Assembly (NCBI RefSeq): GCF_963675975.1
Contig: NZ_OY780939.1
Span: 1,240,001 to 1,304,000 of the forward strand
Length of the DNA: 64,000 bases
Reading direction: 5' to 3'
Source: Halarcobacter sp.
GTDB lineage: Bacteria > Campylobacterota > Campylobacteria > Campylobacterales > Arcobacteraceae
Below the pieces are notes generated by a model. The model saw only the letters and a list, made by a program, of their open reading frames with translations. It did not search any database and was not told the DNA's origin. Of this stretch, positions 1 through 64,000 are shown piece after piece; within the stretch, counting starts at the first letter, position 1; the number at the start of each line of letters is the position of its first letter. Both the position numbers and the translations under genes were made by a program.

Positions 1-1227
1 TAAATTTTTATTCTCATCTATAGCTTTTTCTATCCCATATTTTACATTTTCATATAAGTTTTTTGTTCCAATACTATAACTTACTACTACAGAGATATCA
101 TAATCTATATTTTCAAGTTTTATAGTACTATTTCTAGTGTTTTTTATAAATTTATGTAATTGTTTTTCCACATCAAGTTCAGGGTATTCAGCAATTATTT
201 TGTCATAATCTTCAGAAATAGCAAAACAACCATCACCTAATGTATATATTTTTTTAAATGTTTGGTTATGGGGCATATGATTTAAAAGAGTAGTTCCATA
301 TATATGTTCGATTTTTTCTACAGTTTTTGTATCATAAAACTTATCTAAAATATCAAAGTTTTCTATTTGAATCATAATCAATATTGAGTTGTTATTTGAT
401 TCAAGCGAACTTATAAGTTGTTTCTTTTCACTCATAATTTCACTAATATCGTTTCTTAGTGCAATATACTCTAATACATTTCCTTTTTCATCTAGAAGTG
501 GTTTTATTACCGTTTTTACATAATAGGGTTTTCCAGTTTTTGATAGGTTTTTAATAACCCCTTCCCAAGACTCTTTTTTTCTACTAATTGTGTACCATAA
601 ATCTTTAAAAAACTCTTTTGAGTTATCTGGATGTCTTATTAAAGCATGGGATCTTCCTATTAGCTCTTCTTCAGCGTATTCAGATACTTTTAAAAAGTTT
701 TCATTTACAAAAGTTATAATACCACTAGGATCTGTTTTAGAAATAATCGAACTTTTATTGGTAATATCTTGATATTGTTTTAATATTGATAAATTTTTAT
801 TATGTTCTTTATAAATAAGAGTTTTTTCAACTGCTTTAAAAAGAACTTTTTTGAACTGTTCAGGTTCTAAGGGTTTTAATATAAATCCATCAATTCCAGC
901 TTGAATTGCTTTAAACATATATTCTTGTTCCCCATGAGCTGATACAACAATAATGGGAATATGGGGATCAAATTCTCTAACTTTTTCAATTAACTCAATA
1001 CCATTCATTTTTGGCATACTTATATCAGTTAATATTAAATCATAACTTTTTGATTTAAATTTAGATAGGGCTTCTTCTCCATTTGATACATGATCAATTT
1101 TAGATAAAAATAGTTTTAGGAGTTTCTGAACAACTTTAGCAACATCAAGATTATCTTCTACATATAAAGCAGATAATTCACTTGCATTTTTTAGAAAAGT
1201 TTCAGAAATATTTTGATTATTATGCAT
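1..1227 (-). CDS. Response regulator with PAS and degenerate GGDEF-like domain (C-terminus cut by window edge)
   Basis: I translated this by hand from the ATG at 1227; 409 residues are visible and the frame runs open off the left edge. Residues 15-130 form a receiver domain with acidic residues near 24-25, the phospho-acceptor Asp68 in LTDISMP, and the Lys in ILKPLEP. Residues about 140-260 are a PAS domain (SHALIRHPDNSKEFFKDLW is typical of the Aer-like PAS class). The rest looks like a GGDEF fold in which the catalytic GGDEF is replaced by LGDGCF, so cyclase activity is unlikely. Such proteins are common in Arcobacter-type genomes as one-piece signalling proteins. The input signal and partner kinase are unknown. 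Confidence 0.85.
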   Translation of the reverse strand, partial: MHNNQNISETFLKNASELSALYVEDNLDVAKVVQKLLKLFLSKIDHVSNGEEALSKFKSKSYDLILTDISMPKMNGIELIEKVREFDPHIPIIVVSAHGEQEYMFKAIQAGIDGFILKPLEPEQFKKVLFKAVEKTLIYKEHNKNLSILKQYQDITNKSSIISKTDPSGIITFVNENFLKVSEYAEEELIGRSHALIRHPDNSKEFFKDLWYTISRKKESWEGVIKNLSKTGKPYYVKTVIKPLLDEKGNVLEYIALRNDISEIMSEKKQLISSLESNNNSILIMIQIENFDILDKFYDTKTVEKIEHIYGTTLLNHMPHNQTFKKIYTLGDGCFAISEDYDKIIAEYPELDVEKQLHKFIKNTRNSTIKLENIDYDISVVVSYSIGTKNLYENVKYGIEKAIDENKNL

Positions 1228-1304
1228 ATAGTAACTTTTATTTAAAATGAATGCAATTTTAACATAATGAAAATAAATAAAATCTGATAAAATTTAACTA
1301 TAAA

Positions 1305-1682
1305 TTATTTAACATATACTCTTGCATCATATAGTTTTTTTCTAAAAATAATTTTAAGTAGTCCCTCTTCTACACCTAAATGTCTATAAGTCATAATTTT
1401 GCCAATCATTATTTTATTTTTGTAAACAGGTTCTGAATCAACATATTTACCCTTTGAATTTCCTATCATTACTTTTGGTTTAATATTTAAATTACTTCCC
1501 CTTAAAAATATTTTTGTAAAGCAGATTCCATTATAGTCATTTACAGTTTTTCTTATATTTTGAATATTTTCTCCATGACCTTTTTCATCATAAATAGTAA
1601 ATGCAAAAATTTGTTTTACATCACTTTTAAAAGCAAATAGTTGGATTGAAGATAGTAAAATTAGTAAAATTATATTTTTCAT
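1305..1682 (-). CDS. Small exported protein of unknown function
   Basis: This encodes 125 residues. Residues 1-18 (MKNIILLILLSSIQLFAF) look like a Sec signal peptide, so the protein is probably periplasmic. The mature part of about 105 residues is basic and beta-rich in appearance, with a single Cys (ICFTKIF). I do not recognise the family. It lies alone on the minus strand, 77 bases upstream of the receiver/PAS gene, with no clear operon partner; the divergent trpD2-like gene begins within about 70 bases of its start, so the two share a promoter region. Confidence 0.65.
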   Translation of the reverse strand: MKNIILLILLSSIQLFAFKSDVKQIFAFTIYDEKGHGENIQNIRKTVNDYNGICFTKIFLRGSNLNIKPKVMIGNSKGKYVDSEPVYKNKIMIGKIMTYRHLGVEEGLLKIIFRKKLYDARVYVK

Positions 1683-1713
1683 ACTTCATTTTACTATATT
1701 TTTGTGTATATTT

Positions 1714-1722
1714 TGTGATAAT
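1714..1722 (+). promoter_or_regulatory. Extended -10 promoter for the trpD2-like gene
   Basis: TGTGATAAT, an extended -10 box, lies about 29 bases before the ATG at 1751. Transcription would start near 1729, which leaves little leader for an ATG at 1739 and so favours the 1751 start. Confidence 0.4.
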
Positions 1723-1750
1723 ATAAAAAAACTTTTTAATGGGATACGTA

Positions 1751-2719
1751 ATGAATTTTTTTAAATATATAAAAGCAGTTGGAACTGGACCTAAATCAAA
1801 TAGAGACTTAACAAAAGAAGAGATAAAAGAAGCTATTGAAGCAATTTTAGAAAAGAAGTGTGAAAGTGAGCAATCAGCAGCTTTTTTAATGCTTTTAAGG
1901 GTTAAGCTTGAATCTGATGATGAACTAAAAGGGTGTTTAGAAACTTTTGATAAATATATAAAAAGAGAATCTATTCCTGAGTCTGTAGAGCTTGGATACT
2001 CTTATGATGGGAAAACAAATCAACCATATCTTTTCCCTTTATATGCAAGTGTATTAAAAGACTTTTTTAATAGAAATAAAGAGATTGAACCTTTTGAAAT
2101 AGTTATAAGCGGTGATAAGCTTCAACCAGCAAAAGCTGGATTAACTGTAAAAGATGTTGCAAATGCCGTTGAACTAGATGAAAAAATACATTTTTTTGAT
2201 AGAGCTAACTATTTTAAAGAGTTATCAGAATTAACATATTTAAGAAAAAAACTTTATATGAGAACAATTTTTAATACAGTAGAAAAACTATTAAATCCTG
2301 CAAGTTCTAAATATGCTATTACATCAGCATTTCATAGACCATATGTTGAAAAGTATAAAAAACTTTTTTCAAGCAATTATGAAAATTTACTTATTATAAA
2401 AGGTAGTGAAGGGGCTTGTGAAGTGTTTAATGATTTTAAATACTGGGTAAATGTTGATGGAGAGATTGTTGAAAAAAGTATAAAACTAAAAGATTTAGGG
2501 ATAAACTATACAAATACTTATGAAAATATTACCTTAGAAGAGAACTTATCTATTATAAATAATCCAAGTGCTGAGTTGATGAAAATTGTTAAATTAAATG
2601 TGGCAGTTTTACTTTTTAGTGCAAATAGAGTTGAATCTATTGAAAAAGCTTATGAGATGTTAAATAACAAAGCTTGTTGTATAACTAACTTCTTTAAAAA
2701 ACTATTCTTTATAAAATAA
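1751..2719 (+). CDS. TrpD2 (YbiB)-like protein of the anthranilate phosphoribosyltransferase fold
   Basis: This encodes 322 residues. The opening MNFFKYIKAVGTGPKSNRDL matches the opening of YbiB/TrpD2, where a K-x-x-G-x-G block is followed by ARDL. The length fits that family (about 320). TrpD2 proteins share the TrpD fold but lack proven phosphoribosyltransferase activity; the E. coli member binds nucleic acid. I see no trp genes nearby, so a role in tryptophan synthesis is not supported. I chose ATG 1751 because GGGA at 1741-1744 is well spaced before it and the homologous N-terminus starts there; an in-frame ATG at 1739 has no ribosome binding site. A strong terminator follows directly. 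Confidence 0.8.
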   Translation: MNFFKYIKAVGTGPKSNRDLTKEEIKEAIEAILEKKCESEQSAAFLMLLRVKLESDDELKGCLETFDKYIKRESIPESVELGYSYDGKTNQPYLFPLYASVLKDFFNRNKEIEPFEIVISGDKLQPAKAGLTVKDVANAVELDEKIHFFDRANYFKELSELTYLRKKLYMRTIFNTVEKLLNPASSKYAITSAFHRPYVEKYKKLFSSNYENLLIIKGSEGACEVFNDFKYWVNVDGEIVEKSIKLKDLGINYTNTYENITLEENLSIINNPSAELMKIVKLNVAVLLFSANRVESIEKAYEMLNNKACCITNFFKKLFFIK

Positions 2720-2748
2720 TTGAAGTGAAATTTAATTTCACTTCAATT
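2718..2748 (+). terminator. Rho-independent terminator after trpD2-like gene
   Basis: A perfect 14-bp stem (2718-2731 with 2735-2748; core TTGAAGTGAAAT) closes on a TTA loop and ends in a run of T. It begins at the stop codon of the gene. Confidence 0.85.
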
Positions 2749-2821
2749 TTCTCAAAAATATAATAAAATCAAAAAAAATTTAAATTTGTTTAAAAAATAT
2801 TCATATTTTAATTAAATCTTC

Positions 2822-2830
2822 TGATATAAT
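2822..2830 (+). promoter_or_regulatory. Extended -10 promoter of ald
   Basis: TGATATAAT is a perfect extended -10 box 32 bases before the ald ATG. AAGGA at 2851-2855 is the ribosome binding site. The upstream region is T-rich, as usual for sigma-70 promoters in this phylum. Confidence 0.7.
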
Positions 2831-2861
2831 TTAATTAAATTAAAATATTTAAGGAAATTAA

Positions 2862-3968
2862 ATGAAAATAGGTTTAATAAAAGAGATTAAAGTTCACGAA
2901 TATAGAGTTGGTTTAACTCCAAGTTGCGTAGAAGCTTATGTACAAAACGGACATACAGTTTATGTAGAAAAAGATGCTGGTGTTGGTGCAGGGTTTGAAG
3001 ATGCAGAATATAAAGCTGTGGGAGCAATCATTGAAGAAGATAAAAAGAAAATCTTTGATGAGAGTGAAATGATTGTAAAAGTTAAAGAGCCATTGCCAGA
3101 AGAGTATGAATATTTCCATGAGGGACAAATCCTTTATACATATTTACATATTGCAGCAGATAAACCACAAGCGCAAATGTTATTAGAAAAAAAAGTAAAA
3201 GCTGTAGCATATGAAACAATTACAAGTGCTGAAGGAGGACTACCTTGTCTTACTCCTATGAGTGAAATTGCAGGAAGACTAGCTGCTCAAGAGGGTGCAA
3301 AATATCTTGAAAAACCATTTGGTGGAAGAGGGGTTCTTTTAGGTGGAGTTCCAGGAGTTCAAAGAGGAAATGTAGTTATAATTGGTGGTGGAATTGTTGG
3401 TCTAAATGCTTGTAAAATGGCTGTTGGACTAGGAGCAAATGTAACTGTACTTGATATTTCTGCATCAAGACTTGCTTTTTATGATGATCTTTTTGGTTCT
3501 CAAGTTAATACACTATTTTCAAATAGAGCAAATATTCTAAAATCTATTCAAGAGGCTGATTTAGTTATTGGAGCAGTTTTAATTCCAGGAGCAGCTGCAC
3601 CAAAACTTATAAAAGAAGAAGATTTAAAAACTATGAAGAAAAACTCTGTAATTGTAGATGTTGCAATCGACCAAGGTGGATGTTTTGAAACTTCAAAAGC
3701 TACTTATCATGATAATCCAACTTATGTTGTAAATGATGTGGTTCACTATTGTGTTGCAAATATGCCAGGAGCTGTTTCTTTAACTTCAACATTAGCTTTA
3801 ACAGCAACAACATTAAGACATGGATTAAATATTGCTAATAAAGGTTTAGAAAAAGCATTAGCAGATGATAAACACTTATTAAATGGTCTTAATACTTATG
3901 ATGGTAAATTAACAAACGAAGCTGTTGCAAAAAGTTTAGATATAGCTTTTGAAGCAGTAACATTTTAA
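2862..3968 (+). CDS. ald: Alanine dehydrogenase
   Basis: This cytoplasmic enzyme oxidises L-alanine to pyruvate and ammonia with NAD (reversible). The 368 residues match the usual family length. Visible hallmarks are the N-terminal KEIKVHEYRVGLTP with Arg15, the substrate-binding IVKVKEP block near residues 71-77, His96 in YLHIAAD, and the Rossmann motif GGGIVGLNA near residue 175, followed by the acidic Asp of TVLDIS. It is a single-gene transcription unit with its own promoter and terminator. It sits next to a LysE-type amino-acid exporter and the Aap amino-acid importer, which suits a role in using alanine as carbon and nitrogen source. Confidence 0.95.
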   Translation: MKIGLIKEIKVHEYRVGLTPSCVEAYVQNGHTVYVEKDAGVGAGFEDAEYKAVGAIIEEDKKKIFDESEMIVKVKEPLPEEYEYFHEGQILYTYLHIAADKPQAQMLLEKKVKAVAYETITSAEGGLPCLTPMSEIAGRLAAQEGAKYLEKPFGGRGVLLGGVPGVQRGNVVIIGGGIVGLNACKMAVGLGANVTVLDISASRLAFYDDLFGSQVNTLFSNRANILKSIQEADLVIGAVLIPGAAAPKLIKEEDLKTMKKNSVIVDVAIDQGGCFETSKATYHDNPTYVVNDVVHYCVANMPGAVSLTSTLALTATTLRHGLNIANKGLEKALADDKHLLNGLNTYDGKLTNEAVAKSLDIAFEAVTF

Positions 3969-3986
3969 TAAAATTAAATTTTTTAT

Positions 3987-4014
3987 AAAAAGGGAAAAAT
4001 TTCTTTCCCTTTTT
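3987..4014 (+). terminator. Rho-independent terminator after ald
   Basis: AAAAAGGGAAA (3987-3997) pairs with TTTCCCTTTTT (4004-4014) around a 6-base loop, with the T-run built into the 3' arm. Confidence 0.85.
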
Positions 4015-4053
4015 AACTCTTTTAGTATATAATCCAATTTTAAAGGATTGAAT

Positions 4054-4683
4054 TTGGATTTAGTAAATATAACATTACTTTTAGTTTTTATTCCCACTTT
4101 CTTTTTTGTATCAATTACCCCTGGAATGTGTATGACTCTTGCTCTTAGTATGGGAATGAGTATAGGATTAAAAAAAACATTTTATATGATGTATGGTGAA
4201 CTTATAGGAGTAGGGCTAGTAGCAACTTCTTCTGTAATTGGTGTAGCAACAATTATGCTTAAATACCCTACAATATTTCTTTTTTTAAAATATGGTGGTG
4301 GAGCATATTTAGCTTATCTTGGTATTCAAATGTGGATGTCAAAGGGTAAGATGGCTTTAAAACTTGATAAAAGTTGTGAGTTTAATATCTCAAAAAAATC
4401 ACTTGCTATGCAAGGTTTTGTAACTGCAATTGCTAATCCAAAAGGATGGGCATTTTTTATAGCACTTTTGCCACCTTTTATAGATGATTCTTTACCTATG
4501 ATTTCTCAATTACCAATTTTGATATTGATGATTTTATCTTTAGAGTTTTTGTGTTTAATAATTTATGCCTCAGGTGGAAGTACACTTAGAAAAATTTTAC
4601 AAGATAGTTCAAATGTTAGATTAATAAATAAAATTGCCGGAACACTTATGATAGGTATTGGAGTTTGGTTAGCTTCTAGTTAA
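4054..4683 (+). CDS. LysE/RhtB-family amino-acid exporter
   Basis: This is a polytopic inner-membrane protein of about 209 residues, typical for the LysE/RhtB superfamily, with about six hydrophobic segments. The family signature near the N-terminus, FFFVSITPGMCMTLALSMG, and the later GFVTAIANPKGWAFFIALLP are both present. Members export amino acids or related compounds; the substrate cannot be read from sequence. The start is TTG 4054, because AAAGGA at 4042-4047 lies 6 bases before it; another in-frame TTG at 4048 would touch the ribosome binding site. It is convergent with aapP. Confidence 0.88.
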   Translation: MDLVNITLLLVFIPTFFFVSITPGMCMTLALSMGMSIGLKKTFYMMYGELIGVGLVATSSVIGVATIMLKYPTIFLFLKYGGGAYLAYLGIQMWMSKGKMALKLDKSCEFNISKKSLAMQGFVTAIANPKGWAFFIALLPPFIDDSLPMISQLPILILMILSLEFLCLIIYASGGSTLRKILQDSSNVRLINKIAGTLMIGIGVWLASS

Positions 4684-4690
4684 TAAAGAA

Positions 4691-4716
4691 ACTAAAAGAG
4701 AAAATTCTCTTTTAGT
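4691..4716. terminator. Bidirectional hairpin between lysE-type gene and aapP
   Basis: ACTAAAAGAGAA (4691-4702) pairs perfectly with TTCTCTTTTAGT (4705-4716). The right arm contains the aapP stop codon (4712-4714). The hairpin can serve both converging genes, although neither side has a long T-run. Confidence 0.6.
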
Positions 4717-5458
4717 GATCTAAGATTTGTTCTAAGAAAGTTTTTAATCTGTCTGATTGTGGATTTTCAAAGAATTCAACAGGAGTATTCTCTTCAACAA
4801 TTTGACCTGCATCCATAAAGATAACTCTATCTGCAACTTTTTTTGCAAATCCCATCTCATGTGTTACACAAACCATTGTAATACCATCTTCAGCTAGTTC
4901 TGTCATAACATCTAGAACTTCACCAATCATTTCTGGGTCTAGTGCTGCTGTTGGTTCATCAAATAGCATAATATCTGGATTACTACATAGACATCTAGCA
5001 ATAGCAACCCTTTGTTGTTGTCCACCAGATAATTGATTTGGATATTTATGAGCTTGCTCAGCAATTTTAACTCTTTCTAAATAGTGCATTGCTGTTTCAA
5101 CTGCTTCTTTTCTAGGTTTTTTAGAAACCCAAGTTGGAGCAAGTACTAAGTTTTCTAAGATTGAAAGGTGTGGAAAAAGATTGAAGTGTTGGAAAACCAT
5201 ACCAACATGTTTTCTAACCTCTCTAATCCTTTTTACATCTTCAGTTAGTTGTAAACCTTTTACATAAATCTCACCCTCTTGAAAAGGTTCAAGTCTGTTA
5301 ATACATCTAATTGTTGTAGATTTACCTGAACCTGAAGGACCACAAATTACAACTCTTTCACCTTTTTTTACTTTTAAATTTACGTCTTTTAGTACGTGGA
5401 AATCCCCGTACCATTTGTTAAGTTGATTCATCTCAATCATATAATCTATATTACTCAT
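4712..5458 (-). CDS. aapP: Amino-acid ABC transporter ATP-binding protein AapP
   Basis: This encodes the 248-residue ATPase of a polar amino-acid uptake transporter. It has Walker [10 protein letters not shown] near residue 40, the ABC signature LSGGQQQR, Walker B IMLFDEP and the switch His in CVTHEMG. It closes the aapJQMP operon, lying 11 bases after aapM. The Aap system of Rhizobium imports many L-amino acids; breadth here is inferred from the same four-gene order and large permeases. The protein acts on the cytoplasmic face with AapQ and AapM. Confidence 0.93.
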
Positions 5459-5469
5459 TCTTTTTCCTA

Positions 5470-6546
5470 TTATCTATGGTTTGTATTAAATTTATCTTCA
5501 ATTGATTTTGCATATTTTGACATGCTAAAACAAATTACCCAGTATATAAAGGTTATAAATACATAACCCTCAGTTTCAAATCCTAACCAGTTTGCATCAG
5601 TTGTTGTTAATGTAACCATTGCAAGAAGGTCAAATAATCCAATAATCAATACTAGTGTAGTATCTTTAAATAATGAAATAAAAGCACCAACTATGTTTGG
5701 AATTGATATTTTAAGTGCTTGTGGTAAAATAATTAATCCCATTGATTGCCAATATGTTAAAGCCATTGAATCAGCTGCTTCATACTGACCTTTAGGAATC
5801 GCTTGTAATCCACCTCTTACTACTTCTGCAATATATGCAGCTTGGAAAAGAGTAATACCAATTAATGCTCTTAGTAGTTTATCAAAATCCATCCCTTCTG
5901 GGAAAAATAAAGGTAAAATTACTGATGACATAAATAAAAGTGTAATTAATGGTACCCCTCTAATAAACTCAATATACATTATTGAAATTGTTCTAATAAT
6001 AGGCATTCTAGATTGTCTACCTAAAGCAAATAAAACCCCTATTGGAAAAGATGCAACAATACCAACAGATGCTACAACAATAGTAAGTAATAAACCACCC
6101 CATTTTGTTGTAGGAACTATATCTAAACCAAACCCTCCATAAAGAAGGAAAAATGATACTATTGGAAATAGTGCAATAATTGCAAATTTTACTTTTGTAG
6201 GAACTTTTTTAAATATTACAATACTTATAATAAACAAAATAAGAATTAAATTTGGTCTCCATTGTTCAGCGTGTGGATAAAAACCATATATAAATTGATT
6301 AAACTTTTCATAAATAAATATCCATCTAGCTCCATCACCTGTGATCTCTTCTTTTGTTCCACTCCATGTAGCATCAAAGATTAACCAGTTTAATAATGGC
6401 GGTAAGATAAGATAAAGTATATATAATGATACTAAAGTAAGAATTGTACTTGTAACATCAGAAAATAGATTTTCCCTTAACCAATGTCCAAAACCTTTTG
6501 TTCCAGAAGGAGCAGGTCTAGCTTGTTTTTTCTCATAAATTGCCAT
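5470..6546 (-). CDS. aapM: Amino-acid ABC transporter permease AapM
   Basis: This 358-residue inner-membrane permease is much longer than HisM/GlnP (about 220), as expected for AapM with its additional N-terminal segments. The conserved EAA-type cytoplasmic loop is visible as [19 protein letters not shown] in the C-terminal half, together with [14 protein letters not shown]. The start overlaps the aapQ stop by one base (6546), so the two are translationally coupled. It pairs with AapQ to form the channel. Confidence 0.92.
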
Positions 6547-7730
6547 TATCTCTCCTTTATTTGCATTTTAGAATTAATATAGTTCATAAGAATAGAGATA
6601 ATAATACTTAATGTTAAATATACAGCCATTGTCATCAATATAATCTCAATTGCTTGTCCAACAACATTTAAAGAAGTACCAGCAAAAAGAGTTACAAGTT
6701 CTGGATATCCAATTGCAGTTGCAAGAGATGAGTTCTTTGTTAGGTTTAAGTATTGATTAATCACAGGAGGAATAATAACTCTAAGAGCTTGAGGTAAAAC
6801 AACTTTTTTTAAGATTACGTGATCTTTTAATCCTAAAGAGTGAGCTGCTTCTTTTTGCCCTTTTGGCACAGATTCAATACCAGCTCTTACAGCTTCGGCT
6901 ATATATGTAGCTGTATAAATACTAAGTGCAAAAGATAATGCAAGTAGTTCTGGAATAAGTGACCAACCACCTTTAAAGTTAAAACCTTTTAGTGCTGGAT
7001 AATCTAAACTTGCAGGCATACCACTTACAAAAAATACAAGCGTTGGAGCCAAAATTAAAATAGCAAGAGAAGTAGTTACAATAGGAAACTCTTCACCTGT
7101 TTCATCATGTCTCTTTTTCGACCACTTAGCTAAAAATACAACTGCTACTATAGCTAAGATAAATGCAATAAATACTGCAATAAATCCACTTTCTAAAACT
7201 GGACTTGGAATATAAAGTCCTCTATTATTGAAGAAAATTGTATCTAAATATGAAAAAGATTGCCTTGGGCTTGGAAGTGAGGCCAATACAACATTGTACC
7301 AAAAAAGTATTTGTAGTAATATAGGAATATTTCTGAAAGTTTCTACATAAACCATAGATAATTTTGAAATCATCCAGTTTTTTGAAAGTCTCCCAATTCC
7401 AACTAAAAGACCGATTATTGTAGCAAAAAAGATACTAATAACAGATACTAATATTGTATTTAGAAGTCCAACTATAAAAACTTTTCCATGTGAGTCTGAT
7501 TCATCATAATGGACTAGTGATTGAATAATCCCAAATCCTGCCTCACTACCTAAAAAGTCAAATCCTGTATTAATCCCACGTTTTTCAATGTTTATAAACA
7601 TATTGTTTAAAACAAAATATGTAAATAAAAATATACCAGCTAAGGCTAGTATTTGATAAATAATTGCCCTGTTTTCAGGGTTATTATAAAAAGCTACATT
7701 AGCTTGTGGCTTTTTTTTATGCTTTGTCAT
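6546..7730 (-). CDS. aapQ: Amino-acid ABC transporter permease AapQ
   Basis: This 394-residue permease carries the long AapQ-type insertion between transmembrane segments and the EAA loop SVPKGQKEAAHSLGLKDH. ETFRNIPILLQILFWY is the conserved entry of the permease domain. It is the second gene of the operon; 123 bases separate it from aapJ, and this gap holds a terminator-like hairpin, so it is probably expressed less than aapJ. A further small hairpin (7748-7762) lies in its leader, just before AAGG and the ATG. Confidence 0.92.
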   Translation of the reverse strand: MTKHKKKPQANVAFYNNPENRAIIYQILALAGIFLFTYFVLNNMFINIEKRGINTGFDFLGSEAGFGIIQSLVHYDESDSHGKVFIVGLLNTILVSVISIFFATIIGLLVGIGRLSKNWMISKLSMVYVETFRNIPILLQILFWYNVVLASLPSPRQSFSYLDTIFFNNRGLYIPSPVLESGFIAVFIAFILAIVAVVFLAKWSKKRHDETGEEFPIVTTSLAILILAPTLVFFVSGMPASLDYPALKGFNFKGGWSLIPELLALSFALSIYTATYIAEAVRAGIESVPKGQKEAAHSLGLKDHVILKKVVLPQALRVIIPPVINQYLNLTKNSSLATAIGYPELVTLFAGTSLNVVGQAIEIILMTMAVYLTLSIIISILMNYINSKMQIKER

Positions 7731-7798
7731 TTTTCAACCTTAAAACAATCCTTAACAAGGATCATGTTTTTTAATTGTTTGGAAGATACTCTTCCCAC

Positions 7799-7829
7799 AA
7801 AAAAAAGGGGAAGTGAATCTTCCCCTTTT
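7799..7829 (-). terminator. Attenuator-type terminator between aapJ and aapQ
   Basis: Read on the minus strand, AAAAGGGGAAG (7829-7819) pairs perfectly with CTTCCCCTTTT (7813-7803) around ATTCA and runs into 8 T (7806-7799). It is a strong intrinsic terminator inside the operon and would lower permease and ATPase expression relative to the binding protein. Confidence 0.85.
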
Positions 7830-7853
7830 GAATCAAATCTAAATAAATTTAGA

Positions 7854-8870
7854 TTATCTAATTGGTGCTCCATATTGTAAACCACCATCTTTCCATAGTG
7901 CGTTTAAACCTCTTGCAATACCAAGTGGAGACTCTTTTCCAACATTTCTTTCGAATGCTTCACCATAGTTACCAACTTGTTTGATAATATTATATGCCCA
8001 TTTAGGATCTAAACCTAAGTTTTTACCAATATCACCAGACTCACCTAAAAGTCTTTTGATTGATGGGTTTGGAGATTTTAGCATTTCATCAACATTTGCA
8101 GAAGTTACACCTAACTCTTCAGCATTTAACATTGCAATGTGAGTCCATTTAACAATATTAAACCATACGTCGTCACCTTGTCTAACAACTGGACCTAAAG
8201 GCTCTTTTGAAATAATTTCAGGTAATACGATTGCAGAATTTGGATCTTTTAAAGTAGTTCTTAAACCATATAATTGAGATGCATCAGAAGTTAAAGCATC
8301 ACATCTACCAGCTTCGAAACCTTCAATAGTTTGTGCTGATGTATCATAAGTAATAGGTTTATATTCCATTTTGTTAGCTTTAAAGTAGTCAGTTAAGTTA
8401 AGCTCAGTAGTAGTACCAGCTTGGATACAAAATGTTGCACCATCTAACTCTTTTGCTGATTTAACACCTAAATCTTTTTTTACTAAAAAACCTTGACCAT
8501 CATAATAGTTAACACCAGTAAAGTTTAAACCTAAAGATGTGTCTCTTGTAGCAGTCCAAGTAGTGTTTCTAGCTAAAACATCAACTTCACCACTTGATAA
8601 AGCAGTAAATCTCTCTTTTGCATTTAAGTGAGCATATTTAACTTTTGAAGCATCACCTAATACAGCAGCAGCAACAGCTCTACACATATCAACATCTAAA
8701 CCTTTCCAAACACCTTTTGAATCTGGAGAAGCAAATCCTGGTAGACCAGTATTAAGCCCACAACTTAGAACACCATTTTTCTTTGTAGTTTCTAAAGTAT
8801 CAGCCATTGATACCGTAGCAGCCATTGCAATAGCTGCAAGACTTAAAGAGGCAGTTTTTAGTAATTTCAT
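7854..8870 (-). CDS. aapJ: Periplasmic amino-acid-binding protein AapJ
   Basis: This 338-residue protein starts with a Sec signal peptide (about residues 1-23, ending SMADT) and continues as a family-3 solute-binding protein. VLSCGLNTGLPGFASPDSKG and GLDVDMCRAVAAA are the conserved AapJ/GltI-type opening. The length exceeds simple HisJ-like proteins and fits AapJ. It is the first gene of aapJQMP, with AAAGGAAAAAAT before the ATG. A strong hairpin after the stop fits the usual excess of binding protein over membrane components. Confidence 0.95.
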   Translation of the reverse strand: MKLLKTASLSLAAIAMAATVSMADTLETTKKNGVLSCGLNTGLPGFASPDSKGVWKGLDVDMCRAVAAAVLGDASKVKYAHLNAKERFTALSSGEVDVLARNTTWTATRDTSLGLNFTGVNYYDGQGFLVKKDLGVKSAKELDGATFCIQAGTTTELNLTDYFKANKMEYKPITYDTSAQTIEGFEAGRCDALTSDASQLYGLRTTLKDPNSAIVLPEIISKEPLGPVVRQGDDVWFNIVKWTHIAMLNAEELGVTSANVDEMLKSPNPSIKRLLGESGDIGKNLGLDPKWAYNIIKQVGNYGEAFERNVGKESPLGIARGLNALWKDGGLQYGAPIR

Positions 8871-8900
8871 ATTTTTTCCTTTTATTGGGTTTGAGCTACT

Positions 8901-8906
8901 ATTATA
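8901..8906 (-). promoter_or_regulatory. -10 box of the aap operon
   Basis: ATTATA on the plus strand reads TATAAT toward aapJ and lies about 31 bases before its start codon. No clear -35 box is visible. Confidence 0.45.
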
Positions 8907-9064
8907 TAAATTGAATATAGCAACTGAATAGCAATTACTATTATAAAGGAAAAAAATGAAACTTTTTTGTAATAATTTGTATAATTTATATGCAATTTAT
9001 AATATTTATCCTAAATACAAATTATTTAACTATAATTATTGAGTATTTTACAAAAAGGTAACAA

Positions 9065-9634
9065 ATGTCAAACTTTCCAATATTTTTATCTTTAGAAAAT
9101 AAAAAAATATTAGTTATTGGTGCTGGAAATATTGCTTTAAGAAGAATTAATAATTTATTAGAATTTACTAAAAATATAACTATATTATCAGAAGATTTTT
9201 CACAAGATATAGATCTTTTAATAAAAAAATACAATTTGACAAAAATTAATAGAAAATATGAAAAAAAAGATATTTTAGATTTTGATATGGTGATTTGTGC
9301 AGTGAATAATCTTGAATTACAAGAAAATATCTATTTTGAATCAAGAAGCACACATATATTATATAATTGTGTAGATTTCCAAAAATATTGTGATTTTTAT
9401 TTTCCAACTTTTTTAAAAGAGGGGGATTTAACTCTTGCCATATCCACGAATGGTGTATCTCCTGCTTTTTCAAAAAATTTAAAAGTGTATTTGAAAAAAA
9501 TATTACCAAATGATATAGATAAATTTTTATCTAGAATGAAAGAGTTAAGAAAAACTCTTCCAAAAGGTGAAAAAAGAATGTCTGAACTAAAAGGTAAAGT
9601 TTCTGAGTATTTTGAAAAGAGTTTTAAACTCTAA
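9065..9634 (+). CDS. Precorrin-2 dehydrogenase / sirohydrochlorin ferrochelatase (CysG N-terminal type)
   Basis: This 189-residue protein corresponds to the N-terminal half of CysG (or Met8p). It oxidises precorrin-2 with NAD and can insert iron to give siroheme. The dinucleotide-binding motif VIGAGNIALRR lies at residues 18-28; CVDFQKYCDFYFPTF keeps the conserved Asp region; and AISTNGVSPAFSK is the family's C-terminal signature. AAGGT precedes the ATG. It converges with, and overlaps by 4 bases, the methyltransferase gene that makes its substrate, so the CysG activities are split over two facing genes. Confidence 0.9.
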   Translation: MSNFPIFLSLENKKILVIGAGNIALRRINNLLEFTKNITILSEDFSQDIDLLIKKYNLTKINRKYEKKDILDFDMVICAVNNLELQENIYFESRSTHILYNCVDFQKYCDFYFPTFLKEGDLTLAISTNGVSPAFSKNLKVYLKKILPNDIDKFLSRMKELRKTLPKGEKRMSELKGKVSEYFEKSFKL

Positions 9635-10365
9635 TCAAACCATCTTAATTGCTCTCGCAAGTTTACAACTTCACCAATTATAATAATTGAAGGTGAAACA
9701 GCATCTTTTGATTTATCCACAATATCACTAAGAGTTCCTGTAATCACTTTTTGTTTTTTTGTTGTACCATTTGAGATTATTGCACAGGGATAATCTTTAG
9801 ATTTTCCAACCTCTAATAGTTTTGTTACTATTAAACTAATATTATGTAACCCCATTAGAAAAACTATAGTTTCATCTTCTATAAATGATTTCCAATTTAT
9901 ATCAGCAATATTTTCACTACTTTTTCTATGTCCCGTCACAACTCTAAATGAAGGTGTGATTCCTCTATTTGTAACAGGGATCCCTGCATAAGCAGGCACT
10001 GAAATAGCAGATGTTACACCTGGAATGATCTCAAATTTAATACCTCTTTCTTTTAGGTATAAAGCTTCCTCTCCACCTCTTCCAAAAACAAATGGATCTC
10101 CACCTTTAAGCCTTACTACATTTTTATATTTTAGTGCACATTGATAGATTATTTCATTTATTTCATCTTGTGGGACTCTATGAAAACCTTTCTCTTTTCC
10201 TACAAAAATTGTTTCTACATCTTTTTTTGCTTCTTTTAATATTTCTGGATTGGCTAATTTATCATATATAATTACATCAGCTGTTTGTATAACTTTTAAA
10301 GCTTTTACTGTTAGAAGTTCTATATCTCCAGGCCCCGCTCCTGTCAAATAAACTTTAGATTCCAT
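9631..10365 (-). CDS. cobA: Uroporphyrinogen-III C-methyltransferase
   Basis: This enzyme methylates uroporphyrinogen III with two SAM molecules to precorrin-2, the first step to siroheme. The 244-residue length fits single-domain SUMT. Visible motifs are [18 protein letters not shown] at the N-terminus, [37 protein letters not shown]-like (here VTNRG) and TVVFLMG-like (ETIVFLMG). I take ATG 10365 because AAGAGA lies just before it; an in-frame ATG at 10401 would add 12 residues before the conserved start. It converges with the dehydrogenase gene. Confidence 0.92.
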
Positions 10366-10528
10366 GCATTCTCTTTTTTTATTGGAAGTATATCTAAACA
10401 ATTTTTCAAAACTTTTAATTTTCGGGTTAATTTGTTTACAAAATTTAACTTTTAATTTATTATGTTAAATTTTATGTGATTTAAGCTTTTTTATATTAAG
10501 CTAACAAAATTTTTTAAAGGTTGAGTAT

Positions 10529-11491
10529 ATGTTGATTGATGGGCATGGCAGAAAAGTAGATTATCTAAGAGTATCTGTTACTGAAAGATGTAATTTTAGA
10601 TGTCAATATTGTATGCCAGAAAAACCATTTTCTTGGGTTCCAAGAGAAGAGTTATTATCTTATGAAGAGTTATTTGAATTTATTAAAGTATCAATTGATG
10701 AGGGTGTAAAAAAAGTTAGAATAACTGGTGGAGAACCCTTATTAAGAGAGGGGCTTGATAGTTTTATAAAAATGATTTCTACATATAAAGATGATATTGA
10801 TTTAGCATTAACAACAAATGGATTTCTTTTACCAAAAAGTGCTCAAAAACTTGCAGATGCTGGACTAAAAAGAATAAATGTATCTTTAGATTCATTAAAG
10901 CCTGATGTTGCTGCAAAAGTTGCACAAAAAGATGTTTTAAAAACTGTATTAAAAGGTATCCAAGCAGCAGATGATGCAGGACTTAAAATAAAAATAAACT
11001 GCGTACCTATGAAAGGTATAAACGATAATGAACTTGTTGATATAATCGATTTCTGTAAAGAAAAAGGGTATCAAGTTAGATTTATCGAATATATGGAAAA
11101 TGACCATGCAAGTAAATATGCCAAAGGGCTTAACTCAGAAGAGATACAAGAGCTTATTAAAAAAAGCTACAACTTTGAAAAACTAGAAAGAGAAGGTTCT
11201 TCTCCATCTCAAGAATACAAATTAGAGGATGGATATGTATTTGGTATTATAGAACCTCACAAAGATGATTTTTGTGCCACATGTAATAGAATTAGATTAA
11301 CTGCAAGTGGTGTTTTAATTCCATGTTTATATTATGAGGATGCACAAAGTATCAAAGAAGCAATAAAAAATAAAGATATTCCAAAAGCTGTTGCAATTTT
11401 AAAAGATGTTTTAGCAAATAAACCAGAAAAAAATAAGTGGACAGAAGATTCAGAAGTTTCAGCTAGAGCTTTTTATGAGACAGGAGGGTGA
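10529..11491 (+). CDS. moaA: GTP 3',8-cyclase MoaA (molybdenum cofactor synthesis)
   Basis: This radical-SAM enzyme converts GTP to 3',8-cyclo-7,8-dihydro-GTP, the first step of molybdopterin synthesis. The N-terminal [4Fe-4S] cluster Cys are 21, 25 and 28 (CNFRCQYC), the SAM-binding GGEP is at 67-70, and the C-terminal cluster Cys are 249, 252 and 266 (CATC...C). The protein ends in Gly-Gly, which is required for function in MoaA. The 320-residue length is normal. AAGG lies 8 bases before the ATG. It is alone here; its stop is one base from the stop of the convergent unknown gene. Confidence 0.95.
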
Positions 11492-11492
11492 T

Positions 11493-12305
11493 TTAAAACC
11501 CTATCTTTTGCCTTCCCATCTCTTTTAGCATCTTTAAATCTTCTTTTCTTTTTACTTTATAAAATTCTATAAAATACCCAAATGCATTTGAACGTAAATA
11601 GATATAAGAGTGTTTGTTGTTTTCACTTCTAATAAGATACTCATTATTTGCATTTTTTTCTACTATTTTATACTCTTTATATAAAGATTCTAATTGTAAT
11701 CTAAGGGATAAAAACTCTTTTTTATTTTTAGAGATAATTCCTATGTAATAAAATTCTCCATCACTTTTAGAAAACTTTTGTTCTTTAAAAGTGTCAATAT
11801 TTTCTTCATTTAAAAGTTTTGTAAACTTTATATCTTGTTCATGTCCAAGGTTATTGTTTAATAAATACCGACACATATGTTCAGCTTTTTTTAATCCTAA
11901 ATCATAAATCATCCCATCTGTTAATTCTATTTCTGAACTATCCTTTAATACAAATGTTAAAGTAAATTTTGAATAGATATTTCCTGTTAAATAATTAACT
12001 TCAGTTTTAACTTCTTCTATCTCTTTTCTATGTATACAGATTTTTTTCTGAAGTTTTTTATTATCAAATATTTCCCAACAAACCTCTTTTGGGCTTATAT
12101 TAAAATGTATTGTTCTTTTTACAATAAGAACATAAATAAATGAGGCTATTTGAAATGAACATAAAGCAACTGAAGCGATAAATAAAATTGTGTATATGGT
12201 TTCTCCTGTTAAATGACCTTGGTACATAACCAAAGCAAAAAGAGAAAACGCTGTCAACATAAAGAGTTTATAAGTAAACCCTTTTTCTAAAACATAAATT
12301 TGCAT
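11493..12305 (-). CDS. Unknown membrane protein with two N-terminal helices
   Basis: This 270-residue protein has two hydrophobic segments (about residues 13-33 and 38-62) followed by a soluble part of about 200 residues, probably cytoplasmic. A stretch around 70-145 (an alternating hydrophobic region with WEIF and LTFVLKDSSEIELTDG) resembles a PH-like beta domain, but I cannot assign a family. The second half is rich in Lys and Glu. It follows another unknown gene by 13 bases, so the two probably form an operon. It converges with moaA with a one-base gap and no terminator. Confidence 0.6.
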   Translation of the reverse strand: MQIYVLEKGFTYKLFMLTAFSLFALVMYQGHLTGETIYTILFIASVALCSFQIASFIYVLIVKRTIHFNISPKEVCWEIFDNKKLQKKICIHRKEIEEVKTEVNYLTGNIYSKFTLTFVLKDSSEIELTDGMIYDLGLKKAEHMCRYLLNNNLGHEQDIKFTKLLNEENIDTFKEQKFSKSDGEFYYIGIISKNKKEFLSLRLQLESLYKEYKIVEKNANNEYLIRSENNKHSYIYLRSNAFGYFIEFYKVKRKEDLKMLKEMGRQKIGF

Positions 12306-12318
12306 AAATTAACTACCT

Positions 12319-12957
12319 TTATATATAAGCAGTTAGAAGTTTATCATTTTTATTATTAGTCTCTAAATTATTCTTAAAGTGTTCAACACTATTTTTTAAA
12401 ACTAATTCTTGATGTGTAGTTGAAGTTGAAATTATCTCTTCTTTATTATCCTCTTTTCTTCTATTAAAAGCAGTTTTATTATTGTTATTGATTTCTCTTT
12501 TATCTTTTTTAAATTTATTACAAAATAGATTTTTTTCAAGAAGAAAGATTAAAGAGTATATCTCTTCTTTAGATGTTTTTTGATCTTGATTTACGTCTGT
12601 TTTTAGCCAAAATAAAACTTTTATTAATTCATATGAAATATTGTTTATAAGGTTTAAATCTTTTGAATACTCTATTAAGTCTAGTTCATCGATATTAAGC
12701 CATCTTTGTTTTAATGTACTTGCATTTTTATTATATGAGGATTTATTTTTTAAAAGATTTAAAAAGTTTTCTATTCCAAAAAATTCAATTCTTCTTTGTA
12801 GATTTGTAGTTACACAATTCCAAATAGCAAAAAGCGAAAATGAAAGTTTTTCAATATCTATCAACTCTTTTGCTTCTTTTATATTATATATTTCTAATTC
12901 TTCAAGATAAAAAGAGGGATTATTAGGGTTATTCATTAATTCTGGAACTTGGCTCAT
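12319..12957 (-). CDS. Unknown soluble protein
   Basis: This 212-residue protein has no signal peptide or membrane segment. Residues 1-135 are predicted helical from composition (for example IEKLSFSLFAIWNCVTTNLQRRIEFFG); residues 150-212 are very rich in Asn, Lys and Glu, suggesting a disordered tail. I do not recognise the family. AGGAGA stands before the ATG. It is followed after 13 bases by the two-helix membrane protein, and the pair is the only visible transcription unit here. Confidence 0.6.
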   Translation of the reverse strand: MSQVPELMNNPNNPSFYLEELEIYNIKEAKELIDIEKLSFSLFAIWNCVTTNLQRRIEFFGIENFLNLLKNKSSYNKNASTLKQRWLNIDELDLIEYSKDLNLINNISYELIKVLFWLKTDVNQDQKTSKEEIYSLIFLLEKNLFCNKFKKDKREINNNNKTAFNRRKEDNKEEIISTSTTHQELVLKNSVEHFKNNLETNNKNDKLLTAYI

Positions 12958-13048
12958 AATCTCTCCTTTTCTTTAGATTAGTTTAAACTTTATAAAATTG
13001 TAACAGATTTTTATATTTTTTGCAAGAAAAGTTTTAATTTAAAAATTT

Positions 13049-14989
13049 TTATTGTAAGTCTTGTTGGGGTTTTCCTATATAAAAACCTTGTGAGTAATCG
13101 ATTCCTAACTCATTTACCTTTTCAAGAAGTTCTTTATTTGAAATAAATTCAGCTATTGTTTTTATCCCCATTTTTTTAGTAAAACTAACAATTGATTTTA
13201 CAACTTCAAGGGAGTTTGTATTTTCCAAAATTCTTTTTATAATTGAACCATCTATTTTTACATAATCAGCGTCAATCTTTACTAAATATTCAAAATTGCT
13301 ATAACCACTACCAAAATCATCAATCGCAATTTCACAGCCAAGAGCTTTTAATCTATCAATAAATTGAAATACTGGTTCATAAGTGGTTATTTTTTCAGAT
13401 TCAACTAGTTCTACAACAAGTTTTTTTGCAATATTATATTCTTCTATTTTAAAAAATAAATAGTCTTGTAGTTCATCATCTAAAATATCTTCCATAGTTA
13501 GATTAATAGAAAATTGAAACTCTTTTTCTTTAAAGTTTTCAAATGATTTTTGAATAACTCTTTTTGTAATCTCTATATATTGTCTAGATTTTTTTGCAAT
13601 ATCTAAAAACTGAAAAGGTGAAATAATAGTTTGATCTGTATCTATTATTCTTACTAAAGCTTCATATTTTTCTATTTTTTTAGAAAAGTTATTAAATATT
13701 GGTTGATAATAAACTATTACTCTATCTTCCTCTAAGGCAGTTCTTATTTTTTCCGTCCACCAAAGATTATCTTCAAACTCTTTTTCTATATTAAAAGATT
13801 CTGAGTAGATTAATAAACTTTTATTTTTATCTTTTGCATATTTATTTATAATTTCAGCAGTACTAAGAAGTTTTGATTTATGTTCAAAAGAGATTCCAAT
13901 AGTATTATTTAAACGAACTTTTTTTATACCTAAATCTATTAAAGTATTTTTTAGTTGCTCATTTATCTCTTTTACTAATACTAAAAATTTATCTTTTGAA
14001 AAAGTGCAATTTAGTAGAGCAAATCTATTTATATTTATTTTATAAAGTTCACAATCTTTTACTAGATAAGTTAAAAGCTCTTCTGATGCTTTTTTTATTA
14101 AATTATTGGCTAAATCATTTCCGAAAAAATCATTAATATAAAAAAAACTATTTATATCAATAACAGCTAAATTGTTCTTTTTATTTTGTTCTATATCCAT
14201 CAAAAGCTTTTCTCTGTTATAAAGACCTGTTAAGGTGTCTTTTTTGACAATTTCAAATTGAGTAATATCTTGGGCAAATTTTATTATTTTTACTGGATTT
14301 TTATCTAAATCTAAAATTGGTGTATAGGTTGCTTGTATCCAAACTTTTTTTCCATTTTTACCCTCTCTTAGATATTTACCCGTATCAAATTTTCCTTTGT
14401 TTAACTTTTCCCAAAAGTTTTTATATTCTTTTGATTGAGAATACTCTTTATCACAAAAAATTTTATGATGCTTACCTTTTATCTCATCTAATTTGTAACC
14501 CATTGCATTTAGAAAATTTTTGTTTGCTTTTAATATATTGCCATCCATATCAAATTCAATAACTGCATGAGCTTTATTTATCGCTTTTAATTGTATTTCA
14601 TATTTTTGAGTTTCTAATCTGTTTTTAGTAATATCTTGGGCAAATTTTAATATTTCAAATACTTGTCCATTGTCATTGATTAGAGGTTTATATGTTGCTT
14701 GCAGATATATTGAAGTTCCATCTTTTTTTACTCTTTTAAATTCACCACTATTTAATTTTCCTGTAGATAATTCATACCAGAATTTTCTATACTCTACAGA
14801 GTTTGTAAAATCTTCATCACATAGTATTTTATGGTGTTTATTTTTTATCTCTTCTAATTTATACCCAAATAAGGATAGAAATTTTTCATTGGCATTTTTT
14901 ATTGTTCCATCAAGTTTAAATGAAATAATTGCAAAACTTTCATTAAATGCTCTGTTTTTAATCTCTTCTCTTTTTATATCTAAATCCAT
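13049..14989 (-). CDS. PAS-PAS-GGDEF(degenerate)-EAL protein, probable c-di-GMP phosphodiesterase
   Basis: This 646-residue cytoplasmic protein has two near-identical PAS domains in tandem (about 15-120 and 137-243; each carries KHHKI followed by a WIQATY/YLQATY-like strand and FAQDIT), a GGDEF-type domain (about 247-400) and an EAL domain (about 405-640). The GGDEF signature is replaced by NINRF, so cyclase activity should be absent. The EAL domain keeps YEALVR, the IDDFGSGYSNF metal/loop-6 segment and VKIDGSII, so it probably hydrolyses c-di-GMP. It is followed on the other side by a diguanylate cyclase gene 25 bases upstream; the opposing pair may be one operon. Confidence 0.9.
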   Translation of the reverse strand: MDLDIKREEIKNRAFNESFAIISFKLDGTIKNANEKFLSLFGYKLEEIKNKHHKILCDEDFTNSVEYRKFWYELSTGKLNSGEFKRVKKDGTSIYLQATYKPLINDNGQVFEILKFAQDITKNRLETQKYEIQLKAINKAHAVIEFDMDGNILKANKNFLNAMGYKLDEIKGKHHKIFCDKEYSQSKEYKNFWEKLNKGKFDTGKYLREGKNGKKVWIQATYTPILDLDKNPVKIIKFAQDITQFEIVKKDTLTGLYNREKLLMDIEQNKKNNLAVIDINSFFYINDFFGNDLANNLIKKASEELLTYLVKDCELYKININRFALLNCTFSKDKFLVLVKEINEQLKNTLIDLGIKKVRLNNTIGISFEHKSKLLSTAEIINKYAKDKNKSLLIYSESFNIEKEFEDNLWWTEKIRTALEEDRVIVYYQPIFNNFSKKIEKYEALVRIIDTDQTIISPFQFLDIAKKSRQYIEITKRVIQKSFENFKEKEFQFSINLTMEDILDDELQDYLFFKIEEYNIAKKLVVELVESEKITTYEPVFQFIDRLKALGCEIAIDDFGSGYSNFEYLVKIDADYVKIDGSIIKRILENTNSLEVVKSIVSFTKKMGIKTIAEFISNKELLEKVNELGIDYSQGFYIGKPQQDLQ

Positions 14990-15014
14990 CTTTTTCTTTT
15001 ATACCTATTTAATA

Positions 15015-16988
15015 TTATTGTATTATGATACAATCCCTACCTTTATTTTTTGCCTCATACACTGCTATATCAGCTCTTTTTACAGTATCATAAATATCTT
15101 CATTTTCTTTGTAAAGTGTTGCTCCTATTGAACAAGTTTTTTGACCAACTTTTTTAAAATAGTTTTCTTTTATTGCTACTCTCATTTTTTCTAATATTTT
15201 TTTCAAAGCATCATTAGAGGGAACTTTTATAATTAAAATAAACTCTTCTCCACCCCATCTAACTAAAATATCCTCTTTTCTAGAGTTAGATTTTATTATT
15301 TCTACAAATTGGATTAGAACTTCATCTCCAATATCATGTCCAAATTCATCATTAACTTTCTTAAAGTAATCAATATCTATCATAGCTATTGCTAAATAAG
15401 AATCGTTTGTTTGGTATTTATTTATAAAATAATTTATTTTTTGTTCAAAATATTCTCTATTGTAGGCTTTAGTTAGTTTATCGATTAAAGTTTTGTTTTC
15501 TAATTTTATATTTTCTAATATTGTTTCTGAAATATCTGTAAAACTTACTATATAACTCTCTTCATCAAAATTGTTTATTGAAACAGAAAAAATATATGGT
15601 TTTAAATCTATACCTATAATAGAAACTACTCTTTTAGACGTATCTATTTTTTTTATAGATTCTATCCAATAGTCTTTTTTTTCTTTATTGAAAAAGAATT
15701 TGTCATGATTTATAAATAGTTCACATATTGAAGAGTTTATACTATAAAATTCTTTTAGATTTTTATATCCAAAGAAGTCAAAAAACTTTTTATTTGCATA
15801 AGTGATTTTTTCAGCTGTTGATAAAAATACTATATTGTTTTGAGTATTTATAAATTTTTTTAAATTTTTATTTGTTTTTTCAATTTGCTCTTTTTTAAAA
15901 AATAGTTCATTTTTACTTTCAATTAGGGCGTTATATTGTTCTTGTATTACATTTGTTAAGAAACCTAATTCATCATTTGGTTTTTTTATATTGTTTAAAT
16001 CTTTATAATCCCCAGATTTTAGTGTTTTTGTTAAGTTCTTAATATATTTAATAACAGGATTCAATAAAAATAGTGATACTAATATTAAAACTATCCAAAT
16101 GACTACTGATAAAGATATAAAAAAATTAATTTTCTCTTTGAAATAGTTAGAAGATTCTTCATTCTCTTTTGCTAAACTTGCTTGTATGTGATTATCTAAT
16201 ACCGAATCTATATCATTATTTATTAAAGTTGACATTTGTTTTATTAAAATCTCTTTTCTATCTGTAAGAGTAATAAATTCAAAGATATATTTTTCAAGTT
16301 TTATAAAAGCAGTATCAATAATATTTAAACTGCTTATTTCATTTTCAGATAGTTTCATATTCTTTAATTGTTTTTTTATTTCATAATAATCCTCAATACT
16401 ACTTTTTATTCTTCCTTTAAAAAAGTCATTATTGCTTTCATAATAACCCCTTTTTGCAGCAATTAATTCAAAAGTATTGATTTCTAATTCATCATATAAA
16501 GATAATAAATCTTTATTTTTTGCATTTGGTTCTAAGTTTGTATCAAGCTCATAATCAATTGTTTGATTTACAATATCATTTACCTTCTCAACAAGAATAT
16601 TTTGTCTATTTGTAAGATTTATAAGTTCTATACTTACATTCATAAATTTATTAGTTAAAGATTCGAGGAGTTTTAAATTATTTTTACTTTGTTCATCTTT
16701 TGATGAGTTTTTAATTTGATTTAAATAAAATTTGTAAGTTTGGTATGGTTCTAAGTTTGTAAAATCTATTTGTTTTTTTAAACTATTATTGTTGATTATA
16801 TCAAGAATATATTTTTCAACTTCTAATATATTTATCTCAACTTCATAAGCACTATGTACCTTTATTTTATGATTTTTGTCTAACTCTTCATAGTTTTGTC
16901 GTAAATCTTTTAAAAAAAATAAAGATACCATTGGCACTATAATTGAAATAAAAATAGGCAAAGCTAATAGTTTGGTAGTTAATTTCAT
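15015..16988 (-). CDS. Transmembrane diguanylate cyclase with PAS domain
   Basis: This 657-residue sensor has a signal anchor at about 7-27, a long helical periplasmic domain to about 290, a second membrane helix (ISLSVVIWIVLILVSLFLL), a HAMP-like linker, a PAS domain (about 375-485) and a GGDEF domain. The active-site motif is GGEEF (RWGGEEF), accepted in working cyclases, and RKED five residues before it fits the RxxD inhibitory site. It therefore probably makes c-di-GMP in response to a periplasmic signal, with product feedback. It lies directly upstream of the PAS-PAS-GGDEF-EAL gene. Confidence 0.9.
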   Translation of the reverse strand: MKLTTKLLALPIFISIIVPMVSLFFLKDLRQNYEELDKNHKIKVHSAYEVEINILEVEKYILDIINNNSLKKQIDFTNLEPYQTYKFYLNQIKNSSKDEQSKNNLKLLESLTNKFMNVSIELINLTNRQNILVEKVNDIVNQTIDYELDTNLEPNAKNKDLLSLYDELEINTFELIAAKRGYYESNNDFFKGRIKSSIEDYYEIKKQLKNMKLSENEISSLNIIDTAFIKLEKYIFEFITLTDRKEILIKQMSTLINNDIDSVLDNHIQASLAKENEESSNYFKEKINFFISLSVVIWIVLILVSLFLLNPVIKYIKNLTKTLKSGDYKDLNNIKKPNDELGFLTNVIQEQYNALIESKNELFFKKEQIEKTNKNLKKFINTQNNIVFLSTAEKITYANKKFFDFFGYKNLKEFYSINSSICELFINHDKFFFNKEKKDYWIESIKKIDTSKRVVSIIGIDLKPYIFSVSINNFDEESYIVSFTDISETILENIKLENKTLIDKLTKAYNREYFEQKINYFINKYQTNDSYLAIAMIDIDYFKKVNDEFGHDIGDEVLIQFVEIIKSNSRKEDILVRWGGEEFILIIKVPSNDALKKILEKMRVAIKENYFKKVGQKTCSIGATLYKENEDIYDTVKRADIAVYEAKNKGRDCIIIQ

Positions 16989-17058
16989 ATAATATTTTAT
17001 CTATATAAAACTCTAAATAAAATTAATTTTTTTATTATGAATGATTTTTCACTTATAA

Positions 17059-17853
17059 TTAATTTATATTTTTAACATAATACCTATCATTCTCACAAGC
17101 AAGCTCAATTTTAGAATCAAATATTGTTGATATATTTTCTGAGTTTAAAATCTCATCTTTCTTACCTTGTTTATATATTGTTTTATTATAAACCAGTGCA
17201 ATATTGTCTATTTCAGGAAATACCTCTTCAAAATGATGAGTAACTAGTATTATAGAAGAATATTTTGAAAGTTTTCTAATGATTTTTAAAAAACTGTCTT
17301 GTGCTTTTATATCTAGTCCAACAGTTGGTTCATCTAATATAAAAGCTTTTGGTTTATGAACAAGAGCTCGTCCTATTACACATCTTCTTAACTGTCCTGT
17401 ACTCATATGTTGAACTTTTTTATCTTTAATATCTGAAATCTCTAAAAATTCTAAAACCTCTAAAGCTCTTTTGTATTGTTCTTCTGTAAAATCTTGGTGT
17501 TTAAAAATACCAATTGAACTGTAATATCCACTTAATACAACCTCATATGCACTTAGGTAATTGCCATGTTCACTAAAGTAGTTGTGTAAATCATTTGTGA
17601 TAATTCCTAAGTTTTTCTTTAATTCAAAAATACTCCATATTTTTTGTCCAAAAAGTTCTTTTTTGAATTTATATTTAGTATTTGGGTATAAGTCATTTGA
17701 GATAAGTTTAATAAGTGTAGATTTACCACTTCCATTTTGACCTAGAATAGCCCAATGCTCACCTAATTTTATTTGTAAATTGATATTTTCTAATACTGGT
17801 TTAACATTATAACTTACATAAATATTTTCAAAATCAATAATTTTTTCATCCAT
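17059..17853 (-). CDS. Single-domain ABC ATPase, ModF/YbbL-like
   Basis: This encodes about 264 residues of an ABC ATP-binding subunit with Walker A GQNGSGKST, the Q-loop around IITNDLH, signature MSTGQLRR, Walker B KAFILDEPTVGLD and the switch His in VTHHFEE. The signature and HHFEE ending resemble ModF-like ATPases. No permease or binding protein is next to it, so the partner is unknown. ATG 17853 is preferred over the adjacent ATG 17856 because AAGGA then has normal spacing. Confidence 0.85.
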   Translation of the reverse strand: MDEKIIDFENIYVSYNVKPVLENINLQIKLGEHWAILGQNGSGKSTLIKLISNDLYPNTKYKFKKELFGQKIWSIFELKKNLGIITNDLHNYFSEHGNYLSAYEVVLSGYYSSIGIFKHQDFTEEQYKRALEVLEFLEISDIKDKKVQHMSTGQLRRCVIGRALVHKPKAFILDEPTVGLDIKAQDSFLKIIRKLSKYSSIILVTHHFEEVFPEIDNIALVYNKTIYKQGKKDEILNSENISTIFDSKIELACENDRYYVKNIN

Positions 17854-17960
17854 CATATATCCTTAATAATATTCCTTAAACTAAAATTAATATAAATTAG
17901 TATAAAATTCGCGTCCACTTAATTTTAGTGAGATTAATTATACCTATTAGGAGGTCAATG

Positions 17961-18233
17961 ATGGCTTTAGATCAGGAAGTAAAAGCAAGTATTATTGCAA
18001 AATACAGAAGAGATGAAAAAGACACAGGTTCTGCAGAAGTTCAAATTGCAGTATTAACAGAGCAAATTAGAGTTTTAACAGAGCATTTAAAAACTAATAA
18101 AAAAGATCACTCGTCAAGATTAGGTCTTTTAAAAATGGTTGGTAAAAGAAAAAGACTTTTAGCATACTTAAGAAAAACTGATTACGCTAGATTTACTACA
18201 TTAGTTGCAGATTTAGGAATTAGAGCTAAATAA
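17961..18233 (+). CDS. rpsO: 30S ribosomal protein S15
   Basis: S15 binds 16S rRNA helices 20-22 early in small-subunit assembly. The 90 residues match the family. [36 protein letters not shown], and [19 protein letters not shown] are all conserved. I chose ATG 17961 because AGGAGG at 17949-17954 is 6 bases before it; the ATG at 17958 is too close and an in-frame GTG at 17928 would add an alien extension. A strong terminator follows, so it is monocistronic; pnp is not adjacent. Confidence 0.97.
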
Positions 18234-18253
18234 TTATTTTATTTAGTTACTTG

Positions 18254-18290
18254 AAAAAAGGTTGCAAGTAGTCTTGCAACCTTTTTTTTT
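18254..18290 (+). terminator. Rho-independent terminator of rpsO
   Basis: GGTTGCAAG (18260-18268) pairs with CTTGCAACC (18273-18281) around TAGT and runs into 9 T; A-run and T-run extend the stem. Confidence 0.93.
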
Positions 18291-18375
18291 AATAAAGAAT
18301 CAAATTAGTTTACAAAAATAATCAAATTTAATAATTGTTCGTGTAAAATAGAAAAAAACAAAAGTTAGGAAATTT

Positions 18376-18777
18376 ATGTTACTTACAAAAAAAAGTGAAT
18401 ATGCTTTATTATCATTAATATCAATTGCAAAAAGTGATGCACCTAAAAATGTTGATGTATTATCGCGTGAACTAAATATTCCTAAATCTTTTCTTGCAAA
18501 AATCATGCAAAATCTAGCTAAAAATGATATTGTATTGTCTCATAGGGGAGTTAATGGTGGATTTGTCCTTAAAAAACCTTATGATGAGATTACAATTTTA
18601 GAAATAACTACAGTAGCAGAAGAAAAAATACCTTCAGTATTTGAATGTTCACCATCAGTTTCTTCTTGTCCATCAGATTTGGCAAATGCATGTAGTTTAT
18701 GGCCAGTATTAAACAATCTTCAAAGTAGAATAAATGTCTTTTTAGAGGAACTGACTCTAAAGGATATTGCTTTATGA
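18376..18777 (+). CDS. Rrf2-family transcriptional regulator, probable Fe-S sensor
   Basis: This 133-residue regulator has an N-terminal winged helix (residues 1-65, with KSFLAKIMQNLAKNDIV and the wing HRGVNGGF) and three Cys at 91, 98 and 106. IscR and NsrR bind an Fe-S cluster with a similar triad (usually C-x5-C-x5-C); the spacing here is C-x6-C-x7-C, so the cluster is likely but its signal (iron-sulphur status, NO or redox) is open. The stop overlaps the next gene start in ATGA, indicating coupling with the DHH phosphoesterase. Confidence 0.9.
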   Translation: MLLTKKSEYALLSLISIAKSDAPKNVDVLSRELNIPKSFLAKIMQNLAKNDIVLSHRGVNGGFVLKKPYDEITILEITTVAEEKIPSVFECSPSVSSCPSDLANACSLWPVLNNLQSRINVFLEELTLKDIAL

Positions 18778-19823
18778 TTCTTTTTCATTTATCTCATACA
18801 GACTTAGATGGATATAGTTGTCAACTTATAACAAAAGAGTATTTTAAAAAGGGATTTTATTACAATGCCAATTATGGTATTGAAGTTAAATTAAATATAA
18901 AAAAAATGCTTCAAGATATTGAAGCTTATAAAGATGAAGAGATTCTTTTTTTAATTACTGATTTAAATCTAACTATACAAGAATCAAAAGATTTAAATAA
19001 ATCTATAAATAAACTAAACGAAGATGGATTTAATATAAAACTACAACTTCTTGACCACCATGCAACAGGGCAAAAAAGTGCTGATGATTATGAATGGTAT
19101 TATTTAGATACATCAAGATGTGCTGCAAAAATCACATATGCTTATGTAAATGAAACACTAAATGGCTTTGATGAAGAAACAAAAAAATGGCTTGAACCTT
19201 TAGTTTTTTGTATAAATGCTATTGATATTTGGGTTGATATAGAAACTGATGGTTTTGAATTTGGAAAAGTATTATTATCGATGGTTAGTAGAGTAAGAGA
19301 GATAAATAATATTCTATTCCCTGATTTAAATAGAGACTTTAGATTATATCTATTAAAAGAGTCAGCAAAATTTTTAAATGAAGAAAATGCGCATATAAAG
19401 CTTGACAATGAAATTCATTTTATGAAAAAAGAGTTTTTAAAGCAAGATGAACACGATGATACAATAGATAATCTAAGTGCTAAATATCTTGTAAAATCTT
19501 TAGAAGATTTAAAAGAGAAACTAACAGTAACTTACAAAGGGCACAAAGGTCTTTTAACTTATACTTTGGGGTCTATTTCTATTCCTGCAAATGCTTTTTT
19601 AGTAGCAAATGAAGATTATGATTTCTTTATTGATATTAGTAGAAAAGGAAATACCTCTTTTAGAGCAGATGGGAAAGTAAATGTTTCTTTAATTGCTCAA
19701 GAGTTAGCAGATGGGGGAGGTCACCCAAATGCTTCTGGTTGTAGATTTGATGATTTTAAAGAAACAATCGATTATGATGTTGTAAAATCATTTATGCAAA
19801 GAAAACTTGATTCCTTAGCATAA
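18774..19823 (+). CDS. DHH-family phosphoesterase
   Basis: This 349-residue cytoplasmic hydrolase has the DHH-family metal motifs: HTDLDGYS near residues 7-14, LLDHHATG about residue 90, and a C-terminal DHHA1 domain with GGGHPNASG. DHH proteins include RecJ, nano-RNases and c-di-AMP phosphodiesterases; this one is closest in layout to the short oligoribonuclease-like members, but its substrate cannot be fixed from sequence. Its ATG overlaps the Rrf2 stop by 4 bases. It runs 9 bases into the convergent carbonic anhydrase gene. Confidence 0.88.
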   Translation: MILFHLSHTDLDGYSCQLITKEYFKKGFYYNANYGIEVKLNIKKMLQDIEAYKDEEILFLITDLNLTIQESKDLNKSINKLNEDGFNIKLQLLDHHATGQKSADDYEWYYLDTSRCAAKITYAYVNETLNGFDEETKKWLEPLVFCINAIDIWVDIETDGFEFGKVLLSMVSRVREINNILFPDLNRDFRLYLLKESAKFLNEENAHIKLDNEIHFMKKEFLKQDEHDDTIDNLSAKYLVKSLEDLKEKLTVTYKGHKGLLTYTLGSISIPANAFLVANEDYDFFIDISRKGNTSFRADGKVNVSLIAQELADGGGHPNASGCRFDDFKETIDYDVVKSFMQRKLDSLA

Positions 19824-20450
19824 ATTCTCAAATCTTTTTTTCTTATTGTCATAATATTCAATGGTTCCATCTTCTATTTTGTAGTGCCATCCATGAATAT
19901 TTAATTTTCCCTCTTTTATTCTTTTTTTGATTTCTGGAAAAGTTAAAAGGTTTTCAAGTTGATGAATAACAGAGATTTTTTCAGTTGCTCTGTAGATTCT
20001 TTCTTCATCTTCAAAGAAGTCAAACTTTCTTAATACCTCTTCTTTGGCTTTCATACCTAATTGTAACCATTTTTTCATGTGAACTAAAGAGTTATTATTT
20101 TCTAAATCCATATATAAAGATCTACAAGCACCACAATTTGAGTGTCCACATATAATAATATGTTTTACATTTAAAACAGAAACTGCAAACTCTATGGTTG
20201 CAGTTGTACCATGGTAATCGTTGTCATCTTTATAGGGAGGTACAAAGTTACCTGCATTTCTTATGATGAACATATCTCCTGGTTTTGATGAGATTATTAA
20301 ATCAGGTACAACTCTACTATCACTACAACCAATAAAAAGAATCTCTGGAGTTTGACCCTTTTCAACTAATGTCTCAAAGTCATTTTTATATTCTTTAAAT
20401 TTTGTATCTCTAAATAGTTTATTTCCTATTTTTAAATCTTCAATTGTCAT
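19815..20450 (-). CDS. Beta-class carbonic anhydrase
   Basis: This 211-residue zinc enzyme interconverts CO2 and bicarbonate in the cytoplasm. The zinc ligands are Cys42 (GCSDSR), His103 and Cys106 (CGHSNCGA), and the Asp44-Arg46 dyad is present. It begins one base after the stop of the biotin carboxylase gene, so the two share a transcript; the anhydrase would supply the bicarbonate that the carboxylase consumes. The 3' end overlaps the convergent DHH gene by 9 bases. Confidence 0.94.
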   Translation of the reverse strand: MTIEDLKIGNKLFRDTKFKEYKNDFETLVEKGQTPEILFIGCSDSRVVPDLIISSKPGDMFIIRNAGNFVPPYKDDNDYHGTTATIEFAVSVLNVKHIIICGHSNCGACRSLYMDLENNNSLVHMKKWLQLGMKAKEEVLRKFDFFEDEERIYRATEKISVIHQLENLLTFPEIKKRIKEGKLNIHGWHYKIEDGTIEYYDNKKKRFENLC

Positions 20451-20451
20451 A

Positions 20452-21903
20452 TTAATTTCTCACATTTACTTTTTTATTTTTTATTGTGTTTATAAATTGC
20501 ATTATTTTAGAGATTTTTTTCTCTTCATCTTGTAAGTGGTCTTTTGCACTTAGGGTAAATTTATCCATTTTTTTATCTAAATAACTTGTGTTTAGTTTTC
20601 CTTCTATAAAGTCTTCGTCTCTTACTATTTCTCTGTGAAGTTCAATATTTGTAGGAAATCCTTCTAATACAAACTCATCTAAAGCCCGTCTTGCTTTTTT
20701 TACAGTTCCATCCCAATCTAAAGCCCATACAATAAGTTTCCCTATCATAGAATCATAATTTGCAGGAACCTTATATCCTGTATAAGCAGCAGAATCAAGT
20801 CTTACTCCAGGTCCATTTGGAGTTAGGTATTTTTCAATTGTTCCAGATGATGGCATAAAATTTTTTTGTGGGTTTTCTGCGTTGATTCTAAACTCAATTG
20901 CGTAACCTCTAAAATTTATCTCCTCTTGCATATATTTCATCTTGTCACCATCTGCAATCTCTATCATTCTTTGAATAATATCAATTCCACTTGTAATCTC
21001 TGTAACAGGGTGTTCTACTTGAACTCTAGTATTCATCTCAATAAAATAGATATTATCCTCTTCATCAACTAAAAACTCAACTGTACCTACACTTTCATAA
21101 CCTAATTTGAACATTGCTTTTGTTGAGATTCTATATAACTCTTTTCTAACCTCTTGATTTAATCTTGGAGATGGAGATATCTCTATAACTTTTTGGTGTC
21201 TTCTTTGGATTGAACAATCCCTCTCACCTAGGTGAACTACATTTCCATATTTATCTGCAATAATCTGAACCTCAATATGTCTTGGGTTTTCCACATATTT
21301 TTCAATAAATACTTGACCATTTCCAAAGAATTTTAAAGCTTCATTTGTGGCACTGTCAAACATAGCATCAAACTCTTTTTCCTTTCTTACTATTCTCATA
21401 CCTCTACCTCCACCACCAAAGGCAGCTTTGATAATAATAGGAAATCCAATCTTAGCAGCTATATTTTTAGCTTCTTTTTTATCCTCAACTGGTTCATTTG
21501 TACCTTCTAATATAGGAACACCAACTTTTTTCATAGCTACTTTTGAAGCCATCTTATCTCCAAATAGAGCAATATGTTCTGGTTTTGGACCTATAAAAAT
21601 TATTCCTGCTTCTTCACAAGCTTTTGCAAAGTCAGCATTTTCACTTAAAAAACCATATCCTGGATGAATTGCATCACAGTTTGCTTTTTTTGCAATATTA
21701 ATTATGGTTTCAAAATTTAAATATGCTTGTATAACATCCCCCATAATTGGATAACATTCATCAGCTTTTCTAACCCATAAACCCTCTACATCTATCTCAG
21801 AGAAGATAGCTACACTTGTTATATCTAATTCTTTACAGGCTCTTATTATTCTAAGAGCAATCTCACCTCTATTTGCTATTAATACTTTTGATATCTTATT
21901 CAT
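20452..21903 (-). CDS. accC: Biotin carboxylase subunit (acetyl-CoA or pyruvate carboxylase)
   Basis: This 483-residue ATP-grasp enzyme carboxylates biotin on a carrier protein using ATP and bicarbonate. VLIANRGEIALRIIRACKEL opens the biotin carboxylase N-domain; the Gly-rich ATP loop AAFGGGGRGMRIV, EKYVENPRHIEVQI, ERDCSIQRRHQKV and FIEMNTRVQVEHPVTE are all intact. It is about 30 residues longer at the C-terminus than E. coli AccC. This phylum has both acetyl-CoA carboxylase and a two-subunit pyruvate carboxylase; I cannot decide between AccC and PycA because no carrier subunit is in the window. AAGG precedes the ATG. Carbonic anhydrase follows after one base. Confidence 0.9.
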   Translation of the reverse strand: MNKISKVLIANRGEIALRIIRACKELDITSVAIFSEIDVEGLWVRKADECYPIMGDVIQAYLNFETIINIAKKANCDAIHPGYGFLSENADFAKACEEAGIIFIGPKPEHIALFGDKMASKVAMKKVGVPILEGTNEPVEDKKEAKNIAAKIGFPIIIKAAFGGGGRGMRIVRKEKEFDAMFDSATNEALKFFGNGQVFIEKYVENPRHIEVQIIADKYGNVVHLGERDCSIQRRHQKVIEISPSPRLNQEVRKELYRISTKAMFKLGYESVGTVEFLVDEEDNIYFIEMNTRVQVEHPVTEITSGIDIIQRMIEIADGDKMKYMQEEINFRGYAIEFRINAENPQKNFMPSSGTIEKYLTPNGPGVRLDSAAYTGYKVPANYDSMIGKLIVWALDWDGTVKKARRALDEFVLEGFPTNIELHREIVRDEDFIEGKLNTSYLDKKMDKFTLSAKDHLQDEEKKISKIMQFINTIKNKKVNVRN

Positions 21904-22045
21904 AATAAACCTTTTTTGTTTTCTCTATTGTAGAATTTAAAAAAGAAAAATTCTTTATCTTTTTTGCTAAATTTATTGTTGTTTTATGTTTAAATAATTG
22001 TCTATTTGTGCTTAAAATTTATTCTGTTTTTGATAAACTAGTAAA

Positions 22046-22921
22046 ATGAAAAAAGAAACACTAGAAAAAAGAGATAAAATTGCAAATGCAATAATGTATT
22101 ATGTGTACACCCATATCGACACTCATATCGACCTTGAAGAGTTAAGTTATGATTTAGATATAAGTAAGTTTCATATGCATAGGGTTTTTAAAGAAGCTTT
22201 TGGAAAAAATATTTATGAGAGTATAAAATCAATTAGATTGCAAAAAGCTGCAAATTTACTTCTAACAAATAGATATTCAACTATTTCAAATATTGCAAAT
22301 CTTTGTGGATATAGTTCCCATTCCTCTTTTATCAAAGCTTTTACAAAAAGATTTGATATGTCACCAAAGCAGTGGAGAAAAGGTGGATATAAAAGTTACT
22401 CTAATGAGATTATGAAACAGTCAAAAAAAGCTATGAACTCAAAAGCAGATTTTTCAAGACTTGTTCCTACAATTGTAAAGATGCCAGAGATAAAAAGTTA
22501 TTATATTAGAAATAAAGGTTATAACATAAATATTAGAGAGACTTGGCAAAAACTTCAAACCCTTATTTTAAACAATGATATAAAAGAGTATAAACAAATT
22601 GCTTTGTTACACGACAATCCTGTAATTACACCACTTAATGAGTGTCAATATATAGCTTGTATACAAACAGATGAAAAAGAAGAGACCTTATCTCAAAGAG
22701 TGCCTAAGTTTAAAATATCAAGTGGAGTATATGCTAAGTTTGATGTTCAAGGACATCAAGGGGATATTTTAAAGTTTATGAATTGGGTTTATCATGAATG
22801 GCTTATTAATAGCGAATATGAAACAACAACTAAACCCTCATATATAATCTATCATAAAAACAATTTTTTAAGTGATGATAATGAGTTTAATATGAGTTTT
22901 TATGTATCAATAAACTATTAG
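22046..22921 (+). CDS. AraC-family regulator with GyrI-like effector domain
   Basis: This 291-residue protein has the AraC/XylS DNA-binding domain at the N-terminus (about 10-110; two helix-turn-helix units, LSYDLDISKFHMHRVFKEAF and IANLCGYSSHSSFIKAFTKRF) and a GyrI-like/AraC effector-binding domain after residue 140. This order matches Rob-type regulators, which respond to small hydrophobic compounds. The gene is divergent from the carboxylase operon and convergent with the LuxI/FeeM-like synthase gene, with a shared terminator between them. Target genes are unknown. Confidence 0.9.
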   Translation: MKKETLEKRDKIANAIMYYVYTHIDTHIDLEELSYDLDISKFHMHRVFKEAFGKNIYESIKSIRLQKAANLLLTNRYSTISNIANLCGYSSHSSFIKAFTKRFDMSPKQWRKGGYKSYSNEIMKQSKKAMNSKADFSRLVPTIVKMPEIKSYYIRNKGYNINIRETWQKLQTLILNNDIKEYKQIALLHDNPVITPLNECQYIACIQTDEKEETLSQRVPKFKISSGVYAKFDVQGHQGDILKFMNWVYHEWLINSEYETTTKPSYIIYHKNNFLSDDNEFNMSFYVSINY

Positions 22922-22950
22922 TCTAAGAGCATATTTATTATGCTCTTAGA
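22922..22950. terminator. Bidirectional terminator between araC-type and acyl synthase genes
   Basis: TCTAAGAGCATA (22922-22933) pairs perfectly with TATGCTCTTAGA (22939-22950) around TTTAT. It starts right after the regulator's stop and lies 6 bases from the stop of the convergent gene. Confidence 0.85.
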
Positions 22951-22956
22951 TTTAAT

Positions 22957-23670
22957 TTAACTAATTTTCAAAAAAGCTTTTTTGAAAAATCTTGAAACAT
23001 TTGCTGGATTCCAGGATGAAATTACAAAAGGTTTATCAAGATGGCCATAGGATTCTAAACTTCTTTCTATATTAAACCCACCAAGTTTTTCATAAAGTTT
23101 GAAATGTTCTTTTAAAAATACAGAGGCAGATGCATCTAAACCATTTTGGGTTTTTAGATAATACATTCCTGCCATCAAGTATTTAAAATCTAAACTTAAA
23201 CCTTTGTTTTCTTTTTTTACCATTAGTCGTGAAATTTCACTTAGTTTTGGAAACTTGATTCTAATATCAGATAGATCCAATTTTTCTTCAATTGGTAAAT
23301 GCTTGTCTGAATCAAATATTAATCTACAAGTTGATGTGATTTCATTATTATCTTCTGTATATATGATTGCAGCTGTTTCATCATAAAAGTCAAAATTCAT
23401 ATTTGGAAGATAATTTGGAAACTCATTTTGATAACCTAAGTTTCCATATATTTCACTTCTTAATTGAAAGATTTTAACTAACTCCTCAGCACTATTAACT
23501 TTTTTCAAGTTAGTATAGTTTGATTCAAAATTTATCTTTTTATTAAAAGATAAAACAATATCAATAAACTTTTCAAATAAAAAAGTTTTATCAAAATTTT
23601 TAAAATCGTTTTGTTGTTTATACAATTCCTCTAGCTTTTGTACAGTTATGTTTTTGTTAATATATACCAT
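22957..23670 (-). CDS. GNAT-fold N-acyl synthase related to LuxI/FeeM
   Basis: The 237-residue protein carries the residue pattern of autoinducer synthases: Arg71 and Tyr75 in LRSEIYGNLGY, Asp94 and Asp97 in FDFYDETA, Arg116 in STCRLIF, and Glu145 and Arg148 in SEISRLM. In LuxI proteins the equivalent R, F, D-x2-D, R and E-x2-R are near-invariant. The LuxI Trp is not obvious (Tyr80 lies there). FeeM-type N-acyl amino acid synthases and exosortase-linked acyltransferases share the pattern, so the product may be an acyl amino acid and not a homoserine lactone. ATG 23670 has AAGGA 6 bases upstream; an ATG at 23706 would add 12 residues. No LuxR gene is adjacent. Confidence 0.7.
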   Translation of the reverse strand: MVYINKNITVQKLEELYKQQNDFKNFDKTFLFEKFIDIVLSFNKKINFESNYTNLKKVNSAEELVKIFQLRSEIYGNLGYQNEFPNYLPNMNFDFYDETAAIIYTEDNNEITSTCRLIFDSDKHLPIEEKLDLSDIRIKFPKLSEISRLMVKKENKGLSLDFKYLMAGMYYLKTQNGLDASASVFLKEHFKLYEKLGGFNIERSLESYGHLDKPFVISSWNPANVSRFFKKAFLKIS

Positions 23671-23752
23671 TTTCTTTCCTTTTTTTAAAATGTTTCCAAT
23701 TATCAAAAATAGGTGTCAAAAATAGAGTCAAATCTTTTAATTTAAGCAGGGA

Positions 23753-23758
23753 TATAAT
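23753..23758 (+). promoter_or_regulatory. -10 box of the 7TM histidine kinase gene
   Basis: GGATATAAT contains TATAAT at 23753-23758, 30 bases before the ATG at 23788. Confidence 0.45.
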
Positions 23759-23787
23759 AAAATAATTACAATTCTTAGAAAGTGATT

Positions 23788-25629
23788 ATGATTTTGCATA
23801 AAAAAATAAAATATATTCTTATCTTTATACTAACTCTTTCTTCCTCCATATTTGCAAATAAATTAATTGATATAAATAAAACAAGTGATGACTTGATGTC
23901 ATCTAGTTATATTTATATAGATAACACAAATAGTGAGACGATTGAAACTATAAAAAACAAAGAGTTTAAAAGAATCGATAACTCAAAACCTAAATCTTTT
24001 GGATATTCGCCAAATTTTACAGTTTGGATAAAACTTACACTTATAAACACATCTGATGAAATTCAAAAAAGAATATTAGAATATGAAAGTTCCCTTACAA
24101 CGCATATAAATTTTTATTATGATGGTAAGGTCTTACATGAAGGTTTATTTCAAATTAGTCCTGATAGAAATACCTTAGAACCAGTATTTATTATAAATCT
24201 AAAAGAAAAAGAATATAAAACATACTATTTACAGTTATCATCTAAGATAACTACATTGATTGTTAACTATAAATTGTATGATTTAAAAAGTTTTTTTGAA
24301 AAAGAGGTTTATAGACAAAATATCTTAGTTTTTTTCTTTACGGCGATGTTTATATTAGCTGCATATAATCTGGTTATTTATTTTATTGTTAAGTCATCTA
24401 GTTATCTATTTTATGTATTTTATATATTGGGTATATCTTTACATCAATTTTTTTATACAGGGTATTCTACACTTTTTATTCAAGACCCGGTATTAGTTGA
24501 ATCTATTATAAAAGGTGCCTCATTAATTGTTGCAATACCAATTTTTTTCTTTTCTTTATTTACTATTTCTTTTACAAATACAAAAGAGAATCATCCTACT
24601 CTATACAAATATTTAAGAGTTTATCTTTATCTATACCCTTTAATCATATTTTTAATTGTGTATCTACAAGAGCAAGGTTGGATTAGAAATATTTTTTCTG
24701 CTCTTTTACTTTTGTTAGTATTGTTGCTAACTTTATATAGTGTATTAAAAAGAAACAGACAAAGTTACTTTTTACTATTGGGTTGGATTATCTTCTTTTG
24801 CTCAATGATAAGTATGTATCTAGCAAGTGCAGGTGTATATAATATCTATAATGATATTCCTTATATGGTAGAATTATTTTTAGTCTTAGAAGGATTGATT
24901 TTCTCAATTGCCTTGGCTGATAGAATTAAAATATTAGAGCTTGAAAAAAATAAAGTTCAACTTTCACTAATCAAATATCAAGAAAATGAAACCATAAGAT
25001 TAAAATCTATGGTAGATGAAAAAACAGAAAAGCTACAATCTGCTCTTCAAGATAAAGAGTTTTTATTAAAAGAGCTTAATCATAGGGTTAAAAATAATAT
25101 GCAAACAATTATTTCTCTTATACGATTACAAAAAGACAGTATAAAAGATCCTAAGATGTCAGAAATGCTTATTAGTATACAAAATAGACTAAATGCAATG
25201 AGTGAAGTTCATCAATTGTTGTATAGTAGTCATGAAGATTTATCTTTTATAAGTCCTACTGAATATTTTATTTCTATTGTGAATGGGATAAAAGAAACTA
25301 CATACAGTGAAGATATTATTGTTAATTATGATATTAAATCTTATTTAAAAACTGAAGAGGTTCTTTATTGTGGACTTATAATAAATGAGTTAGTAACAAA
25401 TTGTATTAAACATGCATTTACTCTAGATGAAGGTGAAATTTTTATAAAATTTCATGAAGAAAAAGATAAAAAGATATTAGAGGTAATAGATAATGGAATT
25501 GGATTTCCCAAAAATGCAAAAGAGTCTTTTGGAATGGATTTAATGCGTTCTTTAGTGGAACTTTATTTAAAAGGAAATATTGAAATAATAAACAATAATG
25601 GTACTCATATAACAATAACCTGGTATTAA
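23788..25629 (+). CDS. 7TMR-DISM sensor histidine kinase (HisKA_2 type)
   Basis: This protein of about 613 residues has a signal peptide, a periplasmic beta-rich 7TMR-DISMED2 domain (about 45-170, with FGYSPNFTVWIKLTLIN), seven membrane helices (about 180-390), a coiled coil, a HisKA_2 dimerisation domain with the phospho-acceptor His in LKELNHRVKNNMQTIISL, and a HATPase domain (DNGIGFPKN and FGMDLMRS). The HRVKNNMQ form is the HisKA_2/HWE-like class. DISMED2 domains are thought to bind carbohydrates or similar ligands. ATG 23788 follows AGAAAG; a GTG at 23782 is in frame but less likely. The response regulator gene starts one base after the stop. Confidence 0.92.
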   Translation: MILHKKIKYILIFILTLSSSIFANKLIDINKTSDDLMSSSYIYIDNTNSETIETIKNKEFKRIDNSKPKSFGYSPNFTVWIKLTLINTSDEIQKRILEYESSLTTHINFYYDGKVLHEGLFQISPDRNTLEPVFIINLKEKEYKTYYLQLSSKITTLIVNYKLYDLKSFFEKEVYRQNILVFFFTAMFILAAYNLVIYFIVKSSSYLFYVFYILGISLHQFFYTGYSTLFIQDPVLVESIIKGASLIVAIPIFFFSLFTISFTNTKENHPTLYKYLRVYLYLYPLIIFLIVYLQEQGWIRNIFSALLLLLVLLLTLYSVLKRNRQSYFLLLGWIIFFCSMISMYLASAGVYNIYNDIPYMVELFLVLEGLIFSIALADRIKILELEKNKVQLSLIKYQENETIRLKSMVDEKTEKLQSALQDKEFLLKELNHRVKNNMQTIISLIRLQKDSIKDPKMSEMLISIQNRLNAMSEVHQLLYSSHEDLSFISPTEYFISIVNGIKETTYSEDIIVNYDIKSYLKTEEVLYCGLIINELVTNCIKHAFTLDEGEIFIKFHEEKDKKILEVIDNGIGFPKNAKESFGMDLMRSLVELYLKGNIEIINNNGTHITITWY

Positions 25630-25630
25630 A

Positions 25631-26326
25631 ATGAATACAAAATACAAAATACTAATTGTAGAAGATCAAGCAATAACTGCAATGGAGATAAAACAAATTG
25701 TTTTAGCACTGGGCTTAGATGTAGTAGGAATTGCTAAATCAAATGAAGAAGCTGTTAAAAAGTTTGAAGAATACTTACCTGAAATCGTAATTATGGATAT
25801 AAAAATACAAGGTGATAGAGATGGAATCACTACTGTAAAAGATATGTATAAAATAGGTGAAACTAGTGTAATTTATCTTACAGCCTTTAATGATGATGCT
25901 ACAATTGATAGGGCTATTGAAACATACCCTTTGGCTTATGAAATAAAACCCTTTAATAAAGCTAGTTTACAATCAACTATAAAAATAGTAATGAGTAAAC
26001 TAAATAAAGATATTGTAGAAAAGCCTATTTTAAATGTAGATTTAGGCTATAACTATTCCTTTAATCAAGACACAAAAAAATTATACTTCAATAACACTTT
26101 TATAAAATTAGGATACCAAGAAACAGAACTTTTGTTTATGCTTATTAAAGCAAAAGAGCAAATTGTTTCATATAAGCAAATAGAGAATGAAATATGGGAA
26201 GGCAATGTTATCTCAGATAGTTCAGTAAGAACACTTATTTGGAGATTAAGAACTAAATTCGAATATAAAATTATTGAAACCATTCCTTATGAAGGGATTA
26301 GATTGCTTATAAATATAAATAAGTAA
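25631..26326 (+). CDS. Response regulator with C-terminal winged-helix domain
   Basis: This 231-residue protein has a receiver domain (1-120; LIVEDQAIT acidic pocket, phospho-acceptor Asp in IVIMDIKIQG, Lys in EIKPFNKA) and an OmpR/PhoB-like winged helix (about 140-231; YQETELLFMLIKAKEQIVS and SVRTLIWRLRTKF). It begins one base after the kinase stop, so the two form a cognate pair. The receiver type (AMEIKQIVLALG) is of the kind usually coupled to HisKA_2 kinases. It faces a paralogous regulator gene with a 7-base gap and no terminator. Confidence 0.92.
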   Translation: MNTKYKILIVEDQAITAMEIKQIVLALGLDVVGIAKSNEEAVKKFEEYLPEIVIMDIKIQGDRDGITTVKDMYKIGETSVIYLTAFNDDATIDRAIETYPLAYEIKPFNKASLQSTIKIVMSKLNKDIVEKPILNVDLGYNYSFNQDTKKLYFNNTFIKLGYQETELLFMLIKAKEQIVSYKQIENEIWEGNVISDSSVRTLIWRLRTKFEYKIIETIPYEGIRLLININK

Positions 26327-26333
26327 TTATATT

Positions 26334-27092
26334 TCAAACTGTTTTTGTTTCTATTTTATATCCCATTTTAGAGTGATTGCTTATTAAGTTTTTATTGATT
26401 TTTTGTCTTAATCTAAATAAAACCCCTCTTAGTGCACCTTCTCCAACTAATTCTCCATCATACAAGTAATCTTCTATTGCATCATTTGCAACAACACAAT
26501 TTTCATTTTTTATAAGTATTTCAAAAAGTTTTATCTCTTTTTGATTTAGATTTATCTCTGCATCTTCTAAAAATAGTTTTCTATTCTCTTTATCAAAAAC
26601 ATAACCAAATTTTAGTGTTTTAAATCTTTTTTGTGAGCTTTCACTATTCTCTTTTATATTTTTTTCAAGTGCCACATAATGTTTTTGACTATCTTCTAGT
26701 TTTGTAGTTAACTCTTTTTTATCTGAAAATTTTTTCAAAGCCAACTCAACAGTTGCTTTTAGTTCGGCATCTTTAAAGGGTTTTATTATATATCCATAAG
26801 GTTCATTTTTAATTGCACGTTCAATTGTTGTATATTTATCATTTGCAGTTAAAAAAACAAAAGGTATATCATAGTTTTTTGTTATTGTTTCACTTAATGT
26901 AATTCCATCATCACCATTTTTTAAAGTGATATCCAAAAGTGCTAAATCACAACTGTTTTCTTCTAATAGTTTTAAAGCTTTTTTTATATTTGTAGCAACA
27001 CCAATTACATTGAAACCAAACTCTAAAAGGGCTTCTTTTATATCCATTGCCGTTACAATCTCATCTTCAACAACTAATATGTTTTTCTTCAT
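26334..27092 (-). CDS. Response regulator with winged-helix domain, paralogue of the facing regulator
   Basis: This 252-residue protein has the same design as the regulator facing it: receiver (VVEDEIVTAMDIKEAL, phospho-acceptor Asp in LALLDITLKNG, Lys in IIKPFKD), a linker of about 40 residues, and a winged helix (NQKEIKLFEILIKNENCVV, LRGVLFRLRQKI). Its start overlaps the kinase stop by one base (ATTAATG arrangement at 27092), so it is translationally coupled to the HisKA_2 kinase upstream. Target genes are unknown. Confidence 0.92.
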   Translation of the reverse strand: MKKNILVVEDEIVTAMDIKEALLEFGFNVIGVATNIKKALKLLEENSCDLALLDITLKNGDDGITLSETITKNYDIPFVFLTANDKYTTIERAIKNEPYGYIIKPFKDAELKATVELALKKFSDKKELTTKLEDSQKHYVALEKNIKENSESSQKRFKTLKFGYVFDKENRKLFLEDAEINLNQKEIKLFEILIKNENCVVANDAIEDYLYDGELVGEGALRGVLFRLRQKINKNLISNHSKMGYKIETKTV

Positions 27093-28372
27093 TAATCCTC
27101 TTCTTCTGATATTTCATAAGTGATACTACATGAAAGTCCATTTTCATTTTTAATCTCTAACTCACCCTCAAGTTGAAACTCAACTATTGATTCTATTAGT
27201 TGCCAACCCAAAGAATTATTATTTTTTAGTTTCTCTACATCACAACCAACGCCATTATCTTTTACACCAAATGTTATTTGTTTGTCATTTTGAAAAATAA
27301 AAATATCAATTTTGCCATCATTTTTATCTTTAAAAGCATGTTTAATGCTGTTTAAAAGTAGTTCATGGATTACCAATGCTGTAAGAACCGAGTTATTTAG
27401 ACATAAATTAATATTCTCTTGTACATCTATATTAATCTCAAAGCTATCTTCGAGATTATAAATATCTTTCATAGCAAGAGTTAATTTTTGCAAATATTGT
27501 TCCATATTTATAAATCTTAAATCATCCCCTTGATAGATTATCTCATGAACTAGTGCAATTGCATAAATTCTACTTCTTGTTTTATCAAGTTGAGTATTAA
27601 TTACATCATTTTTTTCTCTTCGTTTTTGCATAGAAAGCAAAGAGGATAAAACTTGCAGATTGTTTTTAACTCTATGATGAATCTCTTTAATTAAAATCTC
27701 TTTTTCTTCCAATGAGCTTTTGATTATTTGTTCTTTTCTTTTTTGTTCAGTAATATCCCTTGCAAAAGCACAAATAAACTCTTCTTTTCCATTTGCAGAA
27801 AAATAGTTTGCAGCTATTAGACAAGGAAAAGATTTCCCATCTTTTGTAGTTAGTTCTGATTCAAAATAGTTAAATTGCTTTTTCTTCTGTATAATGATTT
27901 TTTCAACTTCATGGAACTTTTTATCAATTTTTATAATATGTTCATTTAGCAACTCTTCTTTTGTATATCCCAAAACTTTACATAATCTATTATTTACGTA
28001 TACAATTTTCCCATCAAATTTAAACCAATATATTGCATCAGCTGTATTATCAAGTACAAAATTAATAAGTTTAAGATTTTCACTCTCTTTTTTTTGAAAG
28101 AGTATTAGTTTCTCTTTTGCCTCTTTTTCTATTTTTGCAATACTTCTTAAAAAGAAATATAAAAAAACACTTGTAACTATAAAAAATGTTATTCCTATAA
28201 ATAAAGGTAATTTTGTATCTTGATTATTATCTGTTTGTTGAATAATAAACATTGAAACTTTATTTACAAGAACAATTCCAAAGATTCCAATAATTAAAAA
28301 TGAAAAAGAGTATAGTTTTGCTTTCTTTTCGTTAGGTATTTTAGCAATTACTTTTAAAATGTCATTAAACAT
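27092..28372 (-). CDS. PAS sensor histidine kinase (HisKA_2 type)
   Basis: This 426-residue kinase has two membrane helices (about 20-42 and 55-75) with a very short periplasmic loop, a PAS domain (about 100-210, TADAIYWFKFDGKIVYVNNR), a HisKA_2 domain with His in IKEIHHRVKNNLQVLSSL, and a HATPase domain (DNGVGCD, SLGWQLIES). With little outside the membrane, sensing is probably through PAS. It is co-transcribed with the regulator after it and is a paralogous system to the 7TM kinase pair that it faces. Confidence 0.92.
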   Translation of the reverse strand: MFNDILKVIAKIPNEKKAKLYSFSFLIIGIFGIVLVNKVSMFIIQQTDNNQDTKLPLFIGITFFIVTSVFLYFFLRSIAKIEKEAKEKLILFQKKESENLKLINFVLDNTADAIYWFKFDGKIVYVNNRLCKVLGYTKEELLNEHIIKIDKKFHEVEKIIIQKKKQFNYFESELTTKDGKSFPCLIAANYFSANGKEEFICAFARDITEQKRKEQIIKSSLEEKEILIKEIHHRVKNNLQVLSSLLSMQKRREKNDVINTQLDKTRSRIYAIALVHEIIYQGDDLRFINMEQYLQKLTLAMKDIYNLEDSFEINIDVQENINLCLNNSVLTALVIHELLLNSIKHAFKDKNDGKIDIFIFQNDKQITFGVKDNGVGCDVEKLKNNNSLGWQLIESIVEFQLEGELEIKNENGLSCSITYEISEEED

Positions 28373-28506
28373 TGTTTCCTCAATATTGTTATTCCAGAAA
28401 ATTATTATATTCTTTTTTCAATTAGATACTAAAAAAAACAAATGAGATTTTTTTGAGATTTTTTTTATTTACAATTCTTTTCAAGATAAGTATGAAAGGA
28501 GATAAA

Positions 28507-29115
28507 ATGGATAGACTTTCTAGACGCTCTTTTTTAAAAAGTACAAGTTTAGGAGCAACTATTTTGGCATCAAGTGCCTATAGTAATCCTTTATCTAGTC
28601 TAATTTTGTCAGATAAAAAACAAAAAAATATTGACTTAGACTATGTAATTTTTGATAAAGGAATAGAAAAAAGTGAAGAGTTCGCACAAAAAATGAAAGC
28701 TTTGGGAACTAAAACTTATGAAATAAATAAAGATATATCTCAAATGTGGAGTGAAGTAATCAGTCCAACATGGGGTAAAAATAAAAATACAGCTATAGCG
28801 GGATTAACAACTTATGAAACAATGTTTGTATTAGAAAGACTTGCCTTTGACAAAGGTATGCTTATGTATTTCAATGCCGAACATAATATAGCCAATAACA
28901 ATATCAATCATGAATTACAAGCTTCAAAAGTTGAAATCGACAAGATTAAAAAAAATCTAGATAAATATGATTGGACAGATGCATTAGCTTTAAAAATCAA
29001 TAATTATGAGTATGAAAGAATTGATTCTAAAACTAAAATATCTACAAATAACAATAAAAATGAAAAAAATCAAATATTATATTCTTGGATAATTGCACCA
29101 AGAAAAGTTAGCTAA
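28507..29115 (+). CDS. Tat-signal periplasmic protein, possible partner of the cresol-dehydrogenase-like flavoprotein
   Basis: This 202-residue protein opens with a textbook twin-arginine signal, SRRSFLK at residues 5-11, followed by a hydrophobic stretch to about residue 30. The mature part has no cofactor motif that I recognise; SPTWGKNKNTAIAGLTTYETMFVLERLAFDKG is its most hydrophobic segment (given in part). ATG 28507 has AAGGAG 6 bases upstream. The flavoprotein gene follows after 11 bases, so they are co-transcribed. The Pseudomonas p-cresol operon, as I recall it, also has an extra gene (pchX) of unknown function; whether they are homologous I cannot tell. A role in Tat export or assembly of the flavoprotein is my inference. 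Confidence 0.75.
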   Translation: MDRLSRRSFLKSTSLGATILASSAYSNPLSSLILSDKKQKNIDLDYVIFDKGIEKSEEFAQKMKALGTKTYEINKDISQMWSEVISPTWGKNKNTAIAGLTTYETMFVLERLAFDKGMLMYFNAEHNIANNNINHELQASKVEIDKIKKNLDKYDWTDALALKINNYEYERIDSKTKISTNNNKNEKNQILYSWIIAPRKVS

Positions 29116-29126
29116 AGGAGATTTAT

Positions 29127-30773
29127 ATGTCTAAAAATGAAGAGATAATATTACCAAATGGCGTTAGCCAAGGAGATTTTTTACAAGCAGTAAAAGAGCT
29201 TGAAAAAGTTACAGGTAAACAATGGGTTTTTAAAACTAAAGATGATTTACACTTATATAGAGATGCATATTCTCCATATTGGGATGAACCAGAAGAACCA
29301 ATCCCATCTTTAGCTATTGCACCTAAAGAAGTAGATGAGGTACAAGAGATTGTAAAAATTGCAAACAAATATGGATTACCACTTTTCCCAATTTCTACAG
29401 GTAAAAATTTAGGTTATGGATCTTCTGCACCAAACAACAGAGGTGATGTGGTAGTTGATTTAAAAAGAATGAATAAAATTATTGAAGTAAATGATAAAAG
29501 AAACTACTGTATTTTAGAACCAGGTGTATCATATTTTGATCTTTATGAATATTGTGAAAAAAACAATCTAAATGTGATGATGGATATGCCAGATCCAGGT
29601 TGGGGAAGTCCTGTTGGGAACTCACTTGATCATGGATGGGGATATATGCATGGACAATATAGAGATCACTTTGGGGCACACTGTGGTATGGAAGTTGTTT
29701 TAGCAAATGGTGAACTAATGAGAACTGGTATGGGAGCACTTCCTGGAGCAAAAACTTTTGCAGAGAATAAATATGGTTATGGACCATATGTTGATGGACT
29801 TTTCTCTCAATCAAATTTTGGGATTGTAACAAAAATGGGATTTTGGATGATGCCAAAACCTGAGCATTACTCTTTAGCTGTATTAACAGTACCTAAAAGA
29901 GATGATTTAATTCCTCTTGTTGAGATTATGAATTATTTAGAAGATTCATCAATTATTGGTTGGCCTTTATATAGAAGTCCATTAAATCCTGAATATGGAA
30001 AACCAATGAATCCTGAATTAAAATTATATTTAACATCTAAAAATGGGAAACCAGATATTGATAAAATTCAAGATTATGCACTTAGAAACAAAATTCCATA
30101 TTGGAAAATAGATATTCCTTTATATGGAAATAAAGAAGCAGTTGAAGCAAATATTAGATACATAAGAGATAGATTTTCAAGTGCAATAGAGGGTGCAAAA
30201 GTAGAAGTTGAAGAGGATTATGCTTTACCTTTATCTGATGAGCAGAAAAAAGCAGTTAAACATAAAGTTACACTAGGTATCCCAAATCTTGAAATTTTTT
30301 GGTTAAGTACTAGAGGTGAAAACTTTGGACCAAAAGATGGACATGTATGGTTCTCTCCTATTATTCCAAGGGATGGAGCTGAGTTATTAAAATGTCAAGA
30401 AATATATATTGATACTTTCCATGAATTAGGAATGGAATCTATGATTACACCATTTTCTCACCCAAGAACTTGGATGTATAGAGCCTTTTGTTTTATGATT
30501 GGATTTGCAAATTCAAGGGATGATAAAGAGAAAAATGCACAAATGAGAAAAGTATATAATACTATGGTTAAAGTTGCAGCAAAACATGGTTGGGGTGATT
30601 ATAGAGCTGCACCACCTTTCCAAGATGCAGTATCTAATGTGTATAGTTTTAATAATCATATATTAAAAAGATTTGCAGAAGAGTTAAAAGATACTATTGA
30701 TCCAAATGGAATACTAGCTCCAGGTAGAGGGGGAATTTGGCCTAAAAGATTAAGAGGAGATAAAAATGCTTAA
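29127..30773 (+). CDS. Flavoprotein of p-cresol methylhydroxylase / vanillyl-alcohol oxidase type
   Basis: This 548-residue FAD enzyme belongs to the VAO/PCMH family. The FAD-binding domain shows PISTGKNLGYGSSAPNNRGD and DLKRMNKIIEVND; the C-terminus has the family ending DPNGILAPGRGGIWP. Tyr492-Arg493 in GWGDYRA match the Tyr-Arg pair that binds the phenolate of the substrate in VAO and PCMH, so a para-substituted phenol is the likely substrate, with oxidation at the benzylic carbon. I could not place the residue that links FAD covalently. It has no signal peptide, although the cytochrome partner is exported. It lies between a Tat-signal gene and the cytochrome gene, overlapping the latter by 8 bases. 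Confidence 0.9.
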   Translation: MSKNEEIILPNGVSQGDFLQAVKELEKVTGKQWVFKTKDDLHLYRDAYSPYWDEPEEPIPSLAIAPKEVDEVQEIVKIANKYGLPLFPISTGKNLGYGSSAPNNRGDVVVDLKRMNKIIEVNDKRNYCILEPGVSYFDLYEYCEKNNLNVMMDMPDPGWGSPVGNSLDHGWGYMHGQYRDHFGAHCGMEVVLANGELMRTGMGALPGAKTFAENKYGYGPYVDGLFSQSNFGIVTKMGFWMMPKPEHYSLAVLTVPKRDDLIPLVEIMNYLEDSSIIGWPLYRSPLNPEYGKPMNPELKLYLTSKNGKPDIDKIQDYALRNKIPYWKIDIPLYGNKEAVEANIRYIRDRFSSAIEGAKVEVEEDYALPLSDEQKKAVKHKVTLGIPNLEIFWLSTRGENFGPKDGHVWFSPIIPRDGAELLKCQEIYIDTFHELGMESMITPFSHPRTWMYRAFCFMIGFANSRDDKEKNAQMRKVYNTMVKVAAKHGWGDYRAAPPFQDAVSNVYSFNNHILKRFAEELKDTIDPNGILAPGRGGIWPKRLRGDKNA

Positions 30774-31104
30774 AAATATGAAAATTTTATTAATACTAGC
30801 AACCATCTTAGCTAGTTCACTATATGCAAATGATTCTTCAAAATTTAAAGAAGGAAAACAAGTATTTGATAAATGGTGCGTGCATTGTCATGGTATAGGA
30901 ATGCCTGCAACTGATGCATTAGGGATTGTATATAAAGATACAGGTATCTCTCCTGTTCTTGAACAAAGAAAAGATTTGGATGCTGGATTTGTTGATTATG
31001 TGGTTAGAAATGGAAGATTTAGTATGCCCTTTTTTAGAAAAACAGAAATCAATGACAAACAATTAGAAAGCTTATCTTTTTACCTTTCTACTAAAAATAA
31101 ATAA
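30766..31104 (+). CDS. Periplasmic c-type cytochrome, PchC-like electron acceptor
   Basis: This 112-residue protein has a Sec signal peptide (about 1-21, ending SLYAND) and one haem c site, CVHCH at about 38-42. Met in RFSMPFF is the probable sixth ligand. The size is that of the small cytochrome subunit of p-cresol methylhydroxylase, which takes electrons from the flavoprotein. AGGAG precedes the ATG, and the start overlaps the flavoprotein stop by 8 bases, giving translational coupling. Electrons would pass on to the respiratory chain. Confidence 0.92.
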   Translation: MLKNMKILLILATILASSLYANDSSKFKEGKQVFDKWCVHCHGIGMPATDALGIVYKDTGISPVLEQRKDLDAGFVDYVVRNGRFSMPFFRKTEINDKQLESLSFYLSTKNK

Positions 31105-31109
31105 TAATA

Positions 31110-31139
31110 GTAACTTCTCAAAAGATATTTAGAAGTTAC
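31110..31139 (+). terminator. Possible terminator after the cytochrome gene
   Basis: GTAACTTCT (31110-31118) pairs with AGAAGTTAC (31131-31139) around a 12-base loop. Only a CT-rich tract follows, so it is a weak candidate. Confidence 0.4.
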
Positions 31140-31172
31140 CTCTCTTCCTTTGACAAACTTTTTATCCTATTT

Positions 31173-31181
31173 TGTTATAAT
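31173..31181 (+). promoter_or_regulatory. Extended -10 promoter of the CoA-binding protein gene
   Basis: TGTTATAAT is an extended -10 box 29 bases before the ATG. A TTGACA lies at 31150-31155, but 20 bases away, which is longer than the usual spacing. Confidence 0.55.
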
Positions 31182-31209
31182 CATTGTTAAAACTACTAAG
31201 GAGAAATAA

Positions 31210-31641
31210 ATGGAGTGTGAATTTCCATCTATAAACAGTAATAAAGATGAATTAAAAGAGATATTTGATAACACAAAAACTATAGCTATTATTGGACTTT
31301 CTCCAAATGAGAGTAAAGCTAGCAATATGGTTGGAAAGTATCTTAAAAATGCTGGGTTTAAAATAGTTCCTGTTTATCCTAAAGAGGATGAGATTTTAGG
31401 TGAAAAAGTTTATAGAAGTTTAAAAGAGATTCCTTTTAAAGTTGATATGGTTGATATTTTTAGAAAACCTGATGTTATTGGTTTAGTTGTTGATGCTGCT
31501 ATTGAAAGAGGTGATGTTGATACAGTTTGGACACAATTAGGTTTAGTAAACAATGAAGCAGCAAAAAAAGCAAAAGAGGCTGGTATGAAAGTTGTACAAA
31601 ACAAATGTACAAAGATTGAACACAGAGAGATTTATTCTTAG
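31210..31641 (+). CDS. CoA-binding domain protein (YccU-like)
   Basis: This 143-residue protein is a stand-alone CoA_binding_2 Rossmann domain: KTIAIIGLSPNESKASNMV near residues 22-40, VPVYPKEDEILGEKVYRSL, and a conserved KVVQNKCTKIEH near the end. E. coli YccU is of the same size and its precise role is unknown; the fold resembles the CoA-binding domain of succinyl-CoA synthetase. AAGGAG precedes the ATG. It overlaps the convergent kinase gene by 4 bases. Confidence 0.88.
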   Translation: MECEFPSINSNKDELKEIFDNTKTIAIIGLSPNESKASNMVGKYLKNAGFKIVPVYPKEDEILGEKVYRSLKEIPFKVDMVDIFRKPDVIGLVVDAAIERGDVDTVWTQLGLVNNEAAKKAKEAGMKVVQNKCTKIEHREIYS

Positions 31642-32930
31642 TCTTTTTTAGTATGAGGTTTGTTTGGCAATACTATTGTTGCCACACAACCTGTTTTCCC
31701 ATCAGTTCTATTTTTTAGTGAGATTGTAGCACCTAAAGCATCAGCGGCATTTTTAGCTAAAAATAATCCTAATCCTGCACCACTTTCTTTCCCCATTCTT
31801 TTAAATGGAGCAAAAAGGTCAATTGATTCATCAATACCTTCCCCATCATCTGTTATGCTAATAGTTGTTTCTTTTTTTGTTTTATTTAATCTAATAGCAA
31901 TAGATTTGTCATCTGGCGTGAATTTTATAGCATTTTGAACAAAGTTTTGAATTATTTGATTTATAAGTGTTGGTTGTAAATAAACTTCATGGTGATTTAC
32001 ATTTGAAAAGAATGTCAAAATTATTTGTTTTTTTGCACTTAACATTCTATAATCATTTGTTTTTCTTTGAAGGTATTGAACTAAATCAATCTCTTCAGGT
32101 TTTTCAAATTGTGCACCTTCAGCTCTACCTATATCAAGTATTGAACTAATCATTTTATTCATATCATTTATTTGTTCAACTGTAAGTTTCATAGTTTCTT
32201 GATATTTTTCTGCTTCTCTTGGCTTCATCAGAGTTACTTCATTTTTTAACTTCATAACAGCGAGAGGAGTTTTTAGCTCATGGGCAACACCTATAAAAAG
32301 CTCTTTTTTGAATCTAATATTTGATTCAATTCTAGAAGTAAGTGAATTAATAGAATTTGCTAAAGGATGAAACTCAATTGGAAGATTATCTTTTTTTATT
32401 TGTGTTAGATAATTTTCATCCATATTTGATAATTTATTTGTTATTTGAATAATTGGTTTCAGTAAAGTTTTTGATACAGTAAAAGCATAAAATACAACCA
32501 TCAATAATCCACCTAAAGATATTAAAAGTAGATTATTAAATATTTTATTCAACATATCAAGTGATGAATTTATATTTTTTATAATCTTAATATATTCCCC
32601 TTTTTTAGGGTCAAATAGATATAAAATTTGCATATAGTGATTATCGTTTACTTTAAATGTTGTATATGCAGTTTGTGGTACATGTTCAAGTTTTACAATA
32701 TCAACATTGATTCCACTGTGAGTAATAATATTAAAATTTTTTGTATCTACATTTGTTGATTTACTGATTTTATAAATTAATTGTGCATCTTTGTATAAAG
32801 AGTCTTGAATTTCGTCAAAAATAGTTGATTTTGTGTAGCCATAAAATATAGCTGAAAGTATTAGGATCAGAAGTGAAGTAGCAAGTACAAGCTTTTGATG
32901 AAACTGTTTGTATATGCTCTTCACACGCAT
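31638..32930 (-). CDS. Sensor histidine kinase, partner of the HsrA-like regulator
   Basis: This 430-residue inner-membrane kinase has helices at about 12-32 and 135-160 flanking a periplasmic domain of about 100 residues, a HAMP-like linker, a HisKA domain with the phospho-acceptor His in GVAHELKTPLAVM, and a HATPase domain (NAIKFTPDD, DDGEGID, GAGLGLFLAKNAA). It starts 13 bases after the regulator gene, so it is very probably its cognate kinase. The layout resembles the ArsS class of this phylum. What it senses is unknown. It overlaps the convergent CoA-binding gene by 4 bases. Confidence 0.92.
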   Translation of the reverse strand: MRVKSIYKQFHQKLVLATSLLILILSAIFYGYTKSTIFDEIQDSLYKDAQLIYKISKSTNVDTKNFNIITHSGINVDIVKLEHVPQTAYTTFKVNDNHYMQILYLFDPKKGEYIKIIKNINSSLDMLNKIFNNLLLISLGGLLMVVFYAFTVSKTLLKPIIQITNKLSNMDENYLTQIKKDNLPIEFHPLANSINSLTSRIESNIRFKKELFIGVAHELKTPLAVMKLKNEVTLMKPREAEKYQETMKLTVEQINDMNKMISSILDIGRAEGAQFEKPEEIDLVQYLQRKTNDYRMLSAKKQIILTFFSNVNHHEVYLQPTLINQIIQNFVQNAIKFTPDDKSIAIRLNKTKKETTISITDDGEGIDESIDLFAPFKRMGKESGAGLGLFLAKNAADALGATISLKNRTDGKTGCVATIVLPNKPHTKKD

Positions 32931-32943
32931 TATTAATCTTTAA

Positions 32944-33624
32944 TTATGCTTCTTCGTTTGAATCAGGATAGCAGAATCTGTATCCTCTTCTTCTAATAGT
33001 CTCAATAGTTGAGATATTTAATGGTTTATCCATTTTTTGTCTAATTTGATTTATTGCAACTTCAATTACGTTTGGAGTTACTAATTCTGGTTCTTCCCAG
33101 ATAGCATCTAATAATTGTTCTTTTGAAACAATTTGATCTCTGTGTCTAGCAAGGTGAGTTAATACTTCAAAAGGTTTACCTTTTAATTCAATCTCTTCAC
33201 CATTGAATTCAATTTTTTCTTCATCAGGGTTAATTGATAATTGTTCAATCTCAATTACATTTGTTCCACCGAATCTTAATCTTGCTTCAATTCTAGCTAA
33301 TAGAATGTCAAAATCAAATGGTTTTTTAATATAATCATCTGCACCAGCTTTTAAAGCTTCGATTTCAGAATCTTTATCATCTCTAGCTGATAGAATAACT
33401 ACAGCAGTTCTTGAACTTCTATTTTTTACTATTTTACAAAGTTCAATCCCATCACCATCTGGTAACATCCAATCTGTTAATACTAAATCATAATTTCTAA
33501 TATCGATGAAATATTCTGCATCTTTATAGTTTTCAGCTGCATCAACTTGATAACCAAAATCTGTAAGACCTTCTTGTAAAGTTCTATTTAGTGTAATTTC
33601 ATCTTCAATAATTAATATTCTCAT
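32944..33624 (-). CDS. OmpR-family response regulator, HsrA/CosR-like, with intact phosphorylation site
   Basis: This 226-residue regulator has a receiver domain with acidic Glu7-Asp8, phospho-acceptor Asp51 (VLTDWMLPDG), Ser79 and Lys101, and an OmpR-type winged helix. From about residue 112 on, the sequence (RIEARLRFGG, then KGKPFEVLTHLARHRDQIVS, WEEPELVTPNVIEVAINQIR, RRRGYRFCYP) is, as I recall, almost the same as HP1043/HsrA of Helicobacter and CosR of Campylobacter. Those are orphan regulators with degenerate receivers that work without phosphorylation. Here the receiver is canonical and a kinase gene follows after 13 bases. AGGGA precedes the ATG. Confidence 0.93.
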   Translation of the reverse strand: MRILIIEDEITLNRTLQEGLTDFGYQVDAAENYKDAEYFIDIRNYDLVLTDWMLPDGDGIELCKIVKNRSSRTAVVILSARDDKDSEIEALKAGADDYIKKPFDFDILLARIEARLRFGGTNVIEIEQLSINPDEEKIEFNGEEIELKGKPFEVLTHLARHRDQIVSKEQLLDAIWEEPELVTPNVIEVAINQIRQKMDKPLNISTIETIRRRGYRFCYPDSNEEA

Positions 33625-33954
33625 ATAGATTTCCCTTATTTTACGTTAGCTTAATTTTAAGTTAAGTTTAATTTTTGACGGAATTATATCATAAATATAG
33701 TAAAATTTAAAGGTCTTTTAAGCTAAATTTTAAAATTTATTAATTTTTTGTACAATTTAGTAAAAGAAAATTTTTAAAATTATGAAATTTTAGCTAAGTT
33801 TCAGAATAAAATTAATTTTAAAATTAAATCTTTATTTTAACTATGTTAAAGAAATCTTAATATGAACAATAAAAAAATAAAAAATAATTACTAGTTAACT
33901 TTCTATTAGTAAAAAAAAGATAGAATAAAAATTACTAAAAATTTAAGGAATATA
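33625..33954. other. 330-base divergent regulatory region between hsrA-like gene and peb4
   Basis: This very AT-rich gap has no gene. On the minus strand it holds an extended -10 box for the hsrA-like gene (33691-33683). Four TTAA tetramers start at 33651, 33657, 33662 and 33668, so alternate ones are 11 bases apart, the usual half-site spacing of OmpR-type regulators. Further TTAA/AAGCTAA-like sequences occur around 33718-33735 and 33790-33835. A TAGAAT at about 33922 may be the -10 box for the plus-strand gene. Confidence 0.5.
33683..33691 (-). promoter_or_regulatory. Extended -10 promoter of the hsrA-like operon
   Basis: ATTATATCA on the plus strand reads TGATATAAT on the minus strand, a perfect extended -10 box about 59 bases before the regulator's ATG. 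The TTAA cluster at 33651-33671 lies just downstream of the expected start of transcription, where bound regulator could repress. Confidence 0.55.
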
Positions 33955-34776
33955 ATGATTATGATTAAAAGTAAAAAAATTGTTACAAGTTTAATAGCAA
34001 CATTAGCACTTTCAACTCTATCTTTGAATGCTGCTGATTATGGTTCTGTAAATGGTGAAAAAATCACAAGTGATGATATTAACTCAGTTATTAGAAACGC
34101 AAAAGTTGATTTTGATAAATTACCAAAAAAGACGAAAAACAAAGTTTTAGAACAAATTGTTGAGAAAAAACTTTTAACAGATAAAGCTTTAAAAAGTGGT
34201 GTTAAATCTGATGCTAAATATAAAGAAGCTTTAGCAAAAGTTGAAAAAGAGTTAGCATTAGAAGTTTGGATGCAAAATGAATCAAAAAAAATAAAAATCA
34301 CTGATAATGATGCTAAAGATTTTTATAATAAAAACAAAGACAAGTTTAAAGTTCCTGCTACTTTAGAAGCAAGACACATTTTAACTAAAACTGAAAAAGA
34401 AGCAAAAGATATTATTAAAACTTTAGACAAAGCATCAAATAAAAAAGATGAATTTGTTAAACTTGCAAAAGAAAAATCAGTTGGTCCTAGTGGTCCAAAA
34501 GGTGGTTATCTTGGTAAATTCCCTGAGAATCAAATGGTACCAGAGTTTTCAAAAGCTGCAAAAGCTTTAAAAGCAAATACATATACAAAAGCACCAGTTA
34601 AAACTCAATATGGGTATCATGTAATTTATCTTGAAGGTAAAGAAGCACCTAAAACTTTAAGTTTTGATGATGTAAAAGCAAAAATCAAACAAATGGTATT
34701 TCAAGAAAAATTTCAAAACATAATAAAAGCTCAAGTTGATGAGTTAAAAAGCAAAGCAAAAATCGTAATTAAATAA
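33955..34776 (+). CDS. peb4: Periplasmic parvulin-type peptidyl-prolyl isomerase, PEB4 (CBF2)-like
   Basis: This 273-residue protein has a signal peptide (to about residue 26, LSLNAADYG), a SurA-like N-terminal chaperone region, and a parvulin domain (about 130-235; ARHILTKTEKEAKDI, GPKGGYLGKF, KTQYGYHVIYLEG). PEB4 of Campylobacter helps outer-membrane protein assembly and adhesion. The gene is followed after 16 bases by fba, as in Campylobacter jejuni, which supports the assignment. AAGGA precedes ATG 33955. Confidence 0.92.
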   Translation: MIMIKSKKIVTSLIATLALSTLSLNAADYGSVNGEKITSDDINSVIRNAKVDFDKLPKKTKNKVLEQIVEKKLLTDKALKSGVKSDAKYKEALAKVEKELALEVWMQNESKKIKITDNDAKDFYNKNKDKFKVPATLEARHILTKTEKEAKDIIKTLDKASNKKDEFVKLAKEKSVGPSGPKGGYLGKFPENQMVPEFSKAAKALKANTYTKAPVKTQYGYHVIYLEGKEAPKTLSFDDVKAKIKQMVFQEKFQNIIKAQVDELKSKAKIVIK

Positions 34777-34792
34777 TATTAGGAGTATTTAT

Positions 34793-35860
34793 ATGTCTAT
34801 ATTAGATATAGTAAAACCAGGTGTTTTAAGTGGTAGTGAAGCAAAAAAAGTTTTTGATTATGCAAAAGAGAACAATTTTGCAATACCAGCAGTTAATGTT
34901 GTAGGTTCTGATTCAGTAAATGCTGTTTTAGAAGTTGCGGCAAAAGTTAAATCACCAATTATAATTCAGTTTTCAAATGGTGGAGCACAGTTTTTTGCAG
35001 GAAAAGGGTTAAAAACTGATGATGCAGCAATCTTAGGTGGAATTAGTGGTGCTCAACATGTACACACTATGGCAGAAGCTTATGGTATTCCAGTTATTTT
35101 ACATACTGACCATGCAGCAAGAAAATTGCTTCCATGGATTGATGGTTTATTAGATGCTGGTAAAAAACACTTTGAACAAACTGGTAAACCTTTATTTACT
35201 TCTCATATGTTAGATTTATCTGAAGAATCTTTAGAAGAAAATGTTTCAACTTGTGTTGATTATTTTAAAACAATGAGTGAAATCGATATGTTAATTGAGA
35301 TTGAACTTGGTATCACTGGTGGTGAAGAAGATGGAGTTGATAATACAGATGTAGATAACTCTTTATTGTATACACAACCAGAAGAGGTTTGTTATGCTTT
35401 TGAAAAACTAAGTGAAGTTGGTCCAAATTTTACTATTGCAGCTTCTTTTGGAAATGTACACGGAGTATATAAACCAGGTAATGTTGTATTAAGTCCAGTT
35501 ATTTTAAACAACTCTCAAAAGTATATTGAAGAGAAACATAAAACTGTAGATAAACCTGTTAGTTTTGTATTCCATGGTGGTTCAGGTTCTGCTTTAGAAG
35601 AGATAAGAGAAGCTTTAACTTATGGTGTAGTTAAAATGAATATTGATACTGATACACAATGGGCATTCTGGGATGGTGTTAGAGGTTTTGTATCTAAAAA
35701 CCATGATTATTTACAAGGTCAAATTGGAAACCCAGAGGGTGAAGATAAACCTAATAAATCTTATTATGATCCAAGAAAATGGTTAAGAGCTGGACAAGAA
35801 TCTATGATAGCAAGACTTGAAACAGCTTATTCTGATCTTTGTTCTTTAAATAAAAACTAG
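34793..35860 (+). CDS. fba: Class II fructose-bisphosphate aldolase
   Basis: This zinc enzyme cleaves or forms fructose 1,6-bisphosphate in glycolysis and gluconeogenesis. The 355-residue length is that of the class IIA type (E. coli FbaA). Visible signatures are the zinc-site block VILHTDHAARK, the family motif SHMLDLSEESLEEN, EIELGITGGEEDGVD with the second zinc ligand region, and the phosphate-binding VFHGGSGSA. AGGAG precedes the ATG. It is co-transcribed with peb4 and ends in a bidirectional terminator shared with exbD. Confidence 0.96.
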   Translation: MSILDIVKPGVLSGSEAKKVFDYAKENNFAIPAVNVVGSDSVNAVLEVAAKVKSPIIIQFSNGGAQFFAGKGLKTDDAAILGGISGAQHVHTMAEAYGIPVILHTDHAARKLLPWIDGLLDAGKKHFEQTGKPLFTSHMLDLSEESLEENVSTCVDYFKTMSEIDMLIEIELGITGGEEDGVDNTDVDNSLLYTQPEEVCYAFEKLSEVGPNFTIAASFGNVHGVYKPGNVVLSPVILNNSQKYIEEKHKTVDKPVSFVFHGGSGSALEEIREALTYGVVKMNIDTDTQWAFWDGVRGFVSKNHDYLQGQIGNPEGEDKPNKSYYDPRKWLRAGQESMIARLETAYSDLCSLNKN

Positions 35861-35877
35861 GCTTTTGCTTAGTTTTT
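35852..35877. terminator. Bidirectional terminator between fba and exbD
   Basis: An 11-bp stem with one G-T pair (35852-35862 with 35867-35877) closes on TTTT. It contains the fba stop codon in one arm and the exbD stop codon in the other, and T-rich tails extend on both strands. Confidence 0.85.
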
Positions 35878-36261
35878 ATTTTTTTCACTAGTTACTAAAG
35901 CTAGATTATTTAAATTATATTTTTGAAGTAAATCTAAAACTTTTGTTATCCTCTCATATTTAGTATCTTTATCTATTTTTACTATTATTGCACTTTTTTT
36001 ATCTTTTATAAGTTTTAAGTTTTCTTCTAAAGAGATGAAGTTTACTTCTAAACCTTTTATTGCAATTTTATTTTCATTTAATTCAATAAAAACTTGTTCA
36101 TCTTTTATCTCTATGGCTTTTGCATCTGCTTCAGGTAAATTTAGCATTAAAGCTAATTCATCTTTTTTAAATACAGACGTTACTATAAAAAATATTAGTA
36201 ATATAAATACCACATCAATTACAGGAGTTAAATCTAATCCTATATATTCTCTTCGTTTCAT
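35869..36261 (-). CDS. exbD: ExbD-type biopolymer transport protein
   Basis: This 130-residue protein has a short cytoplasmic N-terminus, one membrane helix (about 12-32) carrying the conserved Asp of the ExbD/TolR family in LDLTPVIDVVFILLIFFIVT, and a periplasmic domain of about 95 residues. With ExbB it uses the proton gradient to drive TonB-dependent transport. It overlaps the exbB stop by one base. No tonB gene is in the window. Confidence 0.92.
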   Translation of the reverse strand: MKRREYIGLDLTPVIDVVFILLIFFIVTSVFKKDELALMLNLPEADAKAIEIKDEQVFIELNENKIAIKGLEVNFISLEENLKLIKDKKSAIIVKIDKDTKYERITKVLDLLQKYNLNNLALVTSEKNKN

Positions 36262-36734
36262 TAGTTTAAGAACTCTTTTTTTGCTTTTAGTTCAATTGAG
36301 TCAATTACTGAAATAAAATAGTTGTATGCAATTAAATGTGGAATTGCAACAATAAGCCCTGCAATTGTAGTAATAAGTGCAATAGAAATTCCCCCTGAAA
36401 ATATTGTAGGGTCTCCTAAACCTTTTTGAGTAATCTCTTCAAAAGCTTTATATACTCCATAAACTGTTCCTAGAAGTCCAAGTAACGGTGCAACAGAAGC
36501 AATATTTTTTATATAAGTAAGTCCAGATTCCAATTTTTTTACTTCATATTCTATTTGAATCTCTAAGGTTTTTAAGTGTGTTAAATCAATCTTACTTTTT
36601 ATTTTTTTTAACATAGAATTTTTTCTAGGAATTGTAAAAAATTTCCAAAGAATAATTGTAAATCCAATAAAATTTAAAAAAATCAAGATATAAACAATCA
36701 CTCCACCTTTTTCAATATAATCTAATAAATCCAT
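36261..36734 (-). CDS. exbB: ExbB-type MotA/TolQ/ExbB proton channel protein
   Basis: This 157-residue protein is a short ExbB with three membrane helices (about 12-32, 78-98 and 118-140). SVAPLLGLLGTVYGVYKAF and ISIALITTIAGLIVAIPHLIAYN are the family signatures around the proton path. The short form, lacking the long periplasmic N-terminus of E. coli ExbB, is common in this phylum. It is the first gene of exbB-exbD. The divergent gene starts 54 bases away. Confidence 0.92.
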   Translation of the reverse strand: MDLLDYIEKGGVIVYILIFLNFIGFTIILWKFFTIPRKNSMLKKIKSKIDLTHLKTLEIQIEYEVKKLESGLTYIKNIASVAPLLGLLGTVYGVYKAFEEITQKGLGDPTIFSGGISIALITTIAGLIVAIPHLIAYNYFISVIDSIELKAKKEFLN

Positions 36735-36774
36735 ATATAACTCTCTTTATTCTTTATGTTTCGTGTAATTTTAG

Positions 36775-36780
36775 TATAAT
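36775..36780 (+). promoter_or_regulatory. -10 box placing transcription start at the ATG (leaderless candidate)
   Basis: TATAAT ends 7 bases before the ATG at 36788, so transcription would begin at or next to the start codon. There is no ribosome binding site in between. Confidence 0.4.
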
Positions 36781-36787
36781 AATCTTA

Positions 36788-37657
36788 ATGAATTATATAA
36801 ACTCACCAATAGAAAAAATTATATTTAATAAAAAAGAGATTTTTGTAAAAAGAGATGACTTGCTAGATAAAGAGTTTTCTGGTAATAAAGCCAGAAAGTT
36901 TTATTACTTTTTAGAAAATCATATTGAAAATATTGAAAAAATAGTTAGTTACGGTTCTGCTCAAGCAAACTCTTTATACTCCTTATCTGTATTAGCAAAA
37001 ATAAAAAAGCTAAAGTTAGACTTTTATGTAAATCATATAAGTTCATATTTAAAAGAGAATCAAGAAGGTAATTATAAATATGCCCTTGAAAATGGTGCAA
37101 ACATCATAGAAAAAGATTGTGAAGATATACATAAATATATTGAAAGTATATTAGATGAAAAAACACTATTTATAGAAGAGGGTGGAAGAGTAAAAGAAGC
37201 AGAATATGGTATAAAAATATTAGCAAAAGAGATAAATGATTGGGCTATAGAAAATAGTATAAAAAACTTAAAAATAGTTCTTCCAAGTGGTACTGGAACG
37301 ACAGCACTTTTTTTACAAAAAAATCTTAAGTTTGAAGTATTAACTGTAGCATGTGTTGGTGGAAATGATTATTTAAAAAAACAATTTTTACATCTAGAAA
37401 AAGATGAAAAATACCATCCTACAATTATTGATATGGGCAAGAAATATCATTTTGGAAAACTTTATAAAGAGTTTTATGAAACATGGGAAAAAGTTAAAAA
37501 TGATTCTAAAATGGAGTTTGATTTATTATATGATCCTTTAGGTTTTCTGTCTTTAGAAAAAGTTTATAATGAAGATTTTACATATTTATATATACATCAA
37601 GGTGGACTTTTAGGAAATGAAACAATGCTAAAACGTTATAAAAGAAAGTATGATTAG
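36788..37657 (+). CDS. ACC deaminase / D-cysteine desulfhydrase-like PLP enzyme
   Basis: This 289-residue fold-type II PLP enzyme has the PLP Lys34 in EFSGNKARK, the phosphate-binding loop LPSGTGTTA, and a conserved ending (YIHQGGLLGNETML) like D-cysteine desulfhydrase. It is shorter than the E. coli DcyD (about 330). Substrate choice between 1-aminocyclopropane-1-carboxylate and D-cysteine cannot be settled from sequence. The start has no ribosome binding site and lies just after a TATAAT. Confidence 0.85.
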   Translation: MNYINSPIEKIIFNKKEIFVKRDDLLDKEFSGNKARKFYYFLENHIENIEKIVSYGSAQANSLYSLSVLAKIKKLKLDFYVNHISSYLKENQEGNYKYALENGANIIEKDCEDIHKYIESILDEKTLFIEEGGRVKEAEYGIKILAKEINDWAIENSIKNLKIVLPSGTGTTALFLQKNLKFEVLTVACVGGNDYLKKQFLHLEKDEKYHPTIIDMGKKYHFGKLYKEFYETWEKVKNDSKMEFDLLYDPLGFLSLEKVYNEDFTYLYIHQGGLLGNETMLKRYKRKYD

Positions 37658-37703
37658 TTTAATAATCTTTTAGATAATATAAGATAAATGATAGGATTTT
37701 TTT

Positions 37704-40619
37704 TTGAATATATTTAGATACTTTTTATTAATTATTAGTTTTACTATTTTTTCTTATGCCTCTCAAACAGAGGAGCTAAAAGAGGTATCTATTCAATTAA
37801 ATTGGAAATACCAATTTGAATTTGCAGGGTTTATTGCCGCAAAAGAGAAAGGCTTTTATGAAGATGCAGGATTATCTGTAGAAATAAAAGAGTTTAATCA
37901 TGGTATTAATATTGTAGAAGATTTAAAAAGTGGTAAGTCTACTTTTTCAATTTATGACTTTTCTGTGTTAAATTTTGAAGAGTTAAAAGATTCTTTAAAA
38001 CTCATAGCAAATTATTTTAAACGTTCAGCTTTAGTTTTTGTAACTAAACAAGATATTGTTACACCTTTTGATTTAAAAGATAAAACAATTATGATTGAAC
38101 ATGAACAATTAAATTTATCAACACTAAATGCACTTTTTAGAAAATTCAGCATTTCAGAAAATGATTTTAAATTTAGACAGCATTCTTTTAATCCTGATGA
38201 TTTTATAAGTGGTAAAGTTGATGTTATGAGTGCATATTTATCAAATGAAATTTATGAAATTAAAAAATCAAATGTCCCTTTTAATATCATTGACCCACAG
38301 TCTTATGGAATATATGGTTCTGGAGTAAATCTATTTACTACAAAAAAATTAACACAAAATGACCCTGAACTTATAAAAAAATTTTTAGAAGCAACAAATA
38401 AAGGATGGCTTTATTCTTTAGAACACAAAAAAGAGATAGTTGATATTATTTATGATAAATATTCAAAAGTAAAAACAAAAGATGCTCTTTTATTTGAAGC
38501 TAATCAAATAGAAAAACTGATTATGCCAAAAATATATGAGGTTGGTAAAATTGATAAACAATTGTTTCAAAAAAATATAAATGAATTTGTAAATGATGGA
38601 CTAATTCAAAAAAAATTTGATGTTGATGATATAATTTATGATACATCTGCTAAAAATGTTACAGAATTAAATTTTACAAAAGAACAACAAGAATATATAT
38701 CTAAAAAAGATAAAATTACAATGTGTATTGATCCTGATTGGATGCCTTATGAAAAACTTATTGATGGTAAACATGTAGGAATGACTTCAGAATATATACC
38801 TATTCTATCAAAAAAAATTGGTATTCCAATAGAGTTAGTTCCCACTAAAACTTGGAGTGAATCAGTAGAATTTGCAAAATCAAGAGAATGTGATATTTTT
38901 TCTTTGGCTTCGGCAACTCCTTCAAGATTGACTTATATGAATTTTACAAGCCCTTATGTTTCTTTCCCTTTAGTGATTGCAACTAGAAATGATGAATTAT
39001 TTATTTCAGATCCAGACAGTTTAGTTTCAGAAAAAAAACTAGGAGTTGTAAAAGGTTATGCCACAGGAGAGATATTAAAAAGATTACATCCTGATAATAA
39101 AATAGTTGATGTTGTAAATGTTACAGAAGGTATGCAAAAAGTTGCAAAAGGGGAGCTTTTTGGTTTTGTAGATGCCTTGCCAACTATCGCTTATACTCTT
39201 CAACACAATTATATTTGGGAACTTAAAATAAGTGGTAAGTTCAATTATTATTTTGAATTAGGTATTGGGGTAAGAAACGATGATATTATCTTATTTGAAT
39301 TATTTCAAAAAGCAGTTCAAGCTATAGATGAAAAAGATAAACAAAGAATTACCAATAGTTATATCTCTGTTAATGTCGAATCTGGTTTTGACTATACACT
39401 TTTTTATCAAATAGGAATTGTACTTCTTATTGTAAGTTTATTTCTTTTTTATAGACATTTTCAACTAACAAGACATAATAGGGTACTAAAAAAACAACAA
39501 AATCAATTAAACAAATCAAATGAAGAGTTAATAAAAACAAAAAAAAGATTGGAAGCTTCAATTAAAGATTTTGAAATATTGATAAACTCTGTTACTGAAG
39601 CAATATTTATTTTTGAAGATAATATTTGTATTGATGCAAATGATGTTGCACATAAAATGTATGGTTATGATTCAAAAGATGAGATTATAGGAAAAAACAT
39701 AAAAGTTTTTGTACCTAAAGAAACATATAAAGAGATTAAAAAAAGAAAAACCAATAATGACTCAACTATTTTTGAATCAAAGGGTATTAAAAAAGATGGA
39801 ACAATAATCGATGTATTATCAAAAGGTACAAATGCAATAATAAACTCAAAAAAAGTAAGAATATCAGCAGTTGTAGATATAAGTGAAACTAAACAAAAAG
39901 AACAATTACTATTCCAACAATCAAAAATGGCTTCAATGGGGCAGATGTTGGAGAATATCGCTCATCAATGGAGACAACCATTAAGTTTGATAAGTTCAAT
40001 ATCAACAGCAATTGAGTTAAAAAAAGATTTAGATATTTCAACTGCAGAAGATGAGAAAAAAGAGCTTAAAAAAATCAATTCTACAGCACAACATTTGTCA
40101 GAAACAATTGAAGATTTTAGAAACTTTTTTAAATCAGACAAAAAGAAAGTTGAGTTCTCTATTCTAAAGACAATAGATAGATCAATAGAACTAGTAGAAG
40201 GTGTACTTAAAAATAATTCAATTACTGTGATATTTGAAGATGTTGATGATACAGTAATAAAAAGTTATGAAAATGAGTTTATGCAAGCACTAATAAATAT
40301 ATTTTACAATGCTAAAGATGCTTTTGAAAAACTAGAAAATGAAAAATATATCTTTATAAATTTAAAAAAAGAAAATGATTTATTTATTTTGAAAATTAAA
40401 GATAATGCAAAAGGGATAGATGAATCAATTATTAAAAATATTTTTGAACCATATTTTACAACTAAACATCAAGCTCAAGGTACAGGAATTGGCCTTTATA
40501 TGACTCAAATGATTGTTGAAAAACATATGAGAGGAAAAATTGAAGTAGAGAATGTAAATTATACTTATAGAAATAAAAAATACTCTGGGGCACAATTTAC
40601 TTTTAAAATCCCTGTTTAA
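37704..40619 (+). CDS. Sensor histidine kinase with two periplasmic solute-binding domains and PAS
   Basis: This 971-residue kinase has a signal peptide (about 1-20), an NMT1/THI5-like binding domain (about 25-300; LNWKYQFEFAGFIAAKEKGF), a family-3 solute-binding domain (about 330-555; ITMCIDPDWMPYEKLIDGKH, SPYVSFPLVIATR), one membrane helix (about 565-585), a coiled coil, PAS (about 620-735), HisKA with His in MLENIAHQWRQPLSL, and HATPase (GIDESI, GTGIGLYMTQMI). It probably senses two classes of small nutrients directly. The start is TTG 37704 with AGGA 7 bases upstream. No response regulator is adjacent. Confidence 0.92.
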   Translation: MNIFRYFLLIISFTIFSYASQTEELKEVSIQLNWKYQFEFAGFIAAKEKGFYEDAGLSVEIKEFNHGINIVEDLKSGKSTFSIYDFSVLNFEELKDSLKLIANYFKRSALVFVTKQDIVTPFDLKDKTIMIEHEQLNLSTLNALFRKFSISENDFKFRQHSFNPDDFISGKVDVMSAYLSNEIYEIKKSNVPFNIIDPQSYGIYGSGVNLFTTKKLTQNDPELIKKFLEATNKGWLYSLEHKKEIVDIIYDKYSKVKTKDALLFEANQIEKLIMPKIYEVGKIDKQLFQKNINEFVNDGLIQKKFDVDDIIYDTSAKNVTELNFTKEQQEYISKKDKITMCIDPDWMPYEKLIDGKHVGMTSEYIPILSKKIGIPIELVPTKTWSESVEFAKSRECDIFSLASATPSRLTYMNFTSPYVSFPLVIATRNDELFISDPDSLVSEKKLGVVKGYATGEILKRLHPDNKIVDVVNVTEGMQKVAKGELFGFVDALPTIAYTLQHNYIWELKISGKFNYYFELGIGVRNDDIILFELFQKAVQAIDEKDKQRITNSYISVNVESGFDYTLFYQIGIVLLIVSLFLFYRHFQLTRHNRVLKKQQNQLNKSNEELIKTKKRLEASIKDFEILINSVTEAIFIFEDNICIDANDVAHKMYGYDSKDEIIGKNIKVFVPKETYKEIKKRKTNNDSTIFESKGIKKDGTIIDVLSKGTNAIINSKKVRISAVVDISETKQKEQLLFQQSKMASMGQMLENIAHQWRQPLSLISSISTAIELKKDLDISTAEDEKKELKKINSTAQHLSETIEDFRNFFKSDKKKVEFSILKTIDRSIELVEGVLKNNSITVIFEDVDDTVIKSYENEFMQALINIFYNAKDAFEKLENEKYIFINLKKENDLFILKIKDNAKGIDESIIKNIFEPYFTTKHQAQGTGIGLYMTQMIVEKHMRGKIEVENVNYTYRNKKYSGAQFTFKIPV

Positions 40620-40672
40620 AACAAATTTGACACTCGTCATTTATCTTTTACTTAAATTTAGATATAATCTTA

Positions 40673-40678
40673 CGATTT
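40673..40678 (+). promoter_or_regulatory. -10 box of the aroK operon
   Basis: AGATATAAT contains TATAAT at 40673-40678, 20 bases before the TTG start of aroK. It may serve the whole aroK-hisD-DUF2018-ispB-hemA-proS run. Confidence 0.45.
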
Positions 40679-40698
40679 TATAAACTAGGAAATTCTAA

Positions 40699-41211
40699 TT
40701 GGATAAAAAGAATAATATAATTTTAATAGGTTTTATGGGTGTTGGAAAAGGTACAATAGCCAGAGCTTTAGTAAAAGCAACAGATTATTTTTCAATTGAT
40801 ACAGACGATTTAATAGAAAGTGTAGAGAATAAAAAAATAAAAAAAATTTTTAAAGAAGAGGGTGAACCTTATTTTAGAAGTTTAGAAAAGAAGTGTGCTT
40901 TATGGCTTGAAAAAAATGTAGATAATACTATTATCTCTACTGGTGGAGGATTTTTTAGACAAGAAAATATTCACAATATAGGGAAAGTTATATATCTAGA
41001 ATCAAGTTTTGAAGGTATATTAAATAGAATACACTCTGCTCCAAATGCAAAAGTAAAATTAAAGAAAAGACCTCTTTTATCAAATTTAGAAGAAGCAAAA
41101 ACAATATATAAACAAAGAATTGAAGATTATAAAAAAGTAGCTGATGTTACAGTAAATGTAGAAAATAGAGATATAGACGATATCATAAAAGATATATTAG
41201 GAAATATATAA
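40699..41211 (+). CDS. aroK: Shikimate kinase
   Basis: This enzyme phosphorylates shikimate at the 3-hydroxyl, a step of chorismate synthesis. The 170 residues match the family. The P-loop is GFMGVGKGT, followed by SIDTDDLIE (shikimate-binding Asp), Arg in EPYFRSLEKKC, and the STGGGFF Gly-triad. The start is TTG 40699 with AGGA 8 bases upstream. The stop overlaps the hisD start by one base, so an aromatic and a histidine gene are coupled. Confidence 0.94.
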   Translation: MDKKNNIILIGFMGVGKGTIARALVKATDYFSIDTDDLIESVENKKIKKIFKEEGEPYFRSLEKKCALWLEKNVDNTIISTGGGFFRQENIHNIGKVIYLESSFEGILNRIHSAPNAKVKLKKRPLLSNLEEAKTIYKQRIEDYKKVADVTVNVENRDIDDIIKDILGNI

Positions 41212-42509
41212 TGAAGATAATTAATACAAAAGATGCAAATTTTAGTAAAGAGTTTGAAAATATTTTAGCTAGAGCTAAAACTGATATTAAAGGTGTTTCA
41301 GCAATAGTTACAGGAATAATTGATGAGATTGTTCAAGATGGTAATGAAGCTTTAAAAGCTCACATAGAAAAGTTTGATAAATGGGAAGTTAAAAGTGATG
41401 AAGAGCTTATGATTTCTCAAGATGATATGAAAAAAGCTTATGATAATATTGATGAAAATTTAAAAAAAGCTTTACATACAGCCTATGATAGAATAAAAAC
41501 TTACCACGAAAAACAACTTCCAAAATCTTGGGTTGATTTTGAAAAAAATGGAACAATTTTAGGACAAAAAGTAACTCCTGTGGATAAAGCAGGGCTTTAT
41601 ATCCCTGGTGGAAAAGCTGCATATCCAAGCTCACTTTTAATGAATGCTATACCAGCAATAGTTGCAGGTGTTGAAGAGATTGTTGTTTGTACTCCAACAC
41701 CAAATAACGAAGTAAATGAATTATTGCTTGCAGCATGTCACATTTGTAATGTAAGTAAAGCTTATAAAGTTGGAGGAGCTAGTGCTATTGCAGCAATGGC
41801 TTATGGAACACAAACAATTCCTAAAGTGGATGTAATAACAGGTCCAGGAAATATCTTTGTAGCAACTGCAAAAAAATTAGTATTTGGTGAAGTAAATATT
41901 GATATGATTGCAGGACCTTCAGAGATAGGTATTTTAAGTGATAGTAGTGCAAAACCAAAATATTTGGCAATTGACCTTTTATCACAAGCTGAACATGATG
42001 AGATGGCAAGTTCAATTATGATTACAATTGATGAAAATATAGCTATACAAACTTCAGATGAGGTTGAAAACTACTTAAAAACTCTAAGTAGAGAAGCTAT
42101 TGCTAGAAAATCTATAGAAGATAGGGGCGCAATTATTATTGCAAAAGATATGGATGAAGCATTAGAACTTATGAATGAAATTGCTCCTGAACACTTAGAG
42201 GTGATGACTGTAAATCCATTTGAATTATTACCTAAAATAAAACATGCAGGTGCAATTTTCTTAGGTGAAAATACTCCTGAACCAATTGGTGATTATATAG
42301 CTGGACCAAATCATACTTTACCAACAGGAAGTACAGCTAAATTTTATAGCCCTTTAAATGTAGAAAATTTCTTAAAGAAAAGTTCAATTATTAACTTTTC
42401 TAAAAATGCAATTGATGAATTAGGGGAAGCTTGTGCACTTTTGGCTGATACTGAAGGTTTAACAGCTCACGCAAAATCAGTGAGAGTTAGACTAGAAGAG
42501 GATAAATAA
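41211..42509 (+). CDS. hisD: Histidinol dehydrogenase
   Basis: This zinc enzyme oxidises L-histidinol to histidine in two NAD-dependent steps. The 432-residue length is normal. Conserved segments include VDKAGLYIPGGKAAYPSSLL, the TGPGNIFVATAKKLVFG block, DMIAGPSEIGILSD, and SQAEHDEMASS with zinc-site Gln and His, then APEHLEVMT. It starts on the last base of the aroK stop and is followed one base later by the DUF2018 gene, in one operon. Confidence 0.96.
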   Translation: MKIINTKDANFSKEFENILARAKTDIKGVSAIVTGIIDEIVQDGNEALKAHIEKFDKWEVKSDEELMISQDDMKKAYDNIDENLKKALHTAYDRIKTYHEKQLPKSWVDFEKNGTILGQKVTPVDKAGLYIPGGKAAYPSSLLMNAIPAIVAGVEEIVVCTPTPNNEVNELLLAACHICNVSKAYKVGGASAIAAMAYGTQTIPKVDVITGPGNIFVATAKKLVFGEVNIDMIAGPSEIGILSDSSAKPKYLAIDLLSQAEHDEMASSIMITIDENIAIQTSDEVENYLKTLSREAIARKSIEDRGAIIIAKDMDEALELMNEIAPEHLEVMTVNPFELLPKIKHAGAIFLGENTPEPIGDYIAGPNHTLPTGSTAKFYSPLNVENFLKKSSIINFSKNAIDELGEACALLADTEGLTAHAKSVRVRLEEDK

Positions 42510-42510
42510 G

Positions 42511-42807
42511 ATGGCAAATAATTGGTTAATCGAAGATGAAGATGATTTATTTGTAGGTTCTGCCAAGTCAAAATATTTTGATATTGCAAATCAAGCTAAT
42601 AAAGAGATTGTTGAAGATGAGTTTGACAAATTATTAGAAAAGCTTGCAGTTATGGAGATACTTTTATCAAAAGATAAAAGTGAAGAGTTTGATATAAATG
42701 AAGTTATAAAACAATATGTTATTCAAAATTTAGATGAAGTTGAACAGATGAAAAAAGGTTTATATGTTGAACTTGCAGGCGATATAGTTTGTAGATTAGA
42801 TTCATAA
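42511..42807 (+). CDS. DUF2018 family protein (HP0242-like)
   Basis: This 98-residue acidic helical protein is of the DUF2018 family, found in this phylum. H. pylori HP0242 is the member I know; its structure is an unusual intertwined knotted dimer of unknown function. The neighbours polyprenyl synthase, hemA and proS are also neighbours of HP0242, so the order is conserved between families. The protein has no signal or membrane segment. Confidence 0.8.
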   Translation: MANNWLIEDEDDLFVGSAKSKYFDIANQANKEIVEDEFDKLLEKLAVMEILLSKDKSEEFDINEVIKQYVIQNLDEVEQMKKGLYVELAGDIVCRLDS

Positions 42808-42815
42808 GGTAAAAA

Positions 42816-43712
42816 GTGGAAGAGTTACAAAAAGTAAAAGATCAAATAAAAGATTTTGTTAAAGAGTGTAATGATAAAAAAAGTTTAGAATTACTAGATT
42901 TATTAGCTACAGGAAAGATGTTAAGAAGTAAATTAATACTTAAAATTGCAGGTATTAATGAAGAATCAATAAAACTTTGTGCAATTGTAGAGATGATTCA
43001 CGCGGCATCTTTATTACATGATGATGTTATTGATGAAGCAGATACAAGAAGGGGAAAACCTTCTATAAACGCACTTTTTGATAATAAAACCTCTATTATG
43101 TTTGGAGATATTTTATATTCAAAAGCCTTTACTGAACTTAGTCAGATGAATAGAGAAGTTGCATATACTGTTTCAAATGCAGTTACACTATTAAGTATTG
43201 GTGAGATGTTAGATGTGGATTTGACAAATGAATTCAATACTTCATATGATAAATATCTAGATATGATTTACAAAAAAACAGCTTCATTAATTGAAGCATC
43301 TGCAAAATCTGCTGCAATATTAGCAAATAAAGATAAAGATAAATTTGCACTTTATGGTAAAAACCTTGGTTTAGCTTTCCAAATGATAGATGATATCTTA
43401 GATATTACGCAAGATAGCCAAACTCTGGGAAAACCTGCAATGTTGGATTTTGTTGAAGGAAAAGTTACTATTCCATACCTTCTTTTACATGAAAGAGTTG
43501 AAGATAAAGCTAGATTAGAGAGTCTTTATAAAAAGAGTTTAAGCCAAGAAGATACTTTATGGATTAAACAACAAATGACAGAAACAAAAGCACTTGAAGA
43601 TTCAATTAATGAAGCTAAAAAATTAGGTTTAGAAGCTATTGCGGCTGTTAAAGATGAAGATAATGAATCTTTAGTACAAATTATGAGTGCAATGATAAAT
43701 AGAGAATTTTAA
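42816..43712 (+). CDS. ispB: Polyprenyl (octaprenyl-type) diphosphate synthase
   Basis: This 298-residue trans-prenyltransferase extends isoprenoid diphosphates with IPP and probably makes the quinone side chain. The first Asp-rich motif is LLHDDVIDEADTRRG and the second MIDDILD; GKPAMLDFVEGKVTIPYLL is the family's following block. H. pylori's equivalent gene in the same order was assigned as an octaprenyl enzyme; chain length here is inferred. The start is GTG 42816 with AAGG 6 bases upstream. Confidence 0.92.
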   Translation: MEELQKVKDQIKDFVKECNDKKSLELLDLLATGKMLRSKLILKIAGINEESIKLCAIVEMIHAASLLHDDVIDEADTRRGKPSINALFDNKTSIMFGDILYSKAFTELSQMNREVAYTVSNAVTLLSIGEMLDVDLTNEFNTSYDKYLDMIYKKTASLIEASAKSAAILANKDKDKFALYGKNLGLAFQMIDDILDITQDSQTLGKPAMLDFVEGKVTIPYLLLHERVEDKARLESLYKKSLSQEDTLWIKQQMTETKALEDSINEAKKLGLEAIAAVKDEDNESLVQIMSAMINREF

Positions 43713-43744
43713 ATTATTTAAGATACGTAAAGAGAGTTGAGATT

Positions 43745-45040
43745 ATGAGTTATTTAAGTATTAGTTTTTCTCACAAAAATACAGATATTCAAACAAGAGA
43801 GAAACTTGCATTTCCAAATGAAGAAAATAAAGATAGATTTTTAAAACAATTAATAGAAGATGAAAATATAAGAGAAGCTATACTTTTGTCAACCTGTAAT
43901 AGGGTTGAGATTATAACAGCAGTTAATAATACAAGTAAAGCTTCAAAATCAATAATCAAAAAATTAAGTAATTATTCAAAAATAGATTTTGAAAATCTAT
44001 ATGATAGAGCAGATATTTATGATAATGATGGAGCTATACACCACCTTTTTTCTGTAGCATCGGCACTTGATTCTTTGGTTATAGGTGAAACACAAATTGT
44101 AGGACAGCTAAAAGATGCTTTTAGATTTTCTTTAGCAAAAAACTACTGTGATCAAAAACTACCAAGAGCCTTACACTACTCTTTTAAATGTGCAGCAGCA
44201 GTTAGAAATGCAACAAGTTTAGGAACAGGTTCTGTTTCTGTTGCAAGTACAGCAGTAGCAAAAGCAAAAGAGATTATAAAAGATACAAGTGGAGTAAAAG
44301 CTCTAGTTATAGGTGCAGGTGAGATGAGTGAACTTACCATTAAACACCTTTTAAGTGCAGGATTTGATGTAATTTTAACAAGTAGAGATATCAAAAAAGC
44401 ACAAATTCTAGCAGATACCTTTGAAGAGTATGTAAAAGTTGAAGAGTATTCAAAGCTAGAAGAGCTTTTAAATGAAACACCAGTTATGATTACTGCAACA
44501 TCAGCTCCTTATCCAATAATTACTCAAGAGATGACCAAAGAGTGTAGTTTTGAAAGATACTGGTTTGATATTGCAGTTCCAAGAGATATTGATGATATTG
44601 AATCTTCTAATCTAATGATATATTCAGTTGATGATTTACAAGATATTGTAAATAGCAATATGAGTTTAAGAGCGGAACAAGCTAAAACAGCTTATTCAAT
44701 TGTAAATAAAATGTCATTGGAGTTTTTTGAATGGTTAAAATCTTTAGAGATAGAACCAGTAGTAAAACATATGTATACAAAAGCAGATGAAATTATAGAA
44801 AAGAAACTTCAAAACGCAATGAAAAAAGGTTTTATAAATAGAGATGATGAAGAAAATATTAGAAAGCTTTGTCAAACAGTTATAAATGAATATTTACATC
44901 TTCCTCAAAAACAGATTAAAACTCTTTCAAAAGATAATCAATGTGATATTGTTGTAGGAACAGTTCAATCAATTTTTGGACTAAGTTCTGATGCAAATAT
45001 GCTAAACGCACATAATTGCGATAAATTTAAAATAAATTAA
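43745..45040 (+). CDS. hemA: Glutamyl-tRNA reductase
   Basis: This NADPH enzyme reduces glutamyl-tRNA to glutamate-1-semialdehyde, the committed step of haem and sirohaem synthesis. The catalytic Cys is in LLSTCNRVEI near residue 50; GETQIVGQLKDAF and the NADPH-binding ALVIGAGEMSELT are intact. The 431-residue length is normal. It follows ispB by 32 bases and precedes proS by 13, matching the Helicobacter order. Confidence 0.96.
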   Translation: MSYLSISFSHKNTDIQTREKLAFPNEENKDRFLKQLIEDENIREAILLSTCNRVEIITAVNNTSKASKSIIKKLSNYSKIDFENLYDRADIYDNDGAIHHLFSVASALDSLVIGETQIVGQLKDAFRFSLAKNYCDQKLPRALHYSFKCAAAVRNATSLGTGSVSVASTAVAKAKEIIKDTSGVKALVIGAGEMSELTIKHLLSAGFDVILTSRDIKKAQILADTFEEYVKVEEYSKLEELLNETPVMITATSAPYPIITQEMTKECSFERYWFDIAVPRDIDDIESSNLMIYSVDDLQDIVNSNMSLRAEQAKTAYSIVNKMSLEFFEWLKSLEIEPVVKHMYTKADEIIEKKLQNAMKKGFINRDDEENIRKLCQTVINEYLHLPQKQIKTLSKDNQCDIVVGTVQSIFGLSSDANMLNAHNCDKFKIN

Positions 45041-45053
45041 TAGGATATAATAA

Positions 45054-46757
45054 ATGAAATTTTCTCAAATGTTTATACCAACAACTAAAGAGACTCCAAA
45101 TGATGCAACACTGCCATCTCATCAGTTTTTAGTAAGAGGTGGATTTATAAACCAAACTGGTGCAGGAATCTATAATTTCATGCCTTTAGGAAAAATAGTT
45201 TTAGACAAAATCAGAGCTGTTGTAAAAGAAGAGATGGATAATGCAGGTGCAAATGAAGTATTAATGAGTTTTGTTACACCTTTAGAACTTTGGGAACAAT
45301 CTGGGCGTGCTATAGCAATGGGACCTGAGTTACTAAAATTTAAAGATAGAAAAAATGCAGGTTTTGTTTTATCTCCTACAAATGAAGAAACAGTTGTTGA
45401 TATTGTTAAAAATAGAATAACATCATATAAAGATTTACCAATTAATTTATACCATATAAATACAAAATTTAGAGATGAAGCTAGACCTAGATTTGGACTT
45501 ATGAGAGGTAGAGAGTTTTTAATGAAAGATGCATACTCTTTCCACGATTCTCATGAAGATTTAGTTAGAGAATTTAATGTGATGGAAGATGCATATAAAA
45601 AAGTATATGAAAGACTAGGATTAGAGTTTAGAGTTGTTGAAGCTGATAGTGGAGCTATTGGTGGAAGTGGTTCTAAAGAGTTTATGATACTTGCAAACTC
45701 AGGGGAAGATACAATAGTTGTATGTGATTCTTGTGATTATGGTGCAAATATTGAAGCAGCAAAAAGAAAACCAGCCAAAAAAGAAAAATTAGAAACTAAA
45801 GCATTAGAAAAAGTTGAAACTCCAAATTGTAAAACAATAGCTGAGGTTAGTGAATTTTTAAATGCAGACTCTTACTATTCTATGAAAGCAGTTATGAAAA
45901 AAGCTGTTTATGAAGAATCATCTGAAGTTGTTTTATTTTTTGTAAGAGGAACAGATGAATTAGAAGAAACAAAAGCTTGTAATGCAGCAAATGCACTTGA
46001 TTTAGAAGATGCAAATGAAGAAGAGGTAATAGCTGCTGGATTAGTTCCAGGTTTTTGTGGAATTGTAGATTTACCAAAAGATATAAAAGTATTTGTTGAT
46101 AATGAATTAAAAGAAGATAATAACTTAGTTTGTGGTGCAAATGAAGAAAACTATCACTTCACAGGTGTAGATTTAACATCTATGGAACTTGAATATGCAG
46201 ATTTAATTGCAGTTCAAGAGGGTGACTTATGTCCTTGTTGTGATGGAAAATTATCATATACAAAAGGGATTGAAGCTGGACATATTTTCCAACTGGGAAC
46301 TAAATACTCAGAAGCTATGGATGCTAAGTTTTTAGATGCAAATGGAAAAGCACAACCTTTTGTTATGGGATGTTATGGGATTGGTGTAAGTAGATTAGTT
46401 GCAGCAGTTATAGAACAACACCATGATGAAAAGGGGTGTATCTGGACAAAGCCAACAGCTCCTTTTATGGTTGATGTTATTGTGTCAAATGGAAAAAAAG
46501 AGGATGAATTAGAAGCTGGTATGAATATATACAATTCATTAAAACAAGCTGGAATTGAAACTATAATTGATGATAGAAAACAACAAAGATTTGGTTTTAA
46601 AATGGGAGACTTTGAGCTTATTGGTTTCCCTTATGCAGTTGTTGTTGGTAAAAAATTACAAGATGGTTTAGTTGAAGTAGTTGATAGAAAAACTTTAGAA
46701 AAAACTGAAGTAAAAGTTGAAGAGGTTGTTGAATATTTAATAAATGAAACTAAATAA
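45054..46757 (+). CDS. proS: Prolyl-tRNA synthetase
   Basis: This class II synthetase charges tRNA-Pro. The 567-residue bacterial-type enzyme has motif 2 ([18 protein letters not shown]), an inserted YbaK-type editing domain (about 230-385, with [10 protein letters not shown]), motif 3 ([19 protein letters not shown]) and a C-terminal anticodon-binding domain. It is the last gene of the aroK-to-proS run; the next gene has its own promoter. Confidence 0.96.
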
Positions 46758-46784
46758 TTCAATGGCTTATTTGTAATCTAAATA

Positions 46785-46793
46785 TGATATAAT
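46785..46793 (+). promoter_or_regulatory. Extended -10 promoter of the first mscS gene
   Basis: TGATATAAT lies 24 bases before the ATG, followed by AGGAG as ribosome binding site. Confidence 0.65.
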
Positions 46794-46816
46794 TTGGAAA
46801 ATTTTTAGGAGAAAAG

Positions 46817-47626
46817 ATGAACAGTGTACAAACAGTTTCTGATATGATTGGTCTTTATGCATTAAATATTGCAATTGCTATTGTTATATTTATTATAGGT
46901 AAGTGGGTAGCAAAAAAAGTTGCTGACTTTGCTAAAAAAATGATGTTAAGAAATGAAAAAGTAGATAAAACATTAGCTAATTTTTTAGATGATATTATTT
47001 ATTATGTTTTAATGGTTATTGTAATCTTAACAGCTTTAAAACAATTAGGTGTAGATACTACTTCATTTTTTGCAATTTTAGGTGCAGCTGGTTTAGCTAT
47101 TGGTTTAGCTCTAAAAGATTCTTTAGGAAACTTTGCATCAGGTGTAATGATTATTATGTTTAGACCTTTTAAAGTTGGAGATTTTGTAAATGCTGGTGGT
47201 GTATCAGGTACAGTTGAAGAGGTATCTATTTTTAATACTATTATTATCACACCAGATAATCAAAAAATTATTGTGCCAAATGGAGCTATAACAGGTGGTT
47301 CAATTACAAATGTAAATGCAAAACCAGAAAGAAGAGTTGATTTAGTTGTTGGTATCTCATATGATGATGATATTAAAAAAGCTAAAGATTTATTAAAAGG
47401 TATAGTTGAAGCTGATGAAAGAGTACTTCAAGATAAGGGAATTACTGTTGCAGTTTCTGAATTAGCAGATTCATCTGTAAATTTTGTTGTTAGAGCTTGG
47501 GTTAAAACTCCAGATTATTGGGGTGTAAAATTTGACTTAACAGAAAATGTAAAAACAACTTTTGACAAAGAGGGAATTACTATTCCTTATCCACAACAGG
47601 ATGTTCATCACTACAACAACGATTAA
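46817..47626 (+). CDS. Small-conductance mechanosensitive channel MscS (copy 1)
   Basis: This 269-residue channel opens under membrane tension to release solutes after osmotic downshock. Three membrane helices are visible (about 15-35, 57-77 and 85-115), with the pore helix AILGAAGLAIGLALKDSLGN and the beta domain FKVGDFVNAGGVSGTVEEVS. The length is close to E. coli MscS (286). It overlaps the next gene by 26 bases. A second channel of the same type lies 1.4 kb away on the other strand. Confidence 0.93.
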   Translation: MNSVQTVSDMIGLYALNIAIAIVIFIIGKWVAKKVADFAKKMMLRNEKVDKTLANFLDDIIYYVLMVIVILTALKQLGVDTTSFFAILGAAGLAIGLALKDSLGNFASGVMIIMFRPFKVGDFVNAGGVSGTVEEVSIFNTIIITPDNQKIIVPNGAITGGSITNVNAKPERRVDLVVGISYDDDIKKAKDLLKGIVEADERVLQDKGITVAVSELADSSVNFVVRAWVKTPDYWGVKFDLTENVKTTFDKEGITIPYPQQDVHHYNND

Positions 47627-48992
47627 TATCCCTAAAATATTAGAGGATATTCTAACTGACCTAAAAAGTATTGGTGTTTTGCCAATACTTGTAGGTGGCT
47701 GTGTAAGAGACCACTTATTAAATATTCCATCAAAAGATTTTGATATTGAGCTTTATAATACCACTTCTTTAACTAGTGTAGAGAACTGCCTTAAAAAATA
47801 TGGAAATGTTAAAGAGGTAGGAAAATCTTTTGGAGTTTTACTTCTATCAACTCCTGAATTTAGTTTTGATTTTGCATTAGCAAGACAAGAGAAAAAAATA
47901 GAAGATGGGCATAAAGGTTTTGAAGTAATTACTTCATCTTCATTAACTTACAAGGAAGCTAGCCTAAGAAGAGATTTTACAATTAATTCTATTGGTTATG
48001 ATTTTTTTGAAAAAAATTTTTTGGACCCATTTAATGGCATAGAAGATTTAAAAAATAAGACTATAAAACATATAAAAGATGAAACTTTTATTGAAGATGC
48101 CTTAAGAGTTTATAGAGCTACACAATTTTCTTCTAGATTTGATTTTAAGATTGATTCCAATACAAAAAAACTTTGTAAAAATATGGTAGATACTGTTGAA
48201 TTTAAAACATTACCAAAAGAGAGAGTTTTTGAAGAGTTAAAAAAACTTTTTTTAAAATCTCCAAAACCTTCTATAGGAATGGAGATTTTAAAAGAGTTTG
48301 GCATACTTAAATATTTTCCAGAATTAGAGGCTTTAGTAGGGTGTATTCAAGATGAAGAGTATCATCCTGAGGGTGATGTTTGGGTTCATACCTTAATGAC
48401 TCTTGATGAGATGGTTAAACTTAAAACCGGTGATGAATATAGAGATTTATATCTGTTTTATGCTTTACTTTGTCATGATTTAGGAAAACCTTATTGTACA
48501 AAAGAGATTGATGGCAGAATAACCTCTCATAAGCATGAAGCTTTAGGGGTCAAACCTACTGAAACTTTTTTAAATAGAATAACAAATGAAAAAAAATTTA
48601 TAGAAAAAGTGATTCCATTAGTTAAAAACCATTTAGCACCATTTCAATTATACAAAGCAGACTCATCTATTAAAGCAGTTAAAAGATTGTCTTTAAAATG
48701 TAATATTGAAGATTTATGCATAGTATGTTTGGCTGATTGTAAAGGAAGAACAATCCCAGATAAGAAAAAATGTGATGATGCAATATCTTGGGTTTTAGAA
48801 AGAGCCAGAGAGATGAATATCTCACAAGAGGGATTAAAACCTTATATTCAAGGAAGAGATTTGATAAATTTAGGTATGAAACCCTCTAAAGAGTTTAAAG
48901 ACATTTTAGATTTTGCATTAAATCTTCAAATAGATGAAAACTTTGATAAAGAAATTATCTTAGAAAAGATAAAAGAGAAGTATATAAAATAG
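47601..48992 (+). CDS. CCA tRNA nucleotidyltransferase-type enzyme with HD domain
   Basis: This protein of about 463 residues has the class II nucleotidyltransferase head (LVGGCVRDHLL and DFDIELYN with the metal Asp pair, RRDFTINSI, and EDALRVYRATQF) and an HD phosphohydrolase domain (HTLMTLDEM, LCHDLGKP). Its main role is probably adding CCA to tRNA 3' ends, as for bacterial CCA enzymes with HD domains; poly(A) polymerase is the alternative. I chose ATG 47601; TTG 47562 is in frame but lacks a ribosome binding site. It begins inside mscS, so reinitiation is likely. Confidence 0.87.
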   Translation: MFITTTTINIPKILEDILTDLKSIGVLPILVGGCVRDHLLNIPSKDFDIELYNTTSLTSVENCLKKYGNVKEVGKSFGVLLLSTPEFSFDFALARQEKKIEDGHKGFEVITSSSLTYKEASLRRDFTINSIGYDFFEKNFLDPFNGIEDLKNKTIKHIKDETFIEDALRVYRATQFSSRFDFKIDSNTKKLCKNMVDTVEFKTLPKERVFEELKKLFLKSPKPSIGMEILKEFGILKYFPELEALVGCIQDEEYHPEGDVWVHTLMTLDEMVKLKTGDEYRDLYLFYALLCHDLGKPYCTKEIDGRITSHKHEALGVKPTETFLNRITNEKKFIEKVIPLVKNHLAPFQLYKADSSIKAVKRLSLKCNIEDLCIVCLADCKGRTIPDKKKCDDAISWVLERAREMNISQEGLKPYIQGRDLINLGMKPSKEFKDILDFALNLQIDENFDKEIILEKIKEKYIK

Positions 48993-49008
48993 AGTAAAAC
49001 TCTATTTT
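48986..49008. terminator. Bidirectional hairpin overlapping both stop codons
   Basis: AAAATAGAGT (48986-48995) pairs perfectly with ACTCTATTTT (48999-49008) around AAA. It contains the stop of the cca-type gene and touches the stop of the second mscS gene; GC content of the stem is low. Confidence 0.7.
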
Positions 49009-49813
49009 ATGAATTGATAATATGAACATCTCTTTGTGGGAAAGGAATAGTAATTTCATTTGCATCAAGAGCTTTTTTTATATCCTCTGTTAGTCCAAAA
49101 AACACTTCCCAATAATCTTCTGGTTTACACCACGGCATAACCAATAAATTAACTGAGCTATCAGCTAAAGCTTTAACTCCTACTTCACAAGCAGGATTTT
49201 TTAAAACTTTTTCATTTTTAGCTACAGTACTTAAAATCACCTCTTTAGCTTTGTCAATATTACTACTGTAAGAGATACCTATTTCAATATCAGCACGAAT
49301 AGTACCTCTACCACTTATATTTACAATAGAATTAGAAGATACAACTGAGTTTGGGATTATAATTGTTCTATTTTGGAAAGTGACTAAAATAGTATTAAAG
49401 ATTTGTATCTCTTCAACTTTACCTCTAAATCCTTGTGATTCAATAACATCTCCAACTTTATATGGTTTAAATACAAGTAATAAAACACCACCTGCAAAAT
49501 TAGAAAGTGAACCTTGTAAGGCTAAACCGATTGCTAAACCTGCAGCACCAAGTACTGCCACAAAAGATGTTGTTGCAATACCTATCATTGAAGCAACTGA
49601 GATAAATAATAAAATTTTAAGACCCCATGAGGTTAAACTTTTTAGAAAAGGGATAAGTGTTTTGTCAACTTTTGAAGCAATTAATGTTTTTTCAAATAGA
49701 TTAATTATTATTGCAATAATCCAAAGTCCAAATATAAGTGTAATAATTGCTAAAGCAAGTTTAGGAGCATACTCAATAGTTAAATCTAATAATTTAGAAA
49801 GATAAACTTCCAT
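49007..49813 (-). CDS. Small-conductance mechanosensitive channel MscS (copy 2)
   Basis: This 268-residue channel is a paralogue of copy 1. It has three membrane helices (about 15-35, 58-80 and 85-115), pore helix VLGAAGLAIGLALQGSLSNF, and beta domain YKVGDVIESQGFRGKVEEIQ. Pore residues differ slightly from copy 1 (QGSLSNFAGG against KDSLGNFASG), which may change gating or ion preference. It is a single gene between lnt and the cca-type gene. Confidence 0.93.
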   Translation of the reverse strand: MEVYLSKLLDLTIEYAPKLALAIITLIFGLWIIAIIINLFEKTLIASKVDKTLIPFLKSLTSWGLKILLFISVASMIGIATTSFVAVLGAAGLAIGLALQGSLSNFAGGVLLLVFKPYKVGDVIESQGFRGKVEEIQIFNTILVTFQNRTIIIPNSVVSSNSIVNISGRGTIRADIEIGISYSSNIDKAKEVILSTVAKNEKVLKNPACEVGVKALADSSVNLLVMPWCKPEDYWEVFFGLTEDIKKALDANEITIPFPQRDVHIINS

Positions 49814-49857
49814 ATTAAGCCTTTTTTGTATAATAAATTATAATAACAAAAAATAAT

Positions 49858-51093
49858 TTAAGGTCTAATGATATTGTTTTCACTACCATTTACAGAGTGA
49901 AATATTGTTATGTCGTATTTTTTTGCATAATATTTCAACAATAAATTTTGCAAAACAGGTTCTGTAGATGGAGTAAACCAAGCATTATTTGATATTGCAA
50001 TCATATATTTAACATCATCTAGATTTTGAAATATTTTATCACTTGTTGCTTCATAACAAATTGCATTTCTAAATTTTGTGCCGTTAATTACAAAATTTGT
50101 TGGTCGATCTGCTTTTTTATAATCTTCTGCACCATCATAAAATATGTTATTAATTAAGTCTGCGATAAATTTAGGAAAGGGTATCTCTTCTCCAAAAGGT
50201 ACAAGTACAACTTTTTTTGCAATTTCAACTTTTCCTTTTGCTATATGGTATGTTGCATTATAATAACTATTTTCCTCTTTATATAAAGCCCCAGCAATAA
50301 TATTTATATCAAAAGATTTATCAATCAATTCAGCAAGTAAAAACTCTTCATTATTAAGAACTATAGGAAATACAGTTTCTGGAAGAATAATCAAATCATT
50401 TTTTTCTTCAATTGCTTTATCAATAAGAGCTAAATTTTGTTCTATAAGTGTAGGAACATTATCTTTAATCCATTTTTGATCTTGAGCAATATTTAATTGT
50501 GGCATGGATATTTTTATATTAGAAGGATTATCTATATATTCTCCAACATTATGATAAGTAAAAAATAATGGTATGAAGGCTAAAAGTTTTATTTTCTTAG
50601 GCATCTCAATAAATATAACCAAAGCTAAAAGTATAAGGGCAAAAGATATTTTTGATGTTTCTAAATAGCTGTCTATAAATATTAATTCAGGGATGAACCA
50701 ATTAAATCCTAAAGGATGGATAAAAGATAAAATAAATAGTATAAATACCCTGTAAATTGTAAATTCAAAAATACCAATAAGTAAAAAAAGAAATGCATAT
50801 CCTATACCAAAACCTAATGGAGCTAAAAAAGATATCTCTTTTAAACCATAATATTCAAAAGAGTTTCCTATCCAATAAAACCAAAATATACCAATAAAAA
50901 AACCACTTGTAAAAAGAGTTTTTCTATTAATTTTAAGAATTAAATATAGAGAAACTAAACCTAATATGGTGTTTAAAATTTTATATTCAATATTAAAATA
51001 TGCAAGGTAAATAAAAGCACTAAAAAATAAGGCAACTATCAAGCCTTTTATTATATAAGTTTTGTTAAAATTGTCGCGTTTTACTAAAAACAT
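49858..51093 (-). CDS. lnt: Apolipoprotein N-acyltransferase
   Basis: This inner-membrane enzyme transfers the third acyl chain to lipoproteins. The 411-residue protein is shorter than E. coli Lnt (about 510) but has several N-terminal membrane helices and a nitrilase-like domain with the catalytic triad Glu239 (LILPETVFP), Lys293/294 (before VVLVPFGEEIPFP) and Cys346 (NAICYEA). A single-gene unit, divergent from yajC with about 28 bases between starts. I see no clear ribosome binding site before ATG 51093. Confidence 0.9.
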   Translation of the reverse strand: MFLVKRDNFNKTYIIKGLIVALFFSAFIYLAYFNIEYKILNTILGLVSLYLILKINRKTLFTSGFFIGIFWFYWIGNSFEYYGLKEISFLAPLGFGIGYAFLFLLIGIFEFTIYRVFILFILSFIHPLGFNWFIPELIFIDSYLETSKISFALILLALVIFIEMPKKIKLLAFIPLFFTYHNVGEYIDNPSNIKISMPQLNIAQDQKWIKDNVPTLIEQNLALIDKAIEEKNDLIILPETVFPIVLNNEEFLLAELIDKSFDINIIAGALYKEENSYYNATYHIAKGKVEIAKKVVLVPFGEEIPFPKFIADLINNIFYDGAEDYKKADRPTNFVINGTKFRNAICYEATSDKIFQNLDDVKYMIAISNNAWFTPSTEPVLQNLLLKYYAKKYDITIFHSVNGSENNIIRP

Positions 51094-51121
51094 AGAAAAA
51101 ACTTTTTTAAAAGGAAATTGT

Positions 51122-51394
51122 ATGGAAGGTCAAAGTGCAGATTTATTAAGCTCATTATTACCTCTTGTTGCATTGTTTGCTATTTTTTATTTTTTAATTA
51201 TCAGACCGCAACAAAAACAGGCTAAGCAGCATAAAGAAATGATTGCTGGTCTTAAAAAAGGTGATAAAATTGTAACAAATGGTGGCTTAATGGTAGAAAT
51301 TACTAAAGCAGAAGAAGATTTTTTTGTAGTTAAAAACCATGATAACACTGAAATGAAACTTGCAAAAGAGTTTGTTGCAAAACTTTTAGACTAA
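51122..51394 (+). CDS. yajC: Preprotein translocase accessory subunit YajC
   Basis: This 90-residue protein has one membrane helix (about 10-30, LPLVALFAIFYFLIIRPQQK) and a cytoplasmic tail with GLKKGDKIVTNGGLM, the family signature. It associates with SecDF. I chose ATG 51122, with AAGGA 6 bases upstream; upstream in-frame starts would overlap lnt. It leads the yajC-secD-secF order conserved in bacteria; a palindrome lies between it and secD. Confidence 0.94.
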   Translation: MEGQSADLLSSLLPLVALFAIFYFLIIRPQQKQAKQHKEMIAGLKKGDKIVTNGGLMVEITKAEEDFFVVKNHDNTEMKLAKEFVAKLLD

Positions 51395-51401
51395 CGAAAT
51401 T

Positions 51402-51429
51402 TTAAAACATGTAATTTTACATGTTTTAA
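51402..51429 (+). terminator. 28-base palindrome / attenuator-like hairpin between yajC and secD
   Basis: A 13-bp perfect stem (51402-51414 with 51417-51429; core AAAACATGTAA) with a 2-base centre is followed by a T-rich tract. It could be a partial terminator or a protein-binding palindrome upstream of secD. Confidence 0.55.
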
Positions 51430-51467
51430 TTTTCTATGTTTTACACTTACACACTTAAGGACTAAGA

Positions 51468-53033
51468 TTGAAAATCTTTAATTACAGACTAATTATTTTT
51501 ATTTTAAGTATAATTTTTGGAGTTGTATTCTCTGTTCCCTCTTTTTTACAAACTGACAGCGGCAAAAAAATCTCTTTGGGGCTTGATTTACAAGGTGGTT
51601 TACATATGCTTCTTGGAGTTAAGACAGAAGAAGCAGTAACTTCTAAAATTAAATCAATTGCAACATCTATTAAATATTTTGCAGATGATGAAGAGGTGCT
51701 AATAGAAGATTTATCTATAAAAGATAATACTGTACATTTTACAGTGCTTGACAAAGATGAACTTCCAAAAGTTGATGAGATGTTAAACTCTATTAAAGGC
51801 TTAGATGTTACTAAAGAGGATATCAACTATAAAATTGCTCTTACAAATGAAGAACAACTTATTACAAAAGATTTAGCAGTAGCACAAGCTGTTGAAACTA
51901 TTAGAAACAGACTTGACCAATTTGGTTTGGCTGAACCAAATGTTGTTAGACAAGGTGAAACTGATATAGTTGTTGAATTACCAGGTATAAAAACAGCTGA
52001 AGATGAAAAAGCTGCTAGAGAGCTTATATCTAAACCAGCAAATCTTGAACTTATGGCAGTAGATGAAGAAAGAGCAGATCAAGTTTATTCTTTAACAAAA
52101 TATCAAGCAGCACAATATGGGGATATTATCTTAGAAGATACAAATAATCCTCAAATCAAATATTTAGTAAAAGAGATTCCAATTTTAAATGGTAGTCAAG
52201 TTATTGATGCTAAGGTTGCTTTTGATCAAGGAAACCAACCAATTATTAATTTTACACTAAATAGTAGTGGATCAAGAATTTTTGGAGATTTTACTGGTAA
52301 AAATGTTGGGAAAAGACTTGCAGTTGTATTAGATGGAAAAGTTTACTCAGCACCAAATATCAGAGAAAGAATTGGTGGTGGTTCTGGTCAAATCTCAGGA
52401 GGATTTTCAACAGTTGAGGCTGGAAATGTTGCTATTGCTTTAAGATCAGGTGCTTTACCTGCTTCAGTTGAATTATTAGAAAAAAGAAGTGTTGGTCCAA
52501 GTCTTGGTGCTGATTCTATTCAAGCATCTATGATAGCTCTTATCTCAGGATTTGTAATTGTATTTGTATTTATGATTGTTTATTATAGAAATGCTGGAAT
52601 TATTGCAAATGTTGCTCTTATCTCAAATATATTTATTATTATCTCAGTAATGGCAATGTTTGGAGCTACTTTAACACTACCAGGTATGGCGGGTATCGTT
52701 TTAACTGTTGGTATGGCAGTTGATGCCAATGTAATTATTGGAGAAAGAATTAGAGAATTATTAAGAGCAGGTATGTCTATACCAAAGGCTATTGAAGATG
52801 GATATTCAAATGCAATGAGTGCAATTCTTGATGCAAATATTACTACACTTTTAGTTGCTGTAATTCTTTATGCTTATGGTACAGGACCAATTAAAGGTTT
52901 TGCTGTAACAATTTCAATTGGTATTTTAGCATCTATGTTAACAGCAATTTTAGGTACACATGGAATTTATGAAGCTTTATTGCCTAAAATGACAAAAGAC
53001 AAAAACTTAAAAAAATGGTTTGGGATTAAATAA
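51468..53033 (+). CDS. secD: Protein translocase subunit SecD
   Basis: SecD, with SecF, uses the proton gradient to help pull proteins through SecYEG. The 521-residue protein has the first helix near residues 7-25, the motif GLDLQGGLHMLLGV, a large periplasmic part (ETIRNRLDQFGLAEPNV), and five C-terminal helices with VGMAVDANVIIGERI and the conserved Asp. The start is TTG 51468, with AAGGA 6 bases upstream. The stop overlaps the secF start by one base. Confidence 0.96.
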   Translation: MKIFNYRLIIFILSIIFGVVFSVPSFLQTDSGKKISLGLDLQGGLHMLLGVKTEEAVTSKIKSIATSIKYFADDEEVLIEDLSIKDNTVHFTVLDKDELPKVDEMLNSIKGLDVTKEDINYKIALTNEEQLITKDLAVAQAVETIRNRLDQFGLAEPNVVRQGETDIVVELPGIKTAEDEKAARELISKPANLELMAVDEERADQVYSLTKYQAAQYGDIILEDTNNPQIKYLVKEIPILNGSQVIDAKVAFDQGNQPIINFTLNSSGSRIFGDFTGKNVGKRLAVVLDGKVYSAPNIRERIGGGSGQISGGFSTVEAGNVAIALRSGALPASVELLEKRSVGPSLGADSIQASMIALISGFVIVFVFMIVYYRNAGIIANVALISNIFIIISVMAMFGATLTLPGMAGIVLTVGMAVDANVIIGERIRELLRAGMSIPKAIEDGYSNAMSAILDANITTLLVAVILYAYGTGPIKGFAVTISIGILASMLTAILGTHGIYEALLPKMTKDKNLKKWFGIK

Positions 53034-54001
53034 TGGAAATTTTTAAAAGTGGAAAAATTTATGATTTTATGGGTAAAAGAATCCCATTTCTTGGCTTATC
53101 AAGTTTATTAATTATTGCTTCTATTGTATTATTACTTACAAAAGGCGTAAATTTTGGAATTGATTTTGCCGGTGGAACTATTGTTCAAGTTAAATATGAA
53201 AAACCAGCTCCAATTGACAAAATTAGAGATGTATTAAATAATACAGACTATAAAGGTTCATCAATTACTGAATTTGGTTCACCTGAAGAGGTTGTTATTA
53301 GAATCACAGGTTCATCTTCAAATCTTGCAAATGATATTGGTGATGAGATGCATAGAATTCTTGATTCAACAGGTAACTTTGAAGTAAGAAGAGTTGATAT
53401 GGTTGGGCCAAAAGTTGGTGGTGAACTTAGAGAAAAAGGTTTAATGGCTTTAGGATTGTCTTTAATTGTAATCTTAATTTATGTTTCATTTAGATTTGAA
53501 TGGAGATTTGCCGTTGCTTCAATCTTAGCATTAGCACACGATATCACTATTGCTTTAGGTGCAATATCTTTATTTAATATAGAAGTAAATTTAGATATCC
53601 TAGCTGCGATTTTAACAATCTTAGGATACTCTCTAAACGATACAATTATTGTATTTGACAGAATTAGAGAAGGGATTTCAACATCTAAAGAAAACTTATT
53701 AAATTCAGTTGTAAATGAATCAGTAAGTAGAACCTTATCAAGAACAACACTTACATCATTAACAACATTTTTCGTTGTTGCAACACTATTTGCATTTGGT
53801 GGAGAGATTATCCACGGATTTGCATTTACAATGCTTGTAGGTATTATAGTTGGAACATATTCATCTATTTTCATTGCAGCATCATTCTTAGTTCAATTAA
53901 AATTCTCAATTGCTAATTTTAGAGAAAAAGAAGCAGAGAAAGTAAAAAGACAAAAAGAGAAAGAGAAGATTAGAGCGATGTATGAGAAAGGAACAGTCTA
54001 A
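53033..54001 (+). CDS. secF: Protein translocase subunit SecF
   Basis: This 322-residue partner of SecD has six membrane helices, the N-terminal FGIDFAGGTIVQV, the central VGPKVGGELREKG, and LGYSLNDTIIVFDRIRE in the membrane part. It ends in a charged Lys/Glu tail. It begins at the last base of the secD stop. In Helicobacter a DUF6394 gene and leuS follow directly; here a palindromic element and one extra gene come between. Confidence 0.96.
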   Translation: MEIFKSGKIYDFMGKRIPFLGLSSLLIIASIVLLLTKGVNFGIDFAGGTIVQVKYEKPAPIDKIRDVLNNTDYKGSSITEFGSPEEVVIRITGSSSNLANDIGDEMHRILDSTGNFEVRRVDMVGPKVGGELREKGLMALGLSLIVILIYVSFRFEWRFAVASILALAHDITIALGAISLFNIEVNLDILAAILTILGYSLNDTIIVFDRIREGISTSKENLLNSVVNESVSRTLSRTTLTSLTTFFVVATLFAFGGEIIHGFAFTMLVGIIVGTYSSIFIAASFLVQLKFSIANFREKEAEKVKRQKEKEKIRAMYEKGTV

Positions 54002-54012
54002 TAAGACTGTTC
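53991..54012 (+). terminator. Hairpin at the end of secF
   Basis: GAACAGTCT (53991-53999) pairs with AGACTGTTC (54004-54012) and encloses the secF stop codon. There is no direct T-run; TCTTTT follows after about 8 bases. The right arm is also the left end of the larger palindrome. Confidence 0.5.
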
Positions 54013-54143
54013 TTGCATCATCTTTTAAAATATTTTTGCGTTAAAAAACAAAATTTACTCAGTCACTTACTGCAGTAAGCTCCTTCATAAATTTAATTTT
54101 TTGCCTTGAACTTTTTCAAAATCTAATACAATAACAGTCTTAT
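54001..54143. repeat. 143-base imperfect palindromic intergenic element
   Basis: ATAAGACTGTT (54001-54011) is repeated inverted as AACAGTCTTAT (54133-54143). The exact middle is the palindrome CTTACTGCAGTAAG (54066-54079). Between them AAATTTA (54051-54057) pairs with TAAATTT (54088-54094) and an A-run with a T-run. Aligning the two arms by eye gives about 50 matches in 72 columns with one gap. No open reading frame fills it. It could be a dispersed repeat of the MITE/REP type, or a transcribed long hairpin. Only one copy was seen in this window. Confidence 0.6.
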
Positions 54144-54360
54144 CTTCAATTGTTTTTATAAAAATAAAGAAAAGGCAATCTTACTGTCTATAGCATATGC
54201 GTAAAAGAAAGATAAGAGGAGTGTTAAACTCCTAAAATAAAAAGAAAATAATAAATTAGATAAAAAAATAACACTTTTTAACATATCTTCAACATACTTT
54301 AATGATATAATTGTAAAAATAATAAAAAAATATTACTGTATTTTAAGGTGAGTATACCAA
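54144..54360. other. Remainder of the secF downstream gap
   Basis: No gene is visible. A small hairpin, AGGAGT (54217-54222) with ACTCCT (54228-54233), lies in the middle, an 8-base palindrome GCATATGC near 54193-54200, and the promoter of the next gene at 54303-54311. Confidence 0.4.
54303..54311 (+). promoter_or_regulatory. Extended -10 promoter of the unknown membrane protein gene
   Basis: TGATATAAT lies 50 bases before the ATG at 54361, giving a leader of about 40 bases that includes AAGGTGAG. Confidence 0.6.
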
Positions 54361-54828
54361 ATGAATAGAGATAAATTAAAAAAAGTAAAATTAGGTTTTG
54401 ATAAAATAACATCTCAAAACTCTACAAATTGGAAGTTAGTATTATTTTGGATATTCTTCTTTGAAGTTATTGCTGCAATCTTTGAATTTATATTTGTGGA
54501 TAAATATGTAGAATATTCTGTTTCTATTCCCCATACTCTTACAACAGAGATAATAGTTGGACTAATAGTAACTGCTTTTGTATGGTATTGTATTTATAAT
54601 ATAATATTTGATGATGCTAAAAGTAAATTTAGACTTCTTATTTTAACTCTGGTTGGTCTGTATTTTATTGTTACAAATGACTTTTCATTACAGTTTTTAT
54701 TAAATAATCTAAATCCAATGCACTTTCTTGAATTAGATTTTGGGGGAGTACTTATTTTAGAACTTTTACTTAAACTTATCATACTTTATTTGATATATCA
54801 ACTTATCGTTTCTAGAAAGAAAAAATAA
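54361..54828 (+). CDS. Unknown four-helix membrane protein
   Basis: This 155-residue protein has about four hydrophobic helices (near 24-46, 60-80, 88-108 and 122-148) and a basic start and end, so it is an inner-membrane protein. The family is unknown to me. It has its own extended -10 promoter. It is inserted, together with the palindromic element, between secF and the DUF6394 gene, an order that is otherwise continuous in Helicobacter, so it may be a lineage-specific gain. Confidence 0.6.
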   Translation: MNRDKLKKVKLGFDKITSQNSTNWKLVLFWIFFFEVIAAIFEFIFVDKYVEYSVSIPHTLTTEIIVGLIVTAFVWYCIYNIIFDDAKSKFRLLILTLVGLYFIVTNDFSLQFLLNNLNPMHFLELDFGGVLILELLLKLIILYLIYQLIVSRKKK

Positions 54829-54919
54829 GTTATAAAAGTAATTGAAACAGTCCAGAAAGTCTTCTTTTATCATATTTTAGATAAAATATTGTCTTTAAGA
54901 AAACTGATAAAGGATTATC

Positions 54920-55264
54920 ATGGATTGGGGTAAGGTAACTTATATATTCTTTTCGCTTATGTCTTTAACTACTACAGCAGGTTTTTTATATGAACCAAAT
55001 GCAGTTGCTCTGTTTTTAGCAGCAGGTGTTAATGTTATATCAACAATATTAAAAATTGGTGTTAAGAACCTCCTCGCAGCAGAATTATTAGCTAGTTCAT
55101 TAGTTGCAGACTTACATCTTATTCCTGCATTTATGGTATTAACATTTATTGGAGATGAACCTATGTCTACATCTCTTGCAATTGGTGCGGTTGTAGCAAA
55201 TATATTCTCAATAGCTTTAGCTTTAATTGAGAGCGCAAAAAGTCAAGATAAGGAAGAGTATTAA
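54920..55264 (+). CDS. DUF6394 family membrane protein
   Basis: This 114-residue hydrophobic protein has three or four helices (about 5-25, 28-50, 58-78 and 83-105). A small gene of this kind sits between secF and leuS in Helicobacter (the HP1548 position), and its stop overlaps the leuS start by one base here. The function is unknown. AAAGGA precedes the ATG. Confidence 0.75.
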
Positions 55265-57729
55265 TGGAGTATAATCCACAGGAAATTGAGGCAAAGTGGC
55301 AAAATTATTGGAATGAAAATGGAAGTTTTGAGCCACAAAATGATTATAAAAAAGATAAAAAATATATTTTAAGTATGTTCCCATACCCAAGTGGTAGAAT
55401 ACACATGGGACACGTTAGGAACTATTGTTTAGGTGATGCTTTTGCAAGATATTTTAGAAAAGCAGATTTTAATGTACTTCATCCTATAGGATGGGACAGT
55501 TTTGGTATGCCAGCTGAGAATGCAGCTATTAAACATAAACTTCATCCAAAAAAATGGACTTATGAAAATATTGATTATATGAGAGATGAACTAAAAGCTT
55601 TAGGTTTATCTTTTTCTGCAAAAAGAGAGTTCGCAACTTCTGATGAACTATATACAAGATGGGAACAAGAATTTATCATTAAGATGTATGAAGAGGGTCT
55701 TTTATATAGAAAATCTACAACAGTAAATTGGTGTGAACCTTGTCATACAGTTCTTGCAAACGAGCAAGTAGAAGAAGGGTGTTGTTGGAGATGTGATACT
55801 CCAGTAGAACAAAAAGAGATGCCAGGATATTATGTAGCTATTACAAAATATGCTCAAGAACTTTTAGATGATTTAAAAACCTTAGAGGGTGAGTGGCCAT
55901 CACAAGTTTTAACTATGCAAGAAAACTGGATAGGAAGAAGTGAAGGTTTAGAGTTTACTTTTGAATTATCAAAAGAATCAAGATATAAGTTAGATAAACA
56001 ATTCTCTTCTTATAAAGTATTTACAACAAGACCAGATACAATTTATGGAATTTCTTATTCTGCTTTAGCTCCAGAACATCCAATTGTTAAATATCTAGTA
56101 GATAATAAATTATTAGATGATGATAAATTAGATGCTATTAAAGCTATGCAAAAAGTAAGTGAAAGAGATAGAGCAACAATGCCTAAAGAGGGTGTTTCTT
56201 TAGAGATTGATGTAATCCATCCATTAACAGGAGAAAGAGTTCCTGTATGGGTTGCAAACTTTGTTTTAAGTTCATATGGTGGAGGAGCAGTTATGGCTGT
56301 ACCTGCACATGATATAAGAGACTTTGAGTTTGCAAAAGAATATAACTTACCAATAAAACAAGTTATTGAAGGTCCAGATGGTTTATTTGATAAGCTAACA
56401 GAAGCTTATACTGGTGAAGGTAAATTAGTAAATTCAGAAGGTTTTAGTGGACTTAGTAATACTAAAGCTAAAAAATCTATAATTTACCATTTTGAACAAA
56501 ACTCATTTGGTACAAAACAAATCAATTACAAATTAAGAGATTGGGGTGTATCAAGACAAAGATATTGGGGTGCACCAATCCCTTTTGTACATTGTGATGA
56601 TTGTGGTTTAGTTCCTGAAAAAACTGAAAATTTACCAATTGCACTTCCAGAAGATGTGGAGATTACAGGTGAAGGAAATCCACTAGATACACATCCTACT
56701 TGGAAAAAATGTAAATGTCCAAAATGTGGAAAAGAAGCTACAAGAGAAACTGATACATTAGATACATTTGTTCAGTCATCTTGGTACTTTTTAAGATATG
56801 CAACTAATCCTCAAAAATGGACAAAAGAGGGTGTTTCTAAATCTGATAGTGATTACTGGATGGATGTTGACCAATATATTGGTGGTATTGAACATGCTAT
56901 TTTACACCTTTTATATGCAAGATTTTTTACAAAAGTATTAAATGACTTAGGTTATACAAACTCAAGAGAGCCATTTAAAAAACTTCTTACTCAAGGTATG
57001 GTTTTAAAAGATGGTGCAAAAATGTCAAAATCAAAAGGTAATGTAGTAGACCCAGATTTAATTGTAGAAAAATATGGAGCTGATACAGCTAGATTATTTA
57101 TCCTTTTTGCTGCACCACCAACAAAAGAGTTAGAGTGGAATGATAGTGCTGTTGATGGTGCATTTAGATTTATTAAAAAGTTTGCACAAAGAAGTGAGCA
57201 TATTACTCAAAATGGTATAGAAAACTTTAAAAATATAGATCATTCATCTTTAAATAAAGAGGAAAAAGAAGCTAGAAGAAAAGTTTATGAAGCTTTAGAA
57301 AAATCTAATGATGTATTTAACAAAACTTATGCATTTAATACTTTAATTGCTGCATCAATGGAAGCTATGAATGCTTTACAAGTACAAGACAATGAACTTG
57401 TATGGGCCGAAGGGTATTATATACTTACGAATATTTTAGAGCCAATTATTCCTCACTTATCTTGGGAATTAGCAGAAAAGCTATTTAAAAGAGAAAACTT
57501 TAATGATAAAATTGAAGTAAAAGATGAAGTTTTTGCTTTAGATTCAGTAACTTTAGCTGTTACAATTAATGGTAAAAAAAGATGTGAAATAGAAGTAAGT
57601 CCAAGTGCATCAAAAGAAGAAATTTTAGCAATAGCTAAAGAGACTTCAACTAAATGGATTGAAGGTAAAGAGTTAATCAAAGAGATTGTAGTTCCAAACA
57701 AGTTAGTTAACTTGGTTGTAAAGGGATAA
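55264..57729 (+). CDS. leuS: Leucyl-tRNA synthetase
   Basis: This class I synthetase charges tRNA-Leu. The 821-residue protein has the HIGH-type motif [14 protein letters not shown] near residue 40, the CP1 editing domain ([12 protein letters not shown], and [13 protein letters not shown] with its catalytic Asp), Cys-rich zinc segments ([12 protein letters not shown] and CPKCGKE) and KMSKSKGN near residue 590. It is coupled to the DUF6394 gene, and lptE follows after one base. Confidence 0.97.
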
Positions 57730-57730
57730 A

Positions 57731-58240
57731 ATGAAATCAAGTCGAATACTAATATTTTGTTTATTTATTTTTATAATTACAGGGTGTGGATACAAACCAG
57801 CTACTTATTATACAAAAAAAGAGTTAGATGGTAAGGTTTTTGTTAATCTTATTATTAATTTAGAAGATCCTAGAAATGTAGTTATAATAAAAGATTCAAT
57901 GAATGAAATTTTAGTACATAGACTTGATGTAAAAATTGTTGATAATCCAAGTATTGCTGATACAATTTTAACTTTAAATCTAGATTCGGTATCAATGTCT
58001 CTTGTTCAAACTGATGCTGATGGATACAGTAATGTTTATAAAGCTACTGTCAAGATTAGTGTTATTTACGAAAAAGACGGAGTTATGAAAAAATTTACTG
58101 TAAGTGGTAGTGATGATATAAATATTGAGTCAGGAGCTACAATTACTGATACTAATAGATTTCAAGGTGTTAAATCAGCTGCTAATAAGGCATTGGAAGA
58201 AGTGGTTTCTAAATTAGCCATTAATTCTTTTAATAATTAA
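57731..58240 (+). CDS. lptE: LPS-assembly lipoprotein LptE
   Basis: This 169-residue protein has a lipoprotein signal with the lipid-modified Cys19 (FIITGCGYKPATYY). The C-G-Y-x-P start of the mature protein is typical of LptE, which plugs LptD in the outer membrane. Its position between leuS and folC is the same as in Campylobacter and Helicobacter. Nearby lnt would acylate this lipoprotein. Confidence 0.87.
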   Translation: MKSSRILIFCLFIFIITGCGYKPATYYTKKELDGKVFVNLIINLEDPRNVVIIKDSMNEILVHRLDVKIVDNPSIADTILTLNLDSVSMSLVQTDADGYSNVYKATVKISVIYEKDGVMKKFTVSGSDDINIESGATITDTNRFQGVKSAANKALEEVVSKLAINSFNN

Positions 58241-58244
58241 AATT

Positions 58245-59408
58245 ATGATTAATTTTAAATCAGCCTCTTTAAAAGAGGTTTTAAGTCATAAGACTATGTA
58301 TTATGAAAAAATAGATTATTCTATTGTAAGTAAATCATGGTATATTTTGTCAAAATATTTAAAACTTCCATATATAATTCATATTATAGGAACAAATGGT
58401 AAGGGCTCTACTGGAAGATTTCTTGCACATTATTTACAAAAAAAATCTTATAAAGTATTGCATTATAGTTCACCTCACATTCAAAAATTTAATGAAAGAA
58501 TATGGATTAATGGTAAAGATTGTAATGATTTTGATTTAAATTTTGCTAATAAAAAATTACAAGAATATTTACCTTTAAATTTGTTGGAAAAACTTACATA
58601 TTTTGAATATACAACTCTATTATCTTTGATATTAAGTGATGGTTTTGATTACTTAGTATTTGAAGCAGGCTTAGGTGGTGAATTTGATGCTACAAATGTA
58701 GTACCTAGTAATTTATCATTGGTTACTACAATAGATTTAGACCATCAAAGTTTTTTAGGTAATACAATAGAAGATATAGCCAAAACTAAAATGCGATCTG
58801 CCGATAGTAAGATGATAATTGGATATCAAATTCATAAAGAAGTTTACAAAATAGCATTTGAGGTTAAAAAAGAATTAAAAGAAGAGTTTGGAAGAGTTAT
58901 TGAAGTTAAAAAAGTTGAAAACTTTGATTTATTAGCTTTAAAAAAATATCCATTATTTCTTCAAAGAAATCTTTGTTTAGTTTTAAAAGCATTGGAAGAA
59001 TTAAAAATAGAGATAGATATTAAACTATTTGATGATGTTAAACTATTTGGTAGATGTCAAAAAATTTCAGATAATATTACAGTTGATGTAGGGCATAATC
59101 CTTTGGCTGCTGAATCTTTACGTGAAGAATTTAAAAATGATAAGATTGTATTGATTTATAATTCATATAAAGATAAGGATTATGAAAAAGTATTAAATAT
59201 TCTAAAACCAGTCATAAAAGAGATGATAATTTTAGAAATTGATGATAAAAGAATAGTAAATAAAAATAATTTATTAGATATTTGTAAAAAATTGAATATA
59301 ATAATTAATACTAATTCAAAAATAAGAAAAGATGAAAACTATTTGGTATTTGGTTCTTTTTTAGTAGTAGAAAATTTTTTAAAAAGTTTGGAAATTGATG
59401 AAAGATAG
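58245..59408 (+). CDS. folC: Folylpolyglutamate / dihydrofolate synthase
   Basis: This 387-residue Mur-ligase-type enzyme adds glutamate to folates. The P-loop is HIIGTNGKGSTGRFLA, followed by the omega loop SSPHIQKFNERI, EAGLGGEFDATNV, and TIDLDHQSFLG; VDVGHNPLAA is the C-terminal domain signature. It is 3-10% shorter than E. coli FolC. Its stop overlaps the start of the M23 peptidase gene by 11 bases. Confidence 0.94.
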   Translation: MINFKSASLKEVLSHKTMYYEKIDYSIVSKSWYILSKYLKLPYIIHIIGTNGKGSTGRFLAHYLQKKSYKVLHYSSPHIQKFNERIWINGKDCNDFDLNFANKKLQEYLPLNLLEKLTYFEYTTLLSLILSDGFDYLVFEAGLGGEFDATNVVPSNLSLVTTIDLDHQSFLGNTIEDIAKTKMRSADSKMIIGYQIHKEVYKIAFEVKKELKEEFGRVIEVKKVENFDLLALKKYPLFLQRNLCLVLKALEELKIEIDIKLFDDVKLFGRCQKISDNITVDVGHNPLAAESLREEFKNDKIVLIYNSYKDKDYEKVLNILKPVIKEMIILEIDDKRIVNKNNLLDICKKLNIIINTNSKIRKDENYLVFGSFLVVENFLKSLEIDER

Positions 59409-60324
59409 ATTGATAATAACCATATCAGATGTTCATAGTACGAAAGCGTTTAATGTTCATCAAATAATAAAACAAGTGATTTTGGTAATTGCTTTAATCG
59501 TACTTCTTATCATGGGTGGTGCATTTTGGTTTATCTCTGAACTTAACCATAGAATGGATACTTTAAAAGAACAAAAAGAAAAAGAGATAGATTTAAAAGA
59601 AAAAGAGATAACAGTACTTGTTGAAAAAGAAAAAAAACTTCAAGCTCAAAATCAATTTTATTCTTTACAAATAAAAGGTAAAGTAAGAGATATAGAAGCT
59701 CTAAGTTCAAAGCTAGACCATATAGAAGAGATGATTGGTTTAAGAAACGATAATGAGAAAAAAGAACAAATTACACAAGAAACATTAAAATCAATTAATG
59801 ATAAAATTAAAATGTTTATGTTAACCACTATACCAAGTGGTTCTCCTCTTAAAGAAACAACAGTTACTTCTAGGTTTGGTTATAGAATACACCCTGTAAC
59901 TAAAAAGAAAAAATTTCATAGAGGAATTGATTTAAGAGCAAAAAGAAAAACAGAAGTTTTTGCAACTGCTGATGGGGTTGTTAGTTTTGCAAGGTCGTCA
60001 GATTATGGAGATTTTGGTAGAGTAATTAAGATTCGTCATAATTTTGGTTTTGAAACAGTGTATGCACATTTAAATAAAACACTTGTAAAAACAGGTGATA
60101 TTATAAGAAAAAACCAAGTTATAGGTTTAAGTGGAAATAGTGGAAGAAGTACAGCACCGCATTTACATTATGAATTGAAATATGGTGAAAAAATTCTAAA
60201 CCCTAGGGAGTTTATAAAATGGCAACTTGGGAACTATTATGGTATTTTTAAGAAGGAGAGGAGAGTTCAATGGGAATCTTTGGTAAGGCTAATAAACGAA
60301 CAGTCCAAAATGGTGCAACCGTAA
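59398..60324 (+). CDS. M23 metallopeptidase, cell-shape (Csd1-type) candidate
   Basis: This protein of about 308 residues has one N-terminal membrane helix (about 20-45), a coiled coil (about 50-125, rich in KEK and EKE), and a LytM/M23 peptidase domain (about 155-275). Zinc ligands are in RFGYRIHPV, FHRGIDLRA and APHLHYELK, so it should be active. In Helicobacter two such peptidases (Csd1, Csd2) act with the bactofilin CcmA at this locus to relax peptidoglycan crosslinks and give helical shape; only one is present here. ATG 59398 is inside folC, and the end overlaps the bactofilin gene by 55 bases. Confidence 0.88.
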   Translation: MKDRLIITISDVHSTKAFNVHQIIKQVILVIALIVLLIMGGAFWFISELNHRMDTLKEQKEKEIDLKEKEITVLVEKEKKLQAQNQFYSLQIKGKVRDIEALSSKLDHIEEMIGLRNDNEKKEQITQETLKSINDKIKMFMLTTIPSGSPLKETTVTSRFGYRIHPVTKKKKFHRGIDLRAKRKTEVFATADGVVSFARSSDYGDFGRVIKIRHNFGFETVYAHLNKTLVKTGDIIRKNQVIGLSGNSGRSTAPHLHYELKYGEKILNPREFIKWQLGNYYGIFKKERRVQWESLVRLINEQSKMVQP

Positions 60325-60716
60325 TTGCACACGGAACTTGTATTATTGGTGGAATAACTACAGAGGGAAGTGTTCATATAGATGGTAAATTTGAAGGTGT
60401 TATATTAGAAGCTGACATGATTTCTATTGGTAAGACTGGAGAAGTGATTGGTGATATAAAAGCAAATAACTTAATAGTAAGTGGTCTTCTTGATGGCAAA
60501 ATAGATTGCAACCAAGTACAAATATTATCTGAAGGTAAAGTAATAGGTAATATGAAATACAATGAACTAGTTATTGAAGAGGATGGAAAATTTGAAGGGC
60601 AAGGGATTAGAAAAGGTTCTAATCTAACAAGTAAATATGATGAAGTTGAAAATAAAATCAATAACATTATACTTAGTCCAGCACAACAAATAGAACATGG
60701 CCCAAAAAATTCATGA
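60270..60716 (+). CDS. ccmA: Bactofilin (CcmA-like)
   Basis: This 148-residue protein is a polymer-forming bactofilin: a central right-handed beta-helix (about 17-115, with VIAHGTCIIGGITTEGSVHI, GKTGEVIGDIKANNLIVSG) between short disordered ends. Helicobacter CcmA scaffolds the shape peptidases. AGGAGAG precedes the ATG inside the M23 gene; the 55-base overlap gives strong coupling. Its end overlaps the helicase gene by 20 bases. Confidence 0.93.
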   Translation: MGIFGKANKRTVQNGATVIAHGTCIIGGITTEGSVHIDGKFEGVILEADMISIGKTGEVIGDIKANNLIVSGLLDGKIDCNQVQILSEGKVIGNMKYNELVIEEDGKFEGQGIRKGSNLTSKYDEVENKINNIILSPAQQIEHGPKNS

Positions 60717-62820
60717 ACGTCTAGAAGAGCTTTATTCTCAAAAGCAATATATTGAAAAAGAGATTGCAAAACTTGAGAATGAGTTAAAAAATAGTTCAAA
60801 AACAAATCACAATATAAAACTTTCAAAATATGATAAAATCAATCTTTTTGAAAGTTTATTTGTAAACAGAAATGATATTTATGCAAAAAAATGGATAAGT
60901 AAAGATGGCTTAAAACAAAGCTTTTATCCAGTAACTCAAACTTTTAAGGGAAAAGATTTTCTACCCTTAACTAATAAAGATTTAGAAGCACATTTAAGAG
61001 GACAGATTCAAATAGCCTCTTATATAATCGATAAAGAAAATAAAGTTAAATTTGTAGTATTGGAGATACTTCCTTCTGATATTTCAAAACTTGTAAATAG
61101 TTTCTCACTTTTACAAAGTAATTTTTTATTTGAGTACAGTTCTTATAATTCGGTTTTTGTTTGGTTGTTTTTTGAAACAAAAATAAGTGCAAAAGATTCA
61201 AGAAAATTTGCTCAATATATACTTAGAAAAGCAAATATAAATGCCAAAATATATCCAAATAAAGATTTCTCAACATTAGCTTCTTTGGAAGAGCCTTTAG
61301 AGTTACCTTTACATTTAAAATTTAGAGAAAATAATACTACAGTATTTTTTAATCCTTTTGATAATAGTATTTTTAAAAATCAATGGACAATATTACAAAA
61401 TATTAAAAAAATATCTTCGTCAACTATAGAAAAATATATAGGTTTTGATACAGTAAGCAATAGTTCTTTTATCTTAGAAGATATCCAAATTCCACCTTTT
61501 AGATTAGAATTAAAGCTATATGATTTTGTTTATATTCCAACAAAAGATTTGTCACAAACTTTTATTAACAAATTAAAAAGTTTTGCTACTTTTGATAACC
61601 CTCAAATAAAAGTATTATTAAAACTAAGAAAACCTTTATTTAATACTCCAAAAGTGATAAAAAACTTTGAAGAGGATGAAGTTTATTTAAAACTTCCTAG
61701 GGGATTGATATATAAAATTGAAGAGTTTTTTAAAGATTACAATGTAGATTATAAAATAGACAATAAAACCTATTTAGAGAAAATAGAAACCAAACAAGTG
61801 AAGTTTAATCTAAGAGAAGAACAGCAAGAAGCAATTGACTCTATACTAAAAAAAGATTTTTCAATATGTGTAGCTCCTCCAGGGTTTGGAAAAACATTAA
61901 TTGGTGCAAAAATGTTTGAGCAAAGAGCTTGTACTACATTGATAATTGTAAATAAAAATATGCTTTTATCTCAATGGATAGATAGGTTTGTAGAGTATTT
62001 TGGATATGAAAAAAAAGATATTGGATATTTAGGGAAAAGTAAAAATAAACTAAATGGACAAATTGATGTAGCAACTATGCAAAGTTTAAAAAATACACCA
62101 GATGTAATCAACAACTATTCTTTTGTTATAGTTGACGAGTGTCACCATATCCCAGCAGTTACTTTTGAACAAATCGTTAAAAACTTTTTTGGAAGATATA
62201 TTTTAGGCCTTAGTGCAACTCCAAATAGAAAAGATGGTTTAGAGCCAATACTTTTCCAACAATTAGGAAACTTAGCCTATGAATATAAAAATAAAAAAAC
62301 TGTTAAAAATCATTTAAAGGTTATAAAAACAGAGTTTACAAGTACTTGTGATACTTATGCAGAATTGATAAATGAAATATCAAGGGATGAAAATAGAAAC
62401 AATCTTATTATAGAACAAATTGTTTCAAATAAAGAAAGAAAAATTTTACTTTTAACTGATAGAATAGAGCATATAAATATTTTAGAAGAGAAACTTCTTA
62501 ATATGGATTTTGATTTTGTTTCAATCCATGGAAGTCTTAGTAAAAAAGAACAAGAAGAAAAGATGCAGTTAGTAGAAGAGAAAAATCTTATATTAGCTAC
62601 TACTTCATATTTTGGAGAGGGGATAGATTTTCCCCATTTAAATACAATTATTTTTGCAACCCCAATCTCATATTTTGGAAGATTGGTTCAATATTTAGGT
62701 AGAATTGGAAGAGGCAATCAAGAGTGTTTAGCTATTGATTTATTAGATTATAAAAATGCAATGCTTAATTCAGCATATAAAAAACGTATCCCTGGATATA
62801 AGCAAATGCACTATATTTAG
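60697..62820 (+). CDS. TOTE-type primase-like domain fused to superfamily II helicase
   Basis: This 707-residue protein has a coiled coil (about 5-35), a region like the archaeo-eukaryotic primase domain of TOTE conflict proteins (about 48-245), a middle region typical of the same proteins (about 250-370, LKLPRGLIYKIEEFFKDY), and an SF2 helicase with Walker A APPGFGKT (393-400), DECHH (480-484), LSATPNR (505-511) and motif VI QYLGRIGR. YAKKW (62-66) and LPLTNKDLEAHLRGQ (89-103) match the TOTE domain. The catalytic Asp-x-Asp position reads VVLEILPSD (120-128) and the Ser-x-His position reads SSYNSVFVWLFF, so primase activity is probably lost. It starts inside the bactofilin gene, where Helicobacter has mfd. 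Confidence 0.82.
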   Translation: MAQKIHERLEELYSQKQYIEKEIAKLENELKNSSKTNHNIKLSKYDKINLFESLFVNRNDIYAKKWISKDGLKQSFYPVTQTFKGKDFLPLTNKDLEAHLRGQIQIASYIIDKENKVKFVVLEILPSDISKLVNSFSLLQSNFLFEYSSYNSVFVWLFFETKISAKDSRKFAQYILRKANINAKIYPNKDFSTLASLEEPLELPLHLKFRENNTTVFFNPFDNSIFKNQWTILQNIKKISSSTIEKYIGFDTVSNSSFILEDIQIPPFRLELKLYDFVYIPTKDLSQTFINKLKSFATFDNPQIKVLLKLRKPLFNTPKVIKNFEEDEVYLKLPRGLIYKIEEFFKDYNVDYKIDNKTYLEKIETKQVKFNLREEQQEAIDSILKKDFSICVAPPGFGKTLIGAKMFEQRACTTLIIVNKNMLLSQWIDRFVEYFGYEKKDIGYLGKSKNKLNGQIDVATMQSLKNTPDVINNYSFVIVDECHHIPAVTFEQIVKNFFGRYILGLSATPNRKDGLEPILFQQLGNLAYEYKNKKTVKNHLKVIKTEFTSTCDTYAELINEISRDENRNNLIIEQIVSNKERKILLLTDRIEHINILEEKLLNMDFDFVSIHGSLSKKEQEEKMQLVEEKNLILATTSYFGEGIDFPHLNTIIFATPISYFGRLVQYLGRIGRGNQECLAIDLLDYKNAMLNSAYKKRIPGYKQMHYI

Positions 62821-62834
62821 ATTAGAGGAAAAAG

Positions 62835-64000
62835 ATGTTAGGGATTATAGTTTGGACACTATTTATTGCAATAATTGTAAATATAATATTAAAAAAAGTT
62901 CATTTGCCAACAATCATTGGATATATTGTTACAGGTACAATTATCGCTTATGTATTTGATTTACATAATGCTGTTAACAATCATGATTTGAAAGAGATTG
63001 CAGAGTTTGGTGTTGTATTTCTAATGTTTACCATTGGTTTAGAGTTTTCAATTGAACATTTAAAAAAGATGAAAAAAGAGGTGTTTTTCACAGGAAGTTT
63101 ACAAATACTTGTAACAACCTCTTTTGTTGTATTTTTATGTATGGTTGTTTTAGGTTTTGATTTTAAAACATCACTTGTAATAGGTGCCGCTTTATCTTTA
63201 TCTTCTACAGCAATTGTATTAAAAACATATAATGAAACAAATGAGATTAAAAAAAGACATGGACAAAGGGTTTTAGGTATTTTAATTATGCAAGATATTG
63301 CAGTGATTCCTATTTTACTTATGATGTCATTTTTTACATCTGGAGATGACCAAGATGTAGTAAGACTTATTTTTAATACTACTGTTGCTGCATTTATATT
63401 AATAGCACTATTATATGTGGTTGGGAAATATCTTCTTGAACCATTTTTCGAGCATGTTACAAAAGCTGAATCTGATGAGCTTTTTGTAGCATCTGTATTA
63501 CTTATTGCCATAGGAGCTTCATATTTGGCTCACCATTTTGGATTTACCTATTCATTGGGAGCTTTTGTTGCAGGTATGATGATTAGTGAAACAAAATTTA
63601 AACATCAAGTTGAAGCTGACCTCACACCTTTTAGAAATCTTCTTTTAGGGGTTTTCTTTATAACAGTTGGGATGCAGATTAATTTTTCAGTTATTGCAGA
63701 CAATATCTTAATTATATTAATATTGCTTCCTGTTTTATTGTTGTTAAAATATGCAATTATTTATCTTATAGTTAGAATTGATGATACTAAAAGGGTAGCT
63801 TTTAAAACTGCTTTATCTTTAGTTCAAATTGGAGAATTCTCTTTAGCAATTTTAGAATTAGCAAGAAGTTCAAGTTTACTAGACCCTACATATTCACAAA
63901 TACTAATAGTAACTATAGTAATCTCTATGATATTAACTCCAATAGTTTTAAAAAATATGTCAGGTTTAGCATCAAAATTGGTGCCAGATGATACTCTAAC
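62835..64000 (+). CDS. KefB/KefC-type cation:proton antiporter (C-terminus cut by window edge)
   Basis: Translated from ATG 62835 (AGAGGAA 6-7 bases upstream), 388 residues are visible and the frame stays open at the edge. This is the membrane exchanger domain of the CPA2 family with about 11-12 helices; LPTIIGYIVTGTIIAY, FGVVFLMFTIGLEFS, SLSSTAIVLKTYNE, MQDIAVIP and GAFVAGMMISE are family signatures. A TrkA-N nucleotide-binding domain may follow beyond the edge, which would decide between Kef-type potassium efflux and plain sodium/proton exchange. It begins 14 bases after the helicase gene, probably in the same transcript. Confidence 0.92.
   Translation, partial: MLGIIVWTLFIAIIVNIILKKVHLPTIIGYIVTGTIIAYVFDLHNAVNNHDLKEIAEFGVVFLMFTIGLEFSIEHLKKMKKEVFFTGSLQILVTTSFVVFLCMVVLGFDFKTSLVIGAALSLSSTAIVLKTYNETNEIKKRHGQRVLGILIMQDIAVIPILLMMSFFTSGDDQDVVRLIFNTTVAAFILIALLYVVGKYLLEPFFEHVTKAESDELFVASVLLIAIGASYLAHHFGFTYSLGAFVAGMMISETKFKHQVEADLTPFRNLLLGVFFITVGMQINFSVIADNILIILILLPVLLLLKYAIIYLIVRIDDTKRVAFKTALSLVQIGEFSLAILELARSSSLLDPTYSQILIVTIVISMILTPIVLKNMSGLASKLVPDDTL

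Follow-up and report, generated by a model that had tools for sequence, protein, structure and literature searches.

A small Tat-signal protein, here called X, is likely the dedicated Tat carrier (hitchhiker partner) of a PCMH-type flavoprotein, F, that has no export signal of its own and is encoded beside it in Halarcobacter sp. The basis for this reading is shown below and consists of the gene order, the export signals, a near-obligate co-occurrence, the lack of X at loci whose F carries a Tat signal itself, and a TatC encoded by the host; the binding of F by X, their co-export, the dependence of export on X and the hand-over in the periplasm are inferred. FAD is bound in the cytoplasm, and proteins that are already folded depend on Tat for export, which is why a carrier would be needed. 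According to this model, F would fold and bind FAD in the cytoplasm, where X would bind it, perhaps also acting as a chaperone or quality gate; the pair would then be exported by Tat via the signal on X, and in the periplasm F would meet the separately exported, heme-loaded cytochrome c and hand it electrons.

The window (the whole stretch of 64 000 nucleotides that was analyzed) contains a tight operon at 28507-31104 with the gene order X-F-cytochrome. X, a protein of 202 amino acids (28507..29115, + strand), is preceded by aaaggaga just 5' of its ATG and begins MDRLSRRSFLKSTSLGATILASSAYSNP, a consensus Tat signal with the twin-arginine motif SRRSFLK at 28519..28539 (+ strand). No cofactor motif was seen in X, and Pfam returned only sub-threshold matches to TAT_signal and Mfa_like_2 for this protein. 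F follows after 11 bp (29127..30773, + strand; 548 amino acids) and begins MSKNEEIILPNGVSQ; its open frame of 553 codons is just five codons longer than the protein and therefore leaves no room for a signal. F matches the Pfam family FAD_binding_4 at 1.4e-27, and its best PDB match is the p-cresol methylhydroxylase 9h40 (569 bits over residues 9-544), so that membership of the VAO/PCMH family is met by sequence match. The gene of the c-type cytochrome (30766..31104, + strand), which overlaps that of F by 8 bp, places F among the cytochrome-linked flavoproteins of this family; it encodes a Sec-like signal and the heme c motif CVHCH (30877..30891, + strand), and its product is the proposed electron acceptor of F. 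The host genome has one copy of X and encodes TatC. The original prediction of a signal-less PCMH/VAO-like flavoprotein, an exported cytochrome and an upstream small SRRSFLK Tat protein without a cofactor motif thus held. A histidine kinase and a response regulator (26334-28372, - strand) are divergent from this operon and may possibly sense its substrate; the position of the kinase is conserved in loci L007-L011, and a cytochrome-X-F operon in Sulfuricurvum (L016) is likewise adjoined by a kinase and a regulator.

Frequent occurrence of the Tat gene without the flavoprotein would have refuted the proposal, and this is not what we found. Among 60 genomes (the host's own and those of relatives), F occurs in 7 and X in 6 of these 7, directly upstream of F each time; the seventh F (L013) is preceded by a 125-aa RR-signal protein in the place of X. 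A profile was built from 56 X sequences drawn from 91 loci (79 from the best-80 set described below, 7 from relatives and 5 plasmid loci). In a search of 298 Campylobacterota genomes (own included), X matched 20 at E 0.001, of which 17 were clear (E <=2.8e-12), and every clear X adjoins an F (17/17). Three weak matches (G088, G173 and G251; E 1.5e-4 to 9.4e-4) were excluded from the 17; their frames are long (403 to 859 codons), and they align to the beginning of the profile only, covering 26 to 61 of its first 62 positions out of a total of 184. F was found in 23 of the 298 genomes, with an adjacent RR-signal gene in 21. These 23 are the same 17 that hold a clear X, four in which an RR-signal protein sits between the cytochrome and F (G109, G234, G248 and G326), one in which the ORF beside F is cut by the start of the contig and resembles X at its C-terminus (G296), and one with only a fragment of F, next to an ORF resembling a transposase by eye (G152). 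At two loci (L104, in G262, and G150:C1:75220-77199) F is broken by stops or into two frames and the neighbouring X is intact.

The association extends beyond the Campylobacterota. In ten other genomes, picked for holding an X-F locus from the best-80 set, 20 of 22 X matches have an F at a distance of about 1.2 kb or less (10/12 beyond the chosen ones), and the two that do not are both in G337, a single genome in which F is matched 11 times and X 9 times. Matches to the F alignment (A1) were retrieved from 18 of 300 Burkholderiales genomes. All ten with F above 500 bits, one of them the chosen centre of the sample, encode an adjacent RR-signal protein, and none of the eight lower-scoring FAD_binding_4 matches (<360 bits) has an X accepted by eye; a loose RR filter flags strings in five of these eight (L115, L117, L119, L120 and L122), which were judged not to be X by eye. 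For a Tat hitchhiker pair, the partners should be co-encoded and co-inherited, which is met here with exceptions, and a Tat signal should be present on one partner and absent from the client, which is also met.

For a wider survey we gathered 155 loci and left out 20 with a short flank or a score under 450, so that 135 loci were counted. The wider locus set includes the best-80 set, the top 80 of at least 559 confirmed candidates from a capped list, which is not a random sample. X accompanies 85 of the 94 signal-less F with a cytochrome; 72 of these X were identified by the profile, 12 by the RR filter and by eye, and one (L017), which the RR filter missed, by eye. It also accompanies 16 of the 26 signal-less F without a detected cytochrome. 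One of the latter loci (L080) does have a cytochrome on inspection, and its inclusion changes 85/94 to 86/95. The presence of X thus does not strictly track that of the cytochrome. Four plasmid-borne F without a cytochrome (two from Rhodococcus, one from Corynebacterium and one from Rhizobium leguminosarum) have neither X nor a signal, but other F without one still have X (for example L113, L114, L126 and L127). For the X-F pairs at L126, L127 and L153-L160 no small cytochrome c gene was found nearby, and the pairs at L126 and L127 adjoin aldehyde dehydrogenase and hydroxyarylic acid decarboxylase genes. Nine signal-less F with a cytochrome lack a complete X nearby (L034, in which X is cut short, L047, L051, L055, L069, L073, L087, L096 and L152); eight of the nine come from metagenome-assembled genomes (MAGs), and in the F tree they are nine single tips. 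An early count of 79 loci (62 with cytochrome and X, 8 with neither, 7 with cytochrome only and 2 with X only) is replaced by the 135-locus count, and apparent F-cytochrome fusions in L047 and L080 were rejected, their single frames being overlapping frames.

To what extent could such neighbours arise by chance? Among 93 signal-less F with a cytochrome, 64 have an RR gene directly upstream (-60 to 260 bp), whereas the same filter finds one at just 1 of 98 positions shifted by 3.6 kb; its position upstream of F is therefore not due to chance. A looser RR filter flags 11 of the 98 control positions. Where an RR gene does lie directly upstream of a signal-less F (73 cases), X ends at most 84 bp before the F profile (<=60 bp in 68; median 9), so that a signal on F would have little or no space. 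The distance from the start codon of F to the profile likewise has a median of 0 and a maximum of 15 residues (n = 129); as this measure takes the nearest start codon, it is biased to short N-termini, and the gap count is the better one.

A natural complement to the X-F pairs, which the original prediction did not foresee, is provided by flavoproteins that carry their own Tat signal and are without X. In Novosphingobium sp. ES2-1 (L128) the genes run cytochrome-F without an X, and F itself begins MSDLNLDRRGLLGAGIIGAASLGLGTGASA ahead of the usual start. With this F as query against 396 genomes of the order to which Altererythrobacter (L068) belongs, 50 genomes gave matches and 30 loci were obtained: 14 in which F has its own Tat signal and there is no X, and 16 in which F has no such signal, 15 of them with an RR-signal neighbour (none at L152). 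Across the 135 loci, X accompanies none of the 15 own-Tat F (0/15), of which 14 have a cytochrome at the locus. The RR filter flags strings beside five own-Tat F (L138, L145, L146, L147 and L149), which are not X by eye. In the midpoint-rooted F tree the 15 form one sphingomonad clade (SH-aLRT 100) inside a group of 31 rows (98), the other 16 rows of which have X; branching within this group is open. A Fisher test of own Tat signal against X gives 6e-12 when loci are counted as independent. Since the own-Tat F all fall in one clade, they represent about one event and not fifteen, and this value overstates their independence. That a carrier be dispensable when its client has its own Tat signal is thus met, in one clade only.

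X constitutes a protein family with no assigned function, found from Campylobacterota to Acidobacteriota. Its members share the RR signal, a core of the form GD-[IT]-x-x-LW ... GLT ... FxLExLA, and a C-terminal strand like LVSWVIAP. RR is invariant in the 42 rows of the X alignment (A3), which had been chosen for RR. A profile restricted to the core, with the signal left out, retrieved 79 ORFs, up to 42 of which had belonged to its training set; 78 have an RR signal by script and the 79th (L071, ISRREFVKW) by eye. Size varies, from 124-144 aa in Campylobacter/Helicobacter loci (L019-L022 and L030) to 286-313 aa in L106-L109. No curated family in Pfam or NCBIfam covers X above cut-off beyond the Tat signal: at E 0.01, Pfam found just TAT_signal (11 members) and Mfa_like_2 (1 member) among the 42. 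NCBIfam found a Tat signal in 3 members, and three further families matched 1/42 members each (E 0.0018 to 0.0082), which we took as chance. The AlphaFold model of X is an alpha/beta domain (pLDDT 82.1, pTM 0.73) for which no match was found in the PDB at E 0.001. Its best structural match (Z 6.1) is below standout level, several rows being lobes of periplasmic binding proteins, and was not used as evidence.

The original prediction also drew a link to the extra gene of p-cresol operons. In Pseudomonas the operon order is pchACXF, with the unassigned pchX between the genes of the cytochrome and the flavoprotein. This position is not met in the window, where, unlike in Pseudomonas, X comes first and the cytochrome last. 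It is matched in seven Burkholderiales loci (L106-L112), where X bears an RR signal and the genes run cytochrome-X-F, and F of L110, the sole one of these compared, scores 949 bits against Pseudomonas 4-cresol dehydrogenase. The same order occurs in L016 and L098-L101, and in the tree the F of all these loci form one group with L110. The X proteins encoded in operons of this order are probably homologous to the window type, although this rests on a weak profile score: with signals removed, the two types compare at 30.1 (E 5e-4) vs at most 12.3 in 40 column shuffles (a first comparison gave 25.8 vs 13.0 in 20 shuffles). The predicted link is supported by position and by the L110 match only. The tyrosine that binds FAD covalently in PchF (Tyr384) is absent from the window F, which has Ser at that column, and we therefore assign F to the wider VAO/PCMH family and not to the classical PchCF p-cresol methylhydroxylases.

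A related system is BpfAB, whose BpfA is said to lack the covalent-FAD tyrosine too (PMC12724174). For Sphingobium yanoikuyae DN12, a strain deleted for bpf and plasmids that complement it have been described (PMC12724174). Placement of PCMH in the periplasm dates from 1985 (Hopper et al., in the reference list of PMC12724174). The 2025 study itself (PMC12724174) cites a periplasmic PchCF, reports a signal in BpfB and none in BpfA, with the same pattern in PchCF and PcmIG, and supposes that BpfA is guided by the signal of the cytochrome. BpfA is reported to be 100% identical to a protein of Sphingobium yanoikuyae SJTF8 (PMC12724174), and on plasmid pF1 of that strain we found the order FAD-binding oxidoreductase, cytochrome c, hypothetical protein, alpha/beta hydrolase and NAD(P)/FAD-dependent oxidoreductase. 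The hypothetical protein, 3' of the cytochrome, begins MSAIEVTRRVALGAGALGVGAVALSSFA, an RR signal. The X profile does not match it, and it is therefore X by place and signal only. As bpfA1, its cytochrome, bpfD1 and bpfC1 are orf5019, 5018, 5016 and 5015 (PMC12724174), orf5017, which is not named in the relevant passages of that paper, would by position be the RR-signal gene. We found neither a Tat carrier of PCMH nor an account of pchX in the open-access literature searched (mostly titles and abstracts).

The hitchhiker reading proposed originally is thus supported by genomics, and complex formation and the dependence of export on X remain inferred. At five loci with X and F in one frame, we read through the X stop and folded the pair as one chain, together with X-only and F-only rows; the model (pTM 0.69) gave no evidence of an interface. 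In a bolder reading, which is rather less likely than not, X would be a family-wide export gate for PCMH-type flavoproteins, clasping only FAD-loaded F, taking it through Tat and releasing it when the heme-loaded cytochrome docks. Assembly would thus be checked on both sides of the membrane, and one sphingomonad lineage would have given up this check when the Tat signal was transferred to F itself.

Among the alternatives, the one that survives best, though we consider it unlikely, is that X is exported alone and acts in the periplasm as an assembly factor or third subunit, F leaving the cytoplasm by another route. In its favour, conservation in X extends past the signal into a core, a domain of X is confidently predicted, and in some loci X follows F or the cytochrome, as a late-acting factor might. 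Against it, no other export signal is visible on F, and the own-Tat F without X retain a cytochrome in 14/15 loci, so that a purely periplasmic role of X is not needed there. A second alternative, which we regard as very improbable, is that the signal of the cytochrome brings F to the periplasm. This is the route proposed for BpfAB (PMC12724174), and the partner cytochromes inspected do carry export signals. However, chains pass through Sec unfolded and receive heme c outside, and an FAD protein that is already folded should thus be unable to travel with the cytochrome; moreover, in SJTF8, the strain whose F is called identical to BpfA, the cytochrome gene is followed by one with an RR signal, and in the own-Tat clade F carries a signal although the cytochrome is retained. 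That X serves covalent flavinylation or FAD loading, its Tat signal being incidental, is also highly doubtful: across the searched genomes X is indeed found with an FAD protein and hardly anything else, but among 99 tree rows labelled with X the tyrosine at the covalent-FAD position of PchF is present in 16 and absent in 83, with Ser in the window F, so that X is not tied to covalent FAD, and the Tat signal is retained in all the core-profile matches.

A dedicated carrier, our preferred reading, would explain in a simple and testable way how PCMH can be periplasmic with a flavoprotein that has no predicted signal. If true, X is what should be co-expressed with such dehydrogenases acting on lignin- or bisphenol-derived phenols. 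The closest parallel is the gamma subunit of the FAD glucose dehydrogenase of Burkholderia cepacia, described as a hitchhiker needed for folding and secretion (PMC6719666), which like X is a small Tat-signal protein accompanying an FAD dehydrogenase subunit and a cytochrome c subunit. Its client, unlike F, is a GMC enzyme with a 3Fe-4S cluster, and it is reported to consist of five alpha helices, whereas X is predicted to be alpha/beta; none of the 42 X members matched the Pfam models of FAD-GDH gamma-type subunits at E 0.01. X would thus do the job of gamma for another flavoenzyme family, using a protein without Pfam relation to it. In the Streptomyces tyrosinase MelC1-MelC2, a small Tat-signal caddie carries a folded signal-less enzyme, although the client there is a copper enzyme and not an FAD protein. 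In PaoABC (PMC4273604) and the hydrogenase and formate dehydrogenase hitchhikers (PMC10924467) the Tat signal of one subunit serves the others, as proposed for X, which differs from them in having no visible cofactor motif. X would extend this set of known Tat hitchhikers by a carrier family for which Pfam has no dedicated model.
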